Of a stretch of DNA of 64,000 bases, positions 1 through 64,000 are shown piece after piece. The notes under the pieces are model-generated. The model did no database searches. It saw only the letters and a program-made list of their open reading frames with translations, and had not been told where the DNA came from. Origin of the DNA: Pseudomonadota bacterium (GTDB lineage Bacteria > Desulfobacterota > Binatia > UBA9968); assembly GCA_021324155.1 (NCBI GenBank), contig JAJPJQ010000010.1, forward strand, positions 1 to 64,000. Direction: 5' to 3'. Every line of letters starts with the position of its first letter. Position 1 is the stretch's first letter. The position numbers and the translations under genes were made by a program.

Positions 1-989
1 AATTTATATAAATTAAAACGTCGCTCGTGCTCACCGACCCTTTCCTGCGAATAAATCACAGGGCCGTGCGAATCGAGCTTTATTGCGATCGCCGCAAGAA
101 TCGCCACGGGGACTGCAAGGATAAGGCCGACGGTCGAGACCACTACATCGACGGCTCTTTTCGTGAACGAGATCCAACGATTCCGGCGAAAGCCTTCGGA
201 GAGAATGATCCAGCTCGGGTGCAGATCCGTCGTAGGGATCTTGCCCATAATGCGTTCATAAAAGTGATGACAGTCCTCAACCGGAACTCCGCGAAGCCGC
301 AGCATGACTAGATCCTGCGCCGGAAAATTCTCGCAACTTTCCGGACCATCGACGAGGATGCGGTCGACCCCTTTACTCTCTACCACCTCGATGGTCGAGT
401 GCCGCGCAAAAACAGGCAATGTCACCTTGGTGGGATTGCCGTAGGAGAGCTGCATTTGACCGGCCTGGAATCCGACAAAGCCGACCACGTCCATCGCTAA
501 ATGCCTGCAACGGTGCAGCTCTTCGGCGATGATTTGTCCTATCGACTGAGTTCCGACAATCAAAATTTTTCCGCAAATCGTTCGCCGCTTGAGAATGTTC
601 GTGAACTGGATACGCCATACAAAAAGGCCTACGCCGATCAGCAGCATCGACGTTAGCGATATTTCGCGCCAAGCAGGCCGCGGCATGACCTGACTCAAAC
701 CGCCTAGGAGAAGACAGGTTATGCCTAATCCCGTAATCAATCGGAGCACCCAGTCTCTACCGGGAAAGGTCGAATCGATAGAATAAAGATCCGTATAATA
801 GAAAACGATGACGACGATGACGCCGACCGCGCCGCCTTGAATCAAATATCTAAACCACTGCGAATCGTCGTAAAATCTCGGCGAATCGATGACTAGCCGG
901 CCCACGCCGGCGATCGCCAATGCCACGCCAAGATCCACAAGAGGCAGCAGCAGGTGATACGCAGAATAATAGCGGTTAAAAATTCTCAC
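1..989 (-). CDS. XrtA-type polysaccharide sugar transferase (polyprenyl-phosphate hexose-1-P transferase), 3' end cut by window edge
   Basis: Reading frame open from a GTG at 989 to the left edge (about 329 codons). An in-frame TAG lies three codons upstream of the GTG, so the start cannot be far off; no clear ribosome site is seen. The N-terminal third holds four or five hydrophobic segments. A Rossmann-type stretch follows (KILIVGTQSIGQIIAEEL), then a basic RRNRWISFTKRAVDVV segment, a membrane helix and the start of the bacterial sugar-transferase domain (VIYSQERVGEHERRFNLYK). This is the order of the EpsB_2/WcaJ-like enzymes that load the first sugar phosphate on undecaprenyl phosphate at the inner membrane. 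It sits 16 bases after the tyrosine kinase, last visible gene of the operon. Family assignment is secure; sugar specificity is unknown. Confidence 0.85.
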   Translation of the reverse strand, partial: MRIFNRYYSAYHLLLPLVDLGVALAIAGVGRLVIDSPRFYDDSQWFRYLIQGGAVGVIVVIVFYYTDLYSIDSTFPGRDWVLRLITGLGITCLLLGGLSQVMPRPAWREISLTSMLLIGVGLFVWRIQFTNILKRRTICGKILIVGTQSIGQIIAEELHRCRHLAMDVVGFVGFQAGQMQLSYGNPTKVTLPVFARHSTIEVVESKGVDRILVDGPESCENFPAQDLVMLRLRGVPVEDCHHFYERIMGKIPTTDLHPSWIILSEGFRRNRWISFTKRAVDVVVSTVGLILAVPVAILAAIAIKLDSHGPVIYSQERVGEHERRFNLYK

Positions 990-1005
990 GGGAGTCTAAT
1001 CGCTT

Positions 1006-1884
1006 TCAATAATAGTAATATTTGGAGGAGATACCGAGCTCGGCGCCATTGAGAACTACTCCAACGATTTTATTTGACTTAAGAATATTCAGCGCCTCCG
1101 GTAGACAATCACGAGGGGTCTTACCGGCTCGAATGACCATTATGATTCCATCAACCTGTCTTGCTAAGACCAACGGATCGGACGTCGACAAAACAGGCGG
1201 ACTGTCGATAAGAATTTCGTGCCGCGAAAACATCAACCGTAGTTCTTTCATGAGGGCATCCATCCTTGCCGACCCCAACAACTCCGAAGAAACGCTCGTA
1301 GGTTTTCCAGCGGTGATAACTTCGAGTCCCGCAATGGATGTTTTCTGGACATAGTCCGTGATCTTGGCGTTCGAATTCGCTGTTAGATAGTCGCTGAGGC
1401 CGGGCGTCCGCGGGATGCGAAAGTAGTTGTGCAGTTGAGGGTTGCGCAAGTCACAGTCAATAAGGAGAACTTGTTCTTCATGATCCAATGCCACCGCCAC
1501 AGCTAGATTCGCTGAGACCGTGGATTTACCGTCGCGTTTAACCGGGCTTGTTATGGATAAGCAATGGGCATTCGTTTCGGTACGCAATCGCCGCAACTGT
1601 TCACGAAGTATTTTATATTGCTCACTAGCCGGAGAACCCTTTTCCAATGCTACTAGCGGATAGTTCTCATGGTTCCTGAGATCACGGCCGAAAAGAAACT
1701 CTTCGATCGTGTCACGCCATGAACGTATGGGAATCGCGCTCGAGCCGTTTTTTCCATTGTGATCAAACTTCTCCCTCGGAAAAACAACAGCAGCAGGAGC
1801 CAAGCGCGCCGCTTCTTCATGACCGCCAATCGTGTCATGGCGCTCTTGACGCGCTTTTTCCAAAGCTTCGAAAACTCTACTCAT
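1006..1884 (-). CDS. XrtA-associated tyrosine autokinase (BY-kinase)
   Basis: 292 residues, cytoplasmic. It starts MSRVFEALEKAR, the usual start of the kinase of XrtA/PEP-CTERM loci. Bacterial tyrosine kinase motifs are in order: Walker A about 112-122 (TSPVKRDGKST), Walker A' about 139-148 (VLLIDCDLRN), Walker B about 224-230 (ILIDSPP), and a C-terminal tyrosine cluster (four Tyr, 289-292) for autophosphorylation. Walker A is odd: the usual Gly or Ala at its start is missing, only GKST being conventional. In this family the kinase acts with the Wzz-like chain-length protein, encoded just upstream, by cycling phosphorylation to control polymer length and export. Same operon as neighbours on both sides. 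Confidence 0.9.
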   Translation of the reverse strand: MSRVFEALEKARQERHDTIGGHEEAARLAPAAVVFPREKFDHNGKNGSSAIPIRSWRDTIEEFLFGRDLRNHENYPLVALEKGSPASEQYKILREQLRRLRTETNAHCLSITSPVKRDGKSTVSANLAVAVALDHEEQVLLIDCDLRNPQLHNYFRIPRTPGLSDYLTANSNAKITDYVQKTSIAGLEVITAGKPTSVSSELLGSARMDALMKELRLMFSRHEILIDSPPVLSTSDPLVLARQVDGIIMVIRAGKTPRDCLPEALNILKSNKIVGVVLNGAELGISSKYYYY

Positions 1885-1953
1885 GAAACACCCCCAGCAT
1901 TCTTTCGGTAATATTCAACCAGGTAATGCGAAACGACTGTAATGATGTCATTG

Positions 1954-3498
1954 CTAATTGAGAAGATTTCCGAAAAACCGGATGACGACTGCTCCTACAA
2001 AGAGCATTCCAATTGATGCAAAAACCAGCATGCGCTGCGCGCGCCGTTGCTCAATTAAGCTGCCTCTTGTGATGACAGCCGGTATAGTGGCAAGAATCGG
2101 AAGGGGGATATTGTCTCTCAAATCTTCAGCGCGTTTGAATGAAGTGTCTAAAGTCTCACGGAGGAACGCCATTCCGACACCGGCGCCAAGCCCTAGGACA
2201 AGTCCGACGATGATAATTCGCGGGCGATTTGGGCCGATAGGTACTTGAGGCAAATTTGCCGGGTCGATTACGTTAAACTTTTCACCTTTGTCTTTCCGTT
2301 CCATATTTTCTGAGATTTGCGTTTCTAACGACTTGGCCTGCAGATCCTGATATTTTTTAAGAGTAATGTCGTAAACGCGGGTGATCTTTGAGAGCTCGAT
2401 AGCGCGAAGAGGGGTATTATCCACGCGCTTCTGATAATCGGCTATTTGAGATCGCAGCATGTCATTTTTGGATTTAAGGGCTGCTATCTCCAGTTTTAAA
2501 TCTTCTATTTGTGAGCTCAACATTTCTTTCAAAGACGCTCCAGGGGAGCTGGTCACAACCGGCCCGCTGCTGCCCGTGGCGGCGGATGTAGCTGATGCAG
2601 CCTGGGACTCCAGAGCGTCAATCTCTCGCTTTAGACGAATAACATCGGGATGTTTTGGGCTATATTGTCGGAGCATGATGTCCAACTCACGTTTTTTGCC
2701 TTCTAGTGATACGCTGCCCGTGATCTTCTGAGGATTCGCCCCGCCACTGCTGATGCCCGGGAGCATCGAATCAGCCATTGCAAGGATTTCCCATTCCGCA
2801 ATCTGCTTCTCCAGATTACCCTTTCGTTCCTGTAACGAGGTATAGCGAAGCATCCCCGACTCATACTCGCGGCGAAATTGATCAATGGTTCGAAGATTGG
2901 CATCCAGCTGCTCCGGCAATTCAGCGCGGTATTGTGCTTTGTATAAATTTACGGCTGATTCTTGGGTTTCAAGCTCTTTGCGAAGACGGTCGGCTTCCGA
3001 GTTGATGAAAGTCGCGGTTCCGGTGATTTGCTGCTGGCGCATCTGCTGAGTCGCATCAATGAAGATGGCGCCCAGACGCGCCGTGACATCCTTGGCCTTT
3101 TCCGGGCTCACGTCATCAAAGGAAAGAGCAAAGGCGTCAGTGCGGCGTATATCGAGTGCAATACGCTTCCGCAGCGTATCGACTCGCGTGTCTATGCGAC
3201 TCTGGTCGGGGTAGAGATTAAATTCCGCGACAATCCTCTGTAAATTAGGCCGACTTAAAATTTCATCGGAAATCTGGCGGACTCGCTGCTCGATGTTCAT
3301 AGGCGTTGACTGTGTAGCAACGTAGCCGGGCGGTAACTTAGGCGGAATAATTTGGATTAATGTGCGGGAGCGATAAACATCCGGTAAACTCCACGCCAGG
3401 TATACAGACAACGGAAAGATAACGACAAAAACCGCGATGGCGATACCTTTGTGGATGTAAAAGATGTTGAGCAGCTTCTTAATATCCAGCTCGTTCAT
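1954..3498 (-). CDS. XrtA-type polysaccharide chain-length determinant (Wzz-like)
   Basis: 514 residues. A short cytoplasmic N-terminus is followed by a membrane helix (about 17-36), a long periplasmic part rich in helices likely to form coiled coils (about 150-250 and 320-400), the proline-rich Wzz signature before the second helix (PQVPIGPNRP), a helix at about 427-445, and an additional C-terminal helix at about 490-508. This topology is that of the XrtA-system chain-length proteins, co-polymerases for the polysaccharide. The partner kinase is a separate gene immediately downstream. The ATG at 3498 follows a GGAG-type ribosome site. Function inferred from family and neighbours. Confidence 0.88.
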   Translation of the reverse strand: MNELDIKKLLNIFYIHKGIAIAVFVVIFPLSVYLAWSLPDVYRSRTLIQIIPPKLPPGYVATQSTPMNIEQRVRQISDEILSRPNLQRIVAEFNLYPDQSRIDTRVDTLRKRIALDIRRTDAFALSFDDVSPEKAKDVTARLGAIFIDATQQMRQQQITGTATFINSEADRLRKELETQESAVNLYKAQYRAELPEQLDANLRTIDQFRREYESGMLRYTSLQERKGNLEKQIAEWEILAMADSMLPGISSGGANPQKITGSVSLEGKKRELDIMLRQYSPKHPDVIRLKREIDALESQAASATSAATGSSGPVVTSSPGASLKEMLSSQIEDLKLEIAALKSKNDMLRSQIADYQKRVDNTPLRAIELSKITRVYDITLKKYQDLQAKSLETQISENMERKDKGEKFNVIDPANLPQVPIGPNRPRIIIVGLVLGLGAGVGMAFLRETLDTSFKRAEDLRDNIPLPILATIPAVITRGSLIEQRRAQRMLVFASIGMLFVGAVVIRFFGNLLN

Positions 3499-3561
3499 AT
3501 GTAGTTCTCCGATCGGAGCGTACAGGTTATAAGCGCGGTCTGGGACAGGATTGGGACGGAA

Positions 3562-4167
3562 CTAGGGAACGATGACGCGGTCGCCCGGCTTGAGCACGAT
3601 GTCCTGCTTCAGATCACCTTTCATAATAGCCTCGTAATCGACGATAAATTCCGTCACGCTATTACCTTCCCGGCGAATCACTTTGATGTCGTGGAGTTCG
3701 GCGAACAAGGTTAAGCCACCGGCTCGGGTCAGTATCTGTAACACGGTATCATTGCCGGTCGCGGGATACGGCGCCGGCTTGGCAACCTGCCCGACCACAA
3801 AAATTTCGCTTGAAGTAATGTTCGTGACACGAATGGTGACGAAAGGACTGCTAATGAACTCCTGATACTTTTGCTCGAGAGTTTTTCTCAGCTCAGCGGT
3901 CGTCAAACCGGACGCGCGCACTTCGTTCACGAGTGGAAGCGTTACAAATCCGTCTGGACGTACTTTGACAGGGCCCGACAATGCGGGTTCCTTCCAGATG
4001 ACGACTTCAAGGTTGTCGCCCGGACCCACAACATAAAACTCGTCCGAAGGTTTGGCCGGATTGGGGGTGTCAACAGGGACCTGGTAGCGTTGGACGCGAA
4101 GATCTTTCGTGCCACAAGCAGTGAGAAACAGCAAAATGGCCAGAAATAGTATACTGGCTATTCTCAT
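3562..4167 (-). CDS. Polysaccharide export lipoprotein (Wza-like, XrtA type)
   Basis: 201 residues from the ATG at 4167, chosen over an upstream in-frame ATG (4191) because AAAGGAG lies six bases before it and because the protein then begins with a proper lipoprotein signal: hydrophobic helix and lipobox LTAC with Cys18. The mature part has the Poly_export domain (FYVVGPGDNLEVVIWKEP, about 44-61) and a SLBB-like domain (IFVVGQVAKPAPYP), ending in KPGDRVIVP. Such proteins form the outer-membrane part of the export channel. It is short compared with E. coli Wza (about 380), which is usual for XrtA loci. Same operon as the chain-length gene downstream. Confidence 0.9.
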   Translation of the reverse strand: MRIASILFLAILLFLTACGTKDLRVQRYQVPVDTPNPAKPSDEFYVVGPGDNLEVVIWKEPALSGPVKVRPDGFVTLPLVNEVRASGLTTAELRKTLEQKYQEFISSPFVTIRVTNITSSEIFVVGQVAKPAPYPATGNDTVLQILTRAGGLTLFAELHDIKVIRREGNSVTEFIVDYEAIMKGDLKQDIVLKPGDRVIVP

Positions 4168-4273
4168 AGATACTCCTTTGCGCCCGTGCAACTTACGCGG
4201 TACAGACCTTTGGCTAATTCGTGAGAAAACGACCCGCCGTAATGGCGAGTAAACCGGCGACTGATCTAAATCG

Positions 4274-5752
4274 TCACTGCTGAAGAGGCGTGGATGACTG
4301 AGGACTATCGGATTCCGGCAACGGAGCGGGAAAAGCCGGACTTCCCATAGTTGGCGTCATAAACGGATCAATCGGAGCTCGCGAGAACCCGCTTCTGGGA
4401 TAAACATCAAAGTGCATCGACAAAGAAAGTGAGACCTGGCCGCCTTGCATCTTTCCTTGCGTCACATCCTTCGAGGCATGCCTGCTGACGTCGTGCGTAT
4501 CTGTCCCACGGTAACCGTAAATAAGCTTCGACGACAACCAGCTCATAAACCAATATTCGGCTCCTGCGCCAACGCGAAAGATTTTTGATTTCGCGTCCTC
4601 GGAATCGAAAAGAGTAAACTCGGCGCCGGCGCCGGCTCGCAACCGCTCTGTCAGACGAATAACAAAAGCCGTCGGAAAAGATGTTACCTGGGCGGGGCCT
4701 CTGGAAATCCCAAAGCTGTTGCTCAGCTCTCTCCGGGCGGCAATACTGAAGGTTGCAGTGGGCCAAAGCTTGATCAAAGTCAGGTTAGCGTTGCCGCCGA
4801 GCCCAGGTCCGTGATCGCTAGTATTTAGGGCGACGCCGCCCCCCCCGGAAAGCGTCAATGTCGGGGTTAATTGAAGATTGAGACGTCTATAAGCGGTAAA
4901 AAAATCGTCGCCGAAATCGAACGAGTGTAGTACGTCCGATCCGCCGCGGCTCGAATTGAGAAAGGTAATCCTATATCCCGCGTGGATATTATGATTTAGG
5001 CGCCATTGATAGACACCGCGAAAACCAAAGGAATTAGACAGCTCGTTGCCATCGGAAGTGTTCGAATAGGAGTTTTCATAGCCACCTGATATCGATAAAT
5101 TAGAGGTCGCGAGCCACGCGCCGCGAATGCTGAGAGTATTGGAGAGGGTCCGTCCTTTTGTCAGCAGCGGCCCAACATCCGCAAGAACGCTAACAGGCTC
5201 GTATGTGCCGCCGGCGGGAAACATTGTCGGGGTACTCGGCAACGCTGAGGGGTACGCATCATCCATGCCCGGCGTATGAGTATCGCCGCCGCGCCTGGCG
5301 GTATCCGCCACAAAAAAAGTCAATTTGGGAGAATAACGATAGATATAACTCGCATCGAAGGAAATATTATCACCGAAGTTGTTCCGCTCGCTGTGCTGCG
5401 CAAAGATCTGACCGGTGGCGCTCAGCCTGCTGATAAACGTCGGAGTTGTTTGCAAGGGCGGAGCATACAAAAAAGTAAACGTGGGGACGACGTAGGTTAT
5501 GAAGTCAGATTGTCTAGGATGTTCAAAACGGATATTGTCATCGTAAGCTTCTCCGGTAGTCACCGATGCTCCGACGGCAAAACCGGCATCCGCACGGCGC
5601 GCGGACGCGAACGCCCAGCAGAAAACGAACGCGAGTACGAGCGCTGCGCGCTGGTTCGAAGCCAACCAGCGCGAAAGGCACGTGAGACACAGAAAAAAAG
5701 AAGGAGACCTAGCGACGCGCGGCTTAAACTTTGGCCGGCAATCCAAGCACAT
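4274..5752 (-). CDS. XrtA/PEP-CTERM-associated outer-membrane beta-barrel protein
   Basis: 492 residues. Hydrophobic signal (about 36-52, ALVLAFVFCWAFASA) after an unusually long Cys- and Arg-containing leader, so the true start may be an internal codon. The rest alternates amphipathic strands with aromatic and Gly/Ser turns (FITYVVPTFTFLYAPP, TLSIRGAWLATSNLSISGGY, VSLSLSMHF), as in the TIGR03016 family of outer-membrane proteins that accompany XrtA polysaccharide loci; TGEAYDDNIRF near the mature N-terminus is typical of it. The C-terminal 40 residues are Pro- and Ser-rich rather than a closing strand. Its probable role is in polymer secretion or assembly. Position between ATPase and export lipoprotein fits. 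Confidence 0.82.
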   Translation of the reverse strand: MCLDCRPKFKPRVARSPSFFLCLTCLSRWLASNQRAALVLAFVFCWAFASARRADAGFAVGASVTTGEAYDDNIRFEHPRQSDFITYVVPTFTFLYAPPLQTTPTFISRLSATGQIFAQHSERNNFGDNISFDASYIYRYSPKLTFFVADTARRGGDTHTPGMDDAYPSALPSTPTMFPAGGTYEPVSVLADVGPLLTKGRTLSNTLSIRGAWLATSNLSISGGYENSYSNTSDGNELSNSFGFRGVYQWRLNHNIHAGYRITFLNSSRGGSDVLHSFDFGDDFFTAYRRLNLQLTPTLTLSGGGGVALNTSDHGPGLGGNANLTLIKLWPTATFSIAARRELSNSFGISRGPAQVTSFPTAFVIRLTERLRAGAGAEFTLFDSEDAKSKIFRVGAGAEYWFMSWLSSKLIYGYRGTDTHDVSRHASKDVTQGKMQGGQVSLSLSMHFDVYPRSGFSRAPIDPFMTPTMGSPAFPAPLPESDSPQSSTPLQQ

Positions 5753-5817
5753 AGGGCAGAAGTTAACATAGTCCTAGATTAGCATGCAAATAGGTGAAGA
5801 GCCTGATGCGGGCCGGG

Positions 5818-7551
5818 TCACCTACTTTTCGCAATCGGGCTCTCCGTCGAAGCAATCCATTTGTTTGCTACGGCGGTCTCCCATGCGCGCTCGGATGCCT
5901 GCTGATTTTTTAACCCGCGAATCTCAACCCGATAAAGCATGACCTTGGGAGAGATTTGGCGTTGGGAGATTGTAGGCTCGTAACCTTTTGCCGTTACCGC
6001 CTTGCTGAACCGCTCAGCCTCCTGCCGTTTCGAAAACGCATCGAGCACAAGAGAATAGGTGTCATCCGATTGACGGCGCAGCAGAGTGTCGCGCGTCAAC
6101 GGGGGGACAGAAAGATTCTGGCCCGCGACGATCCAGTTGACATCTTCGATTCCGGGATTCGCCTCTTTGAGAATGTCCATTGCCAGCAGCATTTTTTTCT
6201 GACCGTATGCTTCCGAGGCGATGCGGCTGATTGTGGTGCCCCATGAAACCACAACAGCCTTATTCTGCTCATCCGACGATTTTGTCGTCTCAGCGGTCGC
6301 CGGCTCTGAACCGAGGACGGACGCCTGTTGTGGAACGGCCATTTCAGTCTTTGCAATGGCCGCTTCGACTTGACGCGCGGTTGGTTCATTGCTAGCCGCC
6401 GGGCGGGCTTCGGACGCAATAGGCTCATGTTGCGACGAGCCTGCGCTCGACGTCTTTGCGGCCAGTCTGATCCGCGCCAGAAAATCGGACCACCAACCGA
6501 GGCCATCGGCTTGATAAAGAAATACAGCGGCAAGTACAAGGATGAGTACGGAGAATGTGGCGGTTCCAAAAATCGCGGGACGTCTCCCGTCTCCTTCGCG
6601 ACTGGATTCATCGCTCTTCGCCGGGAGCATTGCTTCGCTTGAATCGGCTCTCGCCATGATAATGGGGCTCGGCTGTACAGGCACCCGGCTCGCGAATGGC
6701 GCCTCCGCTACGGGTGCCGGAGCAGGAGCTTCGGGCAACCGACGCTCCTCTGTAAGACTGAGATCGTTCGCCACCTCTTGGACCATTTCCGCGGAGACCT
6801 TGGTTTCGGAGGAGGCGTAAGCGATCAGCAAAGCATTGTCGCAAAGAATGTTGATCAATCGGGGAATGCCGCGGGAATACAACGCGACTGCCTGGATAGC
6901 TTCACGGGTGAAGAGCTCGCGGTCATAGCCGGCAACGTGGAGGCGGTGCTGAATAAAAGGGCCGACTTCGCGTTCCTTTAGCCGATCGAGGCGGCAATGG
7001 AGAGCGACGCGTTGTTTTATCTGCCGGAGCTGCGGTTGACTGAGCTTCGTATCGAGTTCGGTTTGGCCGACCAGAACGATCTGCAAAAGCTTCTCGGTCG
7101 GTGTCTCAAGATTAGAAACGAGGCGGAGGTTTTCAAGGACATCATCGGTGAGATTTTGCGCTTCGTCTACCAGCAAAACCACGGTTCCGCCGCGAACGGA
7201 TTGCCGCATTAAAAATTCGTTCAGCGCGCGGATCTTCTCGAGTCGCCCGGCGCCCCTCACGTCAAGGCGTAGCTCATCGCAGGCAAAGCTGACCAACTCC
7301 TCGAAGCTCAGTGTCGTGTTGTAAAAAAAGACATACCGGACATCCTCCTCCGGTTCGCTCATCAGGCGCCGGAGCAAGGTGGTTTTCCCCGTTCCGACTT
7401 CTCCTGTCAGGACAATGAAACCTTTCCGCTCCCGAATGCCGTACAGCAGGCTTGCGTAAGCCTCCTGATAGACGGGATTCTCATAAAAGTATTTCGGATC
7501 GGGCGTTACGTTAAAAGGTTTTTCCCTGAAACCAAAGTACTCGTTGTACAT
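5818..7551 (-). CDS. XrtA-associated AAA ATPase with LysM-like and SPOR-like C-terminal domains
   Basis: 577 residues from the ATG at 7551 (MYNEYFGFREKPFNVTPDP), the standard start of ExeA/GspA-like ATPases of XrtA loci; an in-frame ATG at 7638 with a plausible ribosome site would add 29 non-conserved residues. The AAA domain has Walker A GEVGTGKT (50-57) and Walker B VVLLVDE (124-130). After a Pro/Ala-rich linker comes one membrane helix (about 327-345), a LysM-like stretch (about 433-483, TTISRIASEAYG and LSVP) and a SPOR-like stretch (about 497-570). The layout puts the ATPase in the cytoplasm and a peptidoglycan-binding part in the periplasm, suggesting anchoring of the secretion machine to the wall. 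ATPase call secure; domain calls of the tail are by pattern. Confidence 0.85.
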   Translation of the reverse strand: MYNEYFGFREKPFNVTPDPKYFYENPVYQEAYASLLYGIRERKGFIVLTGEVGTGKTTLLRRLMSEPEEDVRYVFFYNTTLSFEELVSFACDELRLDVRGAGRLEKIRALNEFLMRQSVRGGTVVLLVDEAQNLTDDVLENLRLVSNLETPTEKLLQIVLVGQTELDTKLSQPQLRQIKQRVALHCRLDRLKEREVGPFIQHRLHVAGYDRELFTREAIQAVALYSRGIPRLINILCDNALLIAYASSETKVSAEMVQEVANDLSLTEERRLPEAPAPAPVAEAPFASRVPVQPSPIIMARADSSEAMLPAKSDESSREGDGRRPAIFGTATFSVLILVLAAVFLYQADGLGWWSDFLARIRLAAKTSSAGSSQHEPIASEARPAASNEPTARQVEAAIAKTEMAVPQQASVLGSEPATAETTKSSDEQNKAVVVSWGTTISRIASEAYGQKKMLLAMDILKEANPGIEDVNWIVAGQNLSVPPLTRDTLLRRQSDDTYSLVLDAFSKRQEAERFSKAVTAKGYEPTISQRQISPKVMLYRVEIRGLKNQQASERAWETAVANKWIASTESPIAKSR

Positions 7552-7696
7552 AGGTTGGCCCCGAATGTAAGGAGATCTACTCTGGGGGAGGACGATAAAG
7601 AACGCGAACGGGAAAGACTTTCTTCTGGCGGCGGACATAGCTCCGCCACCTAGGGCTGGGCCCGGTTTTAAAAAACGCTAAGAAAACAAAAAGTTC

Positions 7697-8266
7697 TCAG
7701 GCGTGCGCCTGAGGCGTACAATCTTCCAAATTAAAGAGATTGGATTTGGAAGATTCGGCAACCCAGCCGGAATTTAAAAACCGCAACGGCACTTCGACGT
7801 TGACGTCGCGGCTCAATAATCGCATTAGAATCTTGACGCGATCCTTGGCACCCGGCGGCTCCTGGATGATTCCGGCAAGCCCCGCGAAGGGCCCGCCCGT
7901 AATCTGCACCTCTTGACCCTTGCGCAAATCAGAACGTGCCGAGATCATTCCGTCGGGCGTTCCCTGTGCTTTAAGAAAAGAGATTACAGCGTCATCAATG
8001 GGAGCCGGAGTTCCGTTGAAACTAACTACGCGGTTCACGCCAGGCGTCCATATAATGGCTTGATACTGAGCTGCATCATTGATTTGGGTAAAAAGATAGC
8101 TCGGGAATAGGGGAACAACTCGTTTGCGCTTCTGTAAGGATACGGGAAATAAAAGCTTCGGAAGAAAAACCTCTACCCCTCTATGCCGGAGGCAGAATTC
8201 CGCGAATTCCTCTTTCTGAGGCTTGGAATACACCACATACCACTTCTTCGCTTCTATGCTGCTCAT
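7697..8266 (-). CDS. NusG/RfaH-family transcription antiterminator
   Basis: 189 residues. NusG N-terminal domain at about 8-105 (KKWYVVYSKPQKEEFAEFCL, PLFPSYLFTQ) and KOW domain at about 114-165 (LRKGQEVQITGGPFAGLAGI). This is a specialised NusG paralogue of RfaH/UpxY/LoaP type rather than housekeeping NusG: it is the first gene of a polysaccharide operon, with no ribosomal or secE genes nearby. Its likely job is to suppress pausing and early termination in the long operon it heads. Translation starts at ATG 8266, about 27 bases after the transcription start predicted from the sigma-54 promoter at 8305-8320. Confidence 0.9.
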   Translation of the reverse strand: MSSIEAKKWYVVYSKPQKEEFAEFCLRHRGVEVFLPKLLFPVSLQKRKRVVPLFPSYLFTQINDAAQYQAIIWTPGVNRVVSFNGTPAPIDDAVISFLKAQGTPDGMISARSDLRKGQEVQITGGPFAGLAGIIQEPPGAKDRVKILMRLLSRDVNVEVPLRFLNSGWVAESSKSNLFNLEDCTPQAHA

Positions 8267-8304
8267 AAAATCCTACGGTTCTGACTGGAGTATCCTTCGC
8301 AGAG

Positions 8305-8320
8305 AGCAATAGAGGTGCCA
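8305..8320 (-). promoter_or_regulatory. Sigma-54 promoter of the polysaccharide operon
   Basis: On the minus strand the sequence is TGGCACCTCTATTGCT: a full match to the sigma-54 consensus TGGCAC-N5-TTGC[AT], with GG and GC separated by exactly 10 bases. It ends 39 bases before the start codon of the NusG-like gene, which puts the transcription start about 27 bases before the ATG. XrtA polysaccharide loci in other bacteria are known to use RpoN with the PrsK/PrsR two-component system, so location and sequence agree. Confidence 0.85.
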
Positions 8321-8416
8321 TGATTTCCATCCGTCTAGCATGCAAGTAAGTCATTGAAAAATTAGGAATCTAACGGGCACGGCCCGATATCGTAGGATGA
8401 GTGCTTAATACGTATC

Positions 8417-8430
8417 GGGCATTTATGCCC
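8417..8430. promoter_or_regulatory. Palindrome GGCA-N4-TGCC, candidate activator site 1
   Basis: Perfect inverted repeat GGGCATTTATGCCC, centred about 109 bases upstream of the near edge of the sigma-54 promoter. Shares the core GGCA-N4-TGCC with the palindrome at 8483-8500. Distance suits binding of a sigma-54 enhancer-binding dimer such as PrsR. Identity of the protein is inferred. Confidence 0.5.
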
Positions 8431-8482
8431 AACGCCTGACCAAAATCTTTGTATGCAGGCCCTTTCTCGTTGCAGTTGATTT

Positions 8483-8500
8483 TCAGGCACAAATGCCTGA
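8483..8500. promoter_or_regulatory. Palindrome GGCA-N4-TGCC, candidate activator site 2
   Basis: Perfect inverted repeat TCAGGCACAAATGCCTGA with the same GGCA-N4-TGCC core as the site at 8417-8430. The centres are 68 bases apart (about 6.5 helical turns). Two copies of one palindrome class at enhancer distance from a sigma-54 promoter suggest cooperative activator sites. Confidence 0.5.
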
Positions 8501-8639
8501 TTGGGCAGGTATTACCCGGATATAAGTAAATAAGAAAGCAGCGGCCAAATCAGCTTTGGAGTTTGTTTTCTCGCATCTTCTGAACAATACAGAGGATTCT
8601 AAGAAGATGAAGTTTCGCTGAAATGGAGATTTTCATATC

Positions 8640-9011
8640 CTATCGGCCGCTTCTCAGCGGCATTACCCGCCAGCGACCATAAGCTACAAAGGCAGCGAGG
8701 ACTCCCGTGACGAGCGGGATCAAAACTAGCGCGCCGCCGCCTATCATGAGTGTGATGACGCAGGCGCCGATCATGATGACGACTAAGCCGACGGCGGAGA
8801 GCGGCGTGAGATCAGTTTTCTTGCTGAAGAGGCCCGGCAGGATCAGACCCAAACCCCCGAGCACCTCCGCGGCGCCGATGAAGTGCAAAAACCATCCCGG
8901 CAGCGACATCTGTTTCGTCATCTCCTCGACCGGGGTAACGAATTTCATTACGCCGGAGAATAAAAATTCCACCGCCAGAAGAACCTGTACGATCCACAGA
9001 ACGATATTCAT
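8640..9011 (-). CDS. DoxX-family membrane protein
   Basis: 123 residues from ATG 9011, preceded by GGAGGG at about seven bases; a GTG five codons earlier is less likely. Four hydrophobic segments: about 4-24, 42-60, 72-92 and 95-112. Motifs are those of the DoxX/DoxD-like group (LLAVEFLFSGVMKF near the N-terminus, IGAAEVLGGLGLI in helix 2). DoxX proteins are small inner-membrane proteins linked to redox stress or thiol metabolism; precise function unknown. Last gene of the long DGPF operon, 30 bases after the SRPBCC gene. Confidence 0.85.
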   Translation of the reverse strand: MNIVLWIVQVLLAVEFLFSGVMKFVTPVEEMTKQMSLPGWFLHFIGAAEVLGGLGLILPGLFSKKTDLTPLSAVGLVVIMIGACVITLMIGGGALVLIPLVTGVLAAFVAYGRWRVMPLRSGR

Positions 9012-9041
9012 ACTTCTTCCCTCCACCTTCGCCTCCTCGAC

Positions 9042-9578
9042 TTATTTGCCGGGCGCTTCGGCGATCTGCTTCATTTGTGCCAGACCGCGCTCAAAATCGT
9101 CGCCGATGATCTTATCCATGTTGAGGAAAAGATGCACGGCTTTCGCCATGAAATTATTGCGGCCGGTCATGCTCCATGTGACGGCCGTGCGATTTCCATC
9201 TGGCTTGAACGCGAACTCCGCCATGCTTGTAGCGCGAAACGGCTTGAGAAATTCCAGCCGTATCGTTACGAGCTCGTTCGGGCGGCTCTCGGCTATTGTC
9301 ATGCTTCCGGAGCCGACCTCCTTGTTGCCCTCCCAGCGATAAACCGCGCCGGCTCCCGCCGGCGCACCGTCAAAGATCCGCTTCATCGCCGGGTCGCGTC
9401 CTTCCCACGGCGACCAATTCTGCCAGTTGTGAAAATCGTTTACCTGCTGGAAGACTACCGGCGCCGGAGCCGCAATGGTCGCGCTTCGCGCGATGCGGAA
9501 TTCCGCTGGCTGCAGCGCCACGATAACGGCGATGACGGCGACGAGGACAAAGAGAGCGATGACGATTTTTTTCAGCAC
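9042..9578 (-). CDS. Membrane-anchored SRPBCC-family protein
   Basis: 178 residues from a GTG at 9578 preceded by GGAGG at four bases. One N-terminal membrane helix (about 5-22) followed by a START/SRPBCC ligand-binding fold (FRIARSATIAAPAPVVFQQV, then HNWQNWSPWEGRDPAMKR, VTWSMTGRNN). The NWSPWEGRDPAMKR-type stretch is typical of the polyketide-cyclase-like SRPBCC proteins widespread in bacteria. SRPBCC and AHSA1-type proteins are frequent cargo of ECF42/DGPF loci. Ligand unknown. Cotranscribed with MoaD-like gene upstream and DoxX downstream. Confidence 0.85.
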   Translation of the reverse strand: MLKKIVIALFVLVAVIAVIVALQPAEFRIARSATIAAPAPVVFQQVNDFHNWQNWSPWEGRDPAMKRIFDGAPAGAGAVYRWEGNKEVGSGSMTIAESRPNELVTIRLEFLKPFRATSMAEFAFKPDGNRTAVTWSMTGRNNFMAKAVHLFLNMDKIIGDDFERGLAQMKQIAEAPGK

Positions 9579-9614
9579 GGTTCCTCCGAAGTTTATAAAC
9601 GGCGGAGAATCGCC

Positions 9615-9911
9615 TTAGCCGCCCGCGATCGCACCGATGACAAGGAAGGGCTCGGCGCCGCTCGCGATCGCCTCGGGCAGAGGCGCGTCGGGCGATTCGT
9701 GCGAGAGGTCCTGCTGACAGGCGAAGAAGCGTACGAACGCGCGGCGCTTGTGCGTCGTATGGTCGCGGATCGTGCCGCGAAGCATCGGATAGCGCGCCTC
9801 GAGGGCGTCGAGCACCGAGCGCTGCGTTACCGGTCCCTCGACATCCACCTGAACCTCGCCGTCGACGTGCGCGAGCTTGCGGAGATGCGCGGGCAGAACC
9901 ACGCGGATCAT
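9615..9911 (-). CDS. MoaD/ThiS-like ubiquitin-fold protein
   Basis: 98 residues, beta-grasp type. It begins [16 protein letters not shown] and ends in Gly-Gly (VIGAIAGG), the residue pair adenylated and thiocarboxylated in MoaD, ThiS and related sulfur carriers. Its start overlaps the stop of the BNR-propeller gene by ATGA, so the two are translationally coupled. MoaD-like proteins next to such propellers occur in other bacteria, but no role is established. No MoaE or E1-like activating enzyme is adjacent; MoaA is at 45844-46854, far away. A structural role instead of sulfur transfer cannot be excluded. Confidence 0.75.
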
Positions 9912-11095
9912 GGGATGGCCTGTGCCTCAACAGACACGACCGCCGGCAGATCGCGCATGATCGCCGTCCAGCTCGTGCCGCCATCGGCGGAGCCGTAGAC
10001 CTGTCCGCCGCTCGTGCCGAAATAGACACCGCACGGGTCGAGCGTGTCGACCGACATCGCGTCGCGCAGCACGTTGACATAGCAGTCGCGCTGCGGCAAC
10101 CCCTTGGTCATCGGCTCCCACTCGTTGCCGCCGCTCTTGCTGCGGAAAACGCGGAGCTTCCCGTCGAGCGGAAAATGCTCCGAATCGCTCTTAATCGGAA
10201 CAACGAAAATCGTGTCCGGCTCGTGCGCGTGCACGTCGATGACGAAGCCGAAATCCGTCGGCAGATCGCCGCTCACCTCGCGCCAATTCTCGCCGCCGTC
10301 GTCGCTGCGCATGACATCCCAGTGCTTCTGCATGAAGAGCACATTCGGCCGCGCGGGATTCATCGCGACGTGGTGGACGCAGTGGCCAACCTCGGCCGTG
10401 GGATTGGGAATATATAGGGAATGGAGGCCGCGGTTGATCGGCTTCCACGTCTTGCCGGCGTCGTCGGTGCGAAATGCGCCGGCCGCGGAGATCGCGATGT
10501 AAATTTTCTTCGGGTTCGACGGATCGATGATGATCGTGTGCAGGCACATGCCGCCGGCGCCGGGCTGCCAGGCCGGCCCGGTGCCATGGCCGCGCAGGCC
10601 GGAAAGCTCGTGCCAATTCTTGCCGCCGTCCGTAGAGTGAAACAGCGCGGCGTCCTCGACACCGGCATAGACGTTATCGGGATCGTCGAGCGACGGCTCG
10701 AGATGCCACACGCGCTTGAACTCCCACGGATGCGGCGTGCCGTCGTACCACTGATGCGTCGTGAGCGGCTTGCCGGTCTCGGGCGAGGTATCGTAGACGA
10801 ACTTGTTGCTCTCGCCCTTCGGGAAGCCTTCGGCGGTCTTATTCGACTCACCCGCCGGCGTGCCCGGCTGAAACCAGGTCTTCCCGGCGTCGTCCGAGCG
10901 CTGGAGAATCTGCCCGAACCAGCCGCTCGACTGCGAGGCGTAGATGCGGTTGGGATCGGCCGGCGACCCCTTCATATGATAGATCTCCCAACCCGCAAAA
11001 TGCGGCCCGCTGACTTCCCAGTTTTGGCGCTTGCCGTCCGACGTTAGAATGAACGCGCCCTTGCGCGTGCCGACCAGTACTCGCACTCTGCTCAT
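9908..11095 (-). CDS. BNR/Asp-box beta-propeller protein (sialidase-like fold)
   Basis: 395 residues from ATG 11095, which has AAAGGAG six bases upstream and overlaps the stop of the GFA gene (ATGA). At least six Asp-box motifs of the S-x-D-x-G-x-x-W type are visible ([69 protein letters not shown]), so a six-bladed propeller is likely. No signal peptide: the protein starts [13 protein letters not shown] and should be cytoplasmic. Catalytic residues of true sialidases are not evident. Coupled to the MoaD-like gene. Function unknown. Confidence 0.8.
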
Positions 11096-11538
11096 TTTTG
11101 GCTCCTTTCGATATTCACGTTTGCCGATTCGGGTCCGTGCAGGAATTTGGGCAGATTCGGATTCATATAGTCCCACGGCTGAGCGCTCGCGGTAAACACA
11201 TCGACGGCGGGCTTGTGCCACGACGGATCCTCGAGGCTCGCGGCGGGGATGGCAATCATATCGGGCATGCGCGTCGGACGGGCGACGACCGGCGAGCCGC
11301 AGTTCGCACAAAAACCGCGGCCGATCTCGCCGCCGCTGTCGCCCCGGGTCGTATAGTATTTGGGTTCACCCGGCATCAGTTTGAATGCGGTGGCGGGCAC
11401 CGCGATGCCGGAGATGAACGCCGACCCGGTAAATCTCTGACACGCCCGGCAATGACAGTTAAAAGAAAAAACCGGCTCGGTCGTGCACTCATATTGAATG
11501 GCGCCGCAAGCGCAGCCGCCGCGAAATGTATCCGTCAT
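11092..11538 (-). CDS. GFA-family (CENP-V/GFA) zinc-binding protein
   Basis: 148 residues. Zinc-ligand pattern of the glutathione-dependent formaldehyde-activating (GFA) fold: C9-x-C11, then C28-H-C30-x-x-C33 and FCANCGSPV near 77-81. Most GFA proteins are not formaldehyde-activating enzymes and bind zinc and small thiol adducts; substrate unknown. One base separates it from the VOC gene before it. A second intact family member is at 18785-19132 and a remnant is at 15995-16121. Confidence 0.88.
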
Positions 11539-11539
11539 C

Positions 11540-12022
11540 TTAACCCTCCTTCTCTGCCGACGCCGCCAGTTCGGCGGCGCGCTTCTTCAGCTCGCGCGGC
11601 GGAATGTCCCGCACGTGCGTTGCCACGTGCCACACGTGTCCGAACGGATCCTCGAGCGAGCCGCTCCGGTCGCCGTAAAACTGATCCGCGACCGGCCGCA
11701 GCAGTTTTGCGCCCGCGGCAGTCGCCTTCTTAGCGACCGCGTCGGCGTTCTTCACATATAAATGGAGATGGACCGACGTGCCGCCGAACGCCCGCGGGCT
11801 CAAAAAGTTCATCTCGGGATACTCGTCGGCGAGCATGATCCGGTAGCCGCCGATCTCGATCTCGGCGTGGCCGATCGCGCCGCGCGGTCCGGGCATGCGC
11901 ATGATTTCTTTGGCGCCGAACGCTTTTTTATAAAAAGCGATGGCGTCCGCCGCGCCCTTGATGCTCAGATAGGGCGTCAGCGCATGATAACCTTTCGGAA
12001 CCGGGCTCGTTTTCTTCATCAT
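11540..12022 (-). CDS. VOC-superfamily (glyoxalase/PhnB-like) protein
   Basis: 160 residues; start at ATG 12022 or the next codon (MMKK). One VOC domain of the PhnB-like kind: TPYLSIKGAADAIAFYKKAF at the N-terminus, GHAEIEIGGYRIMLADE, SVHLHLYVKNAD and GSLEDPFGHVWHVATH. The possible metal ligands (His in GHAEIE, His in HLHL, Glu in LEDPFG) are present. VOC proteins of this class are regular companions of DGPF proteins in ECF42 operons; reaction unknown. Confidence 0.85.
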   Translation of the reverse strand: MMKKTSPVPKGYHALTPYLSIKGAADAIAFYKKAFGAKEIMRMPGPRGAIGHAEIEIGGYRIMLADEYPEMNFLSPRAFGGTSVHLHLYVKNADAVAKKATAAGAKLLRPVADQFYGDRSGSLEDPFGHVWHVATHVRDIPPRELKKRAAELAASAEKEG

Positions 12023-12037
12023 GGCATTCCCTCGATG

Positions 12038-12394
12038 TCATTCCGGCAGACCGGGCAGTTCGATCACGGGCCGAACCTCGACGGTGCCCTTCCGCGCCAT
12101 CGGAATACGCCCGGCTATGTCAAGCGCTTCGTCAAGATTTTTCGCATCGATCAGAAAATAACCGCCGAGCTGCTCGCGCGTCTCGGCGAACGGACCGTCG
12201 GTGACCATGCGCTTGCCCTCACGCACGCGGACACTCGTCGCCGTCTCGGTCGGATGGAGCGGATTTGCGGAAATGTATTGTCCCTTCGCTTGCAGCCGGT
12301 GCGCCAGCTCGGTCGATTCCGCGTAGCAGGCCTGCCGCTCGGCCTCGCTCAGCGGATTTTTCTCGTCGAGATAGATCAGTAGCATGTACTTCAT
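12038..12394 (-). CDS. DGPF-type YciI-family protein 1
   Basis: 118 residues, ferredoxin-like alpha+beta fold. Starts MKYMLLIYLDE and carries the diagnostic DGPF motif in VTDGPFAETREQLGGYFLI. DGPF proteins are the characteristic partners of ECF42 sigma factors; they resemble YciI hydrolases, but their own chemistry is not known. It lies 8 bases after a VOC gene and 15 bases before the next VOC gene, so YciI and VOC genes alternate. Confidence 0.88.
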   Translation of the reverse strand: MKYMLLIYLDEKNPLSEAERQACYAESTELAHRLQAKGQYISANPLHPTETATSVRVREGKRMVTDGPFAETREQLGGYFLIDAKNLDEALDIAGRIPMARKGTVEVRPVIELPGLPE

Positions 12395-12402
12395 CTTCGC
12401 TC

Positions 12403-12885
12403 CTATCGCGCGTAGGCTTCCTGCAAGCGCTTTATATCCAGCTTCTTCATCTCAAGCAGCGCCTGCATCACCTTGTCGGCTTTCTTCCCGTCCTTGAGCA
12501 GCTCACCGAGAATTTTGGGGACGACCTGCCACGAGACGCCGAACTTATCTTTCAGCCAGCCGCACTGCTGTGCGTTTTTGTCGCCGCCCGCGGAGAGTTT
12601 TTCCCAATAATAGTCCAGTTCTTCCTGGGATTCACAGATCACCTGGAACGAGATCGCCTCGTTAAACTTGAAGACCGGGCCGCCGTTGAGCGCCGTAAAG
12701 GTCTGTCCATTCAACTCGAATTCGACCGTCAGAACCGTACCGGCAGCCATATGATGAACGTCGTATCCCGCTTCGGTATAGCGCGATACGCTGAAAATTT
12801 TTGAATTTTTGAAAATCGACGTGTAAAACTTCACCGCCTCTTCGGCGTTTTTATCTAACCATAAACACGGCGTGATTTTTTGCAT
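12403..12885 (-). CDS. VOC-superfamily PhnB-like protein
   Basis: 160 residues. Typical PhnB-like start (MQKITPCLWLDKNAEEAVKF), FELNGQTFTALNGGP and the closing WLKDKFGVSWQVVP. Often annotated as 3-demethylubiquinone-9 3-methyltransferase, a historical misnomer; it has no methyltransferase fold. Together with the neighbouring DGPF genes it forms part of the ECF42 operon. Substrate unknown. Ribosome site is weak (AAGGGAAAG about three bases before ATG). Confidence 0.87.
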   Translation of the reverse strand: MQKITPCLWLDKNAEEAVKFYTSIFKNSKIFSVSRYTEAGYDVHHMAAGTVLTVEFELNGQTFTALNGGPVFKFNEAISFQVICESQEELDYYWEKLSAGGDKNAQQCGWLKDKFGVSWQVVPKILGELLKDGKKADKVMQALLEMKKLDIKRLQEAYAR

Positions 12886-12900
12886 GAACTTTCCCTTGTT

Positions 12901-13293
12901 TTATTTTTTTTGAGCTCGCCGCCGTTCGCTAGCGCGGATCATCTCGGTCATATCGGCGGCCGGGCGGATTTCCCACGGGCCGCAGTTGAGGCCTGGGTGC
13001 TTCGAAATCAACTCTATGGCATGCTTTAAGTCGTTCGCTTCGAGCACGAGGATGCCGCCGATTTGTTCCTTGGTCTCAGCATAGGGACCGTCGGTGACGA
13101 CCACCTTGCCGTCCTTGAGTCTCAGCGTCGCAGCATTGCCAGCCGTCTGCAGCGCCTCGCCGCCGAGAAAGTGGCCGTTTTTGCGCAGCACATCGTCATA
13201 GGCAAAACATGCGTCGGCCAGAGCGTTGAACTCCTGCTCAGATTTTTTCTCCCAAAACTTCTCGTCGACACATCCCAGGCAGATGAATTTCAT
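12901..13293 (-). CDS. DGPF-type YciI-family protein 2
   Basis: 130 residues from ATG 13293, chosen because GGAGG lies five bases upstream and the protein then starts [14 protein letters not shown] like family members; an in-frame upstream start at 13338 would overlap the preceding VOC gene by 25 bases. The motif is [16 protein letters not shown] (Tyr in place of Phe in DGPF). Lys-rich C-terminus. Role as for the other DGPF proteins of this operon. Confidence 0.86.
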
Positions 13294-13313
13294 AAGGCCT
13301 CCGAAGAGCGCGG

Positions 13314-13727
13314 TCACTGCTCGACGACGATCATCCACAAGACGCCGAAGCGATCCGCCACCATGCCGAAGAGCGCCGCCCAGAAGGTCTTCGCGAGCGG
13401 CATGTGGACCTGCCCGCCGTCGGCGAGCACCTTGAATTTCTTCTCGGCGTCGGCCGCGCCGGCGGCGTGGACGGCAAGTCCGAACCCCTGGAAGTCTGTC
13501 TTGCCGGTGCAGCGGCCGTCGGAAGCCATCACCGCGGCGCCGCCGATGCTGAGCTTCGCATGCATGATTTTGTTCTCCGAGCCCGCCGGCAGCATGCCGG
13601 GCGGGGGCGGCTCCGGGCTGTCTTTGAAGCGCATCATCATCGAGACTTCCGCGCCGAGCGCCTTTTTGTAGAAATCGATCGCCTCTTCGCAGCGTCCATT
13701 GAAAAAGAGATAAGGCTCTACGTTCAT
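13314..13727 (-). CDS. VOC-superfamily PhnB-like protein
   Basis: 137 residues. N-terminus [20 protein letters not shown] is the usual start of PhnB-like VOC proteins; [17 protein letters not shown] and [14 protein letters not shown] complete the fold. Third VOC copy of the ECF42 operon, between two DGPF genes. Start ATG 13727 has AAGGAGACGAAC upstream. Confidence 0.87.
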
Positions 13728-13756
13728 GTTCGTCTCCTTACTTCGTTTTTTGTCGA

Positions 13757-14197
13757 TTAGCGTTTTGTGGTTTTTCCCCGTTCTTTCAATCCGCCGAGCA
13801 ACCGCTCCTCCTGCTCACGCAGCTCCGGCGTCATCTCTGACCCGAAATCCTCGAGCTCAAAGAGCTGACGAATCTCGATCTCGCCACCTTCGTTGTGCGG
13901 GTTGGGGCAGCGCTTGACCCACTCGATCGCCTCTTCCTTCGACTTCACCTGCCAAATCCAGAAGCCGGCGACCAGCTCCTTGGTCTCCGCGAACGGCCCG
14001 TCGATGACGGTCCGTTTGTTGCCGGAAAACCTTACCCGCGCGCCTTTCGAGCTCGGCTGCAGCCCTTCGCCGGCGAGCAGCACGCCGGCCTTCGCTAATT
14101 CTTCATTGAATTTGCCCATTTCGGTGAGAAGCTGCCTGCTTGGCATCACGCCCGCTTCGGAATCCTTACTGGCTTTCACTATGACCATGAATCGCAT
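13757..14197 (-). CDS. DGPF-type YciI-family protein 3
   Basis: 146 residues, the longest DGPF protein here because of a C-terminal basic tail (LREQEERLLGGLKERGKTTK). Starts MRFMVIVKASKDSEAG; motif VIDGPFAETKELVAG, with a GFWIWQV strand rather than GG-Y-L. This is the subgroup often found singly next to ECF42 genes. Preceded by CGGAGG. Chemistry unknown. Confidence 0.87.
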   Translation of the reverse strand: MRFMVIVKASKDSEAGVMPSRQLLTEMGKFNEELAKAGVLLAGEGLQPSSKGARVRFSGNKRTVIDGPFAETKELVAGFWIWQVKSKEEAIEWVKRCPNPHNEGGEIEIRQLFELEDFGSEMTPELREQEERLLGGLKERGKTTKR

Positions 14198-14271
14198 CTT
14201 TCGCCTCCGTGAGCTTTTCTTCTATTCAGTAATCGTCGGGGCTGCGCCCAATCCCAAGGCAGAAAACACAC

Positions 14272-14625
14272 TTATACCTGCATCTGCCAGATCGGGCGGA
14301 CCTCGACGCTGCCGAAGCGCGCAGAGGGACAACCCGCGGCGGTCTGGATCGCCTCGTTTAGGTCTCTGGCCTCGATGAGGTAATACCCGCCCAGCTGCTC
14401 TTTTGTTTCAGCGTACGGGCCGTCCGTCGCGACGATGTTTCCGTCGCGGACCCTTACCGTCGCCGCCGTCCGGGTGGGCTGCAGGCGATTGAGCCCCACC
14501 AGACGCCCTGATTTTTTTAAATTCGCCGAAAAATCGGCATATTCGGCGTACAGTCTGTCGAGCTCGGCCTTGGGCCGCTCCGCAGCCGCCGCCTCGTCTT
14601 GATAGATCAAGCATAAATACTGCAT
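14272..14625 (-). CDS. DGPF-type YciI-family protein 4, first gene after the ECF42 promoter
   Basis: 117 residues. MQYLCLIYQDE start and [15 protein letters not shown] motif. GAAAGGAG lies six bases before ATG 14625. It is the first gene downstream of the sigma-factor gene (81 bases after its stop) and just downstream of the candidate ECF42-type promoter at 14667-14693, so it probably heads the operon that runs to 8640. Confidence 0.88.
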   Translation of the reverse strand: MQYLCLIYQDEAAAAERPKAELDRLYAEYADFSANLKKSGRLVGLNRLQPTRTAATVRVRDGNIVATDGPYAETKEQLGGYYLIEARDLNEAIQTAAGCPSARFGSVEVRPIWQMQV

Positions 14626-14666
14626 GATGCGCTCCTTTCGATTCGATACCCGTCTTCTACTTGATT

Positions 14667-14693
14667 GTCGTTTGGCGCGACATCAGATCGACA
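14667..14693 (-). promoter_or_regulatory. Candidate ECF42-type promoter
   Basis: On the minus strand TGTCGA (14693-14688), a 17-base spacer and CGAC (14670-14667). The promoter motif reported for ECF42 sigma factors is TGTCGA at -35 and CG[AT]C at -10. It lies in the gap between the sigma gene and the first DGPF gene, about 42 bases before the ATG. Match and location are good; it is one site read by eye. Confidence 0.6.
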
Positions 14694-14705
14694 ACCGGGT
14701 TGAAT

Positions 14706-15977
14706 TTATTTTAAATCCGCCAGCCGCCGCTCGAGGAACCGGCGCTCCGGGCCCTGCTGCGCGAGCGCCAACGCCCGTTTGTAGGATGCCCGCGCTTCCG
14801 TCGTTCGCCCGAGACGCCGGCACAGGTCGGCGCGCGCCGCATGCGCCAAGTGGTAATCCGACAGGTCGCCGCCGGACATGATCGCATCGATGAGCGCAAG
14901 GCCGGCCGCGGGGCCGTCGCGCATCGCCACGGCGACCGCCCGATTGAGCTCGACGACCGGCGAGCGCTCGGCGCGTAAAAGCACATCGTAGAGCGCGACG
15001 ATCCTGGCCCAATCGGTCGCGTCCGCCGTCGGCGCGTTGGCGTGCACCGCGGCGATCGCCGCCTGAACGGTGTACGCGCCGAAACCCCGCGATGCGAGCG
15101 CGCGCTCGACGAGCGCCGAGCCTTCGGCGATCTGATCGCGATTCCACAGCGAGCGGTCTTGCTCGTCGAGCAGGATCAATTCGCCGTCCGGCGTGCTGCG
15201 CGCGGCGCGACGCGATTCATGCAGCAGCATCAACGCGAGCAAGCCGTCCGCTTCCGGCTCGGGCAGGAGCTCGATCAAAAGTCGCCCGAGCCTGATCGCT
15301 TCGCTCGAAAGATCGTGGCGCGTCACCGCCGCGCCGCTCGACGCGGAATAGCCCTCGTTGAAGACGAGATAGACCACGCGCAGCACCGCATCGAGGCGCT
15401 CGGGCAGATCGGCGCGTCCCGGAACTTCGTAGGGAATGCGCGCGCTCTTAATTTTCGCCTTGGCGCGCACGATCCGCTGCGCGAGCGTCGGCGCGGGCAG
15501 CAAAAACGCGCGCGCGATCTCTTCGGTGGTTAGTCCGCAGATTTCGCGCAGCGTGAGCGCCACCTGGGCCTCCGGCGCAAGCGCCGGGTGGCAGCAGGTG
15601 AAAATGAGCCGCAGCCGGTCGTCGCCGACGGCCTCGCCGTCGAAGGACGCCGGGTCGCCGTCGTCGGCGGCGACCCGCTCGTGCATATCGTCGGGCAGCG
15701 GCTCGACGCGCTTCTGACGCCGGAGCGCGTCCAGCGCCTTGAAACGGCCGGTCGAGACGAGCCATGCGCGCGGATTCTCCGGCACGCCGTCGCGCGGCCA
15801 CTGCTCCAGCGCCGCGCGAAACGCTTCCGCCAGCGCCTCTTCCGCGCGATCGAAATCGCCGAGCAGGCGAATCAGCGTCGCGAGCACACGGCGGGATTCG
15901 TCGCGGTAGAGGGCGTCGATCGTGTCGCGGACGTCAACATCGCCGACGGCGGTTATTTTTCCGGATAGTTTGTCCAT
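14706..15977 (-). CDS. ECF42-type RNA polymerase sigma factor with C-terminal TPR-like extension
   Basis: 423 residues from ATG 15977 (MDKLSGKITAV). Sigma region 2 at about 20-90 (ALYRDESRRVLATLIRLLGD, ALEQWPRDGVPENPRAWLVS), region 4 at about 135-180 (LREICGLTTEEIARAFLL, LAQRIVRAKAKI), then about 240 residues of alpha-helical extension containing TPR-like segments (VELNRAVAVAMRDGPAAGLALID, ALALAQQGPERRFLERRLAD). This extension and the neighbouring DGPF genes define ECF42, which lacks an anti-sigma factor and is thought to be controlled through the extension. An upstream in-frame ATG at 16052 is rejected because the intervening codons read like the tail of a dead GFA gene. Confidence 0.9.
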   Translation of the reverse strand: MDKLSGKITAVGDVDVRDTIDALYRDESRRVLATLIRLLGDFDRAEEALAEAFRAALEQWPRDGVPENPRAWLVSTGRFKALDALRRQKRVEPLPDDMHERVAADDGDPASFDGEAVGDDRLRLIFTCCHPALAPEAQVALTLREICGLTTEEIARAFLLPAPTLAQRIVRAKAKIKSARIPYEVPGRADLPERLDAVLRVVYLVFNEGYSASSGAAVTRHDLSSEAIRLGRLLIELLPEPEADGLLALMLLHESRRAARSTPDGELILLDEQDRSLWNRDQIAEGSALVERALASRGFGAYTVQAAIAAVHANAPTADATDWARIVALYDVLLRAERSPVVELNRAVAVAMRDGPAAGLALIDAIMSGGDLSDYHLAHAARADLCRRLGRTTEARASYKRALALAQQGPERRFLERRLADLK

Positions 15978-15994
15978 GGGAGCACTGCTAGAGA

Positions 15995-16121
15995 CTGCGC
16001 CGACCTTTACGATCTTGAACCACGACGGATTCGCTCCTTCGAGGCGATGCATTGATCGCGGCGGTCCCGACGCAGTTCCGCGCCTTGCCGGAGCGCGTCC
16101 GATTGATTCTCATGCGCAGAA
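15995..16121 (-). pseudogene. Remnant of a GFA-family gene (3' end)
   Basis: Read on the minus strand, this stretch encodes in one frame RLEGANPSWFKIVKVG, closely like the C-terminus of the intact GFA protein at 18785-19132 (CLEGLEPSSLKIVKVDG), and the DNA is visibly alignable over about 70 bases (GCGATCAAyGC, CCTCGAAGGA, CCGTCGT, AAGATCGT, AAGGT shared). Further upstream TTCTGCGCATGA and CGGACGCGCTCCGG recall the FCxxCG and FGRAP parts of the family but with stops and frame changes. I read it as a decayed paralogue left beside the ECF42 gene. Confidence 0.6.
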
Positions 16122-16286
16122 GATCGCGGCTTGGTTCAATTTGTTCGGAATGAGCGCAATTATTACGAGCCTTCATAGATTCTTCTTTAAACGATTCTAT
16201 TTTCACCTCCTCTTCCTCTACATTCCTGTTTGCGCCTTATTTAGACCGTACGAAAAAAATTTATATCAACGCGCGATGATTTTTTA

Positions 16287-16314
16287 TTGACAGTTTATAT
16301 AACCTGATTATAAT
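16287..16314 (+). promoter_or_regulatory. Strong sigma-70 promoter of the S74 protein gene
   Basis: Consensus TTGACA (16287-16292), 16-base spacer, consensus TATAAT (16309-16314), 30 bases before the start codon at 16345. The surrounding 100 bases are AT-rich. Both hexamers are perfect, which suggests strong constitutive transcription. Confidence 0.8.
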
Positions 16315-16344
16315 GTCCGATTTTAATCAAGCTAGGAGGTGCTT

Positions 16345-18705
16345 ATGTTTTTCTTTGTCTCCGCGGCACGATGGTTGTTTTGGGTATCGGTTTTCTGTGT
16401 TATTTTTGTGAGTGCCGCTAGAGCCGAGAATCGGGCTTTTGTCTCGAACGACTTCGAGTTTTCTGAGGCTACTTATTTACTACAATTTAGCACTGCCACA
16501 CGCAACGACCTCGACAAGATGCAAGTCGTACTTCCCGTCGGCATGCTCCAAAACGGGGTGAACGTTCGCAGCGTGATTGTCGCAGGTAAGCCGGTTAAAG
16601 AATCCGACGTATCTATTGCCAATACAGACGAGCACGATACGATTTTAATCGATATCGCGAAAACGACGGCAGTAAAACCAGGCACAGAAATTCAAATCGA
16701 AATTTTCGGAATTAAAAACCCGGAGGCCGGGGATTATGCGATAGATGTTGTGCTCATCGGGAGCGGCAATCTCGCCCTCGAAACAACCTCTGTCCCACTA
16801 AGTATCTCACCAGCACTATCATTCGCCGCCGATTCAGTGGACGACGTTGGCACGAAAGCCAAAGTCAAGCCCCCGAAACCGGACATCAGCAGTGTCATCG
16901 CTGGCACGGGTCTTAGCGGCGGCGGCCTTACCGGCGATGTTACCTTATCCGTAAATACGTCGACGATTCAGGCGCGCGTTACAGAAGATTGCGGCGCCGG
17001 CAGCGCTCTGCGCTCCATCAACTCGAACGGCACCGGCGTTTGCGAAAGTTTCACGGCCGGCACGGGCGATATTACAGATGTCATAGCCGGCACGGGGCTC
17101 ACGGGGGGAGCATCCAGTGGAGCGGCGACACTGAGCGTGGCGCCGCTGGGCATCACCTCTGGGCTGATCGCGGACGGAGCGGTAGGCCTGGCTAAGCTGG
17201 GTGGGGATTCGGTGGATTCCAGCAAGATCGTGGACGGATCGATCGGTTCAGCCGACGTGGACGTCGGTCAAATTCAGTCACGTGTCAGTGGAAACTGCGC
17301 CACCGGAAGTGCGATCAGAGTTGTTAATCAAAATGGAACGGTAACCTGCGAAAGTCTCGGAGATATCACAGGCGTTATAGCCGGCACAGGTCTGACTGGC
17401 GGCGCAACGAGTGGCGACGCGACCTTATCAGTCGCGTCATCGTTTCAGTTGCCGCAAAGCTGCGCCAATAACCAAATACCCAAATGGACCGGATCGGCTT
17501 GGAACTGCGCCGCCGACGACAATTCCGCGACGGTTTCCGGCAATAACACAGCCGTTGGAGGTAGCGCGCTAATTAACAATACAACGGGTACAAACAATTC
17601 TGCCTTTGGTTTTCATGCGTTGACCAACAACACAGCCGGTTTCGATGGCACGGCTACAGGATTCAACGCCTTGGCTAACAATACAACCGGTGAAGCCAAT
17701 ACCGCCGTAGGCGCCAGAGCACTCTTCAACAACACCACCGGCCGACGCAATACCGCTATGGGTCATGACGCCCTATTTAGCAATACGCTCGGCATTTTTA
17801 ATACCGGCATCGGGCACGAGGCATTGTTCAATAACACACTCGGTAATGATAACACATCTATTGGTTTTCAATCGCTGTTTAACAATACTAATGGTTTCGA
17901 AAATACCGCGACCGGAGAAAAAGCGTTGTTGAATAACACCACGGGTTCGCAGAATAGTGCCACTGGAAACAGTGCGCTTGAAGGCAATACGCTGGGCGAT
18001 CACAATACCGCCATGGGGCATAATTCGCTCTCCGGCAATATTGATGGTGACGATAACGCCGCTCTTGGCCGAAACGCGCTTAAGACGAATACTCACGGCA
18101 GCAACAACACCGCCATAGGCGCTTCGGCGGACGTTTCCACCACAAGCCTCAGTAATGCCACGGCGATCGGTTTCGGAGCTGTCGTCGATGCGAGCAACAA
18201 AATGCGCTTAGGCAATGGCTCAGTGACACTTGTGGAAACGGCCGCCAATCTAAAGGTGGGTGACGGTTCTGGTGGTTTCGGCTGTGTCGTTGACGATACA
18301 GATACGGTAATCGCGGGCGTCTGCTCCTCAGACGCGCGGTTGAAGACCGACATCACGCCTTTTGTTCCAATGCTCGACCAAGTCGTCCAACTTCAGCCTG
18401 TGCATTTTCGCTGGAATGGCGCGCAGCATCCGGAACTTAATTTATCCACCGCCAAGAGTTTTGGCTTGATCGCGCAAGAAGCCGAGAAAATTCTTCCAGA
18501 ACTCGTAACGCAGGAGGATGCTCGCGGCTACAAAGCCGTCCGCTACAATCTACTTCCTTTTCTTCTCCTCCAGGCGTTAAAGGAGCAGCAGGCGCTTATT
18601 CAACGGCAGCAGGCGGAAAACGCCATGTTGAAACTGAGGCTCGACGCACTGGATAAGGACGTACGACGGCTGTCGCAGATAACCTCTGCATCAGCTTCGA
18701 AGTAA
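16345..18705 (+). CDS. Secreted repeat protein with C-terminal S74 (endosialidase chaperone) domain
   Basis: 786 residues from ATG 16345, five bases after AGGAGG. Signal peptide about 1-25 (WVSVFCVIFVSAARA). Domain order: an N-terminal beta-rich domain (about 26-170); three related segments of the form VIAGTGLTGGATSGDATLSV; eleven 17-residue repeats (about 411-597) of the form NNTTGxxNTAxGxxALx; then a peptidase-S74/chaperone domain from about 655 with SDARLKTDI (Ser662, the self-cleavage type serine) and FGLIAQEAEKILPELV, ending in a coiled coil (LIQRQQAENAMLKLRLDAL). Such proteins trimerise into fibres, and the S74 part then cuts itself off. Known from phage tail spikes, but no phage genes are near, so a cell-surface or released fibre is likely. 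Its base composition is less GC-rich than that of the flanking genes. Confidence 0.85.
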   Translation: MFFFVSAARWLFWVSVFCVIFVSAARAENRAFVSNDFEFSEATYLLQFSTATRNDLDKMQVVLPVGMLQNGVNVRSVIVAGKPVKESDVSIANTDEHDTILIDIAKTTAVKPGTEIQIEIFGIKNPEAGDYAIDVVLIGSGNLALETTSVPLSISPALSFAADSVDDVGTKAKVKPPKPDISSVIAGTGLSGGGLTGDVTLSVNTSTIQARVTEDCGAGSALRSINSNGTGVCESFTAGTGDITDVIAGTGLTGGASSGAATLSVAPLGITSGLIADGAVGLAKLGGDSVDSSKIVDGSIGSADVDVGQIQSRVSGNCATGSAIRVVNQNGTVTCESLGDITGVIAGTGLTGGATSGDATLSVASSFQLPQSCANNQIPKWTGSAWNCAADDNSATVSGNNTAVGGSALINNTTGTNNSAFGFHALTNNTAGFDGTATGFNALANNTTGEANTAVGARALFNNTTGRRNTAMGHDALFSNTLGIFNTGIGHEALFNNTLGNDNTSIGFQSLFNNTNGFENTATGEKALLNNTTGSQNSATGNSALEGNTLGDHNTAMGHNSLSGNIDGDDNAALGRNALKTNTHGSNNTAIGASADVSTTSLSNATAIGFGAVVDASNKMRLGNGSVTLVETAANLKVGDGSGGFGCVVDDTDTVIAGVCSSDARLKTDITPFVPMLDQVVQLQPVHFRWNGAQHPELNLSTAKSFGLIAQEAEKILPELVTQEDARGYKAVRYNLLPFLLLQALKEQQALIQRQQAENAMLKLRLDALDKDVRRLSQITSASASK
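17575..18135 (+). repeat. Eleven tandem 51-bp units coding 17-residue repeats
   Basis: Exactly 11 x 51 bp, in frame, inside the S74 protein. Each unit codes NNTxGxxNTAxGxxALx; first unit NNTTGTNNSAFGFHALT, last TNTHGSNNTAIGASADV. Units differ widely at DNA level, so the array is old and not prone to slippage. The pattern suits a beta-helix or beta-roll in a trimeric fibre. Confidence 0.9.
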
Positions 18706-18721
18706 ATCGACACCTCTCCAG

Positions 18722-18757
18722 GGAAAAGGGGCCGGATGTGCGTCCGGCCCCTTTTCC
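18722..18757 (+). terminator. Perfect 15-bp hairpin terminator
   Basis: GGAAAAGGGGCCGGA, loop TGTGCG, then its exact complement ending CCCCTTTTCC. It begins 17 bases after the stop of the S74 gene. The A-run on one side and T-run on the other make it usable from both directions; the convergent GFA gene ends at 18785. Confidence 0.88.
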
Positions 18758-18784
18758 TCACCTGATTTGTGGCATAGTCATCGG

Positions 18785-19132
18785 TCACAAGCTGCGCCCG
18801 TCCACCTTAACGATCTTCAATGACGACGGTTCGAGTCCTTCGAGGCACCGCGCGTTGATCGCCACCGTATCGGCGCCGGTAGGCCCTTTGCCCAGGCCGA
18901 AGGGCGCGCAGCCGCATGTCGGACAGAAATGATGCTTGATCACGTGTTTGTTGAAGGTGTAGGTGGCGAGATCGCTCTCGGCCGTCTTGAGTTTCAGCTT
19001 TTCCTGCGGCGCGAACCACAAGAGATAGCCCTTGCGGCTGCAATGCGAGCAGTTGCATTCCATCAGCTGCTCGATCTGGCCTTCGACTTCGAAGGCGATC
19101 TTTCCGCAATGACAGGAGCCTTTGTAGGTCAT
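18785..19132 (-). CDS. GFA-family zinc-binding protein
   Basis: 115 residues. Pattern CHC (residues 8-10 region, GSCHCG), ECNCSHC and FCPTCGCAPFG, the zinc-binding layout of GFA/CENP-V proteins. The ATG at 19132 follows GGAGGG. It ends CLEGLEPSSLKIVKVDGRSL, a conserved tail whose relic also appears upstream of the ECF42 gene. Substrate unknown. Reads in the same direction as the ABC transporter genes, 22 bases after them. Confidence 0.88.
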   Translation of the reverse strand: MTYKGSCHCGKIAFEVEGQIEQLMECNCSHCSRKGYLLWFAPQEKLKLKTAESDLATYTFNKHVIKHHFCPTCGCAPFGLGKGPTGADTVAINARCLEGLEPSSLKIVKVDGRSL

Positions 19133-19154
19133 GGACCCTCCAAGCTTTTCGCGC

Positions 19155-19939
19155 TCAGTTCTTCAGGCGATAGCCGGTCTTGAAGATCCACGCGACGACG
19201 CCGAGACATAGAAAGAAAAAAACGAGCGTCATCGCGAGACTGATTTCCACCGACACGTCGGACGTCTCGTGAAAGCTCCAACGGAAGCCGCTTATCAGAT
19301 AGACGATCGGATTGAACAGGCTTACCGCGCGCCACGGCGGCGGCAGAATGTCGATCGAGTAGAACGCGCCGCCGAGGAACGTGAGCGGCGTGATGATGAG
19401 CATCGGGATGAATTGCAGCTTCTCGAAGCCGTCGGCCCACAGGCCGATGATGAAGCCGAAGAGGCTGAACGCCGCCGCGGTCAGCACGAGAAACGCGATC
19501 ATCCAGAACGGATGCAATATCTGGATCGGCACGAACAGCGCCGCGGTCGCGAGAATCACCAGCCCCAGCACGATCGATTTCGTCGCCGCCGCGCCGACGT
19601 AGCCGATGACGATCTCGACGGAGGAGACGGGCGCCGAGAGAATCTCGTAGATCGTGCCGGTGAACTTGGGAAAATAGATGCCGAACGAAGCGTTCATGAT
19701 GCTCTGCGTGAGCAGCGAGAGCATCATCAAACCCGGCACGATGAACGCGCCGTACTGCACGCCGCCTACCTGCGACATGCGCGGGCCGATCGCCGCGCCG
19801 AAGACGACGAAATACAGCGATGTCGTGATTACCGGCGTCACCACGCTCTGTAAGAGCGTGCGCAGCGCGCGCGCCATCTCGAATTTATAGATCGCGGCGA
19901 TGGCGTGGCCGTTGAAAATGCAGTGTTTCGCTACCGAAT

Positions 19940-19943
<4 letters not shown>
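19155..19943 (-). CDS. ABC-2-type transporter permease
   Basis: 262 residues with six predicted membrane helices (about 29-48, 65-85, 112-138, 146-170, 178-198 and 235-255), preceded by a short cytoplasmic N-terminus. The [17 protein letters not shown] and [10 protein letters not shown]-like ([20 protein letters not shown]) stretches are typical of ABC-2 permeases such as YadH/NodJ. Its start overlaps the stop of the ATPase gene (ATGA). Together they form an exporter of unknown substrate, with one permease that would act as a dimer. Confidence 0.88.
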
Positions 19944-20929
<986 letters not shown>

Positions 20930-20943
20930 AATGAAAGTGTTGA

Positions 20944-21519
20944 CTAGGTGCCGAGCTTGAATACCTTCGGCCGCGCGAGCAGGCGATCGGCGTAGGCCTC
21001 GAGCTTCGGCCGGCCGAGCGGCCCGCCCCATGTGCGCATGTAGATGAACATCGAGCCGATCATCACGTCCGCCGCGGTGAACCAGTCGCCGAAAAGATAA
21101 GGCCCGTCGCCCAGCTCGCGCTCGATCACATCTTTAACCGTCTCCAGATCGGTCCAGCCACGCTGGGGAGGTGTCTCGAATTTAAGGAGCTTGTCGCCCA
21201 TCGCCGGCTCGACCTGCGAGGTCGAATAGACCATCAGCGAGAGATAGCGGCCGCGTTCCTTTGCGCCGACCTGCGGCGCGAGCTTCGCGGCGGGAAATTT
21301 TTCCGCGAGATAAAGGCAGATCGCCGCGTTCTCGAATACTTTCGTCTCACCATCGACGAGCGCCGGCAGCTTGCCGGCGGGATTGATCTGCAAGAATTCC
21401 GGCGACTTGTGCTCGCGCTTGGCGAAGTCGATCGGCGCGAGCTCGTATTGCGCGCCGCATTCGTCGAGCATCCATTTCGCGATCAGCGCGCGACTCTGCG
21501 GATTGAAATAAAGCTTCAT
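20944..21519 (-). CDS. Glutathione S-transferase family protein
   Basis: 191 residues. Thioredoxin-like N-terminal domain with [15 protein letters not shown] (Ser at the active-site position), the cis-Pro region [13 protein letters not shown] and the glutathione-contact [11 protein letters not shown]. Helical C-terminal domain with the conserved [10 protein letters not shown]. Length is slightly short of the usual 200-220. Lies 14 bases before the ABC ATPase in the same direction. Electrophile detoxification is likely, substrate unknown. Confidence 0.88.
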
Positions 21520-21636
21520 GGCGCACCTCTAAGAGGGATTGAAGGCGGGAACAACTAAAGTCTGGACGAGAAGCGCGCCGAAATCAACACGCGGCCCCGC
21601 TGATTCGCAGCGCCGCGTGGATTCTTAACGCGATTG

Positions 21637-23301
21637 TCATAGATCTTCGACGCGCAGGTTCATGGTCGAGTCTTTCCACGCGGCCCTGAACTGCTGCTCG
21701 ACCAGCGCCGCTTCGCTGTCGCGCCGCTCTGCTTTGAGACTCTGCCAAAGGCCGAAGAGCAGGCGCCCCTCGCGCGGCTGCTTCGCGAGCGCCTCGCGAA
21801 ACACCGCTTCGGCGTCCTTCGACCGGCCGCTCTGGAGCAGCGCGGCGCCGAGCGACTGGCGCGCGCTGTAGAACCACGGCGGCGGCTCGTCGTACGCGAG
21901 CCCGCCCTGGAGCTTCACGGCCTGGCGCCAGCCCTGGATCGCGCGCTCCTTGTCGCCGCGCGCCCATGCGAGCTTGGCGTCGAGCGTCGCGGCGGCAAAT
22001 GCCAGGATGTCGACCGATTTATTGTTGATCATGTAGCGCGAGTCGTGCGGCACCGCTTTGCGCAGAGCCTCGAACTCGCCGCGCTCCTTGGCCGCGTCGC
22101 CGGTCTTGCCTTGACCGATGAGCGCCATTGCGCGTGCGTAGCGCCAGAACGGCCGGGAGAGCTTGCGCTCGGCGCGCGGCTCCGGCGCGCGCAGGATATC
22201 GTCCCAGCGCTGGAAGCGCAGGTCGATCATCAACGGATAGAGATGGAATCCTTCGAGCATCTGCATGTGCAGGTCGTGGTCGCCGACGTTCCGCGTCATC
22301 TCCTCCGCCGCCTCGCGCGCGTCCTCGTAACGGCCCTGCTGCGCGCGCGCGTACGCGATGAAGTGGAGATTGTGCGTCCAGTACATGAGCGGATAGACGC
22401 CGGTCGCGCCGGTGCGCGTGACGAACGCCTTGTCCGCCGCCGCGGCTTTCTCGTTGGTCAGCGCGGCGAGGTCGTAGTCGCCGGTCTGGAGAAAAATATG
22501 GCCGGGCATGTGCACGAGGTGCCCGGCGCCGGGCACCAGGCCCATGAGGCGCACCGCGCTCGGGATCGCGCGCTCGAGGTTCGGCGAGGCTTCGACCGCG
22601 TGGATATAAAAATGGTTCGCGCCGGGATGATCGGGATTGCGCTTCATGACCGATTCGAGCACCGCGACCAACTCGAGCGTGTTCGGCGCCGGCTTGCCGT
22701 CGGCGGTCCAGAGCTGCCACGGCCTGAGCATCATCAGGCTCTCGGCGAACATGGTCGCGGCATCGAGGTCGTCGGGATACTTCTTCATCAATACGCGCAT
22801 CGCGTTGCTGTATTCGAGGTGCTGCTTCTTCCAGTCTGACTTCGGATTGGCGGATTGATAGCGCTTCGTCAGCGCGCGGATGTAGTCCTGCTCCGGCGCG
22901 CTCGCCTTGGACGACCGTGCCGTCGCCGCGCGCACCGCCTCGTAGGTTCGCTTCGCGCGCGCCGCGTCGACGTCGGTATCGTTGTAGTTGGGGCCGACCG
23001 CAAGCGCCAGGCCCCAGTAAGGCATCGCCGCGTCGGGGTCGGCCTTTGCCGCGCGCTCGAAGTATTTCGCCGCTTCGTCGTGGTTAAAGCCGTAGAGGAG
23101 CGTCAGCCCCTGATCGAAATAGGTCTGCGCCTCGGCGCTCTTGGTCGTGATCGGATGATGATAGTTGCCGATGCCCGGATACGTGTCGGAGGCCGTCCGA
23201 CGCTCCGCGCCACCCCCATGATCATGCTGCTCGGACGTCGAAGTCGGAGCACAAGAAGCCAATAAAAGGACACAGAATAGAGCCGGGGTATGCGCGCGCA
23301 T
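21637..23301 (-). CDS. TPR-repeat lipoprotein
   Basis: 554 residues with a lipoprotein signal (lipobox LASC, Cys17) and a His-rich mature N-terminus (EQHDHGGG). Several TPR-like pairs are visible: AQTYFDQGLTLLYGFNHDEA with YFERAAKADPDAAMPYWG, the KRNPDHPGANHFYIHAVEAS region, YDLAALTNEKAAAADKA, and near the C-terminus SLGAALLQSGRSKDAEAVF with REALAKQPREGRLLFGLW. The HAVEASPNLERAI and HLVHMPGHIFLQTGDY stretches are typical of a large bacterial TPR family of unknown function. Envelope-located protein; binding partner unknown. Confidence 0.82.
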   Translation of the reverse strand: MRAHTPALFCVLLLASCAPTSTSEQHDHGGGAERRTASDTYPGIGNYHHPITTKSAEAQTYFDQGLTLLYGFNHDEAAKYFERAAKADPDAAMPYWGLALAVGPNYNDTDVDAARAKRTYEAVRAATARSSKASAPEQDYIRALTKRYQSANPKSDWKKQHLEYSNAMRVLMKKYPDDLDAATMFAESLMMLRPWQLWTADGKPAPNTLELVAVLESVMKRNPDHPGANHFYIHAVEASPNLERAIPSAVRLMGLVPGAGHLVHMPGHIFLQTGDYDLAALTNEKAAAADKAFVTRTGATGVYPLMYWTHNLHFIAYARAQQGRYEDAREAAEEMTRNVGDHDLHMQMLEGFHLYPLMIDLRFQRWDDILRAPEPRAERKLSRPFWRYARAMALIGQGKTGDAAKERGEFEALRKAVPHDSRYMINNKSVDILAFAAATLDAKLAWARGDKERAIQGWRQAVKLQGGLAYDEPPPWFYSARQSLGAALLQSGRSKDAEAVFREALAKQPREGRLLFGLWQSLKAERRDSEAALVEQQFRAAWKDSTMNLRVEDL

Positions 23302-23388
23302 CGTTATCCTCCTCGATCGGGATGATTGCCGGGATCAAAGCGATTGTCTCGAAGAAAAAAAGCGAAATCAATACCGCGCGGGGCGCGC

Positions 23389-24570
23389 TCAACCGTCTTC
23401 GTCGGGGACGCCGAAGACCTTCTGCGGGCGGACAAAGCCGGCAAGCTCGAACTCGCCGACGGCAACCATGGGATCTTCGCAGGCGGCGGCAAACGCCGTC
23501 GAGGCGAGGATCGTGCGGCCGAGGCGGCCCGTCAGCTTCTCGATGCGCGCCGCGAGATTCACCGCGGGGCCGATACACGTAAAGTCGAGCCGGCGCTCGC
23601 CGCCGATGTTGCCGTACATGACGCTGCCGAGATGCAGCGCGACGCCGAAGCGTATGCCGGCGCGCCCGCCGTCGAACCCGCGCTCCATCGCTAGGATCCG
23701 CGCACGCGCTTCGTAAGCCGCTCCCAGCGCCTCGTTGCAGACCGTTTTCGCGTCGCCGTCGCTCTCGCTGATGGGAAAGACGGCGAGCATGCCGTCGCCC
23801 ATGAACTTCAACACCTCGCCGCCGCGGCGCGCGATCGCCGGCACCTGGCAGTCGAAGTAGCGGTTGAGCAGATCGATGAGCGTGTGCGGCGCGATGTTGT
23901 CCGCGAGCTCCGTGAAGCCGCGCATATCCGAGAGCCAGATCGCGGCGTGCAGCGCCTCGGTGTGGCCGCGGCGGATCTGCCCGGCGAGAATGCGCTGCCC
24001 GCTCGCCCGGCCGACATAGGTGTCGAGCAGCACGGCGGCGCGGCGGCGCAGAGCGTAAACTTCCGACAGACGCGACAGCGGGCCGACGATATTCTCGATG
24101 CCCCGCTTTTGCTCTTCGGTGAAGCCGCCGGGCCGGCGCGTCGTCCAGATGGCGAGATGCATCTCGCCGTCGGAGAAGACGATCGGCGTCGCGACGAAAG
24201 TCTTGACGTCGGCCGCGCGGAGATCGCGAAAGACTTGCAGGCTGAGACAAGAGTCGGCTTGATCCGGATCGAGACTCACGATCCTGTCGCTCGGGCGAAT
24301 GCCGGCCTCGACGGAGCGCTGGAGCGCAATGCTCTCGGCACTCTCGTAAGGAAATTCGAGCACCGTCGGCCCGAACCCCTGCCGCCAGATGAAGCAGCGG
24401 CCGAAAAGCTCCGGATGCAGCGTTTGGATGAAGACCCCGCATCCGGCGAGCGGCACGCCGCCGGCGATCATGCGCTCGCAGAGCTGCTCGAGGATGTCTT
24501 CCGGCAGAGCCGTCGTGCGCGCGTCTTGCATGAGCCAGCGCGCAGCTTCGGAGGTGTCGCAGGGGGTCAT
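23389..24570 (-). CDS. Class III adenylate/guanylate cyclase with N-terminal GAF-like sensor
   Basis: 393 residues, no membrane helix. The N-terminal 180 residues look like a GAF-type domain. The cyclase homology domain (about 205-385) has both metal-binding aspartates (Asp215 in WLSDMRGF, Asp259 in KFMGDG), the substrate lysine (Lys255) and the NLAARIEK helix with the transition-state Asn and Arg. The base-selecting position reads IGPAVN rather than IGDAVN, seen in a fraction of bacterial cyclases, so cAMP versus cGMP cannot be called. Monocistronic by spacing (60 bases from the next gene). Confidence 0.87.
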   Translation of the reverse strand: MTPCDTSEAARWLMQDARTTALPEDILEQLCERMIAGGVPLAGCGVFIQTLHPELFGRCFIWRQGFGPTVLEFPYESAESIALQRSVEAGIRPSDRIVSLDPDQADSCLSLQVFRDLRAADVKTFVATPIVFSDGEMHLAIWTTRRPGGFTEEQKRGIENIVGPLSRLSEVYALRRRAAVLLDTYVGRASGQRILAGQIRRGHTEALHAAIWLSDMRGFTELADNIAPHTLIDLLNRYFDCQVPAIARRGGEVLKFMGDGMLAVFPISESDGDAKTVCNEALGAAYEARARILAMERGFDGGRAGIRFGVALHLGSVMYGNIGGERRLDFTCIGPAVNLAARIEKLTGRLGRTILASTAFAAACEDPMVAVGEFELAGFVRPQKVFGVPDEDG

Positions 24571-24630
24571 CGCCGCAGGATAGCGCAGGCAATACTAGGG
24601 AAGCAACGAATGTCGAGCGACTAAAGGAGA

Positions 24631-25503
24631 TCAGCGCCGGCGTGGAAGATAATCCTTCTCGATCTTCTCCCACTCCTCCAGCCCCGCGATGCGGTCGCGC
24701 TCTTTGAACGAGACCATCTTTGCGTCCATCGCGTCGGTCGAGCCGTCGCGCTTCAAGGCGGCGAGCGTTTCCTGCATCGCTTTCATCGCGGCGCGCTGGG
24801 TATCGGAGGGATAAATCGCGACGCGATAGCCCATGGCCTCTAATCGCTTCGCCGGCAGCAGCGGCGTCTTGCCGCCGCGCGTCATGTTGACGATCAACGG
24901 GACGTCTTTCAGCTCGCGCGCGATCTTTTCCAGCTCGGCTTCGGATTCCGCCGCCTCGACGAAGGCGGCGTCGGCGCCGAGCTTCACAAACGCGCGGGCG
25001 CGCGCGAGCGCGTCCTCGACTCCATGGACGGCGCGCGCGTCCGTGCGCGCAATGACGATAAAATCCGGGTCGCTCCGCGCGTCGAGCGCGGCGCGGATTT
25101 TGTCTTCCATCTCCGCCTGCGGAATGACTTCCTTGCCGTCGAGATGGCCGCAGCGCTTGGGCGTCACCTGGTCCTCGATGTGGATCGCGGCGACGCCGGC
25201 GCGCTCGAATTCGCGCACCGTGCGCACGACGCTGAGCGCGTTGCCGTAGCCCGTATCGGCGTCGGCGATGACCGGTATCTTCACGGCGCACGTCACCTGG
25301 CGCGCGCGCTCGATCACCTCCGACATCGTCATGAGCCCGAGATCGGGCAGCGCGGCGCTGCGCGCGACGGCGCCGCCGGAGAGATAGACAGCCTCGAAGC
25401 CGGCCTGTTCGGCGAGGCGCGCGGAGAGGCCGTCGAAGCAGCCGGGCGCGAGCAGTAATTTTTTGCGCGCGAATAGCTCGCGAAGCTTTTTGCGCGCGCT
25501 CAT
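24631..25503 (-). CDS. Isocitrate lyase/PEP mutase superfamily enzyme
   Basis: 290 residues from ATG 25503, which overlaps the stop of the M48 gene (ATGA); an upstream frame extension to 25572 would lie inside that gene. TIM-barrel motifs: LLAPGCFDGLSARLAEQAGF, VIADADTGYGN (metal site), AAIHIEDQVTPKRCGH (catalytic loop with Cys in the KRCGH form) and IARTDA. The KRCGH form is that of C-C lyases such as methylisocitrate lyase, and of oxaloacetate or carboxy-PEP enzymes. No prpC or prpD is nearby, so the exact substrate is open. Confidence 0.85.
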   Translation of the reverse strand: MSARKKLRELFARKKLLLAPGCFDGLSARLAEQAGFEAVYLSGGAVARSAALPDLGLMTMSEVIERARQVTCAVKIPVIADADTGYGNALSVVRTVREFERAGVAAIHIEDQVTPKRCGHLDGKEVIPQAEMEDKIRAALDARSDPDFIVIARTDARAVHGVEDALARARAFVKLGADAAFVEAAESEAELEKIARELKDVPLIVNMTRGGKTPLLPAKRLEAMGYRVAIYPSDTQRAAMKAMQETLAALKRDGSTDAMDAKMVSFKERDRIAGLEEWEKIEKDYLPRRR

Positions 25504-26765
25504 CGGTTTTCCCGCATCGCGTCGATGCGCTCCGCCGTCGTCGGGTGCGAGTAATGGTACGCGGAATACCAAGGGTGCGGCGTGAGATTGGACAAATTGT
25601 CCACCGTGAGCTTGATCAGCGCTTCTTCCATCGGCTTCGATTCGCCGACAGCCCGGGCGGCGAACAGATCCGCCTCGTACTCGTGCTTGCGCGAGAAATA
25701 ATTGATCAGCGGCGTCAAGTAAAACGTCGCCGGGCCGGCGAGCAGGCTGAAGAGCACGAGCGCTGCGTGGTTCGACGGCGCATCGAAACCGAACGCCCGA
25801 AAAAATGGCGGATAATTAACGAGCAGGCTGAGCACATAGAGGCCGACGAGGAGAAACAGCGAGCGCAGGACGAGCATGCGCCGGATATGCTTCATTTTGT
25901 AGTGACCCATCTCGTGGGCGAGCACGGCGACGCCCTGGTCGGTCGTCATCTGCTCGGCAAGCGTATCGAAAAGCACGATGCGCTTCGCCTTGCCGAGGCC
26001 GGTGAAATAGGCGTTGGAATGCGCCGAGCGGCGCGAGCCGTCCATCGTGAAGATGCCGCCGGTCTTGAAGCCGATCTTGTCGGCCATCGCTAGAATTCGC
26101 TGCTTGAACTCGCCGTCTTTCAGCGGCTCGAACTTGTTGAATAGCGGCGCGATCAGCGTCGGAAAGACGATCACCATCAGGAGCTGGAACGCGACGATGA
26201 AAACAAAAACCCAAAACCACCAGTATGGGCCGGCGCGCTCCATGAGCCAGAGGACGCAGAAAAGAAACGGCACGCCGATGACGAGACCGAGCGCGAGGCC
26301 CTTGAGACGGTCGGCGATATAGACCGCGAGCGTCGTCTTGTTGAAGCCGAAGCGCTCTTCGAGGACGAAGGTGGAATAGAGGCCCGTCGGCAAACTCGCG
26401 GCGCCGAAGATGAAGCCGACGGAGAGGCAGAAGATGATGCCCTCCGCGCGCGACCACGACGGGAAATAAACCGCGAGATTCCGCGCGAAGCGATCGACGA
26501 GCGGCAGCACGCCGCCGAAGATCACCCAAAAGGCGATCAGCGTTTGGTAGATCGAGGTCCAGCGGCTGAAGCGAGCGCGAGCGAGCGTGTAGTCAATCGA
26601 CTTCGCGTACTCCTCGCGCGTCATCGAGCCGTCGAAGAAGGCGGGAATCTCCGCCGACGATCCCTTGCGCGTATGCGCGATGTTGAGCTCGTTGAGAACG
26701 AACTCGACGGCGAATTCGAGGAGAAAAAGCGCGAGAAAAAGGACGGTGATCGCCTCGGGCGTCAC
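25500..26765 (-). CDS. M48-family membrane metalloprotease (Ste24/CAAX protease 1-like)
   Basis: 421 residues from a GTG at 26765, 14 bases after the ClpA stop; the frame stays open further upstream, but only as antisense-like sequence inside clpA. Seven or eight membrane helices. Zinc site HEMGH at 284-288 with third ligand in HEYEADLFAARAVG. Length and the EIPAFFDGSMTREEYAKSIDYTLARARFS region are those of Ste24-type proteases, which in bacteria act in membrane protein quality control. Coupled to the downstream lyase gene. Confidence 0.9.
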   Translation of the reverse strand: MTPEAITVLFLALFLLEFAVEFVLNELNIAHTRKGSSAEIPAFFDGSMTREEYAKSIDYTLARARFSRWTSIYQTLIAFWVIFGGVLPLVDRFARNLAVYFPSWSRAEGIIFCLSVGFIFGAASLPTGLYSTFVLEERFGFNKTTLAVYIADRLKGLALGLVIGVPFLFCVLWLMERAGPYWWFWVFVFIVAFQLLMVIVFPTLIAPLFNKFEPLKDGEFKQRILAMADKIGFKTGGIFTMDGSRRSAHSNAYFTGLGKAKRIVLFDTLAEQMTTDQGVAVLAHEMGHYKMKHIRRMLVLRSLFLLVGLYVLSLLVNYPPFFRAFGFDAPSNHAALVLFSLLAGPATFYLTPLINYFSRKHEYEADLFAARAVGESKPMEEALIKLTVDNLSNLTPHPWYSAYHYSHPTTAERIDAMRENR

Positions 26766-26779
26766 TGGCGCGCGGGGGT

Positions 26780-29064
<2,285 letters not shown>

Positions 29065-29068
<4 letters not shown>

Positions 29069-29376
29069 GCTTCTTCCATCGAGCACTTGAGCGGATACTC
29101 GTGCTGGCGCGCCAGGTTCTCGACCAGCGCAACCTTGGTCTCGGCGACTTCGTAGGGATAAATGCCGGCGACGCCGATGCCTTTGCGGTGGACGTGCAGC
29201 ATGATCTGGACCGCTTCCGTGTGCTCCTTGTGAAATACGTACTGCAGCACCTGCACCACGAACTCCTTGGTCGTATAATCGTCGTTGTGCAGCAGCACTT
29301 TATAAAGCGGCGGTCGCTTGAGCTTCTTCTCGGTCTCGGTGACGACCTCGTGGTCGAATTCTTCCCTTCGGCTCAT
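29065..29376 (-). CDS. clpS: ATP-dependent Clp protease adaptor ClpS
   Basis: 103 residues from ATG 29376 (MSRREEFDHEVV), with CGGAG about eight bases upstream; the frame extends to 29481 without conserved sequence. The family core is clear: YKVLLHNDDYTTKEFVVQVL, and GIYPYEVAETKV. The N-degron pocket residues (Asn-Asp in HNDD) are present. Adaptor of the ClpAP N-degron pathway. Forms a two-gene operon with clpA. Confidence 0.95.
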
Positions 29377-29468
29377 GCGCGCTCGCTCCGGACTACAACT
29401 AAAAGTAACACGCCCGTCGGAGGCGTGCAATGCGGCTTTTTCGCGCTTGCAACGTATTTTTCCTCCGG

Positions 29469-29499
29469 TTTTGGCGCCCACGGCGCAAACGCGCCAAAA
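29469..29499. other. Inverted repeat between divergent clpS and CBS genes
   Basis: TTTTGGCGC, 13-base loop, GCGCCAAAA: perfect 9-bp arms 93 bases upstream of the clpS start and 111 bases upstream of the CBS gene. Could be an operator for either promoter or a transcript hairpin. No further support. Confidence 0.35.
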
Positions 29500-29609
29500 C
29501 GATACGGCGTTTCACGGCGCACTCTTGAAGCGGCCGGTGAAAAGAGAGATATTTTATTGCGCTCTCCTAATTTTTCTCCGGAGGCGAACGCCATTCCTAC
29601 GGAGGTCTC

Positions 29610-30470
29610 ATGCTATCCAACAAGGTAGGCGAGATCATGACCCGCGACATCTTCACGGCGGATATCTCGAACAGCGTCTTCGAGGTGATGCGGTCGATGG
29701 CTGCGAAGGACGTCGGCCGCGCGGTAATCACGGAAAACGGCAACTACGTCGGCATATTCACGGAAAAAGACGTGCTCAAGCGCGTGCTAAGCCAGAATCT
29801 CGACGCCAAAGCGACGAACATCAAAAAAGTCATGACGACGCCGATCCGCTCGGTGCCGGACGACACGCACATCCTCGAGGCGCTCGGCAAAATGTACCGC
29901 TCGAAATTCCGCCACCTGCTCGTGCGCGAGCGTAAGGGTCGAATCGTCGGCATGGTCACGATGCGCCGCATTTTGGAGCTCGCGGTGGAATTGGGCGAGC
30001 GGGTCTCCGATACCCAAATCGTGGGGAAGATACTCCTGAAGCAGCCGGTGAAAATCGAGGCTTCCCAGCCGGTCCGCCAGGCGATCGATGCGATGATAAA
30101 GAGCGATACCGGCTGCGTGGCGATTACGAGCGGGGGCGAGCTCAGAGGCATCTTCACCGAGCGCGATCTGCTCAAGCGGGTCGCCGTCGCCGGGCTCGAC
30201 CCCGATCGCACGGAGATCGAGAAAGTCATGACGACCAAATTGGTGACGCTCACGACCAACGCGCCCGTCAGCCAGGTGTTAAAAGAGATGCGCAACCGCC
30301 GCTTCCGGCATATGGTCATCCTCGACGATCAAGGCAAGCTCGCCGGCACCGTATCGATGCGCGAAGCGCTCAAATACGCCAAGGCGCTCGACGTCGACGA
30401 AAGCGTGCGCAGCACGTGGAAAGAGATCGAGGAATTTTGGGAATCCGATGAGCACTATACGCCTGGGTAA
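29610..30470 (+). CDS. Protein with four CBS domains
   Basis: 286 residues, soluble. Two CBS pairs: the first at about 7-130 (VGEIMTRDIFTADISNSVFE, IKKVMTTPIRSVPDDTHILE), the second at about 137-265 (ILLKQPVKIEASQPVRQA, IEKVMTTKLVTLTTNAPVSQ). CBS pairs bind adenine nucleotides; stand-alone proteins of this sort usually sense energy charge and act on a partner. ATG 29610 follows GGAGG at four bases. It precedes the 2-oxoacid oxidoreductase genes by 82 bases and may share their transcript. Confidence 0.88.
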   Translation: MLSNKVGEIMTRDIFTADISNSVFEVMRSMAAKDVGRAVITENGNYVGIFTEKDVLKRVLSQNLDAKATNIKKVMTTPIRSVPDDTHILEALGKMYRSKFRHLLVRERKGRIVGMVTMRRILELAVELGERVSDTQIVGKILLKQPVKIEASQPVRQAIDAMIKSDTGCVAITSGGELRGIFTERDLLKRVAVAGLDPDRTEIEKVMTTKLVTLTTNAPVSQVLKEMRNRRFRHMVILDDQGKLAGTVSMREALKYAKALDVDESVRSTWKEIEEFWESDEHYTPG

Positions 30471-30552
30471 ACCTGACCGTTTTGTTGTTTTTTGGGTCGA
30501 TTCCTGGTAGGTTAATTATCTTAAGGAGGAGAGGTAAGTTCGCGTCAAGATT

Positions 30553-32409
30553 ATGGAAACACCCTTAATCAACGATCTTAGTATATCTATCGCGACGGAA
30601 AACGGCACGGGCAGCGCCTCCGCCAATAACATCCTGTTCAAGGCTATCTTCAAGATGGGCATCCCGTGCTCGTCGAAAAACATGTTTCCGTCGAACATTC
30701 AGGGGCTCCCGACTTGGTACCAGATCCGGGCCTCGGCCGACGGCTACATGGCGCGTAAGGACGTGATCGACTGCATCGTCATGTTCAACGACGTGACCGC
30801 GGCGAAAGATATCCACCGGGTGAGGGACGGCGGCATCATTATCTACGACGATTCCACGCCGCTGTCGCCGACTTTGAAGCGCGACGGCGTCACATTTTTC
30901 GGCGTCCCCGCCAACAAGCTGATCCAGAAAATCGTTCCGGCCTCGCCGCTGCGCATCAAACAGCGAAACATGGTCTATGTGGGAGCGCTCGCCGCGCTCT
31001 TCGGCATCGACATGGAGACGATTAAGTCGGTCCTTCAGGACACCTTCGGCAGAAAGCCCGCGGTCATCGAATCGAACTTCGTCTGCATCGAGGCGGGCTA
31101 CAAACACTTCAAAGAAAAAGGCTACACGCAGAACATCGCGATGCTGCAGCCGATCCCGAACGGCAATAAGGGCAAGATCATCACCGAAGGCAATACCGCC
31201 TGCGCGCTCGGCGCAATCTACGGCGGCGCGACGGTGGTCGCCTGGTACCCGATTACGCCGTCGAGCTCGCTCGCGGAAGCGATCGAGCACTACATGCCGC
31301 GCTTGAGAAAGAGCAACGGCAACGCGCCTTACGCGATCGTCCAGGCGGAGGACGAGATCGCGGCGGTCAGCATGATCGTGGGCGCCGGCTGGGCCGGCGC
31401 GCGGGCGATGACCTCGACTTCGGGCCCGGGTCTCTCGCTCATGAACGAGGCGATCGGCCTCGCGTACTTCGCCGAGATCCCGTGCGTATTTTACATCATC
31501 CAACGCGGCGGCCCTTCGACCGGCCTGCCGACCCGCACGCAGCAAGCCGACATCCAGCTCATGTATTACTCCTCCCACGGCGACACCAAGCACATCATCC
31601 TGATTCCCCACGACATGAAATCCTGTTTCGACCTCTCGCGAAAGAGCTTCGACTTCGCCGATCGGTTCCAGACACCCGTTTTCGTCATGATGGATCTCGA
31701 CCTCGGTATGAATCTCTGGTCGTCGGACCCGCTCGAGCTCAAGAAAGAGCCGTTCGACCGCGGGAAGCTATTGTCCGCGGCCGACCTCGAGCAGTGGGAG
31801 AAGCAGGGCAAGAAATTCCGCCGCTACTTCGACCAGGACGGCGACGGCATTCCTTACAGAACGATCCCGGGCAACCCGAACCGCAAGGCTTCGTATTTCG
31901 CGCGCGGCTCGGGCCACGACGCCGACGCAAAGTATTCCGAAGACGAAAAAGACTATAAGGAGACGCTCGACCGGCTGAGAAAGAAATTCGAGACTTCGCG
32001 CAAGTTCGTGCCGAAGCCGATCGTCGAGCAGCAGGACGGCGTCAAGACCGGCGTCATCTGCTTCGGCTCGAGCTACGAGCCGGTGCGCGAGGCGCGCGAC
32101 CGGCTGAAGGCGGCGGGCTTGAAAACCAATCATTTACTGCTGAGAGCGCTGCCGCTCACCGAGGAAACGCGCAAATTCGTCGCGGCGCACGACGTGGTCT
32201 ATCTCGTCGAGCAGAACCGCGACGGGCAGATGGCATCGATCTTCAAAGACGAGTGGCCGGACCTCGCGACGAAAATCGTCAGCGTGCTCGTCTACGACGG
32301 CCTTCCGGTGACGACGCTGGAGGTCGTGCGCCAGATCCGGCGGCATCACGATGGAGAGACCCAAGAGGAAACGCAATGGCAGAACAAAAAATTAATCGCG
32401 TCAGTCTAA
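30553..32409 (+). CDS. 2-oxoacid:ferredoxin oxidoreductase, fused gamma-alpha subunit
   Basis: 618 residues. The N-terminal gamma domain (about 1-190; ATENGTGSASANNILFKAIF, SSKNMFPSNIQGLPTWYQIR) is fused to the alpha pyrimidine-binding TPP domain (TEGNTACALGAIYGGATVVA, TSTSGPGLSLMNEAIGLAYF) and a C-terminal domain (GVICFGSSYEP). This is the two-subunit KorAB/OFOR arrangement that converts a 2-oxoacid and CoA to acyl-CoA and CO2 with ferredoxin as electron acceptor. AAGGAGG is 25 bases before the ATG, too far to serve it, so the start rests on conservation. Overlaps the beta gene by 34 bases. Confidence 0.9.
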   Translation: METPLINDLSISIATENGTGSASANNILFKAIFKMGIPCSSKNMFPSNIQGLPTWYQIRASADGYMARKDVIDCIVMFNDVTAAKDIHRVRDGGIIIYDDSTPLSPTLKRDGVTFFGVPANKLIQKIVPASPLRIKQRNMVYVGALAALFGIDMETIKSVLQDTFGRKPAVIESNFVCIEAGYKHFKEKGYTQNIAMLQPIPNGNKGKIITEGNTACALGAIYGGATVVAWYPITPSSSLAEAIEHYMPRLRKSNGNAPYAIVQAEDEIAAVSMIVGAGWAGARAMTSTSGPGLSLMNEAIGLAYFAEIPCVFYIIQRGGPSTGLPTRTQQADIQLMYYSSHGDTKHIILIPHDMKSCFDLSRKSFDFADRFQTPVFVMMDLDLGMNLWSSDPLELKKEPFDRGKLLSAADLEQWEKQGKKFRRYFDQDGDGIPYRTIPGNPNRKASYFARGSGHDADAKYSEDEKDYKETLDRLRKKFETSRKFVPKPIVEQQDGVKTGVICFGSSYEPVREARDRLKAAGLKTNHLLLRALPLTEETRKFVAAHDVVYLVEQNRDGQMASIFKDEWPDLATKIVSVLVYDGLPVTTLEVVRQIRRHHDGETQEETQWQNKKLIASV

Positions 32410-33404
32410 CCGAGAAAGATTACGAGGGCGCGCCCTCGACGATGTGCCGCGGCTGCGGCCACGACGCGATCTCGGCGTCGGTCATGCGCGCGTTCTACGA
32501 CAGCAGCGTCGACCCGCGGAAAGTCATCAAGCTCTCCGGCATCGGCTGCTCGTCGAAGACCCCGGCCTATTTTCTGAGCCAGTCCTTCGGCTTCAACGCC
32601 GTCCACGGCCGCATGTCGGCCGTGGCGACCGGCGCGAATGTCGCGAACCACACGCTGATACCGATCGGCGTCTCCGGCGACGGCGACACCGCGGCGATCG
32701 GGCTCGGCAATTTTTGCCACATGATGCGGCGTAATGTGAACATTACCTACATCGTCGAGAACAACGGCGTCTACGGCCTGACCAAGGGCCAGTTCTCCGC
32801 GACGGCCGACAAAGGCAGCGTGATGAAGGGCGGCAAGATCAACGAGATGCCGGCGCTCGATCTCGCGGAGCTCGCGATCGTGCTCGGCGCGACCTACGTC
32901 GCGCGGAGCTTCTCCGGCGACAGAAAACAACTCGCGCCCCTCATCGAAGGCGCGCTGGCCCACAAGGGCAGCGCGATCCTCGACGTCATCAGCCCGTGCG
33001 TGACCTTCAACAATCATGAAGGCTCGACCAAGAGTTTGAAGTACGTGAAGGAGCATCTCGATCCGATCCATGACGTGGATTTCATCCCGTCGTACGAGAA
33101 CATCGAGGCGGACTACAAGCCCGGCACCGACCACATGGTGACCATGCACGACGGCTCGCGCATCCTGCTGCACAAATTGCACGAAGATTACGATCCCACG
33201 AACCGCATGCAGGCGATGCAGATGATCCACGCCTCGGTAGCGGAGGGAAAGTTCCTCACCGGCCTGATCTACTACGATCCCAACCGGCCGGACTTCGCCG
33301 CCGAGCTAGGATTGGGCGACACGCCGCTCGCGGAGCTGGGACAGGACATCCTCCAGCCGCCGCCCGAGGCGCTCGAGCGCATCAACGCGGACTTGATGAA
33401 ATAA
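32376..33404 (+). CDS. 2-oxoacid:ferredoxin oxidoreductase, beta subunit
   Basis: 342 residues from ATG 32376 (MAEQKINRVSLTEKDYEG); GAGG seven bases upstream. TPP-binding subunit: CRGCGHD (Cys24, Cys27, first ligands of a 4Fe-4S cluster), ISGD-type TPP motif as GVSGDGDTAAIGLGNF with ENNGVYGLTKGQ, and a third conserved Cys in ISPCVTFNNHEG, which marks the KorB type. Partner of the gene upstream. Pyruvate or 2-oxoglutarate could be the substrate. Terminator follows directly. Confidence 0.92.
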   Translation: MAEQKINRVSLTEKDYEGAPSTMCRGCGHDAISASVMRAFYDSSVDPRKVIKLSGIGCSSKTPAYFLSQSFGFNAVHGRMSAVATGANVANHTLIPIGVSGDGDTAAIGLGNFCHMMRRNVNITYIVENNGVYGLTKGQFSATADKGSVMKGGKINEMPALDLAELAIVLGATYVARSFSGDRKQLAPLIEGALAHKGSAILDVISPCVTFNNHEGSTKSLKYVKEHLDPIHDVDFIPSYENIEADYKPGTDHMVTMHDGSRILLHKLHEDYDPTNRMQAMQMIHASVAEGKFLTGLIYYDPNRPDFAAELGLGDTPLAELGQDILQPPPEALERINADLMK

Positions 33405-33425
33405 TAAAAAATCTGACGCGTAATA

Positions 33426-33466
33426 AAAAAGGCGCCGGCCGCGTCATCCGCAGCCGGCGCCTTTTT
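33426..33466 (+). terminator. Rho-independent terminator of the oxidoreductase operon
   Basis: AAAAAGGCGCCGGC, 13-base loop, GCCGGCGCCTTTTT: perfect 14-bp stem with T-run, 21 bases after the beta-subunit stop. Symmetrical A/T flanks let it serve the convergent isochorismatase gene (stop at 33487) as well. Confidence 0.9.
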
Positions 33467-33486
33467 GCGTTAAGAGAATTTTTAAT

Positions 33487-34137
33487 TTAAATTCCCGCCG
33501 CTTTTTTCTGCCCCAAGCCTTCCCAGGTTTGCATGATCTCCGTCGAATCGGCGACGAGGCCGAAGTGCCGTCGAATGTTATCCAGCGTCCCTTCGTGGGA
33601 TTTCTCGTCGTACGCCGCGGAGCAGTCGCCGACCATCGTCACGTAGTAGTCGTACATGTAGGCGTCGCGCGCCGTCGTCTCGACGCAGACGTTCGTCGCG
33701 ATGCCGCCGACCATCACGCTCTCGATGCCGCGCGCCTTCAAGACGGTGTTTAGATCGGTGTTGATGAACGCGCTGTAGCGGTGCTTGTTGACGATCCGCT
33801 CGCTCGGCAGCGGCTCGATGCCGTCGTAGAACTCCGCCCCCCAAGTGCCTTCGCGGCAGCTGTTGAGCGCTTTCTGCTGCGACTTGCGATATATCCAGCT
33901 CGGCGTGTCGGTCCAGGGACCGTGGAGCGTCTGGATATAGATGATCGTAAGCCCGACGCGCCGCCCGGCCTCGATGAATTTCACCAGCCGCGGCACCATC
34001 GCCTGCGATGCGGTCATGTCCTCGCCGCGGAGCGCCGCGGCGCCCTTCGAGCTCGCGAAATCGTTCTGCACGTCGACGACGATGAGCGCCGACCAGCGCG
34101 GGTCCCAGCGCTCCTGCGGAGTTTTTAACACCATCAT
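33487..34137 (-). CDS. Isochorismatase-family cysteine hydrolase
   Basis: 216 residues from ATG 34137, with AAAGGAG six bases upstream. Catalytic triad of the family: Asp22 (VVDVQNDF), Lys118 (NKHRYSAF), Cys151 (ATNVCVETTARDA), with the cis-peptide GGIATNVC. Most members cleave amides or ureido groups (nicotinamide, N-carbamoyl compounds, biuret) rather than isochorismate; the WGAEFYDGIEPLP and KSQQKALN stretches are those of the N-carbamoylsarcosine amidase/ureidoacrylate branch. Monocistronic. Confidence 0.9.
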   Translation of the reverse strand: MMVLKTPQERWDPRWSALIVVDVQNDFASSKGAAALRGEDMTASQAMVPRLVKFIEAGRRVGLTIIYIQTLHGPWTDTPSWIYRKSQQKALNSCREGTWGAEFYDGIEPLPSERIVNKHRYSAFINTDLNTVLKARGIESVMVGGIATNVCVETTARDAYMYDYYVTMVGDCSAAYDEKSHEGTLDNIRRHFGLVADSTEIMQTWEGLGQKKAAGI

Positions 34138-34179
34138 GGTTTGCTCCTTTCCGGCCGAAACCAACCTGCTTTAAAAAAT

Positions 34180-34256
34180 CCAGGAGTCAGAAGCCAGGCC
34201 AGAAGCTTCGGAGGAATTTGTCCCAAACTTCTGAATTCTGGCTTCTGTATTCTACT
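34180..34256. repeat. Heptad-repeat hairpin array A
   Basis: Left arm in 7-base steps CCAGGAG, TCAGAAG, CCAGGCC; right arm TTCTGAA, TTCTGGC, TTCTGTA, TTCTACT. The right-arm units are reverse complements of the left-arm type (xxCAGAA/TTCTGxx), so the whole can fold as an imperfect hairpin. Fills the 125-bp gap between the isochorismatase start and the molybdopterin-binding protein stop. Confidence 0.65.
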
Positions 34257-34262
34257 TTTTTA

Positions 34263-35252
34263 TCAGTGATCGTGCTTTTTCTGCAAGCCGCCTTCGCCCA
34301 TCGCGACAATGTCGTGGCGCTCGATCTTCTCGCCTGCGAGCAGCCGCGGCAGGAGCACGTCGAAGGCGGTGAACGGGTCGTGCATGACGCAGCCCGAGAG
34401 GCCGAGCACCGGCGTATCGCCCAAATAGGCCATCAGGAACATCGACCCGGGCAATACAGGAAATCCGTGCGAGACGACGTCGGCGCCGCTCTGGCGGATG
34501 CCCTCCGGCGTCTTGTCGTCCGGATCGACCGACATGCCGCCGCTCACGAGAATGAGATCCGCGCCGGCCTTCTTGGCGTCTTTGATGTAGCCGGAGATCG
34601 CCGACGGATCGTCGGGCGCGAGCTTCACGTCTTCGAGCTCCGTCCCCATGTTGGCGAGCTTCTGCCGCACGACGGGGCCGAACCCATCCTTGATTCGGCC
34701 GGTATAGACTTCGCTGCCGGTGACGATCAGGCGGACGCGCCGCGGCGGGATCGGAGCGATCGTCACGATCGGCTTGTCTTTGGCGATCGCCTCGGCTTTT
34801 TTCACGAGCTCTTCTTTGACGAAGACGGGAATCGTGCGCGTGCCGGCGATGACGTCGCCCTTTTTCACGTAGCGGTCACCCGGCAGCGTCGCGAGCATGA
34901 GGTCGCCGAGGGCGTTGAATTCATAGAGACGCTCGGCGTCGATCTTGAGCAGTCCGGCTGTCTCGGCGATGAGATTCACGCGCCCTTCGACCGGCTCGGT
35001 GAGCCGGATATTCGGACCCGCGGCCGCGCGCGCGAGACGCTTGGCCGCGTCTTCCTCGTGCAGCTCACCGGGCTCGAGCTCCATGACGTAGATATTCGCC
35101 TTGCCGACGTCGAGCAGCTTCGAGACGTCCTCCTCGCGGATAATGTGGCCGCGGCGGAACGCCGGGCCTTTGTGTTTGCCCGGCACGATCTCGGTGATGT
35201 CGTGCGCGAGCGGCAGGCCGACGGCTTTTTCTACGGGGATGACTTTGAGCAT
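34263..35252 (-). CDS. Molybdopterin-binding (MoCF/MogA-MoeA-like) protein
   Basis: 329 residues. The N-terminal 150 residues resemble the early part of MoeA (VEKAVGLPLAHDITEIVPG, GPAFRRGHIIREEDV). The second half is a MoCF_biosynth domain (RRVRLIVTGSEVYTGRIKDG, LILVSGGMSVDPDDKTPEGI, PVLPGSMFLMAYLGDTPVLGL, GCVMHDPFTAFD). It lacks the C-terminal domain IV of true MoeA. In this family such proteins bind molybdopterin and may help insert metal for a particular molybdoenzyme. C-terminus His-rich (KKHDH). MoaA is 11 kb away. Monocistronic. Confidence 0.82.
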   Translation of the reverse strand: MLKVIPVEKAVGLPLAHDITEIVPGKHKGPAFRRGHIIREEDVSKLLDVGKANIYVMELEPGELHEEDAAKRLARAAAGPNIRLTEPVEGRVNLIAETAGLLKIDAERLYEFNALGDLMLATLPGDRYVKKGDVIAGTRTIPVFVKEELVKKAEAIAKDKPIVTIAPIPPRRVRLIVTGSEVYTGRIKDGFGPVVRQKLANMGTELEDVKLAPDDPSAISGYIKDAKKAGADLILVSGGMSVDPDDKTPEGIRQSGADVVSHGFPVLPGSMFLMAYLGDTPVLGLSGCVMHDPFTAFDVLLPRLLAGEKIERHDIVAMGEGGLQKKHDH

Positions 35253-35269
35253 GGTGTAGGTCCGAAAAA

Positions 35270-35565
35270 TTTATATCTCTCTTTTTTTCCTATTTCCACC
35301 GGCCGCGGCGATCCGTTATAGGTCGTCTGCATGCGCCAATGAGAACACGAAAGTGAGCCCGGCCGTGAAGACCACGGAGGAGCGGCGCCGTCGATGCCCC
35401 TGCGCAAGCCGGCATCCAGGAATAAGTTCCGCCAGGACGCCTTCCAAACCGCGCCGAAAAGACCGGAGCTCTCGCCGCGCGATGGCTGACATTTCACCGT
35501 TGATCTCCGCGACCAGCCTGAGCCGGGGGTGGAGCGGCCATTCGCCGATAAAACCCCAATCGAGA
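35270..35565 (-). pseudogene. Decayed 3' fragment of an outer-membrane beta-barrel gene
   Basis: The 342-bp gap before the beta-propeller gene is not empty. On the minus strand, one frame reads WGFIGEWPLHPRLRLVAEIN, a second frame continues SGLFGAVWKASWRNLFLDA and GLRRGIDGAAPPW, and the first frame resumes FTAGLTFVFSLAHADDL before a stop. Joined, these give the closing strands of a porin-like or phenol-pathway-type outer-membrane transporter. Two frameshifts and loss of the 5' end make it a pseudogene. Confidence 0.6.
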
Positions 35566-35594
35566 GAAGGCGAGGGGAAGAAGCCGCCGGCGCT

Positions 35595-36591
35595 TCACGG
35601 CTGCGCTTCATATACGCGCACCTCGGCTCTTTGGTCGCCGCGCTGCGGCACGGCAAGATAGAGACGATTCACCTCGGGCACGAATAAAGCCGTGCGAGCG
35701 CCCGCCGCGGTCGGAATCTTCGCGACCGGTTCATAATGATGGGCGTCTCTTTGCTGAAAAATACCTATCGAGCCTTCGCCTCCCGAGACGTAAACCCGCC
35801 GGCGCGCGCTATCGTAGAATATGTCGTCGGCGTCTCCGGGGCTATCGAGGCTAGCGACGACTTTTCCGGTTTGAATATCGAAAACGGAAAGCTTCGCCGG
35901 CTTGCGAAAGCCGACGAACAGCCGGTGATGCTCTTCATCGAGCGCCATGGGAAAATTATCCCGCGCTTCAACGGGCCACGAGGCGACAACGGCCAGCTTC
36001 GTCCGGTTGACGACGGCGATCTTCCGCGCGGTCGGTATGTTCACGAAAATGCGCGGGCCGTTCTTTTCCAATTGAAACGATTCCGGGTGACCGTCGAGCT
36101 TGATATCGCCGACGCGCTCGCCGCTGGCCGCATCGACGACGCCGAGCGCCGTCGCCGTACCCGACGTACACGCGGCCGGCCGCCGCGTCGTAGCGCACGT
36201 TGTCGGCGTCATCGGAAAATTTGACGCTTTTCATGCGCTTGAGCGAAGCGCCGTCGAAAACATCGCAAGCGCCGCCTTTGGCATTGGCGACGAAAAGCCG
36301 GTTCGATTCGGGGATGAAGCCGACGCCCTGCGGCTCGCGCACTCCGGTGATCGTATGGTCGCGGTTGCCTGTCTTGAGGTCTATGACCTCGACCGTATTG
36401 TTGCCCAGCGCGGCGACGAAAAGCCGCCGACCTTTGAGGTCGACCGCGAAGTGATCGATGCGGCCTTCAACGTTGGGCAACGGGATGGCGTGTACGAAGC
36501 GCAGCGGCGCCGTTTCTTGGGCTTTGATATTTCCTGTAAGCGTCGTTGCCATGAGCAAAACTAGACTCAAACAAAAGATGCACCGCAACAT
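35595..36591 (-). pseudogene. Secreted YVTN-type beta-propeller protein, frameshifted
   Basis: Two overlapping minus-strand frames form one gene. The first (from ATG 36591) has a signal peptide (CLSLVLLMATTLTGNIKA) and propeller blades RRLFVAALGNNTVEVIDLKT and NRLFVANAKGGACDVFDG; it leaves frame after GRVYVGYGDG. The second frame continues at once with LGVVDAASGERVGDIKLDGH, HRLFVGFRKPAKLSVFDIQ and RRRVYVSGGEGSIGIF to the stop at 35595. The break is near 36145 and fits loss of two bases from a GCGC run. About 330 residues if repaired, normal for the family. Real mutation or assembly error cannot be told apart here. Confidence 0.8.
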
Positions 36592-36602
36592 GAAAAATCC
36601 CT

Positions 36603-37712
36603 TTAAACCGTTTCACGGCGATCCGAAAAACGTTTTTGCCGCGCCGCCTGCGCCTGAGCGATCGCCGCTTCGACGACGCGAGGCACGGCGGATTTGGGAT
36701 AGGGCGCAACGCTGCTGACGTTGATTTCGCAGAGCACGTAGGTGTCTTCACCGCCGGCGGCCTTCGGACCGAACAGGAAATCGCAATCCCAAAGGATCGG
36801 CAGACTCTCCGTCTCGATATCTAAGAGGCGCTGCGCGGCAGGCAGCCATTCTTGTTCGAGCTTGCGTTTAAGCGCCTGGCCTTCGGGCAGCGACGGCGGA
36901 CGGTACAAACGCGGGCCTGGTTCGGGCGCCTCCGCCGCGCCAGGAGGCGCGGGATAAAGCGCATTGATCGCCTGAAGTCCAAATCCCACGACGCGATCAT
37001 GAACAAGATAGCAGCGTACCGTGCCTTCGGGGAGCCGCTCCTGATATTCCTGATCGATCATCCGGCCGTTGCCGAAGAAATACGGCTCGCAGCGGCGATA
37101 GAATTCGCCGAGCGGCATTTGCTGCTCGATGCAGCCGCGCTTGGCGTGCCGGACAGAAACGATGGTTTCGAGCCGCGGCGTTTTCTCGCGGCGGCGGCCG
37201 TCGCTATTCGCCGGCAATTGGACTTTCCATACGCCGTCGCCGCCATTGCCGCGATATTGCTTGAGCACTCGCGCCTTGCCCGCCGCGAGCCGCGGCGGCA
37301 GCTCTTGCATCATTTGATTCATGCTGCGGTAGAGGTGCGTGTCGCAGCCCCAGCCGAGATCGCGCGTGCAAAAGAGAACTTCTTTGGTGCCCAATTTGAC
37401 AATGACCTCGGGATGCGCGCTCACAAAAATGCCGGCGGCGGTGACGTCGCGCAGCATGGAATCGAGAACGGATCTGTCCCGCCCGTCTTCAATTATGGGA
37501 TTCGCCCATACAAGGACGCCGTCGACGCGGATTAATTGTTCGCGGACCTCGTCGCAAAAATCGTCGTGATAGATCGCCGGTTCGACGTGGATCCTTTTGG
37601 CGGCAAAGGCGGCGAAGAGATCCGCGAAACGGCTGTTCGCGGCCGTCGCATTCTTCCTCGCCTGGCGATCGCCGGGGGAAAGAATCGCCAAGCGCGGGGG
37701 ATTATCTCGCAT
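36603..37712 (-). CDS. ATP-grasp-fold protein, Cj0069-like
   Basis: 369 residues, no signal. N-terminus binds as in ATP-grasp ligases (RLAILSPGDRQARKNATAAN; HVEPAIYHDD), with VLKQYRGNGGDGVWKVQL as the nucleotide-lysine loop and WDCDFLFG followed by YVLCEINVSSVAPYP as the metal-binding D-x-E-x-N pattern. Length and motifs match the Cj0069 family, whose reaction is not known. 11 bases upstream of the broken propeller gene's start and 10 bases after the DUF1259 gene, so part of the same transcript. Confidence 0.75.
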   Translation of the reverse strand: MRDNPPRLAILSPGDRQARKNATAANSRFADLFAAFAAKRIHVEPAIYHDDFCDEVREQLIRVDGVLVWANPIIEDGRDRSVLDSMLRDVTAAGIFVSAHPEVIVKLGTKEVLFCTRDLGWGCDTHLYRSMNQMMQELPPRLAAGKARVLKQYRGNGGDGVWKVQLPANSDGRRREKTPRLETIVSVRHAKRGCIEQQMPLGEFYRRCEPYFFGNGRMIDQEYQERLPEGTVRCYLVHDRVVGFGLQAINALYPAPPGAAEAPEPGPRLYRPPSLPEGQALKRKLEQEWLPAAQRLLDIETESLPILWDCDFLFGPKAAGGEDTYVLCEINVSSVAPYPKSAVPRVVEAAIAQAQAARQKRFSDRRETV

Positions 37713-37721
37713 CGAACCTGC

Positions 37722-38609
37722 TCATTTCTTTTGCGTGTCGAGCGCGGCTTTTACCCCTTTCGCCAGGTCGCCCGTTGCGCCGACGCCCCAGTAATGTAGA
37801 AAAACGATCCGCGGCGATTCGGTCTCGATGTGATTGTGGATCGCGACGACGTTAATGCCTGCACCGCGAAGCGCTTTCAGGACGCCCTGGAGCTCGCCTT
37901 CGAGCATGACAAAATCGCCATCGACGCTTGCCTGCTGGTCGCTGCCGGCGAACGCCGCCCAAGTATTGATACCCATCGCGTTCCCGACCGTCACGCCGCC
38001 CATTTTCGTCGCGCGGCCGATCGTCACCTTGTAGACGCCGTTGGCGAGCTGACCCTTCGCGCCCATGATGGACTCGATGTTCTTGGGATCGAGCGAAGTC
38101 TGGCTCGGATCGATGTCTGCTTTGGGCGTTTCCCCCTTGCCGCCGCTCGTCTCCTTGATCTTGGCAAAAACTTTTCCGACCGCCGACGCGAGCTTCTCTT
38201 CATCGCCCATGCCGCCGATGTGCATGAACATCACCTTGGGCGAGTCCCAGAAAAAATGGTTGTGCAACGCCGTCACTTGCAGGCCGTTGTCGAGCGCGAC
38301 GCTCATCACCGGATTCACCTGGTCTTCGAGCAGCGTTGTATCGCCCATGACCATGGTTTTTCCGCCCGCTTTCATGAACGCGGCGTACGAGGTGAGCCCC
38401 ATCGCCGGAGTCAATTTGACGCCGGCCGCGGTGACCTGCAGGTCGCTACGCGGCGCGCGGACCGTATAGACGCCTTCTTTCTCGTTCAACTCGCCCTTGA
38501 TTCCCGTGAGCTGTTCGATCTTCGCGGTATCGAGCTTGCCGGCTGCGTGAATCGCTTGCGGCGATAAAAGTGCGAGCAACAGAGCAGCGAGCGCGTAATT
38601 TGTTTTCAT
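37722..38609 (-). CDS. DUF1259 (LppY/LpqO-like) exported protein
   Basis: 295 residues with signal peptide (about 1-22, ALAALLLALLSPQAIHAAG). Two copies of one domain: ...VQVTALHNHFFWDSPKVMFMHI in the first half and INVVAIHNHIETESPRIVFLHYWG in the second, each preceded by a TSYAAFMK/INTWAAFAG strand. The repeated HNH-x(4)-P motif suggests metal binding, but no activity is established. Frequent near metal-resistance genes; here 63 bases after chrB in the same direction. Confidence 0.88.
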   Translation of the reverse strand: MKTNYALAALLLALLSPQAIHAAGKLDTAKIEQLTGIKGELNEKEGVYTVRAPRSDLQVTAAGVKLTPAMGLTSYAAFMKAGGKTMVMGDTTLLEDQVNPVMSVALDNGLQVTALHNHFFWDSPKVMFMHIGGMGDEEKLASAVGKVFAKIKETSGGKGETPKADIDPSQTSLDPKNIESIMGAKGQLANGVYKVTIGRATKMGGVTVGNAMGINTWAAFAGSDQQASVDGDFVMLEGELQGVLKALRGAGINVVAIHNHIETESPRIVFLHYWGVGATGDLAKGVKAALDTQKK

Positions 38610-38672
38610 AGTCCATCCTCCTTAAAAGCGACTAACACTTCCTGCGATGACGGATAGTAGCGCGCGACTCGC

Positions 38673-39647
38673 TCAGCCCCTTTTGCGTTTGAAGTATTCG
38701 TAAAGATCGTCAAAGACGGCCGCGCCGCGCGCGAGCCGCACCTCGTCGTCTTTGTGGGCCATGGCGATTCCTGCGATAAGTCGCTCGATGCCGATGGTTT
38801 CGTCCCTGCCGAACTTCGAATCCTTCAGGTCGATGTCGTGGACGATCTCGGCGATCGGCTTCAGCGCGGCATCGCCGAGCCCGACGCGCTGGAGCAGCAC
38901 CTCGAAGGAGCAGTTATCGCCCTCGTGCGTGAACTCCGCCTCGAACATGTCGAAGCGGATTTCATCCGGCAGCGGTTTGTAGCCCTTGGGTGAGACGAAC
39001 TTAAAGCGCGCGTCGGGATCGATGAAGCGGCGGATGAGCCACGCGCAGGCCATGCGATCGACATGAATGCCTCGCCGCGTGATCCAGGTCTTGCCGGCTA
39101 AATCTTCGCGCCGCCAGCTTCCGGAAGGCGCGGAGCTAGTCGATTTTCTACCGCTGACGCGCGTTTCCAGATCGCGGACGGCGCCCTCTGCAGCGTCCCG
39201 GCCCGGCGCGCCGAAAAAATCGATGGCGACGATTTCCGCGAGCTTGCGTCGCAATTTTGCGATCTCGCCTTCGAGCTCTGCGCGCAGCGCCTTATCCAAC
39301 GTTCGTCGCGTCGGGAACAAAGCGGCGACTTTCCGTGCGTCGTCGACGATCCGGCCGTAATCGGCGTCGCGCGCGGCCTGGAATTGCCTTTCAACCTGCT
39401 CGTTGGAAAGGCCGTCGACGAAATTCGCCTCACAGATCGAAGCGTCGCCCTTGCCTTCGACGATCTCGCGTAGAAGCCATTGAAAATCTTCCTGGTTCTG
39501 ATCGCTTTTCGGCAGGACGTAAACCGAGTTTTTCACCGCGACCGCACCGATGCGCTGCAGGCGTCGCCATATCTTCACGCGAAGATAATTAGGCTTAGGG
39601 GGAATCTGATGGATCAACAACAGCCAGCGTTCCGCGACGTCTTCCAT
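38673..39647 (-). CDS. chrB: Chromate resistance protein ChrB
   Basis: 324 residues from ATG 39647 (MEDVAERWLLLIHQIPPKPN) with AGGA upstream; 13 further codons in frame are not conserved. N-terminal ChrB domain (YLRVKIWRRLQRIGAVAVKNSVYVLP) and C-terminal domain (WITRRGIHVDRMACAWLIRRFIDPDA, EGDNCSFEVLL). ChrB is a chromate-sensing regulator of chrA in Proteobacteria. It is divergent from chrA (39725), the 77-bp gap being the expected control region. Confidence 0.92.
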   Translation of the reverse strand: MEDVAERWLLLIHQIPPKPNYLRVKIWRRLQRIGAVAVKNSVYVLPKSDQNQEDFQWLLREIVEGKGDASICEANFVDGLSNEQVERQFQAARDADYGRIVDDARKVAALFPTRRTLDKALRAELEGEIAKLRRKLAEIVAIDFFGAPGRDAAEGAVRDLETRVSGRKSTSSAPSGSWRREDLAGKTWITRRGIHVDRMACAWLIRRFIDPDARFKFVSPKGYKPLPDEIRFDMFEAEFTHEGDNCSFEVLLQRVGLGDAALKPIAEIVHDIDLKDSKFGRDETIGIERLIAGIAMAHKDDEVRLARGAAVFDDLYEYFKRKRG

Positions 39648-39724
39648 CGCCGTCCTTTGACTTGAAGCTACAATTGCTATATTCAAGATTCAGTTGCAAC
39701 TCAAGCCTCGAGGGAATCAAAATA

Positions 39725-40942
39725 ATGACGGCACCGAATGCGACGGCAGTCGACGCCTCGGCGACGAAGTCAGTCGGCCTCTGGCCGCTTGTCGCCTATT
39801 TTCTCAAGCTCGGAACGCTTGGCTTCGGCGGGCCGGTCGCGCTCGTCGGATTCATGCACCGCGATCTTGTCGAGCAGCGCCGCTGGATGACCGAGGACAC
39901 ATACAAGCTTTCGCTGGCGCTGGCGCAGATCATGCCTGGCCCGCTGGCGGCGCAGACCGCCATCGCCATCGGTTACTTCGAGGGCGGCGTGCTCGCCGCG
40001 ACGCTCGTCGGCCTCGCATTCGTCCTGCCGTCTTTCTTGATGGTCGTGGCGATCTCACTCGCCTACGTCACGTACGGCGGGCTATGGTGGATGCAGGCGG
40101 TCTTCTACGGCATCGGCGCGACCGTCATCGCAATCATCGCGATCGCCGCCTATAAGCTCGCGCGGAGCACGAACAAACGCGACCCGCTCCTCTGGGCGAT
40201 CTTCGCGCTGCTCACGATAATTACCGCCTGGGCTCAGACCGAGCTGGCGGAGTTCTTTATCCTCTCCGGTCTTGCAGTTCTGATTTTACACGCCTGGCCT
40301 GGGTGGAGATCCGGCGGACTAATGGTGGTTGCCGCTGTGGTTTTGGGGCTCGCTGTGGGGATAATGGAAAAGTGGCTCGGCCATGCGGCCGCCGCGGACG
40401 GATCGACGAGCATCCTGACGCAGATTCTTTTATTCTTCACCAAGGCCGGCGCTTTCGTTTTCGGCAGCGGGCTGGCGATCATTCCCTTTTTGCAGCAGGG
40501 TGTGGTTCAACAATTCGGCTGGCTCAACGAGCACCAGTTTCTCGACGCCGTCGCGGTGGCGATGATCACGCCGGGTCCTGTCGTCATCACGGTCGCATTC
40601 ATCGGCTTTCTCGTCGCCGGTCTCGCCGGGGCGGTCATGGCGGCGATCGGCATTTTTCTCCCCGTCTATTTCTTCACGATCGTGCCGGCGCCCTGGTTTA
40701 AGCGCCACCGCAACAACCCGCAACTCAAAGCCTTCGTCGACGGCGCGACGGCGGCGGCTACCGGCGCGATCACCGGCGCCGTCATCGTGCTCGGCGTGCG
40801 GGCGATAACCGATATTCCAACCGCGGCGATCGGGATCGTGAGCTTGGCGATCTTATGGCGTTACAAAATCTCCGAGCCGATCATCGTCGCGATCGCCGGG
40901 CTCGTCGGTTTAATCCTGTGGCCGCTGATGCACGCGGCATGA
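39725..40942 (+). CDS. chrA: Chromate transporter ChrA, copy 1
   Basis: 405 residues from ATG 39725, with GAGGGA nine bases upstream. Two homologous halves: FLKLGTLGFGGPVALVGFMH / LAQIMPGPLAAQTAIAIGYF and FFTKAGAFVFGSGLAIIPFL / AVAMITPGPVVITVAFIGFL, the double CHR signature of long-chain ChrA. About 11 membrane helices. Exports chromate (and perhaps sulfate) from the cytoplasm. Divergent from chrB and followed by a CDF gene. Confidence 0.93.
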   Translation: MTAPNATAVDASATKSVGLWPLVAYFLKLGTLGFGGPVALVGFMHRDLVEQRRWMTEDTYKLSLALAQIMPGPLAAQTAIAIGYFEGGVLAATLVGLAFVLPSFLMVVAISLAYVTYGGLWWMQAVFYGIGATVIAIIAIAAYKLARSTNKRDPLLWAIFALLTIITAWAQTELAEFFILSGLAVLILHAWPGWRSGGLMVVAAVVLGLAVGIMEKWLGHAAAADGSTSILTQILLFFTKAGAFVFGSGLAIIPFLQQGVVQQFGWLNEHQFLDAVAVAMITPGPVVITVAFIGFLVAGLAGAVMAAIGIFLPVYFFTIVPAPWFKRHRNNPQLKAFVDGATAAATGAITGAVIVLGVRAITDIPTAAIGIVSLAILWRYKISEPIIVAIAGLVGLILWPLMHAA

Positions 40943-40957
40943 TAGACTTGCAGCAAC

Positions 40958-41977
40958 ATGCACGAGCATGAACATGCGCATGCTCACACCGGCAATCATT
41001 CACACGCGGGTCGGCACGCGCATACGCATGGCGCGATCGATCCATCCATCCTGACGACAGATCGCGGCATTTGGGCCGTCAAATGGTCCTTCGTCGGCCT
41101 TTTCATCACGGCCGTTTTTCAAGTCTTCGTCGTTCTGATTTCCGGAAGCGTCGCGCTTCTGGCCGATACGATCCACAATTTCGGCGACGCCGCGACCGCG
41201 ATTCCGCTGTGGATCGCCTTCGCAATCGGGCGCCGAAGACCCAGTGACCGTTTCAGCTACGGTCTCGGCCGCGTCGAAGATCTGGCGGGCGTGGTGATCG
41301 TGGCGATGATTTTAGCCAGCGCGGTCGTCGCCTGCTACCAATCGATCGAACGCCTTTTTCATCCTCAAGAAGTGAAGTTTTTATGGGCGGTCGTTACGGC
41401 AAGTCTCGTCGGATTCGCCGGCAACGAAGCCGTCGCCGTTTTTCGCATCAAGGTCGGCGAAGAGATCGGCAGCGCCGCGCTCGTCGCCGACGGTCACCAC
41501 GCGCGCGCCGACGGCTTGGCCAGCCTGGCCGTCCTGGTCGGCGCTTTCGGGGTCTGGCTGGGATATCCGCTGGCCGATCCCGCCGTCGGCCTGCTCATCA
41601 CGATCGTGATTCTCAGGATCGTTTGGCAATCCGGCAAGTCGGTTTTCAGCCGGCTGCTCGACGGCGTCGACCCCGAGGTTATCGGCGAGATCAAGCATGC
41701 GGCCGGCCATGTCGAAGGCGTGGGCAGCGTGAGCGAGGTCCGCGTTCGGTGGCTCGGCCACCGCATGCATGCGGAATTGAACATCGCGGTCGATCAAACG
41801 CTGACGGTCGAGAAGGGCCACGATATCGCGAAAAACGTGCGCCATGAGCTGCTGCACCGTCTGAAATATCTCTCGAACGCGACCATCCATGTCGATCCTG
41901 CGAACGCATCGGGCGAACACCATCATCGTATCGGCGAGCACGCGCACGGCGACTTGCCGCGCCACTCGCATTCTTAA
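40958..41977 (+). CDS. Cation diffusion facilitator (CDF) transporter
   Basis: 339 residues. Very His-rich N-terminus (MHEHEHAHAHTGNHSHAG) and C-terminus (EHAHGDLPRHSHS). Six membrane helices; metal site in LLADTIHNFGDAATAI (helix 2) and ALVADGHHARADGLASLAVL (helix 5), i.e. H-x3-D twice, the zinc-type signature. Cytoplasmic ferredoxin-like domain with EVIGEIKHAAGHVEGVGSV. Exports Zn, Co, Cd or similar ions by proton antiport. 15 bases after chrA. Confidence 0.92.
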   Translation: MHEHEHAHAHTGNHSHAGRHAHTHGAIDPSILTTDRGIWAVKWSFVGLFITAVFQVFVVLISGSVALLADTIHNFGDAATAIPLWIAFAIGRRRPSDRFSYGLGRVEDLAGVVIVAMILASAVVACYQSIERLFHPQEVKFLWAVVTASLVGFAGNEAVAVFRIKVGEEIGSAALVADGHHARADGLASLAVLVGAFGVWLGYPLADPAVGLLITIVILRIVWQSGKSVFSRLLDGVDPEVIGEIKHAAGHVEGVGSVSEVRVRWLGHRMHAELNIAVDQTLTVEKGHDIAKNVRHELLHRLKYLSNATIHVDPANASGEHHHRIGEHAHGDLPRHSHS

Positions 41978-42052
41978 TCGCATTTTCACTGCGCGCGCGT
42001 TTACGAACTGCGTGCCATCGTTTATGATCTGCGGGCATTGCAGGAGGATCGC

Positions 42053-42559
42053 ATGAAGCATACTGTGGCGCTTTGGATGATCGTCGTCGTTTTACTCGCT
42101 TTAACCGGTTTTTTATTCATCAACCTTCATAAACTCGAAGCGGAAAACACGACGCTCAAAGAAGCCGCGCCCGGATTAGGCGATTACATGACGACAATCC
42201 AACTCCACGCCGGTAAGCTCTGGTTCGCCGCCGACGCGGCGAACTGGGAGCTGGCGGCGTACGAGGTCGGCGAGCTCAAAGAAACGATGGAGTCGGCGCA
42301 AAAACTCGACGAGGAAAAGAACGGCGTAAAAATCTCCCCTGTGCTCGATGCCGTGCTGAAAACTCAGATCGCCGCGCTCCAGGAAGCGGTGAAATCCGGC
42401 AGCGCGCCGAAGTTCCAGCAGACCTACGACGAGACGCTCGCCGCCTGCAATTCCTGCCACGCCGAGGCGGGCTACAAATTCATACACATTGTCCGGCCAG
42501 CGGCGCCGCCGGTCACGAACCAGCGCTGGGAGCGCGACGACAAGGCAAAACAACCGTGA
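42053..42559 (+). CDS. Membrane-anchored c-type cytochrome, monoheme
   Basis: 168 residues from ATG 42053, five bases after AGGAGG. One N-terminal helix (about 5-22) with no cleavage site, then a helical periplasmic domain with one heme motif CNSCH near residue 137. Spacing of helices (QLHAGKLWFAADAANWELAAYEVGEL) recalls cytochrome c-556/c'-like four-helix bundles. Placed inside a chromate/metal transporter operon and overlapping the second chrA start by four bases. An electron-transfer role in metal stress is inference. Confidence 0.82.
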   Translation: MKHTVALWMIVVVLLALTGFLFINLHKLEAENTTLKEAAPGLGDYMTTIQLHAGKLWFAADAANWELAAYEVGELKETMESAQKLDEEKNGVKISPVLDAVLKTQIAALQEAVKSGSAPKFQQTYDETLAACNSCHAEAGYKFIHIVRPAAPPVTNQRWERDDKAKQP

Positions 42560-43728
42560 ACAGCGTGACGCGGGCTGAGACGGAGCCGGGGCGTCTCCGC
42601 GAGCTTGCGGCGCTGTTTGTAAAGCTCGGGACGATCGCCTTCGGCGGGCCCGCCGCGCATATCGCGATGATGGAGGAAGAGGTCGTGCGGCGGCGGCGCT
42701 GGCTCGACCACCAACGCTTCGTCGATCTGCTCGGCGCGACCAATTTAATCCCAGGGCCGAATTCCACCGAGATGGCGATTCACATCGGCCTGCTCCGCGC
42801 CGGCTGGAAGGGTCTCGTCGTCGCGGGAACGTGCTTCATCGCGCCCGCGATGCTGATCGTGTGGGCGCTCGCCGCGCTTTATGTGAAATACGGCGCCCTG
42901 CCGCAGGCGGCGTGGCTGCTCTACGGCGTGAAGCCTGTCATCATCGCGATCGTCGCGCAGGCGCTCTGGGGGCTAGGCAAGGCCGCGATCAAAAGCGCAA
43001 CGACGGCGCTTGCGGGCGCGGCGGTGATCGCGCTGTTTTTTTTCGGCACGAACGAGATCCTGTTGCTCTTCGCCGCCGGCTTCGCGGTGATGATCGTCGA
43101 AAATCTTCGCCGCGGTTGGCGCCCGCCGCAAAATGCCTTTTGGGCGGTCGCGTCGGGCGCGCCGCTCCTAACGGCTTTCCAGACGGCGGCGCCGGCGCCG
43201 CCGGTCACGCTCACAGCGCTCACGCTGTTTTTCCTGAAGATCGGCTCGGTGCTTTTCGGCAGCGGCTACGTGCTGCTGGCTTTCTTGCGCGCCGACCTTG
43301 TCGAGCGCTGGCGCTGGCTCACCGACCGGCAGCTGCTCGACGCGATCGCGATCGGCCAGTTCACGCCGGGGCCGGTGTTCACGACCGCGACATTCATCGG
43401 CTACCTAATCGCGGGCTCGCCCGGCGCGCTGCTCGCGACCTTGGGAATTTTTCTGCCCGCGTTCGTTTTCGTCGCGCTCAGCAGCCCGCTGATCCCGCGA
43501 ATTCGCCGCTCGCCGTCGGCGGCAGGCTTCCTCGACGGCGTCAACGCGGCGTCGCTCGGCCTGATGGCGGTGGTCACATGGCAGCTCGGCAGGGCGGCGA
43601 TCGTCGACGGGCTCACTGCACTATTAGCCGTGCTCGCGGCGGCGCTCGTCTTCAGCGCCAAAATCAACTCCGCCTGGCTCGTGCTCGCCGGCGGAATCGC
43701 GGGGGTCGGGTATCAGCTATTCTTCTGA
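42556..43728 (+). CDS. chrA: Chromate transporter ChrA, copy 2
   Basis: 390 residues from a GTG at 42556 that overlaps the cytochrome stop (GTGA). Double CHR signature: FVKLGTIAFGGPAAHIAMME / GATNLIPGPNSTEMAIHIGL and FFLKIGSVLFGSGYVLLAFL / IGQFTPGPVFTTATFIGYL. It is clearly diverged from copy 1, so this is an old paralogue or separate acquisition, not a recent duplication. Its 3' end overlaps the convergent CorC-like gene by 12 bases. Confidence 0.92.
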   Translation: MNSVTRAETEPGRLRELAALFVKLGTIAFGGPAAHIAMMEEEVVRRRRWLDHQRFVDLLGATNLIPGPNSTEMAIHIGLLRAGWKGLVVAGTCFIAPAMLIVWALAALYVKYGALPQAAWLLYGVKPVIIAIVAQALWGLGKAAIKSATTALAGAAVIALFFFGTNEILLLFAAGFAVMIVENLRRGWRPPQNAFWAVASGAPLLTAFQTAAPAPPVTLTALTLFFLKIGSVLFGSGYVLLAFLRADLVERWRWLTDRQLLDAIAIGQFTPGPVFTTATFIGYLIAGSPGALLATLGIFLPAFVFVALSSPLIPRIRRSPSAAGFLDGVNAASLGLMAVVTWQLGRAAIVDGLTALLAVLAAALVFSAKINSAWLVLAGGIAGVGYQLFF

Positions 43729-44646
43729 CGGCTCCGGCGTGCCCGGCGTCTCCGTTATCACCACCAGAACCTTATCGATGCGCTTCCCGTCCATGTCGAC
43801 GATCTCGAAGCGCAGACCGTCCCACTCGAAGCGCTCGGCAACCGCCGGGACGCGCCCCATCTGGGTATAGAGAAAGCCGCCGAGCGTCTGATACGCGTCG
43901 CGCCGCTCGCCGGGAAGATTTTCGAGCTTGAAGAGCTCCTTGAACTCATCGACCGGTAGCATACCGTCAAGCAGCCACGAGCCGTCGTGGCGCTTGACGG
44001 CCTTGGGATCGGCGGCGCGCTCGGCGAACGGGATCTCGCCCGCGATGGCCTCTAAGATATCGTGGTGCGTGAGCATGCCTTCGATGCCGCCATATTCGTC
44101 GACGACGAGCGCGATGTGCTTGCCGGATTCCTTGAATAACTCGAGCACCTGGAGCGCCGAGACGCTGCGCGGCACGAACAAAGGCTGTCGCAGCGACGCC
44201 GATATATCCGGACGCCGGCCGCGGAGCACCTGCGCCAGCAGTTCTTTCGATTCGACGATGCCGACGGTCTCGTCGAGGGTGCCGCGCGCGACGGGAAAGC
44301 GCGAGTGGCCGCTCGACGCGATTTTCCGCGCGACCTTCTCCGGCGGATCACCGAGGTCGAGCCAGACGATACGCGTGCGCGGCGTCATCAGCGAGCGCGC
44401 GCTCCGCTTGCCGAGAAAAAAGACCGCTTCGACCATATCCTGCTCGGAGGGCGCAAAGACGCCGGCCTCGATGCCGCGCTTGAGGAGGCTTTTCAGCTCT
44501 TGCGCCGTACTGGGTGGGCCGTAGAGCGGCGGCAGGCTGAACCACCCGCGCACCCGGTCGAGCATGCGGCGCCACAGGGCGACGACAAGGGAAAAAACCG
44601 CGGTGAAGGACGGCGATGCGGCGGATTTATTGCCTTCAGCAGACAT
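43717..44646 (-). CDS. CorC/HlyC-family CBS-domain protein without membrane domain
   Basis: 309 residues. A CBS pair (RSARSLMTPRTRIVWLDLGD; LFVPRSVSALQVLELFKESG, HIALVVDEYGGIEGMLTHHD) followed by a CorC_HlyC domain (WLLDGMLPVDEFKELF, DAYQTLGGFLYTQMG). The DUF21/CNNM membrane domain of full CorB-like transporters is missing, as in E. coli CorC/YbeX. Implicated in Mg/Co efflux and, for YbeX, ribosome maturation. 8 bases after the SDR gene. Confidence 0.87.
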   Translation of the reverse strand: MSAEGNKSAASPSFTAVFSLVVALWRRMLDRVRGWFSLPPLYGPPSTAQELKSLLKRGIEAGVFAPSEQDMVEAVFFLGKRSARSLMTPRTRIVWLDLGDPPEKVARKIASSGHSRFPVARGTLDETVGIVESKELLAQVLRGRRPDISASLRQPLFVPRSVSALQVLELFKESGKHIALVVDEYGGIEGMLTHHDILEAIAGEIPFAERAADPKAVKRHDGSWLLDGMLPVDEFKELFKLENLPGERRDAYQTLGGFLYTQMGRVPAVAERFEWDGLRFEIVDMDGKRIDKVLVVITETPGTPEPSEE

Positions 44647-44654
44647 GCCGCCGG

Positions 44655-45401
44655 TCAGCTGCGCGTGGCGCTCCCCATCGAGTTCATCCGTCCGCCGTCC
44701 ACCGGCAGGATCGTATTCGTGATGTAGGCGGCTTTCTCCGAGGCGAGAAAGACGGCGGCTTCGGCGACTTCTTCGGGCCGGCCGATGCGCTTGAGCGGGA
44801 TGGTATCGTATTCCGTCTTACGATTGCCCATGTCTTTGCGACCGAGCGGCGTGCCTATAATACCGGCGATGATGCCGTTGACGCGGATGTTGTGCGCCGC
44901 GAGATCGACCGCGGCCTGGCGCGTGAGCGCATTGATCGCGCCTTTGGAGATCGAATAGACCGCCGTGCCGGGGCTGCCGCGCTCGCCGGACGCGGCGGAG
45001 ATGTTGAGGATGACGCCGCCGCCAGCCGCTTGCATCATGCGGGCGGCGCGCTGAATGCACAGGAAATAGGCCGTCAGATTGATCGCCATGATCTGTTGCC
45101 ATTCGTCCAGCGAGACTTCGAGGATGCCGTTCTTGGTCGAATGCGCGACCGTGTTGATGAGCACGTCGAGCCGGCGGTGCTTCGCTTCGATATGCTGGAA
45201 AAGCTTGTCGATCTCTTCCGAGCGCGACAGATCGGCAGCGAAGGAGTCGCCTCCGATCTCGGCCGCGACTTTGCGGGCCTCGTCGCCGTGGCGCGAGTGC
45301 ACGATGGGCATGGCCCCCTCGCGGGCGAAGGCGCGGGCGATCTCGAGGCCGATATTGTTGGTCGAGCCGGTAACCAGGGCGATTTTTCCCTTCAGTAGCA
45401 T
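44655..45401 (-). CDS. SDR-family NAD(P)-dependent oxidoreductase
   Basis: 248 residues. Cofactor motif TGSTNNIG at 11-18 and active-site AVYSISKGA (Tyr, Lys). The usual NNAG is replaced by NTVAHS. EGAMPIVHSRHGDEARKVA shows Arg/His after strand 2, compatible with NADP. FabG-like length and fold, but genome-wide FabG function is unlikely from context. Substrate unknown. Confidence 0.88.
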   Translation of the reverse strand: MLLKGKIALVTGSTNNIGLEIARAFAREGAMPIVHSRHGDEARKVAAEIGGDSFAADLSRSEEIDKLFQHIEAKHRRLDVLINTVAHSTKNGILEVSLDEWQQIMAINLTAYFLCIQRAARMMQAAGGGVILNISAASGERGSPGTAVYSISKGAINALTRQAAVDLAAHNIRVNGIIAGIIGTPLGRKDMGNRKTEYDTIPLKRIGRPEEVAEAAVFLASEKAAYITNTILPVDGGRMNSMGSATRS

Positions 45402-45535
45402 GGACGAGTCTCCTTCGAGCCCGCAGCGGGATAAAAGCTAGCGCAGCGGCGCGGGCGGGTCAACGATGCGCCCGGTCTTGTGATTCCCGAGACGCCTTGT
45501 AGACTAGCATAGAAAGCTTCGGGTGAGGGGGGCGA

Positions 45536-45799
45536 ATGAAGAGGATAAAGATAACGCCTTTATTTTTCAGTCTTATTTTACTTACCGCCTGCTCCAGCGG
45601 CAGGGTCATGCTGGCGAACCCGCGCACAGGCGCAACGCTCGAATGTGGCGCCTCCGGCTGGGGGCTGTTCGCGCCTGCCGCAAGCGGCATGGTCGACGAC
45701 TGCGTCCGGCGCTACGAGCCTGACGGCTACGTGCCCGTCGATCGGCTTACACCGCAAGAGCGCGCCGATCTCGAGCGCCGCGGTGTGGTCTTGCGCTAA
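45536..45799 (+). CDS. Small lipoprotein of unknown function
   Basis: 87 residues. Lipobox LTAC with Cys19 after a hydrophobic helix; mature part about 69 residues with a conserved-looking GATLECGASGWGLFAPAAS and a C-terminal DRLTPQERADLERRG, the latter common at the end of small Gram-negative lipoproteins. Two Cys in the mature chain could form a disulfide. GAGGGGGG precedes ATG 45536. Not recognised further. Confidence 0.7.
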   Translation: MKRIKITPLFFSLILLTACSSGRVMLANPRTGATLECGASGWGLFAPAASGMVDDCVRRYEPDGYVPVDRLTPQERADLERRGVVLR

Positions 45800-45843
45800 A
45801 GAAATTGAGTTTAATTTGAAATTAGAACCTGATGAAACTCAGC

Positions 45844-46854
45844 TTACCCGCCGAGCGTGATCATCTCGATCTTTTTGTGCGTCTTGGGGTCATAATTCGA
45901 AGAGCGCATCGCTTCGAGCCGCTCGGCCGAATAGCGGTCGGTGCGCGACCGCCAGATGCCGGCGATGAAATCGAACAGCTCGTCGTCGCTCGCGCCGCTT
46001 CGGATGCGCGTTTTCAGGTCGTGGCCCGCCGAAGAAAATAGGCAAGTCACTAATTTTCCGTCCGCGGTGAGGCGCGCGCGGTTGCAGGTCGAGCAGAACG
46101 GCTCGGTCACCGAGGCGACCACGCCAACGCGGCCGCCGCCGTCGGCGAACTCGTAATCGACCGCCGGAGCGCTTCCCTGGCTGCGCCCGACTTCCTTCAG
46201 CGGAAACCGGCGGTGGATGATTTCGACGATCTCTTTTTTCGGCACCAGCTTTGTCGAGGTCCAGCCGTTTGCGTTGCCGACGTCCATGTACTCGATGAAG
46301 CGCATCGTAAAGCCGTGCTCGCGCGCGAAGGCGACGAGGTCAAGGATGTCGCCGTCGTTGACGCCGCGCTCGATTACGGCGTTGATCTTGATGGGATCGA
46401 GGCCGGCGTTCTTCGCCGCGAAGAGCCCCTCGAGCACTTTGCCGAGGTCGCCCCGTTTTGTCATGCGGCGGAACTTCTCCGCATCCAGCGTATCGATGCT
46501 CACGTTGATGCGCTTAAGCCCGCCGGCTTTGAGCGCGGCAGCTTTCTCCGCCAGGAGCGAGCCGTTGGTCGTAAGACAGAGCTCCTTCAAACCCTCGATC
46601 GGCGCCAGCTCGGCAACCAGCCGCTCGACGTTCGTGCGCACCAGCGGCTCGCCGCCGGTCAGGCGCAGCTTCTCGACACCCGCGCGGACGAATATCCGGG
46701 CGACGCGCGCGATCTCCTCGAACGAGAGGATCTCGCGTTTGTCGATCCAGTCGTACTCGTCAAGCGGCATGCAGTAAGTGCAGCGGAAGTTGCAGCGGTC
46801 AGTGACGGAGATGCGCAGGTCGCGCAGCGGGCGCTTATAAGTATCGGTCAGCAT
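45844..46854 (-). CDS. moaA: GTP 3',8-cyclase MoaA
   Basis: 336 residues from ATG 46854. Radical-SAM cluster C21-x3-C25-x2-C28 (CNFRCTYCMP), LTGGEPLVR, and the second MoaA-specific cluster CSTCNRARLTADGKLVTCLF; C-terminus ends in the functional Gly-Gly. First step of molybdenum cofactor synthesis, GTP to 3',8-cH2GTP. Other moa genes are not adjacent (a MoaD-like gene is at 9615, a MoCF protein at 34263). Confidence 0.95.
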   Translation of the reverse strand: MLTDTYKRPLRDLRISVTDRCNFRCTYCMPLDEYDWIDKREILSFEEIARVARIFVRAGVEKLRLTGGEPLVRTNVERLVAELAPIEGLKELCLTTNGSLLAEKAAALKAGGLKRINVSIDTLDAEKFRRMTKRGDLGKVLEGLFAAKNAGLDPIKINAVIERGVNDGDILDLVAFAREHGFTMRFIEYMDVGNANGWTSTKLVPKKEIVEIIHRRFPLKEVGRSQGSAPAVDYEFADGGGRVGVVASVTEPFCSTCNRARLTADGKLVTCLFSSAGHDLKTRIRSGASDDELFDFIAGIWRSRTDRYSAERLEAMRSSNYDPKTHKKIEMITLGG

Positions 46855-46943
46855 CACCTTTTAGTATGCATGAAAGAATACGGCCCCCGCAAGGGCGCCG
46901 TCTTTGCCCGTCGATAGCCATCTGCTATGGTATTTAGCGTTTT

Positions 46944-48497
46944 ATGAGCCTTCGCATGCACCAAGTCCTGGTTTTCGTCGGCACAGTGGTCGTGATCTTC
47001 GGCCTCTTTGCAACGGGAATCGTTTTCGTCGCGAAGCGGCTCACGACCGAAGCGACGCTGCAGACCGCGCTGCTGCTCGCGCGTCAAGTCGAGATTGCCC
47101 TTGCGCAGAGCTTGCAGCAGGCGCCGAATCCTCCGCCGCCTGCGGCGCCGCAGGCGAAGCAGCCGAAAGAAAAAGAGAAGTCGTTCTGGGACTTTCTCGG
47201 ACGACTTTACCCCGGCAACGCCCCGGCGCCTGAGACCAAAAATCCGCCGGCCAAGACAGCGCGACCTGCGGTGCCGTCGCGCCGCACACAGGTTCAGGGA
47301 CTCATAAAAGCGTACATCGACCGCAACGCCAGTATCCAGGCGATGTGGGTGCTCAATCCCGAGGGCAAGATCCTCTATTCGTCGCGAAATACCGAACAGG
47401 GCCAGACGATGAGCGACCCGGCGTTGAAAGCGAATCTCAGTCAGGGCATCACGACGATCGAGGCACACCAGGAAGGCGGCGAAACCTATTATGACGTGCT
47501 GGTGCCGCTACAGATGCCGCCGGGCGTGAGCGGCCCCGGAGGACTGCGCCTCTGGATCGATCCTGCGGACTGGACGGGCCTCGTCTCCGGCATGTGGCGG
47601 CAGTTTACGCTTTTGTTTCTTCTCGGCGCCGACGTCGCGCTGCTCGCCGCGTTTCTGACGACGGCCCTCTACACGCGGCATTTTCGCCTGATCAACAAGA
47701 CGCTGCGCGAAGCCGCCGCCGGAACGTACCAAGCGCGGCCGTCCTACGGCAGCCAGGACGAGATCGGCATCAGCCTGGACCTGATCGATCGGCTGGTCAT
47801 GAAGCAGCGCGGAAGCAACGGTCTCACCGCGCCCGTCCAGCGCGTCTCGATGGCCGCGCGCACGCTGGTGCATGAGGTCAGAACGCCGCTCAATGCGATG
47901 ACGGTCCATCTCGAACTGCTCCGCCAAAGCGGTGAAAGCCTCGGCCCCGAGCAGCAGCAGGAGCTCGACACTATCGAAACGAGCGCCCGTCAGGTGAACA
48001 AGCTACTGCGCGATTTCGCCGACTATAGCACGCCGGTCACACTCGACCGCGAGACCCTCGATCTCGCGCAGGTGCTCGAGGCGAGCCTCGAAGCAGTCAT
48101 GGCGCAATGCACCGCGCAGCGAATCGACATCAAGGCGGGCCTTCCCCAGGGTCCATGGTTGATGGCAGGTGATCCGGGCCGTCTGCGCCAAGCCTTCGAC
48201 AACCTCCTGCGCAACGCCGTCGAGGCGCAGCCCCACGGCGGCAGCATCGAGGTCACCGGCGAGCGCAGCGGCGAACAGATTATCCTGCGCTTCAAAGATC
48301 ACGGCCCGGGCATACCGCCCGAAAGGCTTGCGACGATCTTCGACTTCGGCGACAGTACGAAGCCCGGCGGCAGCGGCATCGGTCTCTGCCTCAGCCAGTT
48401 GATCGTCGAGGCGCACGGTGGAATGTTAGAATACGAAGAAAACGGCAATCTCGGGGCAACCTTTCGGCTGAGTCTGCCGCTCGATGGGGGTATCTAG
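46944..48497 (+). CDS. Membrane sensor histidine kinase
   Basis: 517 residues. Helix 1 (about 7-30), a periplasmic sensor part that starts with a Pro/Ala/Lys-rich segment (PPPAAPQAKQPKEKEK) and then a PAS/Cache-like domain (ASIQAMWVLNPEGKILYSSR), helix 2 (about 215-236), HAMP-like stretch, HisKA with His310 in LVHEVRTPLNAM, and HATPase with NLLRNAVEAQP, DHGPGIPPE and GSGIGLCLSQLIVEAHGG. Partner of the sigma-54 activator that follows with a one-base overlap (TAGTG). Confidence 0.92.
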   Translation: MSLRMHQVLVFVGTVVVIFGLFATGIVFVAKRLTTEATLQTALLLARQVEIALAQSLQQAPNPPPPAAPQAKQPKEKEKSFWDFLGRLYPGNAPAPETKNPPAKTARPAVPSRRTQVQGLIKAYIDRNASIQAMWVLNPEGKILYSSRNTEQGQTMSDPALKANLSQGITTIEAHQEGGETYYDVLVPLQMPPGVSGPGGLRLWIDPADWTGLVSGMWRQFTLLFLLGADVALLAAFLTTALYTRHFRLINKTLREAAAGTYQARPSYGSQDEIGISLDLIDRLVMKQRGSNGLTAPVQRVSMAARTLVHEVRTPLNAMTVHLELLRQSGESLGPEQQQELDTIETSARQVNKLLRDFADYSTPVTLDRETLDLAQVLEASLEAVMAQCTAQRIDIKAGLPQGPWLMAGDPGRLRQAFDNLLRNAVEAQPHGGSIEVTGERSGEQIILRFKDHGPGIPPERLATIFDFGDSTKPGGSGIGLCLSQLIVEAHGGMLEYEENGNLGATFRLSLPLDGGI

Positions 48498-49861
48498 TGA
48501 CGCGACCGCGTCCGACCGTATTGGTAGTAGACGACGATTCCGCGAGCCGAACCGGCCTAGCTTCGCTGCTGGAGCGGTGGGGCTACAAAAGCATGACAGC
48601 GCCCGACGCCCAGGCGGCGCTCAAGACATGCGAGCAGTCGCCGCCGGACGCGATGGTGCTCGATCTCATCATGCCGGGAATGACCGGGCTCGAGCTCGTC
48701 CAGGCGCTCGGCGACAAGGTGCAGCAGATGGCCGTCATCATGCTGACCGGGCAGGCGACAATCGATAGCGCCGTGCAGGCGATCAAGCTCGGCGCCTACG
48801 ATTACTTGGCAAAGCCGCTCGAGGCGAACCGCCTCCGCACGGCGCTGGAAAAAGGCCTCAGGCAGGTCGAGCTCGCGCGCGAGGCGAACGCGCTGCGCCA
48901 GCGGCTCGAATCCCCGCTCGGCTCGTACGGCAGCCTCATCGGCAAATCGCCGCCGATGCGCGAGCTATATCAGAACATCAGCCGCGTCGCAGCCACCGAC
49001 GCTCCCGTGCTTGTCAGCGGCGAGAGCGGCACGGGCAAAGAGCTCGTCGCGCGCACGCTGCACGACCTCTCACCGCGGCGCGACGGCCCGTTCCTCGCGC
49101 TAAACTGCGCGGCGATTCCGCCGACTCTCATGGAAAGCGAGATCCTCGGCCATGAAAAAGGCGCTTTCACCGGCGCTCTGGAACGCCGTCTCGGCTGCTT
49201 CGAGCAGGCGGACGGCGGCACGCTGTTCCTCGACGAGATCACCGAGATGGTCCCCGAAGTGCAGGCCAAATTTCTTCGCGTGCTTGAAGAAAAGCAGGTG
49301 CGCCGCATCGGCGCATCCAGCACCGTGGCGGTTTCGGTACGCGTCGTGACCGCGACCAACCGCGTGCCGGCGCAGGCCGTTAAAGACGAGCGGCTGAGAT
49401 CCGACCTGTTCTACCGCCTGAGCGTCTTTCATCTCGAGCTGCCGCCGCTGCGCGAGCGCGGCGAAGATATAACACTATTGGCGCGCTATTTCCTCGAGCA
49501 GTTCGCGGAAAAGTACGGCCGCACCGTCCTGCCGTGGGCGCCGGACTTCGCTCCGGCGCTGAAAGAGCATGCCTGGCCAGGAAACGTGCGCGAGTTGCGC
49601 AATGCCTTGTAGCGCCTTGCGGTTCTCGCCTCGGGTCCGACCCTGACCGCCGCCGACGTGAAGCAGTTTTGTCTCAGCACCGTCCTGGCCGAGCCCAGCG
49701 ACAGCGAGCCGGTATCGCTGGCGGAAGCCGAGCGCCAGGCGATCGAGCGCGCTTTGGCGGCAACCTCGGGCAATAAAACGCAGGCCGCTCGCATTCTCGG
49801 CATTACACCCAAGACCCTCAACGCGAAGCTCGCACTCTACGGACCGGACGCCGTCAAGTAA
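48497..49861 (+). pseudogene. NtrC-family sigma-54 response regulator interrupted by an in-frame TAG
   Basis: Starts at a GTG overlapping the kinase stop. Receiver domain with VDDD and Asp56; AAA domain with Walker A GESGTGKE (175-182) and sigma-54 contact GAFTGA (222-227); NVRELRNAL at 363-371. Codon 372 is TAG (49610-49612). In the same frame translation would continue RLAVLASGPTLTAADV to a Fis-type helix-turn-helix (NKTQAARILGITPKTLNAKL) and stop at 49861, total 454 residues. Family members have Glu or Gln at codon 372, so one base change (GAG or CAG to TAG) explains it. As read, the protein lacks its DNA-binding domain. Confidence 0.88.
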
Positions 49862-49953
49862 TTTTTCCCCTGCCTTCCACCTTTTTACTCGTCTCGGGTC
49901 ACCCCCTTAACGGTTAACGTTAGGAAACAATGGGGCTTTTTTATGCGCCGTCG

Positions 49954-49969
49954 TGGCATGGCCGTTGCT
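49954..49969 (+). promoter_or_regulatory. Sigma-54 promoter of the small envelope-protein cluster
   Basis: TGGCATGGCCGTTGCT: GG and GC separated by 10 bases, one mismatch to TGGCAC-N5-TTGC. Lies 93 bases after the end of the sigma-54 activator frame and 23 bases before the ATG at 49993, predicting a leader of about 12 bases. An imperfect palindrome (CCTTAACGGTTAACGTTAGG, 49905-49924) lies 30 bases upstream. Confidence 0.75.
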
Positions 49970-49992
49970 GTAATCCCAATCTGGATACTTCA

Positions 49993-50292
49993 ATGAGAAT
50001 CGTCATGGGAAGCGTAGTTCTAGGCATGATTTTGTTTTTCGTCGCCTCAAGTCCGCGGACTGGCTCTAGCCCGGACACAGACGAGGGACGCAGTCAAAAG
50101 GACAAGACCACAGTCGAGGAGCGCGCACAAAAGCCGGACCCGCGCACAGCCGAGGGGGAATGGTTCGCCGATCCCGAGCGCGGATGGGTCCGACTTCCCC
50201 AGCACGACCGGAACGAGAGCAACGGCGAGCACAGTCGCGCTGACAATTCCCCTGTAAAAAATCGCAAAGACGGAACCCGCTGGGAGTACTGA
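49993..50292 (+). CDS. Small membrane-anchored protein of unknown function
   Basis: 99 residues from ATG 49993, the first ATG after the predicted sigma-54 transcription start; the longer frame from 49930 runs back across the promoter. One hydrophobic segment (about 2-19, RIVMGSVVLGMILFFVASS) then a polar, charged tail (DEGRSQKDKTTVEERAQKPD, DPERGWVRLPQHDRNES). Could be anchored or exported. No recognised family. First gene of a cluster that continues with a 54-residue protein and a glycine-zipper lipoprotein. Confidence 0.6.
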   Translation: MRIVMGSVVLGMILFFVASSPRTGSSPDTDEGRSQKDKTTVEERAQKPDPRTAEGEWFADPERGWVRLPQHDRNESNGEHSRADNSPVKNRKDGTRWEY

Positions 50293-50293
50293 C

Positions 50294-50458
50294 ATGGAAT
50301 CGACAATGCGGCCCAAAAGTATTCAGACCCCCCTAGGCGACCTGCTAGCAGCTTTGACAGAGGAGGCGTTCTTAGTCGCCGAGGACGCCAACGAAGTCAA
50401 CGCGCTGGTCGCCGACATGTTGAGCGACCTTCTGAGCCATACGGGGACATGGCATTGA
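50294..50458 (+). CDS. 54-residue acidic small protein of unknown function
   Basis: ATG at 50294, one base after the preceding stop, with GGGAG seven bases upstream. The sequence is mainly helical and acidic in its second half: LGDLLAALTEEAFLVAEDAN, then EVNALVADMLSDLLSH. Leu/Ala spacing would suit an amphipathic helix or coiled coil. No Cys, no signal. Tight spacing inside the sigma-54 cluster is the main evidence that it is a real gene. Confidence 0.55.
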   Translation: MESTMRPKSIQTPLGDLLAALTEEAFLVAEDANEVNALVADMLSDLLSHTGTWH

Positions 50459-50460
50459 AT

Positions 50461-50481
50461 TGCCGGTGTGGGCGACCGGCA
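50461..50481. other. Inverted repeat before the glycine-zipper gene
   Basis: TGCCGGT, 7-base loop, ACCGGCA: perfect 7-bp arms in the short gap between the 54-residue gene and the glycine-zipper lipoprotein, ending 23 bases before the ATG at 50505. Could set relative expression within the transcript (attenuator or RNA processing site). No T-run. Confidence 0.35.
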
Positions 50482-50504
50482 TATGTGAAAGGAAGGAAGA
50501 AATA

Positions 50505-50840
50505 ATGCGGATGAAAAGTTGGACTCAGGTTATCGCGGCGGTTGGAGTGGCGGCGGTTCTCGGCGTCGGATGCGCGAGCGGCCCTTGGACGACGAGGGAA
50601 AAGGGCGCGGCGATCGGCGGTCTGGGCGGTGCGGCGGCCGGCGGTCTCGTCGGTGCGGCGGTCGGGCATCCGGCGGCGGGCGCGCTCATCGGCGGCGGCT
50701 TGGGCCTTGGCGCCGGCGCGCTGGTCGGTGACCAAGTGCAGGCTCAGGAGTACCGGAATTATCAGCAGGACGAAGAAATTCGCCGCCAGCAATATGAAAT
50801 CGACCGCATGCGGCGAGAGCAGGAAAGGAGGGAATATTGA
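50505..50840 (+). CDS. Glycine-zipper lipoprotein
   Basis: 111 residues from ATG 50505, following AAGGAAGGAAG. Signal with lipobox LGVGC (Cys about 22), then a Gly-zipper hairpin AAIGGLGGAAAGGLVGAAVG with GALIGGGLGLGAGALVGD, and a charged coiled-coil tail (YRNYQQDEEIRRQQYEIDRM). Resembles YMGG/SlyB/17-kDa surface-antigen proteins, outer-membrane lipoproteins induced by envelope stress. Stop overlaps the next start (TGATG). Confidence 0.8.
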   Translation: MRMKSWTQVIAAVGVAAVLGVGCASGPWTTREKGAAIGGLGGAAAGGLVGAAVGHPAAGALIGGGLGLGAGALVGDQVQAQEYRNYQQDEEIRRQQYEIDRMRREQERREY

Positions 50841-51277
50841 TGCTACCCCATGATGAGCCTACCGGCGTATACGAAAGGCCGTCAGGCACAATCTACGACA
50901 GGCCGGCGGACAGGTTCCGCCGCAATCTGAGCACATTTTTCAACGATCGCGTGCTCTGGGCGGTGGCCGGCGTAATAGTGTTGTTCTTTCTATTTCTACT
51001 CTCCGGAGGTCTCTACACGATTACGCCGCCGAACGGCCCCGTCGATACGGCCTACGTCATGAACCGGATCACGGGCAAAGTTTGGATGGTAAAGACATTC
51101 ACGAAACAGGTCGGGCAGGTGCGGGTCCTCGCGGCGCGGGTGGCGGAGGTGGAGAAGACAAAGGACCTCGCCGATGACACGGCGACCGCGTCGATCGCGA
51201 TGAACGATCAAGTCGACCGGACTACTCCTACGGACCGGTTCGACCGCGACGCGTCGCGAACGGTTCGCCGGAGATAG
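50840..51277 (+). CDS. Single-span membrane protein of unknown function
   Basis: 145 residues from ATG 50840, overlapping the preceding stop. Cytoplasmic N-terminus rich in Pro/Arg (ERPSGTIYDRPADRFRRN), one membrane helix (about 40-60, VAGVIVLFFLFLLSGGLYTI), then a polar part with VDTAYVMNRITGKVWMVK and a basic Arg-rich end. Not recognised. Its overlap with the lipoprotein gene implies joint expression. Confidence 0.65.
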   Translation: MLPHDEPTGVYERPSGTIYDRPADRFRRNLSTFFNDRVLWAVAGVIVLFFLFLLSGGLYTITPPNGPVDTAYVMNRITGKVWMVKTFTKQVGQVRVLAARVAEVEKTKDLADDTATASIAMNDQVDRTTPTDRFDRDASRTVRRR

Positions 51278-51322
51278 CCGGAGATTAACGCGCGAGACAA
51301 CATCAACCATGCCCGGCGGTGG

Positions 51323-51356
51323 CACGGCCCGCCGTTCCTAAGAGCGGCGGGCCGTG
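51323..51356 (+). other. 12-bp perfect GC hairpin between gene clusters
   Basis: CACGGCCCGCCG, 10-base loop, CGGCGGGCCGTG, 46 bases after the membrane-protein stop and 40 bases before the MlaC-like gene. No T-run follows, so it is not a classical terminator; it may be a Rho-assisted end or an RNA-stabilising hairpin. Confidence 0.5.
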
Positions 51357-51395
51357 GCTCAGTGCAGCAACAGATACGAGCTTTTGGAGTTTTGA

Positions 51396-52010
51396 ATGAG
51401 ATCAGCAGTTCGCATTGTTTCGTTTCTCATCGTCGTTTTCTTCGCTGACGCAGCGCATGCCGGCGCGCCGACGGATCAGACGCGGCAGACCGTGGATAAA
51501 GTATTCGCGATTGTCCGCGATCCGGCTTTAAAGCCCGCCGCGAAACAGCAGGAGCGGCGCGAAAAGCTCCGGCAGGTCATCTTCCCGCGGTTTGATTTCA
51601 CGGAAATGGCGAAACGATCGTTGGGGCCGCATTGGGGTCGTATCTCGTCGCAGCAACAGCAGGATTTCGTCAGGGTCTTCACCGGTCTGCTGGAAAACGC
51701 GTACGCCGAACAGATCGAAACATCCGAGGGCGAAAAGGTTCGCTATACACGCGAGCAAATCGACGGCGACAACGCCGAGGTCTTTACGAAAGTCATCACG
51801 CCCAAGGGCGAAGAGGTTGCGATCAACTACAAGCTGCACAACGTCGCGGGGGATTGGAAGGTCTACGACGTCGTCGTGGAGAATATCAGCCTTGTCAACA
51901 ACTACCGCTCGCAGTTCAACCGCGTGCTGGCGAACGCCTCGTTCGACGACTTGATGCGGAAGATGCAACAGAGGAGCCCCGACGTTAAAGGCTCGGTTAG
52001 CAAAGGCTAA
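51396..52010 (+). CDS. MlaC/Ttg2D-family periplasmic phospholipid-binding protein
   Basis: 204 residues with signal peptide (about 1-22, VSFLIVVFFADAAHA). MlaC-fold motifs: RREKLRQVIFPRFDFTEMAK, LGPHWGRISSQQQQDFVRVF, VITPKGEEVAINYKLHNVAG and VENISLVNNYRSQFNRVL. MlaC carries phospholipid between outer and inner membranes for the Mla ABC system; MlaA and MlaBDEF are not in the window, so here it is a stand-alone copy. Followed at 4 bases by the DUF4168 gene. Confidence 0.88.
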   Translation: MRSAVRIVSFLIVVFFADAAHAGAPTDQTRQTVDKVFAIVRDPALKPAAKQQERREKLRQVIFPRFDFTEMAKRSLGPHWGRISSQQQQDFVRVFTGLLENAYAEQIETSEGEKVRYTREQIDGDNAEVFTKVITPKGEEVAINYKLHNVAGDWKVYDVVVENISLVNNYRSQFNRVLANASFDDLMRKMQQRSPDVKGSVSKG

Positions 52011-52014
52011 GCGC

Positions 52015-52389
52015 ATGATGATCCGCGGCTTACTTTTCGGAGCGCTCTTCGCCTTGGCGCTGGGCGGGTCGGGAGCAACCGCGCAGGAAAGGGGAAAAAG
52101 TTATAGCGATAGAGAACTGCAAAGCTTCGCGCGCGCTTACGTCGACTTTCATAAAATCAAGAACGATTATGACGCGCGTATCAATCGCGCCTCCGACGCC
52201 AACGAGAGGGACCGGCTGCGGCGCGAGGGCGACGCCAAGGTCGAGGCCGCGCTGAAGAGGCAGGGTTTTACAACGGATTCGTACGCGAAGACTTTCACGA
52301 CGGTGAACAACAGCGAGCAGCTGAGGAAAAAAGCGTTGAAATACATCGAAGACGAACGGAAAAAACCGCAGGGTGCGGCCGTCCGATAG
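52015..52389 (+). CDS. DUF4168 exported protein
   Basis: 124 residues with signal peptide (about 1-23). Mature domain DRELQSFARAYVDFHKIKND with AALKRQGFTTDSYAKTF, the DUF4168 pattern found in periplasmic proteins of Proteobacteria and cyanobacteria. Highly charged helices; function unknown. Start ATG 52015 or the next codon. Between the MlaC-like gene and a small OB-like protein in one transcript. Confidence 0.78.
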   Translation: MMIRGLLFGALFALALGGSGATAQERGKSYSDRELQSFARAYVDFHKIKNDYDARINRASDANERDRLRREGDAKVEAALKRQGFTTDSYAKTFTTVNNSEQLRKKALKYIEDERKKPQGAAVR

Positions 52390-52412
52390 AACAAAGAAAG
52401 GCGGTGGCAGCC

Positions 52413-52703
52413 ATGAGTAAGATAGCAGTAGTGATTTTCGCACTAATTGCGTTTCCGGCGCTAGTTTATGCCGAGGCAGAGATGCGCGGCACGGTCCTCA
52501 AGGTGGACACGACCGAAAAACAGTTGGTGCTAAGGACCGAAAAGGGCGAAGAAACGCTCTTCATCGTCGCCAGCAGCAAGGGCCTGGCGAACGCGAGAGA
52601 GGGAACGCGGGTTGCCGTTAAGTACAGCGAGAAGGACGGACAGCCCAAAGTCGTCGAGGTCACGCCGCAGGAAAGCGGCATTGTCCAGATTCTCGGACGC
52701 TAG
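52413..52703 (+). CDS. Small exported beta-rich protein (DUF5666/OB-like)
   Basis: 96 residues from ATG 52413; a GTG three codons upstream is an alternative. Signal peptide (about 1-20, AVVIFALIAFPALVYA). Mature part of about 75 residues has a short beta-barrel pattern: GTVLKVDTTEKQLVLRTEKG, ETLFIVASSKGLANAREG, TRVAVKYSEKDGQPKVVEV. Similar periplasmic domains bind metals or ligands, but none is shown here. Confidence 0.7.
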   Translation: MSKIAVVIFALIAFPALVYAEAEMRGTVLKVDTTEKQLVLRTEKGEETLFIVASSKGLANAREGTRVAVKYSEKDGQPKVVEVTPQESGIVQILGR

Positions 52704-52732
52704 TCAAACTCATTTTCATTCGCTAGATTAGA

Positions 52733-52758
52733 GCGCCGGCGCGGTGACGCGCCGGCGC
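52733..52758 (+). other. Self-complementary GC hairpin before the trehalose gene
   Basis: Two identical palindromic 10-mers GCGCCGGCGC separated by GGTGAC, 29 bases after the OB-like gene and 22 bases before ATG 52781. Acts as a possible terminator for the upstream cluster without T-run, or a regulator site (each arm is itself palindromic). Confidence 0.45.
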
Positions 52759-52780
52759 CAAGACTCGCTTGGATTTCGGG

Positions 52781-55054
52781 ATGAAAGAAGCGATCGCCCC
52801 GGCGCGCAAAATTATCGTCGTCTCGAACCGTCTCCCTTTCACGATCGAAAGGGAGAACGGGGCCATTCAATTCAAGGCGAGCGCCGGCGGCGTCGCCACC
52901 GGGCTCAAATCCCTCCTCGACGGCATGCAGGGTTTTCTGGTGCCCAGGCCGGAGTATCTGTGGGTCGGCTGGCCGGGCGGCGCGGTCGCGGCCGACGAAA
53001 GGGCCCAGATCCAGGCGCGCGCCCTGTCGGAATTCCGTTCGCACGCGGTATTCCTCTCCGAGCAGGACTTCGACAACTTCTACGAGGGCTTCTGCAACAA
53101 AACCATCTGGCCGCTCTTCCACTATTTTCCGCAGAACGCGACCTACGACGAAAACTACTGGCGACAGTATGTGCGCGTCAACGAGGTTTTCGCCGAATCG
53201 CTGCTCGAAGTGGTAGGACCCGAGGACATTCTCTGGGTGCACGACTACCACTTGATGCTCCTGCCGGAGCTGCTGCGGAAGCAGCGGCCGCATCTCAAGA
53301 TAGGATTTTTTCTCCACATCCCATTCCCTCAGTTCGAGATCTATCGCCTGCTGCCGGCGCGCTGGCGCCGCGCGCTGCTCGAGGGCCTGCTCGGCGCCGA
53401 CCTGGTCGGCTTCCACACGCACGACTACATGGAGTATTTCCTCCGCTGCGTGCAGCGGGTGATCGGCTTTAAGCACAGCGTCGGCCACGTTCGCGTGGGC
53501 AGCCGCGGCGTGCGGGTCGGCGCGTTCCCCATGGGGATCGACTTCAAAAAATTCAACGCCGCGGCGCGCAGTCCCGAGGGCACGAAGAAGAAAGAGGAGC
53601 TCAAGAAGTCCTTCGGCGAGAACAAGGTCATCGTCTCCGTCGACCGGCAGGATTACTCTAAAGGCATCCTGCACCGGCTCCAGGGCTTCGAGGCGATGCT
53701 CGAGCGCGCGCCCGAATGGCACCATCGCGTGATCCTTTTGATGATCGTCGTGCCCTCGCGCATCGGCATTCAGGACTACGAGGGCATGAAGCAGCGCATC
53801 GAGGAGCTGGTCGGAAAGATCAACGGCCGGTTCGGCGCTATCGATTGGGTGCCGATCATCTATCACTACCGCTCCGTGCCGTTCGAGACGCTCGCCGCCG
53901 TGTATTCCATGAGCGACGTCGCACTCGTGACGCCGCTTCGCGACGGGATGAACCTCGTCGCGAAGGAATACATCGCCTGCCGCGGCGACGGCACCGGCGT
54001 GCTGATTTTGAGCGAGATGGCGGGTGCTGCGAAGGAGCTCGCGGAGGCGCTCATCGTCAATCCGAACCACCGCGACGAGATCGCCGACGCGCTGAAGACC
54101 GCGCTTGAGATGCCGGCACGCGAGCAGATCCGCCGCAATCGCGTGATGCAGAACCGCCTGCGTCGCGCCGATGTCGCGCACTGGGCGATGGACTTCATCC
54201 GCGAGCTTGTCTCGAAGGAGAGCGCCGAGACGGCCGAGGCGCGGCCACTGACTCCGGCGGCGCGCGCGGGGATCCTACGCCATTACCAGCGCAGCAGCCG
54301 CCGGCTGTTGTTGCTGGATTATGACGGCACGCTAGCGCCGTTCGTCAGCCAGCCGGCGCTCGCCCGGCCAAGCGCCGAGCTATTGGAGCTTTTACGCCGT
54401 CTCGCCGCCGATCCACGGAATGAGATCGCGCTTGTCAGCGGCCGCAGCCGCGCGACGATCGAGGAATGGTTCGGCGGGCTGTCGATCGGTCTCGTCGCCG
54501 AGCATGGCGCTTGGATGCGCGATGTCGGAAAACCGTGGGAGCTGATCAAACCGGTCTCGGCAAGCTGGAAAGCGAAACTGCTGCCGATGCTGAAAGCGTA
54601 CGCCGATCGCGTGCCGGGAACGTCCGTCGAAGAAAAAGAGTTCTCGATCGTGTGGCATTACCGCAACGCCGCACCCGAGCGCGGCGCACACGCGGCGAGC
54701 GAGCTCTCCGACGACCTGCTCGCCTTCACGGCCAACATCGACGTTCACGTGGTGCAGGCGAACAAGTCCGTCGAGGTGCGCTCCGCGGGCATTCATAAAG
54801 GCGTCGCTGCGGCTCACTGGCTCGGCCAGGGCGGCTTCGATTTCGTGCTCGCCGCCGGCGACGATCGCAGCGACGAGGACATCTTCGGCATTCTACCCGA
54901 GCGGGCGTATTCCATACGCGTGGGGCAAAGGCCCTCGCGCGCGCGCTTTTCGCTGCCTGCGCCGGCGGATGTGCTGGAACTCATTTCACGCCTCGCCAAC
55001 CGCGGCGAGCGGGAGGCGCTCACGCCCCCCGCCGACCGCCCCATCTATCACTAA
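52781..55054 (+). CDS. Bifunctional trehalose-6-phosphate synthase/phosphatase (OtsA-OtsB fusion)
   Basis: 757 residues from ATG 52781; a TTG four codons upstream is possible. The N-terminal GT20 domain (about 10-480) has KIIVVSNRLPFTIE, SAGGVATGLKSLL, WVHDYHLMLLPELLR, DRQDYSKGILHRLQ and PLRDGMNLVAKEYIA. The C-terminal HAD phosphatase (about 505-745) has LLDYDGTLAPF (Asp513, Asp515), SGRSRATIEEWF and AGDDRSDEDIF. Makes trehalose from UDP-glucose and glucose-6-P. Fused forms are known in several bacterial groups and in eukaryotes. Confidence 0.94.
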   Translation: MKEAIAPARKIIVVSNRLPFTIERENGAIQFKASAGGVATGLKSLLDGMQGFLVPRPEYLWVGWPGGAVAADERAQIQARALSEFRSHAVFLSEQDFDNFYEGFCNKTIWPLFHYFPQNATYDENYWRQYVRVNEVFAESLLEVVGPEDILWVHDYHLMLLPELLRKQRPHLKIGFFLHIPFPQFEIYRLLPARWRRALLEGLLGADLVGFHTHDYMEYFLRCVQRVIGFKHSVGHVRVGSRGVRVGAFPMGIDFKKFNAAARSPEGTKKKEELKKSFGENKVIVSVDRQDYSKGILHRLQGFEAMLERAPEWHHRVILLMIVVPSRIGIQDYEGMKQRIEELVGKINGRFGAIDWVPIIYHYRSVPFETLAAVYSMSDVALVTPLRDGMNLVAKEYIACRGDGTGVLILSEMAGAAKELAEALIVNPNHRDEIADALKTALEMPAREQIRRNRVMQNRLRRADVAHWAMDFIRELVSKESAETAEARPLTPAARAGILRHYQRSSRRLLLLDYDGTLAPFVSQPALARPSAELLELLRRLAADPRNEIALVSGRSRATIEEWFGGLSIGLVAEHGAWMRDVGKPWELIKPVSASWKAKLLPMLKAYADRVPGTSVEEKEFSIVWHYRNAAPERGAHAASELSDDLLAFTANIDVHVVQANKSVEVRSAGIHKGVAAAHWLGQGGFDFVLAAGDDRSDEDIFGILPERAYSIRVGQRPSRARFSLPAPADVLELISRLANRGEREALTPPADRPIYH

Positions 55055-55149
55055 TGCCGAAAGGGTAATTATTTCTCGGCAGCTACATTTTGACCTGGTC
55101 AGCCTGCCTCGAAGCGACATATTTGCTTGAGTTTTGGGCCAATTTTTCT

Positions 55150-55165
55150 TGGCATGGGCGTTGCT
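55150..55165 (+). promoter_or_regulatory. Sigma-54 promoter of the Tyr-rich lipoprotein
   Basis: TGGCATGGGCGTTGCT, GG and GC 10 bases apart, one mismatch to the consensus; differs from the 49954 promoter at one base only. Predicted transcription start about 55176, giving a leader of about 25 bases that contains the strong ribosome site GGGAGGAGG before ATG 55201. Confidence 0.8.
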
Positions 55166-55200
55166 GAGCTAATACGTGAACGCCGACGGGAGGAGGATGT

Positions 55201-55386
55201 ATGACAAAGCTCACTTTCAGAAAGGTCTTTTTTGCCCTTTCGCTGATCTCGCTTATTTTCACCGGTCTTAGCGGCTGCGTTGTGTACGACGATGGTTATT
55301 ACTACCGCGGCTATTACGGCGGCCGGCCTTATTACTACGGGCGACCCTACTACTACGGCCATTATTATTCACATCGTTGGGATTGA
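55201..55386 (+). CDS. Tyr/Gly-rich small lipoprotein
   Basis: 61 residues. Hydrophobic signal with lipobox LSGC (Cys26), then a mature part of only 36 residues with 15 Tyr: DDGYYYRGYYGGRPYYYG and HYYSHRWD. Gram-negative lipoproteins of this kind occur near stress genes, function unknown. Its own sigma-54 promoter and strong ribosome site make it a convincing gene. Next gene starts 69 bases later and may share the transcript. Confidence 0.75.
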   Translation: MTKLTFRKVFFALSLISLIFTGLSGCVVYDDGYYYRGYYGGRPYYYGRPYYYGHYYSHRWD

Positions 55387-55454
55387 TGGGTTCCGTTCGT
55401 AGCGATCCAACAACGATGCAACCCGAGCGGAATTCGCTTGGAAGAGAGGTTTCG

Positions 55455-55913
55455 ATGATGCAGACCAACGTCAGCAGCGGTGGTTTCATGCTCGACGAGA
55501 TGTCGTCGATGTTTCAACCCGACAGCCTGCTGCCCGTTCAATACTTCGAGAACTTCCGCCGTAAGGTTCAGACCGAGCCCGAGAAGCGGCTCTTGCTCGC
55601 CGTATTGGAAGACGCGCTCGCCTGTTATCAGAAGCACTTCTCGTCGCGCGGCGGCCGCGGCATGCGGCTCTTCCGCGAGACGGAGGAGTGGATCTTCCGC
55701 GAAGACAGCACGCGGCCCTTCTGCTTCACGAACATCTGCGAGGTCGTCGGCTTCGACCCGCAATATATCCGCAAAGGGCTGCTCAAGTGGCGCGAGATGA
55801 AGATCGAAGAGATCTCGCGGATGACCTTCGACGCGCTGCCGCCGAGAACCCGCATTAAGCTGCCGCAGCCGCACCGCATCGAGCGGACCCGCATGATCGG
55901 CCTGCGCGCCTAA
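55455..55913 (+). CDS. Conserved-looking hypothetical protein with possible HTH
   Basis: 152 residues from ATG 55455 (GAGAGG five bases upstream). No signal or membrane helix. N-terminal half PVQYFENFRRKVQTEPEKRL with LLLAVLEDALACYQKHF; central EEWIFREDSTRPFCFTNICE; then VVGFDPQYIRKGLLKWREMK, which has the spacing of a helix-turn-helix. The last 20 residues are Arg/Pro-rich. I do not know the family; a small DNA-binding regulator is a reasonable guess. Strong terminator follows. Confidence 0.65.
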   Translation: MMQTNVSSGGFMLDEMSSMFQPDSLLPVQYFENFRRKVQTEPEKRLLLAVLEDALACYQKHFSSRGGRGMRLFRETEEWIFREDSTRPFCFTNICEVVGFDPQYIRKGLLKWREMKIEEISRMTFDALPPRTRIKLPQPHRIERTRMIGLRA

Positions 55914-55936
55914 GGCCGGTTCTATACATGACCTGA

Positions 55937-55971
55937 ACGCCTGCGTCCTGAAAAGGACGCAGGCGTTTTTA
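55937..55971 (+). terminator. Rho-independent terminator
   Basis: AACGCCTGCGTCC, loop TGAAAA, GGACGCAGGCGTT then TTT: perfect 13-bp stem with five T, 23 bases after the stop of the HTH-like gene. Confidence 0.92.
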
Positions 55972-56047
55972 TTTCGCTTGCAGGAGCGCGGCGCATCGGA
56001 TAATCGTAGCGCGAGGATTCCGAGGCGCGCTGCGCCTCGATACCGCG

Positions 56048-56725
56048 ATGACTAAAAAAATCTTCCCCTGGCTCGGTCGCGAATTCGTCGAGCTTTCCGC
56101 GGAGGCGAAATCCGCGGGCGCGCCGGCGGAGCAGGCTCGCGAGATCTTCACGCGCTTCGACGGCGAGCTCAAAGCGCTCGGCCTCTCGCTCGACGACACG
56201 GTTCGCAGCCGTCTCTGGGGCCGCGACCGGAAGGCCCGCGACCACGGCAGCGAGGAGCGCGTGCGGGCTCTGTCCGGCCGCGCGCGCTCGGCGAGCTCGA
56301 GCTTCATCGCGCCCGAGCGCTTCGACTCCGACGCTTCGGTCGCCGTCGACCTCACCGCGATACGCCCGTCGCGGCCATGCGAGAAGATTTTAAAGGAATA
56401 CGACCCGCCGATCACGCCGCTGCGCTATCTCATCTACGATTCGTTCGTAGTCCTTTCCGGCGTGACCGCCGTCCTTCCCACGCTCGAAGATCAGATGGGC
56501 AATATTCTGTCGCGCATCGGCGGCTCGCTCGTCGATGCCGGCGCGTCATGGGAAAAGGTCGTAAAAATTTCTTTTTATCTCCACCGCAGCCAGACGATCG
56601 AGGCTCTCAATGCGCTTTTCCGCAAAGTCGTCTCCGCAGATATCCCGCACATGGAATATGCCTTCGTCGACGGCTACTCGGCCGAAGGCAAATTGATCGA
56701 GATCGAGACCACGGCGCGGCTCTAA
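56048..56725 (+). CDS. RidA/YjgF-family protein, two-domain
   Basis: 225 residues, soluble. The C-terminal 110 residues match the RidA fold (SGVTAVLPTLEDQMGNILSR, SWEKVVKISFYLHRSQTIEA, PHMEYAFVDGYSAEGKLIEIE). The N-terminal half (FVELSAEAKSAGAPAEQARE, LGLSLDDTVRSRLWG) is a diverged second copy. The Arg that defines imine-deaminating RidA is not in its usual place, so it belongs to the Rid-like groups of unknown activity. Monocistronic between terminator and a convergent TauE gene. Confidence 0.78.
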   Translation: MTKKIFPWLGREFVELSAEAKSAGAPAEQAREIFTRFDGELKALGLSLDDTVRSRLWGRDRKARDHGSEERVRALSGRARSASSSFIAPERFDSDASVAVDLTAIRPSRPCEKILKEYDPPITPLRYLIYDSFVVLSGVTAVLPTLEDQMGNILSRIGGSLVDAGASWEKVVKISFYLHRSQTIEALNALFRKVVSADIPHMEYAFVDGYSAEGKLIEIETTARL

Positions 56726-56729
56726 CGGC

Positions 56730-57473
56730 TCACACAACCGAGCGCCAGATCAGCACGACGCCGATCGCGAACAGAATCGCCATCAGCGCGCGGTTGAACG
56801 TCTCCTGATTCACCCGGTCCTGCGCCTTCAAGCCGAGATAAAATCCCGCTAGCACGAACAGCGTCACGGCGAACGAGAGCTCGAGCGTCGCGCGGTCGAA
56901 GAGATTCCACGTCGAGACGGCGGCGAGCTGCGAGAGCTTCGTCACGATGAAGATCGTCGCGATCGATTTGATGAACTCGACTTTCGGCAGCCTCAGGCTG
57001 TAAAGATAGATCGCCGGCACGGGACCCGCGGCATTGGTCATGCCGTTCAAGAATCCGCTGAGAACGCCGACGAAGGGCGAGAGGTTTTTCTCCAGCCGCG
57101 TGGAAATCCGTAATTCGACGCGCAGCAGGCTCCACGCGACGAAAGCGAGGATCGTTATGCCGAGCGTGAGATTCAATATCCACGCCGGGAGCATGACAAG
57201 GACTCTGGTGCCGAGAAAAACGCCGAGGATCGTCCAGAGCAACAGCCATTTGAAGCGGCGGAAAATCTCGAACGAGAGACTGCCGCGAAAAATCTGCGTC
57301 GCGTCCATGAGAAGATTCGGAATGATGAGAATCACAACGGCGGTGCGGATGTCGAGCAGCAGTGCGACCATCGGCGTCGCGATCATGGGAAACCCCATGC
57401 CGCTCGTGCCTTTGACGAAGGCGGCGAGCAGCAGCGCCGCGGCGACGGCGACGGTGGTGAGGTCGAAGGACAT
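56730..57473 (-). CDS. TauE/SafE-family anion exporter
   Basis: 247 residues, seven or eight membrane helices. Two half-repeats begin VKGTSGMGFPMIATPMVALL and VGVLSGFLNGMTNAAGPVPA, the latter being the typical SG-x-x-x-G motif of the family. Exports sulfite, sulfoacetate or related organic anions in characterised members. Faces the RidA-like gene with 4 bases between stops, and is divergent from the methyltransferase gene. Confidence 0.9.
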   Translation of the reverse strand: MSFDLTTVAVAAALLLAAFVKGTSGMGFPMIATPMVALLLDIRTAVVILIIPNLLMDATQIFRGSLSFEIFRRFKWLLLWTILGVFLGTRVLVMLPAWILNLTLGITILAFVAWSLLRVELRISTRLEKNLSPFVGVLSGFLNGMTNAAGPVPAIYLYSLRLPKVEFIKSIATIFIVTKLSQLAAVSTWNLFDRATLELSFAVTLFVLAGFYLGLKAQDRVNQETFNRALMAILFAIGVVLIWRSVV

Positions 57474-57523
57474 TAAACCTGCTTCACGGCTTCTAGCATC
57501 TCTGCTATAGATGCGGACGATTT

Positions 57524-57985
57524 ATGGAAGGGATCAAACGCTGGCTCCGCCGCACGCCGGTGCGGACCTTCATTCTATATCCGCTGCTCACGCTTGTTTT
57601 TGAGCTCGCGGTTTACCGTCGGCTCGATTTTCATCCGTGGTATCTGCCGATCATGCTCTGGGGCTATCTGCAATATCGCCTATGCGGCAAATACCGCGTC
57701 AAACGCGGCGGCGGCGGACCGGGGCTCGACACGCCGCCGGAGCGCATGGTCGTGAGCGGGCCTTATTATTACACGCGCAACCCAATGTACCTCGGCCACG
57801 TCATCTACCTCGTCGGGCTTACGCTGACGCTGCGCTCGTGGTTCGCCGCCGCGATCACGCTCGCGACCGTAATCTGGTTCCACACCCGCGTCTTGGGTGA
57901 TGAGAAAAGACTTTTAGAGCGCTGGGGCGAGCCGTACCGCCGCTACATGGTCGTCGTGAAGCGCTGGATCCCGGGATTGTTTTAA
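57524..57985 (+). CDS. Isoprenylcysteine methyltransferase-like membrane protein
   Basis: 153 residues. Membrane helices about 17-35, 42-58 and 88-120. C-terminal SAM-binding signature of the ICMT/PEMT group: VVSGPYYYTRNPMYLGHVIY then LGDEKRLLERWGEPYRRYM. Methylates an unknown membrane lipid or quinone; no isoprenylcysteine substrate is expected in bacteria. Small size (about 150) is typical. Confidence 0.88.
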   Translation: MEGIKRWLRRTPVRTFILYPLLTLVFELAVYRRLDFHPWYLPIMLWGYLQYRLCGKYRVKRGGGGPGLDTPPERMVVSGPYYYTRNPMYLGHVIYLVGLTLTLRSWFAAAITLATVIWFHTRVLGDEKRLLERWGEPYRRYMVVVKRWIPGLF

Positions 57986-57994
57986 TCAGTCTCG

Positions 57995-58131
57995 ATTTCC
58001 GTTTCGAGTTTCGAGTTAAGATAGGAGTCCTTCGCTAAGGGCGAACGGACTTCTAATACGTGGACGGAATTCATTTCCGTTCGTGCTGGCCGGAGCACTA
58101 TTTCTCGAAACCCGACACTCGAAACCCGAAC
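57995..58131. repeat. Heptad-repeat hairpin array B
   Basis: Left arm ATTTCCG, TTTCGAG, TTTCGAG (57995-58015); right arm CTCGAAA, CCCGACA, CTCGAAA, CCCGAAC (58104-58131), the reverse complement class. Between them sit two further small inverted repeats, one around 58027-58050 (GTCCTTCGC with GGCGAACGGAC). The array fills the gap between the convergent methyltransferase and UbiD genes, so the folded RNA would end both transcripts. Confidence 0.65.
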
Positions 58132-58134
58132 TAT

Positions 58135-59733
58135 TTATGACGGCTTGACCCTTTTCCCTTTCGCTTTCTCGCCCGTAATCCAGTAGTCACCTTTGACCGC
58201 GAGCTCCGCCTCTTCGATATCCTGCTGCGTCCAGTCGCCCAGGCTGTAGCCGTACCACGGCATGCGCGGCTTGAGCGTCGGCAGCCCGAGCTCCTCCCAA
58301 ATCTCTTTTGACCGCTCCATGAATTCTTGCCGCGGCAGCGACACCGGCGTGTAGGGCCACGGCCGGGTCGCATCGATCAGCAGCGCGCTGCCCGGCGTCT
58401 GGCGCGAGATATGCGTCGGCACGCCCGGCGGATAGCATGAGGGATCGAGGCCCGGCGATTTGCCTTTGACGACCATCACGTCCTTATCGGGGATCACGTT
58501 GTAGGAGATCGCCCAGTTGATCATCGCCGGATCGCGGATGTCGATGTCCTCGTCGACCGCGATGCAGATCTTGGCGTAGCTGCCGCTGAAGCCCGCGGTG
58601 GAATTGAGCGCGCGCCACACGTCGCCAGAGTTGGTTTTCTTCATCTTGACGACGCAATAAGCCTGCCCGCTGCCGCTTACCTCGTCGTGGATCGCGACGT
58701 CGAGCACCGACGGGTTGCCGGCGTCGTGGCGCAAGAGTTTATAGATGACTTTTTCCGTGCCGGTGTGCTTGATCTTGCTCGACTCGCTCGGCGGAAACTG
58801 GCTCATGAGCGTCGTGTAGATCGCGTCCTTGCGGTGCGTAATGCAGGTCACTTCCAAAAACGGCGCGATGCCGCGGTGCCCCATATAGCCGGGATATTCG
58901 CCGAACGGCCCCTCGGGCTCGATCCATTCCGTCGAGATTTTTCCCTCGATGACGATCTCGGCGGTCGCGGGCACCATGAGATCGATGGTCTTGCACTTGA
59001 TTAGCGGCACCGGCTCGCCAGCGAGTCCGCCCGCGAGACGGTATTCGTCGAAATCGTACGGCAGCTTCGCGGTCGCGGCATAGGCGATCGACGGGATCAC
59101 GCCGATCACGATCGCGGCTTCCAGCGGGATGCCTTTCGCCTGGCATTTTTTCCAGTGCGTGCCCATATGCTGGCCCAAAAACAATCCCCCGGTGCGGTCG
59201 GGCGCCTTGATCTGGCCGCGGTAGTTGCCGATGTTGTAGATGCCGGTCTCGGGATCTTTCGTCACCCAATTCGCCGACGTGAGATAGGGCGCGTTGTCGA
59301 AGCCCGGCGTCGAGATCGGCACCGGGATCATGTCGAGGCCGAAGCCGTTGAGCAGGTCCTTGCCCGTGCGCACCATCTCCTGCGCCGGGCCGGACTCGAC
59401 GACCATCGGCGCGATCGGATGGAGCTGCGCCTGGTTCCAGCGCTCGAAAATCTCCTCGGGCTCGCACATGAGTCCGATCGCGTAAATTTCCGTCGACGCG
59501 GCGAGCGTGCCGACGGAGACCGGCATCGTGAATTTCTTTCCTTTGGCATCCGTCACGTTCTCGAACAGAAACGCCTTGCGCTGCTCCTCGTCCAGGCCGC
59601 GGAACTGCCAGCGCACGAGCGGCATCAACTCGGTGTCTTTGTTGATCTCGCGCTTGATGCGCACGAGCTTGCCGCGCTCCTCGAGCGCCTTCAGATGCTC
59701 GCGCACATCGCGATAGTATTTTCCTTGCGCCAT
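58135..59733 (-). CDS. UbiD-family (de)carboxylase
   Basis: 532 residues from ATG 59733 (MAQGKYYRDVREHLKALEER), with GGAGG four bases upstream; the frame runs to 59940 without conserved sequence. UbiD motifs: LGQHMGTHWKKCQAKG-type prFMN region, EFTG-like EGPFGEYPGYMGHRG (catalytic Glu in the E-x-P-F-GE-x-x-GY loop) and VIVGDVDIRDP-like VDEDIDIRDPAMINWAI. Reversible decarboxylation of unsaturated or aromatic acids using prenylated FMN. No UbiX is adjacent. Substrate unknown. Confidence 0.92.
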   Translation of the reverse strand: MAQGKYYRDVREHLKALEERGKLVRIKREINKDTELMPLVRWQFRGLDEEQRKAFLFENVTDAKGKKFTMPVSVGTLAASTEIYAIGLMCEPEEIFERWNQAQLHPIAPMVVESGPAQEMVRTGKDLLNGFGLDMIPVPISTPGFDNAPYLTSANWVTKDPETGIYNIGNYRGQIKAPDRTGGLFLGQHMGTHWKKCQAKGIPLEAAIVIGVIPSIAYAATAKLPYDFDEYRLAGGLAGEPVPLIKCKTIDLMVPATAEIVIEGKISTEWIEPEGPFGEYPGYMGHRGIAPFLEVTCITHRKDAIYTTLMSQFPPSESSKIKHTGTEKVIYKLLRHDAGNPSVLDVAIHDEVSGSGQAYCVVKMKKTNSGDVWRALNSTAGFSGSYAKICIAVDEDIDIRDPAMINWAISYNVIPDKDVMVVKGKSPGLDPSCYPPGVPTHISRQTPGSALLIDATRPWPYTPVSLPRQEFMERSKEIWEELGLPTLKPRMPWYGYSLGDWTQQDIEEAELAVKGDYWITGEKAKGKRVKPS

Positions 59734-59857
59734 CGGTCCTCCGTAATCTCCTGTCATTATCATTCGCGCTCTAGAAGTTGCAAGTTTGCGCGGCATTTTT
59801 GCCTCGCGCAAAGCTGCTTGACAAAGCCGCGAAGCGAGGCCTAACTTCATTGAATCT

Positions 59858-60739
59858 ATGGCGAATCTCGGCTTCGTCGGACTCGGCGTGATGGGCGGCC
59901 GCATGGCGCAGCGCCTCCTCGACGCCGGCCACAGCGTCACCGGCTACAACCGCACGAAATCCAAAGCGCAGTCGCTCATCGACTCCGGCATGAACTGGGC
60001 CGACTCGCCGCGCGCCGCCGCGGAAGCCTCGGAGATCACTTTTTCGATGGTGACCAATACCGAAGCGCTCGAAGCCGTCGCGCGCGGGCGGGACGGCGTT
60101 ATCGCCGGTCTCGGCGCGGGAAAAATTTACATCGACATGAGCACGGTAAGCCCCGCGGCGAGCCGCGCTCTCGCATCGGAGGTCAAGGCGAAAGGCGCGG
60201 CGATGCTCGACGCGCCGGTCTCCGGCAGCGTCGCGACGCTGGAGGAAGGCAAGCTCTCGATCATGGTCGGCGGCGAGCGCGAGGTGGTCGAGCGCGCGCG
60301 GCCGATTCTGCAAGCGATCGGCCCGAAGGTCACGCACGTCGGCCCGAACGGTCTCGCCGTCTCGATGAAGATCGCGACCAACCTGAGCCTCGCCGTGCAG
60401 ATGCTCGCCTTCAGCGAGGGCGTGTTGCTCGCGGAAAAGAGCGGCATCGCGCGCGAGACCGCGGTCGAAGTGCTGCTCAACAGCGTGATCGCCTCGCCGA
60501 TGGTCAAGTACCGCGGCCCGTTCGTGCTCAAGCAGCCGGATGAAGCGTGGTTCGACGTCAACATGATGCAGAAGGATCTTCTGCTCGCGCTCGAGCTGGG
60601 GCGGCAAAAGGACGTGCCGCTGCCGACCACCGCCGTAACGAACGAGATGCTCACGACCGCGCGCGCGATGGGATTAGCGAAAAAAGATTTCGCCGCGTTG
60701 TTCGACGCACTAGCGGAGATGGCTGGAATTAAAAAATGA
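59858..60739 (+). CDS. 3-hydroxyisobutyrate dehydrogenase-like NAD(P)-dependent reductase
   Basis: 293 residues. Rossmann motif GLGVMG at 8-13 with Asn/Arg after strand 2 (YNRTKSKA, NADP type), substrate motif DAPVSGSVATLEEGKL and catalytic Lys171 in SMKIATNL; C-terminal helical dimer domain. Beta-hydroxyacid dehydrogenase family (3-HIBDH, glyoxylate/succinic semialdehyde reductase, tartronate semialdehyde reductase). The NRT loop favours NADPH. Divergent from ubiD (124 bases between starts). Confidence 0.9.
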   Translation: MANLGFVGLGVMGGRMAQRLLDAGHSVTGYNRTKSKAQSLIDSGMNWADSPRAAAEASEITFSMVTNTEALEAVARGRDGVIAGLGAGKIYIDMSTVSPAASRALASEVKAKGAAMLDAPVSGSVATLEEGKLSIMVGGEREVVERARPILQAIGPKVTHVGPNGLAVSMKIATNLSLAVQMLAFSEGVLLAEKSGIARETAVEVLLNSVIASPMVKYRGPFVLKQPDEAWFDVNMMQKDLLLALELGRQKDVPLPTTAVTNEMLTTARAMGLAKKDFAALFDALAEMAGIKK

Positions 60740-60741
60740 TC

Positions 60742-60821
60742 TTGAGTTTCGAATGATGAATTTTGAATTGAATACCTTAATTCAACATTCAACATTCAAA
60801 ATTCAACATTCAACATTAAAC
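60742..60821. repeat. Heptad-repeat hairpin array C
   Basis: Left arm TTGAGTT, TCGAATG, ATGAATT, TTGAATT; right arm six units ATTCAAC, ATTCAAC, ATTCAAA, ATTCAAC, ATTCAAC, ATTAAAC (60780-60821). Arms are reverse-complement types, forming an AT-rich imperfect hairpin. It begins 3 bases after one stop codon and ends 4 bases before the E1 alpha ATG, leaving no room for a ribosome site. Confidence 0.75.
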
Positions 60822-60824
60822 AGT

Positions 60825-61838
60825 ATGACTCAACCTGCAAAGAAGAAACCGTCAACGGCAACAACCGCCGGCACGATGGTTGACAGCGATAAGTTGCTGC
60901 GCTTCTACCGCCAGATGTTGAAGATCCGGCTCTTCGAGGAGCAGGTGAACCAGCTCTATCTCGGCGCGAAGATGCCGGGCCTCGCGCACCTATATATAGG
61001 ACAGGAAGCCGTCGCGGTCGGCGTCTGCGAAGCGCTGCGCGCCGACGACTACATCACGAGCACGCACCGCGGCCACGGCCACTGCCTCGCCAAGGGCGCG
61101 GCGATCGACAAGATGTTCGCCGAGCTGCTCGGCAAGGCCGACGGCTACTGCCGTGGCAAGGGCGGTTCGATGCACATCGCCGACCAGGAGCGCGGCAACC
61201 TCGGCGCGAACGCCATCGTCGGCGGCAGCGCCGGCATCGCCACCGGCGCGGCGCTCTCGGCGAAGATGCGCGGCACGGATCAGGTCGCGGTCTGCTTCTT
61301 CGGCGAAGGCGCGCTCGGCCAGGGTCTGCTCTACGAATGCATGAACATGGCGGCGCTCTGGAAGCTTCCGGTGATCTATCTCTGCGAGAACAACATGTAC
61401 AACGAGTACACGCACTATAGCGAGACGACCGCCGGAACGATCGAAGGCCGCGCGCAGGCCTTCGGCATCCCGACGGAGACCATCGAAGGCCAGGACGTCG
61501 AGCTCGTTTATCGCACCGCATCGAAGCTGATCGAGCGCGCGCGCAAAAGCGACGGTCCGTCGTTTCTCCTCTGCAACACCTACCGCTTCCACGGCCACCA
61601 CGTCGGCGACATCGACCGCGCCTACTACCGGCCGAAAAAAGAGGAAGAAGAATGGAAGGAGCGGCGCGACCCGGTAAAGCTCCTCGCCGATAAGCTCGTG
61701 CGCAGCGAGATCGTCGACCGGCAGTTTCTGGCCGGGACGGAAAGCGAGATCGCAGGCGAGATCAAATCCGGCGCCGACTTCGCACTGAATGCGCCGTATC
61801 CTGACGCTACAGAAGTGGATCAAGATGTTTACGCGTAA
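60825..61838 (+). CDS. Thiamine-diphosphate dehydrogenase E1 alpha (pyruvate/acetoin type)
   Basis: 337 residues from ATG 60825 (MTQPAKKKPS); the frame extends upstream through the heptad array to 60753, which I take as accidental. PDH-E1 alpha/AcoA motifs: GLAHLYIGQEAVAVGVCEAL, STHRGHGHCLAKG, GGSMHIAD and the TPP motif FFGEGALGQG...CENN (160-190). Acts with E1 beta (next gene) in a 2-oxoacid or acetoin dehydrogenase complex. No E2 or E3 follows; they must lie elsewhere. No ribosome site is visible. Confidence 0.92.
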   Translation: MTQPAKKKPSTATTAGTMVDSDKLLRFYRQMLKIRLFEEQVNQLYLGAKMPGLAHLYIGQEAVAVGVCEALRADDYITSTHRGHGHCLAKGAAIDKMFAELLGKADGYCRGKGGSMHIADQERGNLGANAIVGGSAGIATGAALSAKMRGTDQVAVCFFGEGALGQGLLYECMNMAALWKLPVIYLCENNMYNEYTHYSETTAGTIEGRAQAFGIPTETIEGQDVELVYRTASKLIERARKSDGPSFLLCNTYRFHGHHVGDIDRAYYRPKKEEEEWKERRDPVKLLADKLVRSEIVDRQFLAGTESEIAGEIKSGADFALNAPYPDATEVDQDVYA

Positions 61839-61840
61839 TA

Positions 61841-61912
61841 TTGAATGATGAATTTTGAATGTTGAATTATCGATCCGCCAATTCAAAACTCAAAATTTCA
61901 AATTCATAATTT
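61841..61912. repeat. Heptad-repeat hairpin array D
   Basis: Left arm TTGAATG, ATGAATT, TTGAATG, TTGAATT (61841-61868), spacer ATCGATCCGCC, right arm AATTCAA, AACTCAA, AATTTCA, AATTCAT (61880-61907). Same repeat family as array C. It fills the whole 74-bp gap between the E1 alpha stop and the E1 beta ATG. Confidence 0.75.
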
Positions 61913-62920
61913 ATGGCCAAGCAGGCACAAACGACCGCCGGCAGAGCAATTACCTTCGCGCAAGCTATCAACGAGGCGCTGGCCGAGGAGATGCGCCGCG
62001 ATCCGAAGGTCTTCATCCTCGGCGAGGATGTCGCCGAAGCAGGCACGCCGTTCAAGGTCCTCTCGGGTCTGGTGAAAGAATTCGGCAAGGAGCGCGTGAT
62101 CGATTCGCCGATCTCCGAGGCCGGCATCGCCGGCATTTGCGTCGGGGCGGCGATGACCGGCATGCGTCCGGTCGTTGACATCATGTTCGGCGACTTCGCC
62201 ACGCTGGTCATGGATCAGATGGTAAACCAGGCCGCGAAGACGCATTACATGTCCGGCGGGAAGCTCACGGTCCCGATGGTGATGCGCACGACGCTCGGAG
62301 CGACGCGCCGCTCCGCCGCGCAGCACAGTCAGAGCCTGCACGCCTGGTTCAGCCATATTCCGGGACTCAAAGTCGTCCTGCCCGCGACCCCGTACGACGC
62401 CAAAGGCCTGCTGAAGACCGCGATCCGCGACGACAACCCCGTCGTCTTTTTCGAAGACAAGATGATGTACCAGCAGAAGGGCGTCGTGCCGGCGCAAGAC
62501 TACACGATCCCCTTCGGCGTCGCCGACGTGAAGCGCGCGGGCAAGGACATCACGCTGGTGGCGACGAGCAGCATGGTCGAGGTGTCGTTGAAGGCGGCGG
62601 AGATTTTACAGGCGTCCAACATCTCCGCGGAAGTCGTCGATGTGCGCACGACCGTGCCGCTCGACAAGGAGACATTGATCGCGTCGGCGCAGAAGACGAC
62701 GCGCGCGCTCGTCGTCGACGAGGGCTACGAGCGCTACGGCGTCACCGCCGAGATCGCGTCGGTCATTGCCGACGGCGCTTTCTATTATCTCGACGCGCCG
62801 GTCAAGCGCATGGGCGCGATGGACGTCCCGGTGCCGTTCTCGCCGGTGCTGGAGGATCAGACCGTGCCTACGCCGGAGAGCGTAGCGGAAACGGCGAGAA
62901 AACTTTGCGGGAAAATGTAG
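61913..62920 (+). CDS. Thiamine-diphosphate dehydrogenase E1 beta
   Basis: 335 residues. E1 beta/AcoB motifs: AINEALAEEMRRDPKVFILG, GEDVAEAGTPFKVLSGL, TPISE-like IDSPISEAGIAGICVGAAMT, and C-terminal domain VDVRTTVPLDKETLIASAQK. Partner of the E1 alpha upstream. As for alpha, the start codon abuts a heptad array instead of a ribosome site. The stop lies inside an inverted repeat (62917-62944). Confidence 0.93.
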   Translation: MAKQAQTTAGRAITFAQAINEALAEEMRRDPKVFILGEDVAEAGTPFKVLSGLVKEFGKERVIDSPISEAGIAGICVGAAMTGMRPVVDIMFGDFATLVMDQMVNQAAKTHYMSGGKLTVPMVMRTTLGATRRSAAQHSQSLHAWFSHIPGLKVVLPATPYDAKGLLKTAIRDDNPVVFFEDKMMYQQKGVVPAQDYTIPFGVADVKRAGKDITLVATSSMVEVSLKAAEILQASNISAEVVDVRTTVPLDKETLIASAQKTTRALVVDEGYERYGVTAEIASVIADGAFYYLDAPVKRMGAMDVPVPFSPVLEDQTVPTPESVAETARKLCGKM

Positions 62921-62944
62921 GGCGGGTTTTAAACCCGACCCTAC
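62917..62944. repeat. Inverted repeat GTAGGG-CGGGTTT / AAACCCG-ACCCTAC
   Basis: 13- and 14-base arms, complementary but for one unpaired base, around a one-base loop. It overlaps the E1 beta stop codon and lies 18 bases before the M24-family start. Resembles a REP-like or palindromic element common between genes of environmental bacteria; no T-run. Confidence 0.6.
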
Positions 62945-62962
62945 GCGTTCAGGAGAACGATC

Positions 62963-64000
62963 ATGGCTCTAAAAACCTTCGGTTTGATGGGCGTTGATTG
63001 GGAGGAGCGTGTCAACATCGAGCGCCTGCGCACTGAGCGCCTCGCGCGCGTGAAGGCGGCGCTGAAACAATCCGACATGGGCTCGCTCCTCTGCTTCGAC
63101 ATGAACAATATCCGCTACATCACCGCGACGCACATCGGCACGTGGGCGATGGATAAGCTCGTGCGCTTCTCGCTGCTGCCGCAGGACGACGAGCCGATCC
63201 TGTGGGATTTCGGATCGGCGGCGCGCCATCATCAGATCTATTGCCCGTGGCTCGGCGAGCGCTCGCGCGCCGGAATCTCGACGCTCCGCGGCGCGACGCA
63301 TCCCGGCTCGGGTCTCGCCGACGACGTCGCGAAGAAGATCAAAGTCGAATTGGAAAAACGGAAATTAGATAAGGAGCCCGTCGGCGTCGACGTGATCGAA
63401 TTGCCCGTTTTATTCGCGCTCCAGGCGCAGGGGATCAAGGTCGTCGACGGCCAGCAACTCATGCACCAGGTAAGAAAGATCAAAACGCAGGACGAGATCA
63501 CGCTCTTGAATACCGCGTGCATGATGGTCGACGCGGCGTATGAAGAGTTGTATCGCTTCATGCGTCCCGGCGTAAAAGAGAACGAATGCGTCGGCGTCGT
63601 CAGCAAAGTGCTCTACGATCTCGGCTCCGAGCATGTCGAAGGCGTGAACGCGATCTCCGGTGAGCGCTGCAGCCCGCACCCGCACGTCTACACCGACCGC
63701 GTGCTGCGCCCCGGCGACCCGGCATTCTTCGACATACTCCACAGCTACAACGGCTATCGCACGTGCTATTACCGCACGTTCGCCGTCGGCAGCGCCTCGC
63801 CGGCGATGGCCGACGCCTACAAGCGCTGCCGCGACTACATGGACGCTGCGATCTCGATCGTGAAGCCTGGCATCACGACCGCCGATGTCGTGAAATTATG
63901 GCCCAAGGCGGAAGAGTTCGGCTTCGCCAACGAGGAGGCAGCGTTTGCACTGCAGTACGGCCACGGCGTCGGCTTATCGATCTGGGAAAAGCCGATCTTC
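62963..64000 (+). CDS. M24-family (Xaa-Pro peptidase-like) protein, 3' end cut by window edge
   Basis: Open from ATG 62963 (AGGAG seven bases upstream) to the right edge, 346 codons. N-terminal creatinase-like domain (about 1-165; SDMGSLLCFDMNNIRYITAT) and the start of a pita-bread domain (TACM-like NTACMMVDAAYEELYRFM, PHPHVYTDRVLRPGDPAFFD, HGVGLSIWEKPIF). The first metal Asp (FFDILHSY) and the ligand His (GHGVGL) are present, but the second Asp, expected as SD-x-TR, is replaced by TCYYR. So a non-canonical metal site: perhaps a lyase or hydrolase of the DddP/creatinase type instead of a peptidase. Confidence 0.85.
   Translation, partial: MALKTFGLMGVDWEERVNIERLRTERLARVKAALKQSDMGSLLCFDMNNIRYITATHIGTWAMDKLVRFSLLPQDDEPILWDFGSAARHHQIYCPWLGERSRAGISTLRGATHPGSGLADDVAKKIKVELEKRKLDKEPVGVDVIELPVLFALQAQGIKVVDGQQLMHQVRKIKTQDEITLLNTACMMVDAAYEELYRFMRPGVKENECVGVVSKVLYDLGSEHVEGVNAISGERCSPHPHVYTDRVLRPGDPAFFDILHSYNGYRTCYYRTFAVGSASPAMADAYKRCRDYMDAAISIVKPGITTADVVKLWPKAEEFGFANEEAAFALQYGHGVGLSIWEKPIF

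Follow-up and report, generated by a model that had tools for sequence, protein, structure and literature searches.

A candidate two-tier switch before a polysaccharide-export operon: paired upstream dyads, a sigma-54 promoter and a NusG paralogue with an ops-like element

A polysaccharide-export operon in the 64,000-nucleotide stretch of DNA analyzed here (the window) is probably governed by a two-tier switch, in which an activator-gated sigma-54 start is followed by the loading of a NusG paralogue. According to this model, an NtrC-type response regulator encoded on contig C27 would bind a pair of dyads that lie some 130 and 200 bp upstream. Once bound, it would make the sigma-54 polymerase open the promoter at 8305-8320. 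The first product would be a NusG/RfaH-type paralogue. A polymerase that has moved past the paralogue gene would then meet a small hairpin and the pause-like string GGCGGAGCTATG (7636-7647), where the paralogue would load on that same polymerase and block termination through the long export operon. That two levels of control might be coupled here was already the reading of the original prediction; the candidate site of the second tier, GGCGGAGC, was absent from it and is added by our analysis. By a narrow balance we also favor a class-wide module, in which the NtrC-type activator and its dyads co-evolve and the paralogue loads in cis at its own dialect of ops, i.e. the hairpin plus GGCGGAGCTATG. 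What is most novel here is a candidate element for recruiting a NusG paralogue that resides in its own operon. If the model is true, the operon joins activator-gated initiation to elongation control.

The features of the first tier and the gene that follows them are:

8483-8500, minus strand: predicted distal activator dyad TCAGGCATTTGTGCCTGA, matching TCRGGCA-N4-TGCCYGA at 14 of 14 positions
8415-8432, minus strand: predicted proximal activator dyad TTGGGCATAAATGCCCGA, matching the same pattern at 13 of 14 positions, with half-site TGCCCGAT
8320-8305, minus strand: predicted sigma-54 (-24/-12) promoter TGGCACCTCTATTGCT, from the sequence match, the presence of RpoN and equivalents in relatives
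7697-8266, minus strand: operon-resident NusG/RfaH-type paralogue of 189 aa with NusG and KOW domains

Read along the minus strand, on which the operon lies, the order is distal dyad (8500-8483), proximal dyad (8432-8415), TGGCACCTCTATTGCT (8320-8305) and the ATG of the paralogue (8266). As first predicted, the 3' end of the sigma-54 match lies 39 nt from this ATG, and the two palindromes, whose letters had been given on the plus strand, were found upstream of it, as GGGCATTTATGCCC (core at 8418-8429) and TCAGGCACAAATGCCTGA (core at 8486-8497), 68 bp from center to center. The transcript start is estimated near 8294 from the -12 position, which would put the dyad centers near -129 and -197.

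TGGCACCTCTATTGCT has the top score (17.94) of an approximate sigma-54 matrix, both the GG at -24 and the GC at -12 are present, and the genome encodes RpoN. The bare patterns are not enriched genome-wide, with 14 matches of TGGCAC-N5-TTGC vs. 11 of the control and 79 places for GGCA-N4-TGCC vs. 104 for the reversed control; a random genomic distribution of the palindrome had been named as one refuting outcome, and the meaning of both patterns hence rests on comparison with relatives. A search at E<=1e-25 among 148 genomes of the class detects the paralogue in 33, giving 37 loci in all. Within 200 nt upstream, 23 of these 37 loci, the window locus included, possess a sigma-54 site that scores 12 bits or more, and all 23 sites begin 31-60 nt ahead of the estimated start of the paralogue gene; a strong site at that place occurs in 1.6% of about 4000 random windows. 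Fourteen of the 37 loci have no site of at least 12 bits before the paralogue. In three genomes (G112, G114, G115a) a 14.8-bit site stands ahead of the ATPase gene, which there precedes the paralogue. In other taxa, none of 29 paralogue loci with upstream sequence reaches 12 bits, the highest score being 11.3 (L136). Comparison of the sequences thus gives the predicted initiation tier strong support.

The dyads are more informative than their core. Their general form is TCGnnCA-N4-TGnnCGA; of the paired operator first proposed, the paired activator sites are supported, and GGCA-N4-TGCC turned out to describe only part of the site. The core occurs four times in the 64-kb window (shuffle mean 0.96; as many in 1 of 100 shuffles), and a further pair, 99 bp apart, lies elsewhere in the genome on C20. 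The full 14-base dyad, at 12 of 14 positions or better, also gives four matches in 64 kb, two of which are the sites at 8415-8432 and 8483-8500. It is this full match together with the conservation in relatives, not the bare core, that places the dyads above chance. Upstream of the loci with a strong sigma-54 site, TGC[AC]CGAT is present in 16 of 23, each time as a single copy with the same orientation (400 Markov null sets average 0.5 and peak at 3); the 14 loci without a 12-bit site are excluded from this count. The conservation that the original prediction had set as its own test is therefore found for promoter and half-site alike. The motif strings were picked after viewing the sequences; the unbiased top upstream 8-mer occurs in 11 of 23 loci (null maximum 8), which answers this bias for the half-site only partly. 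Among spacers of 0-12 bp, 4 bp gives the best left-arm fit for 33 half-sites (3.33 of 7 vs. 0.73-2.52). The window locus has the best dyad pair (14/14 and 13/14); at 11 of 14 or better, G008b has two copies and G035 three. Exact half-sites are absent in G008a, G012, G011b, G021 and G100. The spacing of 68 bp corresponds to about 6.5 turns, which is unusual for cooperating sites and counts against the model. A class-wide search for TGCMCGAT 60-120 nt before TGGCAY-N5-TTGC yields 24 matches vs. 3 for the reversed control; it is weak alone, because half of the loci read (10 of 20) fall within long open frames, and two precede a paralogue (the window genome, G000, and G008b). Chance palindromes beside a chance sigma-54 match would agree with the lack of genome-wide enrichment of either bare pattern, but the position, orientation and geometry conserved in relatives make this reading extremely improbable. 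Terminator hairpins were also considered for the dyads and rejected, as no run of T follows them on either strand.

What binds the dyads can be approached through the genes that accompany the paralogue. In 19 of the 37 loci, the gene for an NtrC-type activator is found no more than about 4 kb away from it. The best match of this activator in the window genome, at C27:165527-167080, scores 466.6 bits vs. 356.2 for the next; it comprises a receiver, a sigma-54 AAA+ domain with GAFTGA and a Fis-type helix-turn-helix, and it is unlinked to the operon, on a different contig. When 11 first-look candidates per genome are scored, the activator is present at E<=1e-140 in 24 of the 33 paralogue genomes and in 29 of the 115 others (p 1e-6, uncorrected for kinship). 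Nine paralogue genomes lack such a match; in six of them all candidates were scored (G036, G097 and G111 lie outside this deeper search), and each of the six has one stand-out match of 46-50% identity. G021 additionally possesses an activator fragment of the clade-A type, with 82% identity. In a tree of 40 rows, several of them on long branches and without the G012 activator, which is cut off before the DNA-binding domain, the family is split from two outside rows, PrsR of G008 and the C15 regulator of G000, with support 100/99. The six stand-out best matches form clade B (100/100), and clade C is weak as a group (74/49).

Half-site and activator clade agree. TGCCCGAT is found in 5 of 7 clade-B loci (none in G008a and G021) and TGCACGAT in 10 of the 11 clade-C loci with an activator found, while each is absent from the loci of the other clade. 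G036, in which the activator was not found, has TGCACGAT too and is counted apart from clade C. This contrast between B and C is close to one divergence. Clade A is mixed, with TGGCCGAT in G014 and G011a and B-like dyads in G012, G011b and G141. The recognition helix reads VDVKTLYRKM in the window genome and VDAATLHRKM in clade C; as VDTKTLYRKM is common to G035 (clade B, TGCCCGAT) and G014 (clade A, TGGCCGAT), single residues cannot be assigned to half-sites. If the pairing of activators and sites is true, it offers a natural series of dialects for studying how NtrC-type specificity changes. The identification of the C27 protein as the activator appears reasonable, if indirect. The unlinked position of its gene and the many NtrC-type proteins in the genome leave some room for another regulator at the dyads, be it a repressor or one of the other first-look activator candidates (about 78 in all), so that only the promoter would matter. 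Since the half-site tracks the clade of the C27-type activator, whose gene is located close to that of the paralogue in about half of the loci, we regard this as unlikely and infer that the C27 activator pairs with the dyads.

Beyond the paralogue, the operon continues with the following genes:

5818-7551, minus strand: ATPase of the XrtA-cluster type (TIGR03015, 278.8 bits, under the cut-off of 324.5)
4274-5752, minus strand: 492-aa conserved protein that Pfam and NCBIfam (E 0.001) assign to no family
3562-4191, minus strand: polysaccharide export outer-membrane protein (Poly_export, SLBB)
1954-3498, minus strand: chain-length determinant of the GNVR type (TIGR03007, 274.4 bits, just under the cut-off of 278.85)
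1006-1884, minus strand: polysaccharide tyrosine autokinase (TIGR01007 over the cut-off, TIGR03018 under it)

The far part of the operon is not seen, because the left edge of the window is the end of the contig. The 492-aa protein has a 39.5% identical counterpart in G008, where it likewise is a neighbor after the paralogue. The original prediction had set these genes in the frame of XrtA loci under PrsK and PrsR. Membership in the PEP-CTERM/XrtA sigma-54 regulon, under PrsK/PrsR control, would account for the resemblance of the ATPase, chain-length, export and kinase proteins to XrtA-cluster families, and the promoter-gene distance of 39 nt is within the published range (PMC1569441). However, all four XrtA-type matches (TIGR03015, TIGR03007, TIGR03027, TIGR03018) remain under their cut-offs, and exosortase (TIGR02602) has 0 matches in the window genome, which is 98.13% complete. 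The search for prsK and prsR that had been suggested yields neither over the cut-off among the candidates scored: the best PrsR match has 426.7 bits vs. 502.6 for TIGR02915 (32 of 65 first-look candidates scored), the best PrsK match 142.7 bits vs. 300 for TIGR02916 (22 of 58). The PrsR motif, as given in the available part of the source, is a 17-nt motif 1 ending in TTTACA before the sigma-54 site (PMC1569441); TTTACA and TGTAAA are both absent in 8267-8640. Exosortase and PrsK are over the cut-off only in G008 and G035 among 39 genomes searched. On the basis of the sub-cut-off scores and the missing exosortase match, control by PrsK/PrsR/XrtA was rejected as very unlikely; judged from sequence, the activator is likely another NtrC-type regulator, encoded on another contig, and the operon (1006-8266) is better called an exopolysaccharide export operon. 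On contig C331 of G008 (L069, L230), exosortase, PrsK, PrsR and the new activator occur together; the two systems can therefore coexist.

The first gene of the operon had been described as a NusG paralogue, and its product indeed contains NusG and KOW domains, with RfaH as the best PDB match. It is called a paralogue because two further NusG-like matches exist in the genome. Its scores stay under the cut-offs of both RfaH (TIGR01955, 105.3 vs. 144.5 bits) and LoaP (NF033641, 54.7 vs. 125 bits). At the places of RfaH residues, among them the ops contacts K10, H20 and R73, read from alignments, K10 is Lys and invariant in alignment A1, H20 is His in the consensus and Cys in the window paralogue, R73 is Pro and E48 is Gln. 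An AF2 model shows the KOW domain as beta (strands 119-122, 131-136, 143-150 and 153-160; mean pLDDT 85.1); as one prediction from 19 sequences, it may overlook a second fold. The paralogue is thus predicted to be without the alpha-helical autoinhibitory KOW domain of RfaH and not to switch folds. A monomorphic, operon-linked class of NusG paralogues is described in a 2026 preprint (PMC13015549), which the beta KOW domain resembles, here as an AF2 prediction. If the model is true, the element described below would recruit a resident paralogue that, by prediction, keeps one fold.

Two features follow the paralogue gene:

7653-7663, minus strand: small hairpin GGGC-CCA-GCCC, ending 5 nt ahead of the element, weak alone (p 0.09 vs. 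shuffles)
7636-7647, minus strand: ops-like GGCGGAGCTATG in the ATPase leader, a candidate element for recruitment and pausing

In the 260 nt after the paralogue stop, GGCGGAGC is the top 8-mer, present in 30 of 36 loci and in all eight families (f1 8/8, f6 2/3, f7 3/3, f8 5/6, f11 3/4, f12 5/6, f13 2/3, f14 2/3); the counts cover 36 of the 37 loci, G011b, which ends 5 nt after the gene, being omitted. As every 8-mer was counted, this answers the concern that the string was picked after viewing the sequences. Sixty shuffles reach at most 9. They understate shared ancestry, because the top 8-mer of the coding-region control, at 14 of 36, exceeds the shuffled maximum; 30 is still far above it. 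The extended 15-mer at 7633-7647 is the sole copy in the window genome. The E. coli ops element, GGCGGTAGCGTG, has its pause at U11 before G12 (PMC5995543). With it our element shares GGCGG and the T11-G12 pause register, position 11 being a pyrimidine in 29 of 30 loci and position 12 G in 20 and A in 9; the center is AGCTA vs. TAGCG in ops. Hence the flanks agree with ops while the center differs. In other taxa, GGCGGAGC is downstream of the paralogue in none of 31 loci (31 of 56 loci read), and L117 has it 113 nt upstream of its paralogue. Canonical ops, GGCGGTAGCGTGCC, follows the gene of an RfaH-like paralogue by 158 nt in L101 (Parashewanella, 5666-5679) and by 216 nt in L088 (a gammaproteobacterium), and this matching place supports GGCGGAGCTATG as the lineage's own form of ops.

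Other functions of the element have to be weighed against recruitment. With promoter and activator as proposed, GGCGGAGC could act on how the next gene is translated or its RNA processed, since it includes GGAG and some loci have an ATG 2 nt later. That is quite unlikely, as positions 9-11 vary (T/C; A/G/T; T/C/A), the gene after the element differs between loci, canonical ops takes the corresponding position in two other-taxon relatives, and the ATPase start in the window is about 85 nt beyond. This start is MYNEYFGFREKPFNVT at 7551, not 7638, as homologs indicate; the longest ATPase frame opens inside the element, and automatic calls may therefore misplace the start. Alternatively, the paralogue could be recruited by the RNA hairpin in front, in the manner of LoaP, which binds an RNA hairpin required for activity and is helped by a downstream pause (PMC12691694); GGCGGAGC would then be merely a pause. 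A hairpin is often ahead of the element, as in the LoaP leader: a stem of at least 3 bp and of varying sequence precedes it by 2-6 nt in 29 of 30 loci (none in G037), and the summed hairpin energies have a z of -4.8 vs. mononucleotide shuffles, the rows not being independent. Yet many stems are weak (p<=0.1 in only 9 of 30 loci), and a sequence that varies and is weak or missing in several loci, next to a fixed GGCGGAGC, renders recruitment by the hairpin distinctly improbable. We infer recruitment, pausing and antitermination at GGCGGAGCTATG as the preferred reading; for the elongation tier as a whole, conservation is strong and the mechanism, as judged from sequence, plausible. In the window (7630-7647) and in G115a, the element can pair with the bases that follow (GGCGGA-N6-TCCGCC), and most other loci form no full stem. 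No known RNA family matches in 7400-8700 of the window or in four loci. Copies of GGCGGAGCTRTRNCC were also considered as targets in trans and rejected: of 21 matches in 148 genomes only 7 lie beside a paralogue, and none of six reference operon proteins is found within about 1.5 kb of the other 14. The string is locally placed and not enriched genome-wide, because the reversed control gave more matches.

Nla24 of Myxococcus xanthus is an NtrC-type activator tied to exopolysaccharide genes, as is proposed here for the C27 protein. To our knowledge, no NusG-paralogue tier has been described for NtrC-type exopolysaccharide activators of this kind. The PEP-CTERM sigma-54 regulon (Haft et al. 2006, PMC1569441) is alike in its NtrC-type regulator, its upstream motif with a sigma-54 site and its polysaccharide-linked genes; here, the activator clade and the motif are others, no exosortase is detected, and the target operon is led by a NusG paralogue. 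With RfaH/ops of E. coli (PMC5995543) our system has in common a NusG paralogue, the GGCGG start, T11-G12 in the pause register of ops and Lys at the K10 place, and it differs in the AGCTA center, Pro at the R73 place, the gene within its own operon, the predicted beta KOW domain and the sub-cut-off score. LoaP is a NusG paralogue adjoining its target operon, with a hairpin and a pause in the leader, and it recognizes a UNCG-type RNA hairpin (PMC12691694), whereas here an ops-like string is conserved and the hairpin varies. In UpxY, TaA and the Shewanella CL7 group (PMC7593976, PMC7819879), the gene for the paralogue is part of its presumed target operon or adjacent to it; the present case is set apart by a candidate recruitment element that is conserved and by a predicted activator-dependent promoter. 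For NusG paralogues encoded inside their target operons, a 2020 paper (PMC7593976) called the way they find the right polymerase unknown; an RNA hairpin has since been tied to LoaP (PMC12691694). An 8-base element conserved in 30 of 36 loci makes such recruitment testable on short DNA templates. A literature search by title and abstract, with most subscription papers outside it, revealed no paper that describes the pairing of sigma-54 and activator with a NusG paralogue, and a search for the letters of the element found none.

The activator genes themselves offer some further observations. In the 20 kb surrounding the C27 activator, there is no dyad of at least 12/14 and no sigma-54 site of at least 13 bits. 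In relatives, 23 sigma-54 sites (>=12 bits) lie near activator genes, and TGCMCGAT is upstream of none of them. Ten of the 23 were inspected visually and 7 scored, with G130, G014 and G006 omitted from the scoring. Near activator genes, the clade-C dyad reaches 14/14 in G146, 13/14 in G147, 11 and 12 in G101 and 9 and 9 in G095, and the clade-B dyad 12 of 14 in G141. The dyads of G146 and G147 end in TGCACGAG; in both genomes (L239:4846-4977; L240, minus strand), dyad and strong sigma-54 site stand before a 91-aa frame that precedes the activator gene, and such dyads could possibly provide feedback on the activator operon. The C27 activator gene is preceded by genes for a kinase-like protein with PAS domains, for a nucleotide-sugar dehydrogenase and for an epimerase. 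The kinase-like partner (L227:11105-12202) has PAS domains and no HATPase match in Pfam, and it may be divergent. Two 4'-phosphopantetheinyl transferase genes (L227:12452-13249 and 15783-16613) flank the nucleotide-sugar genes by the activator.
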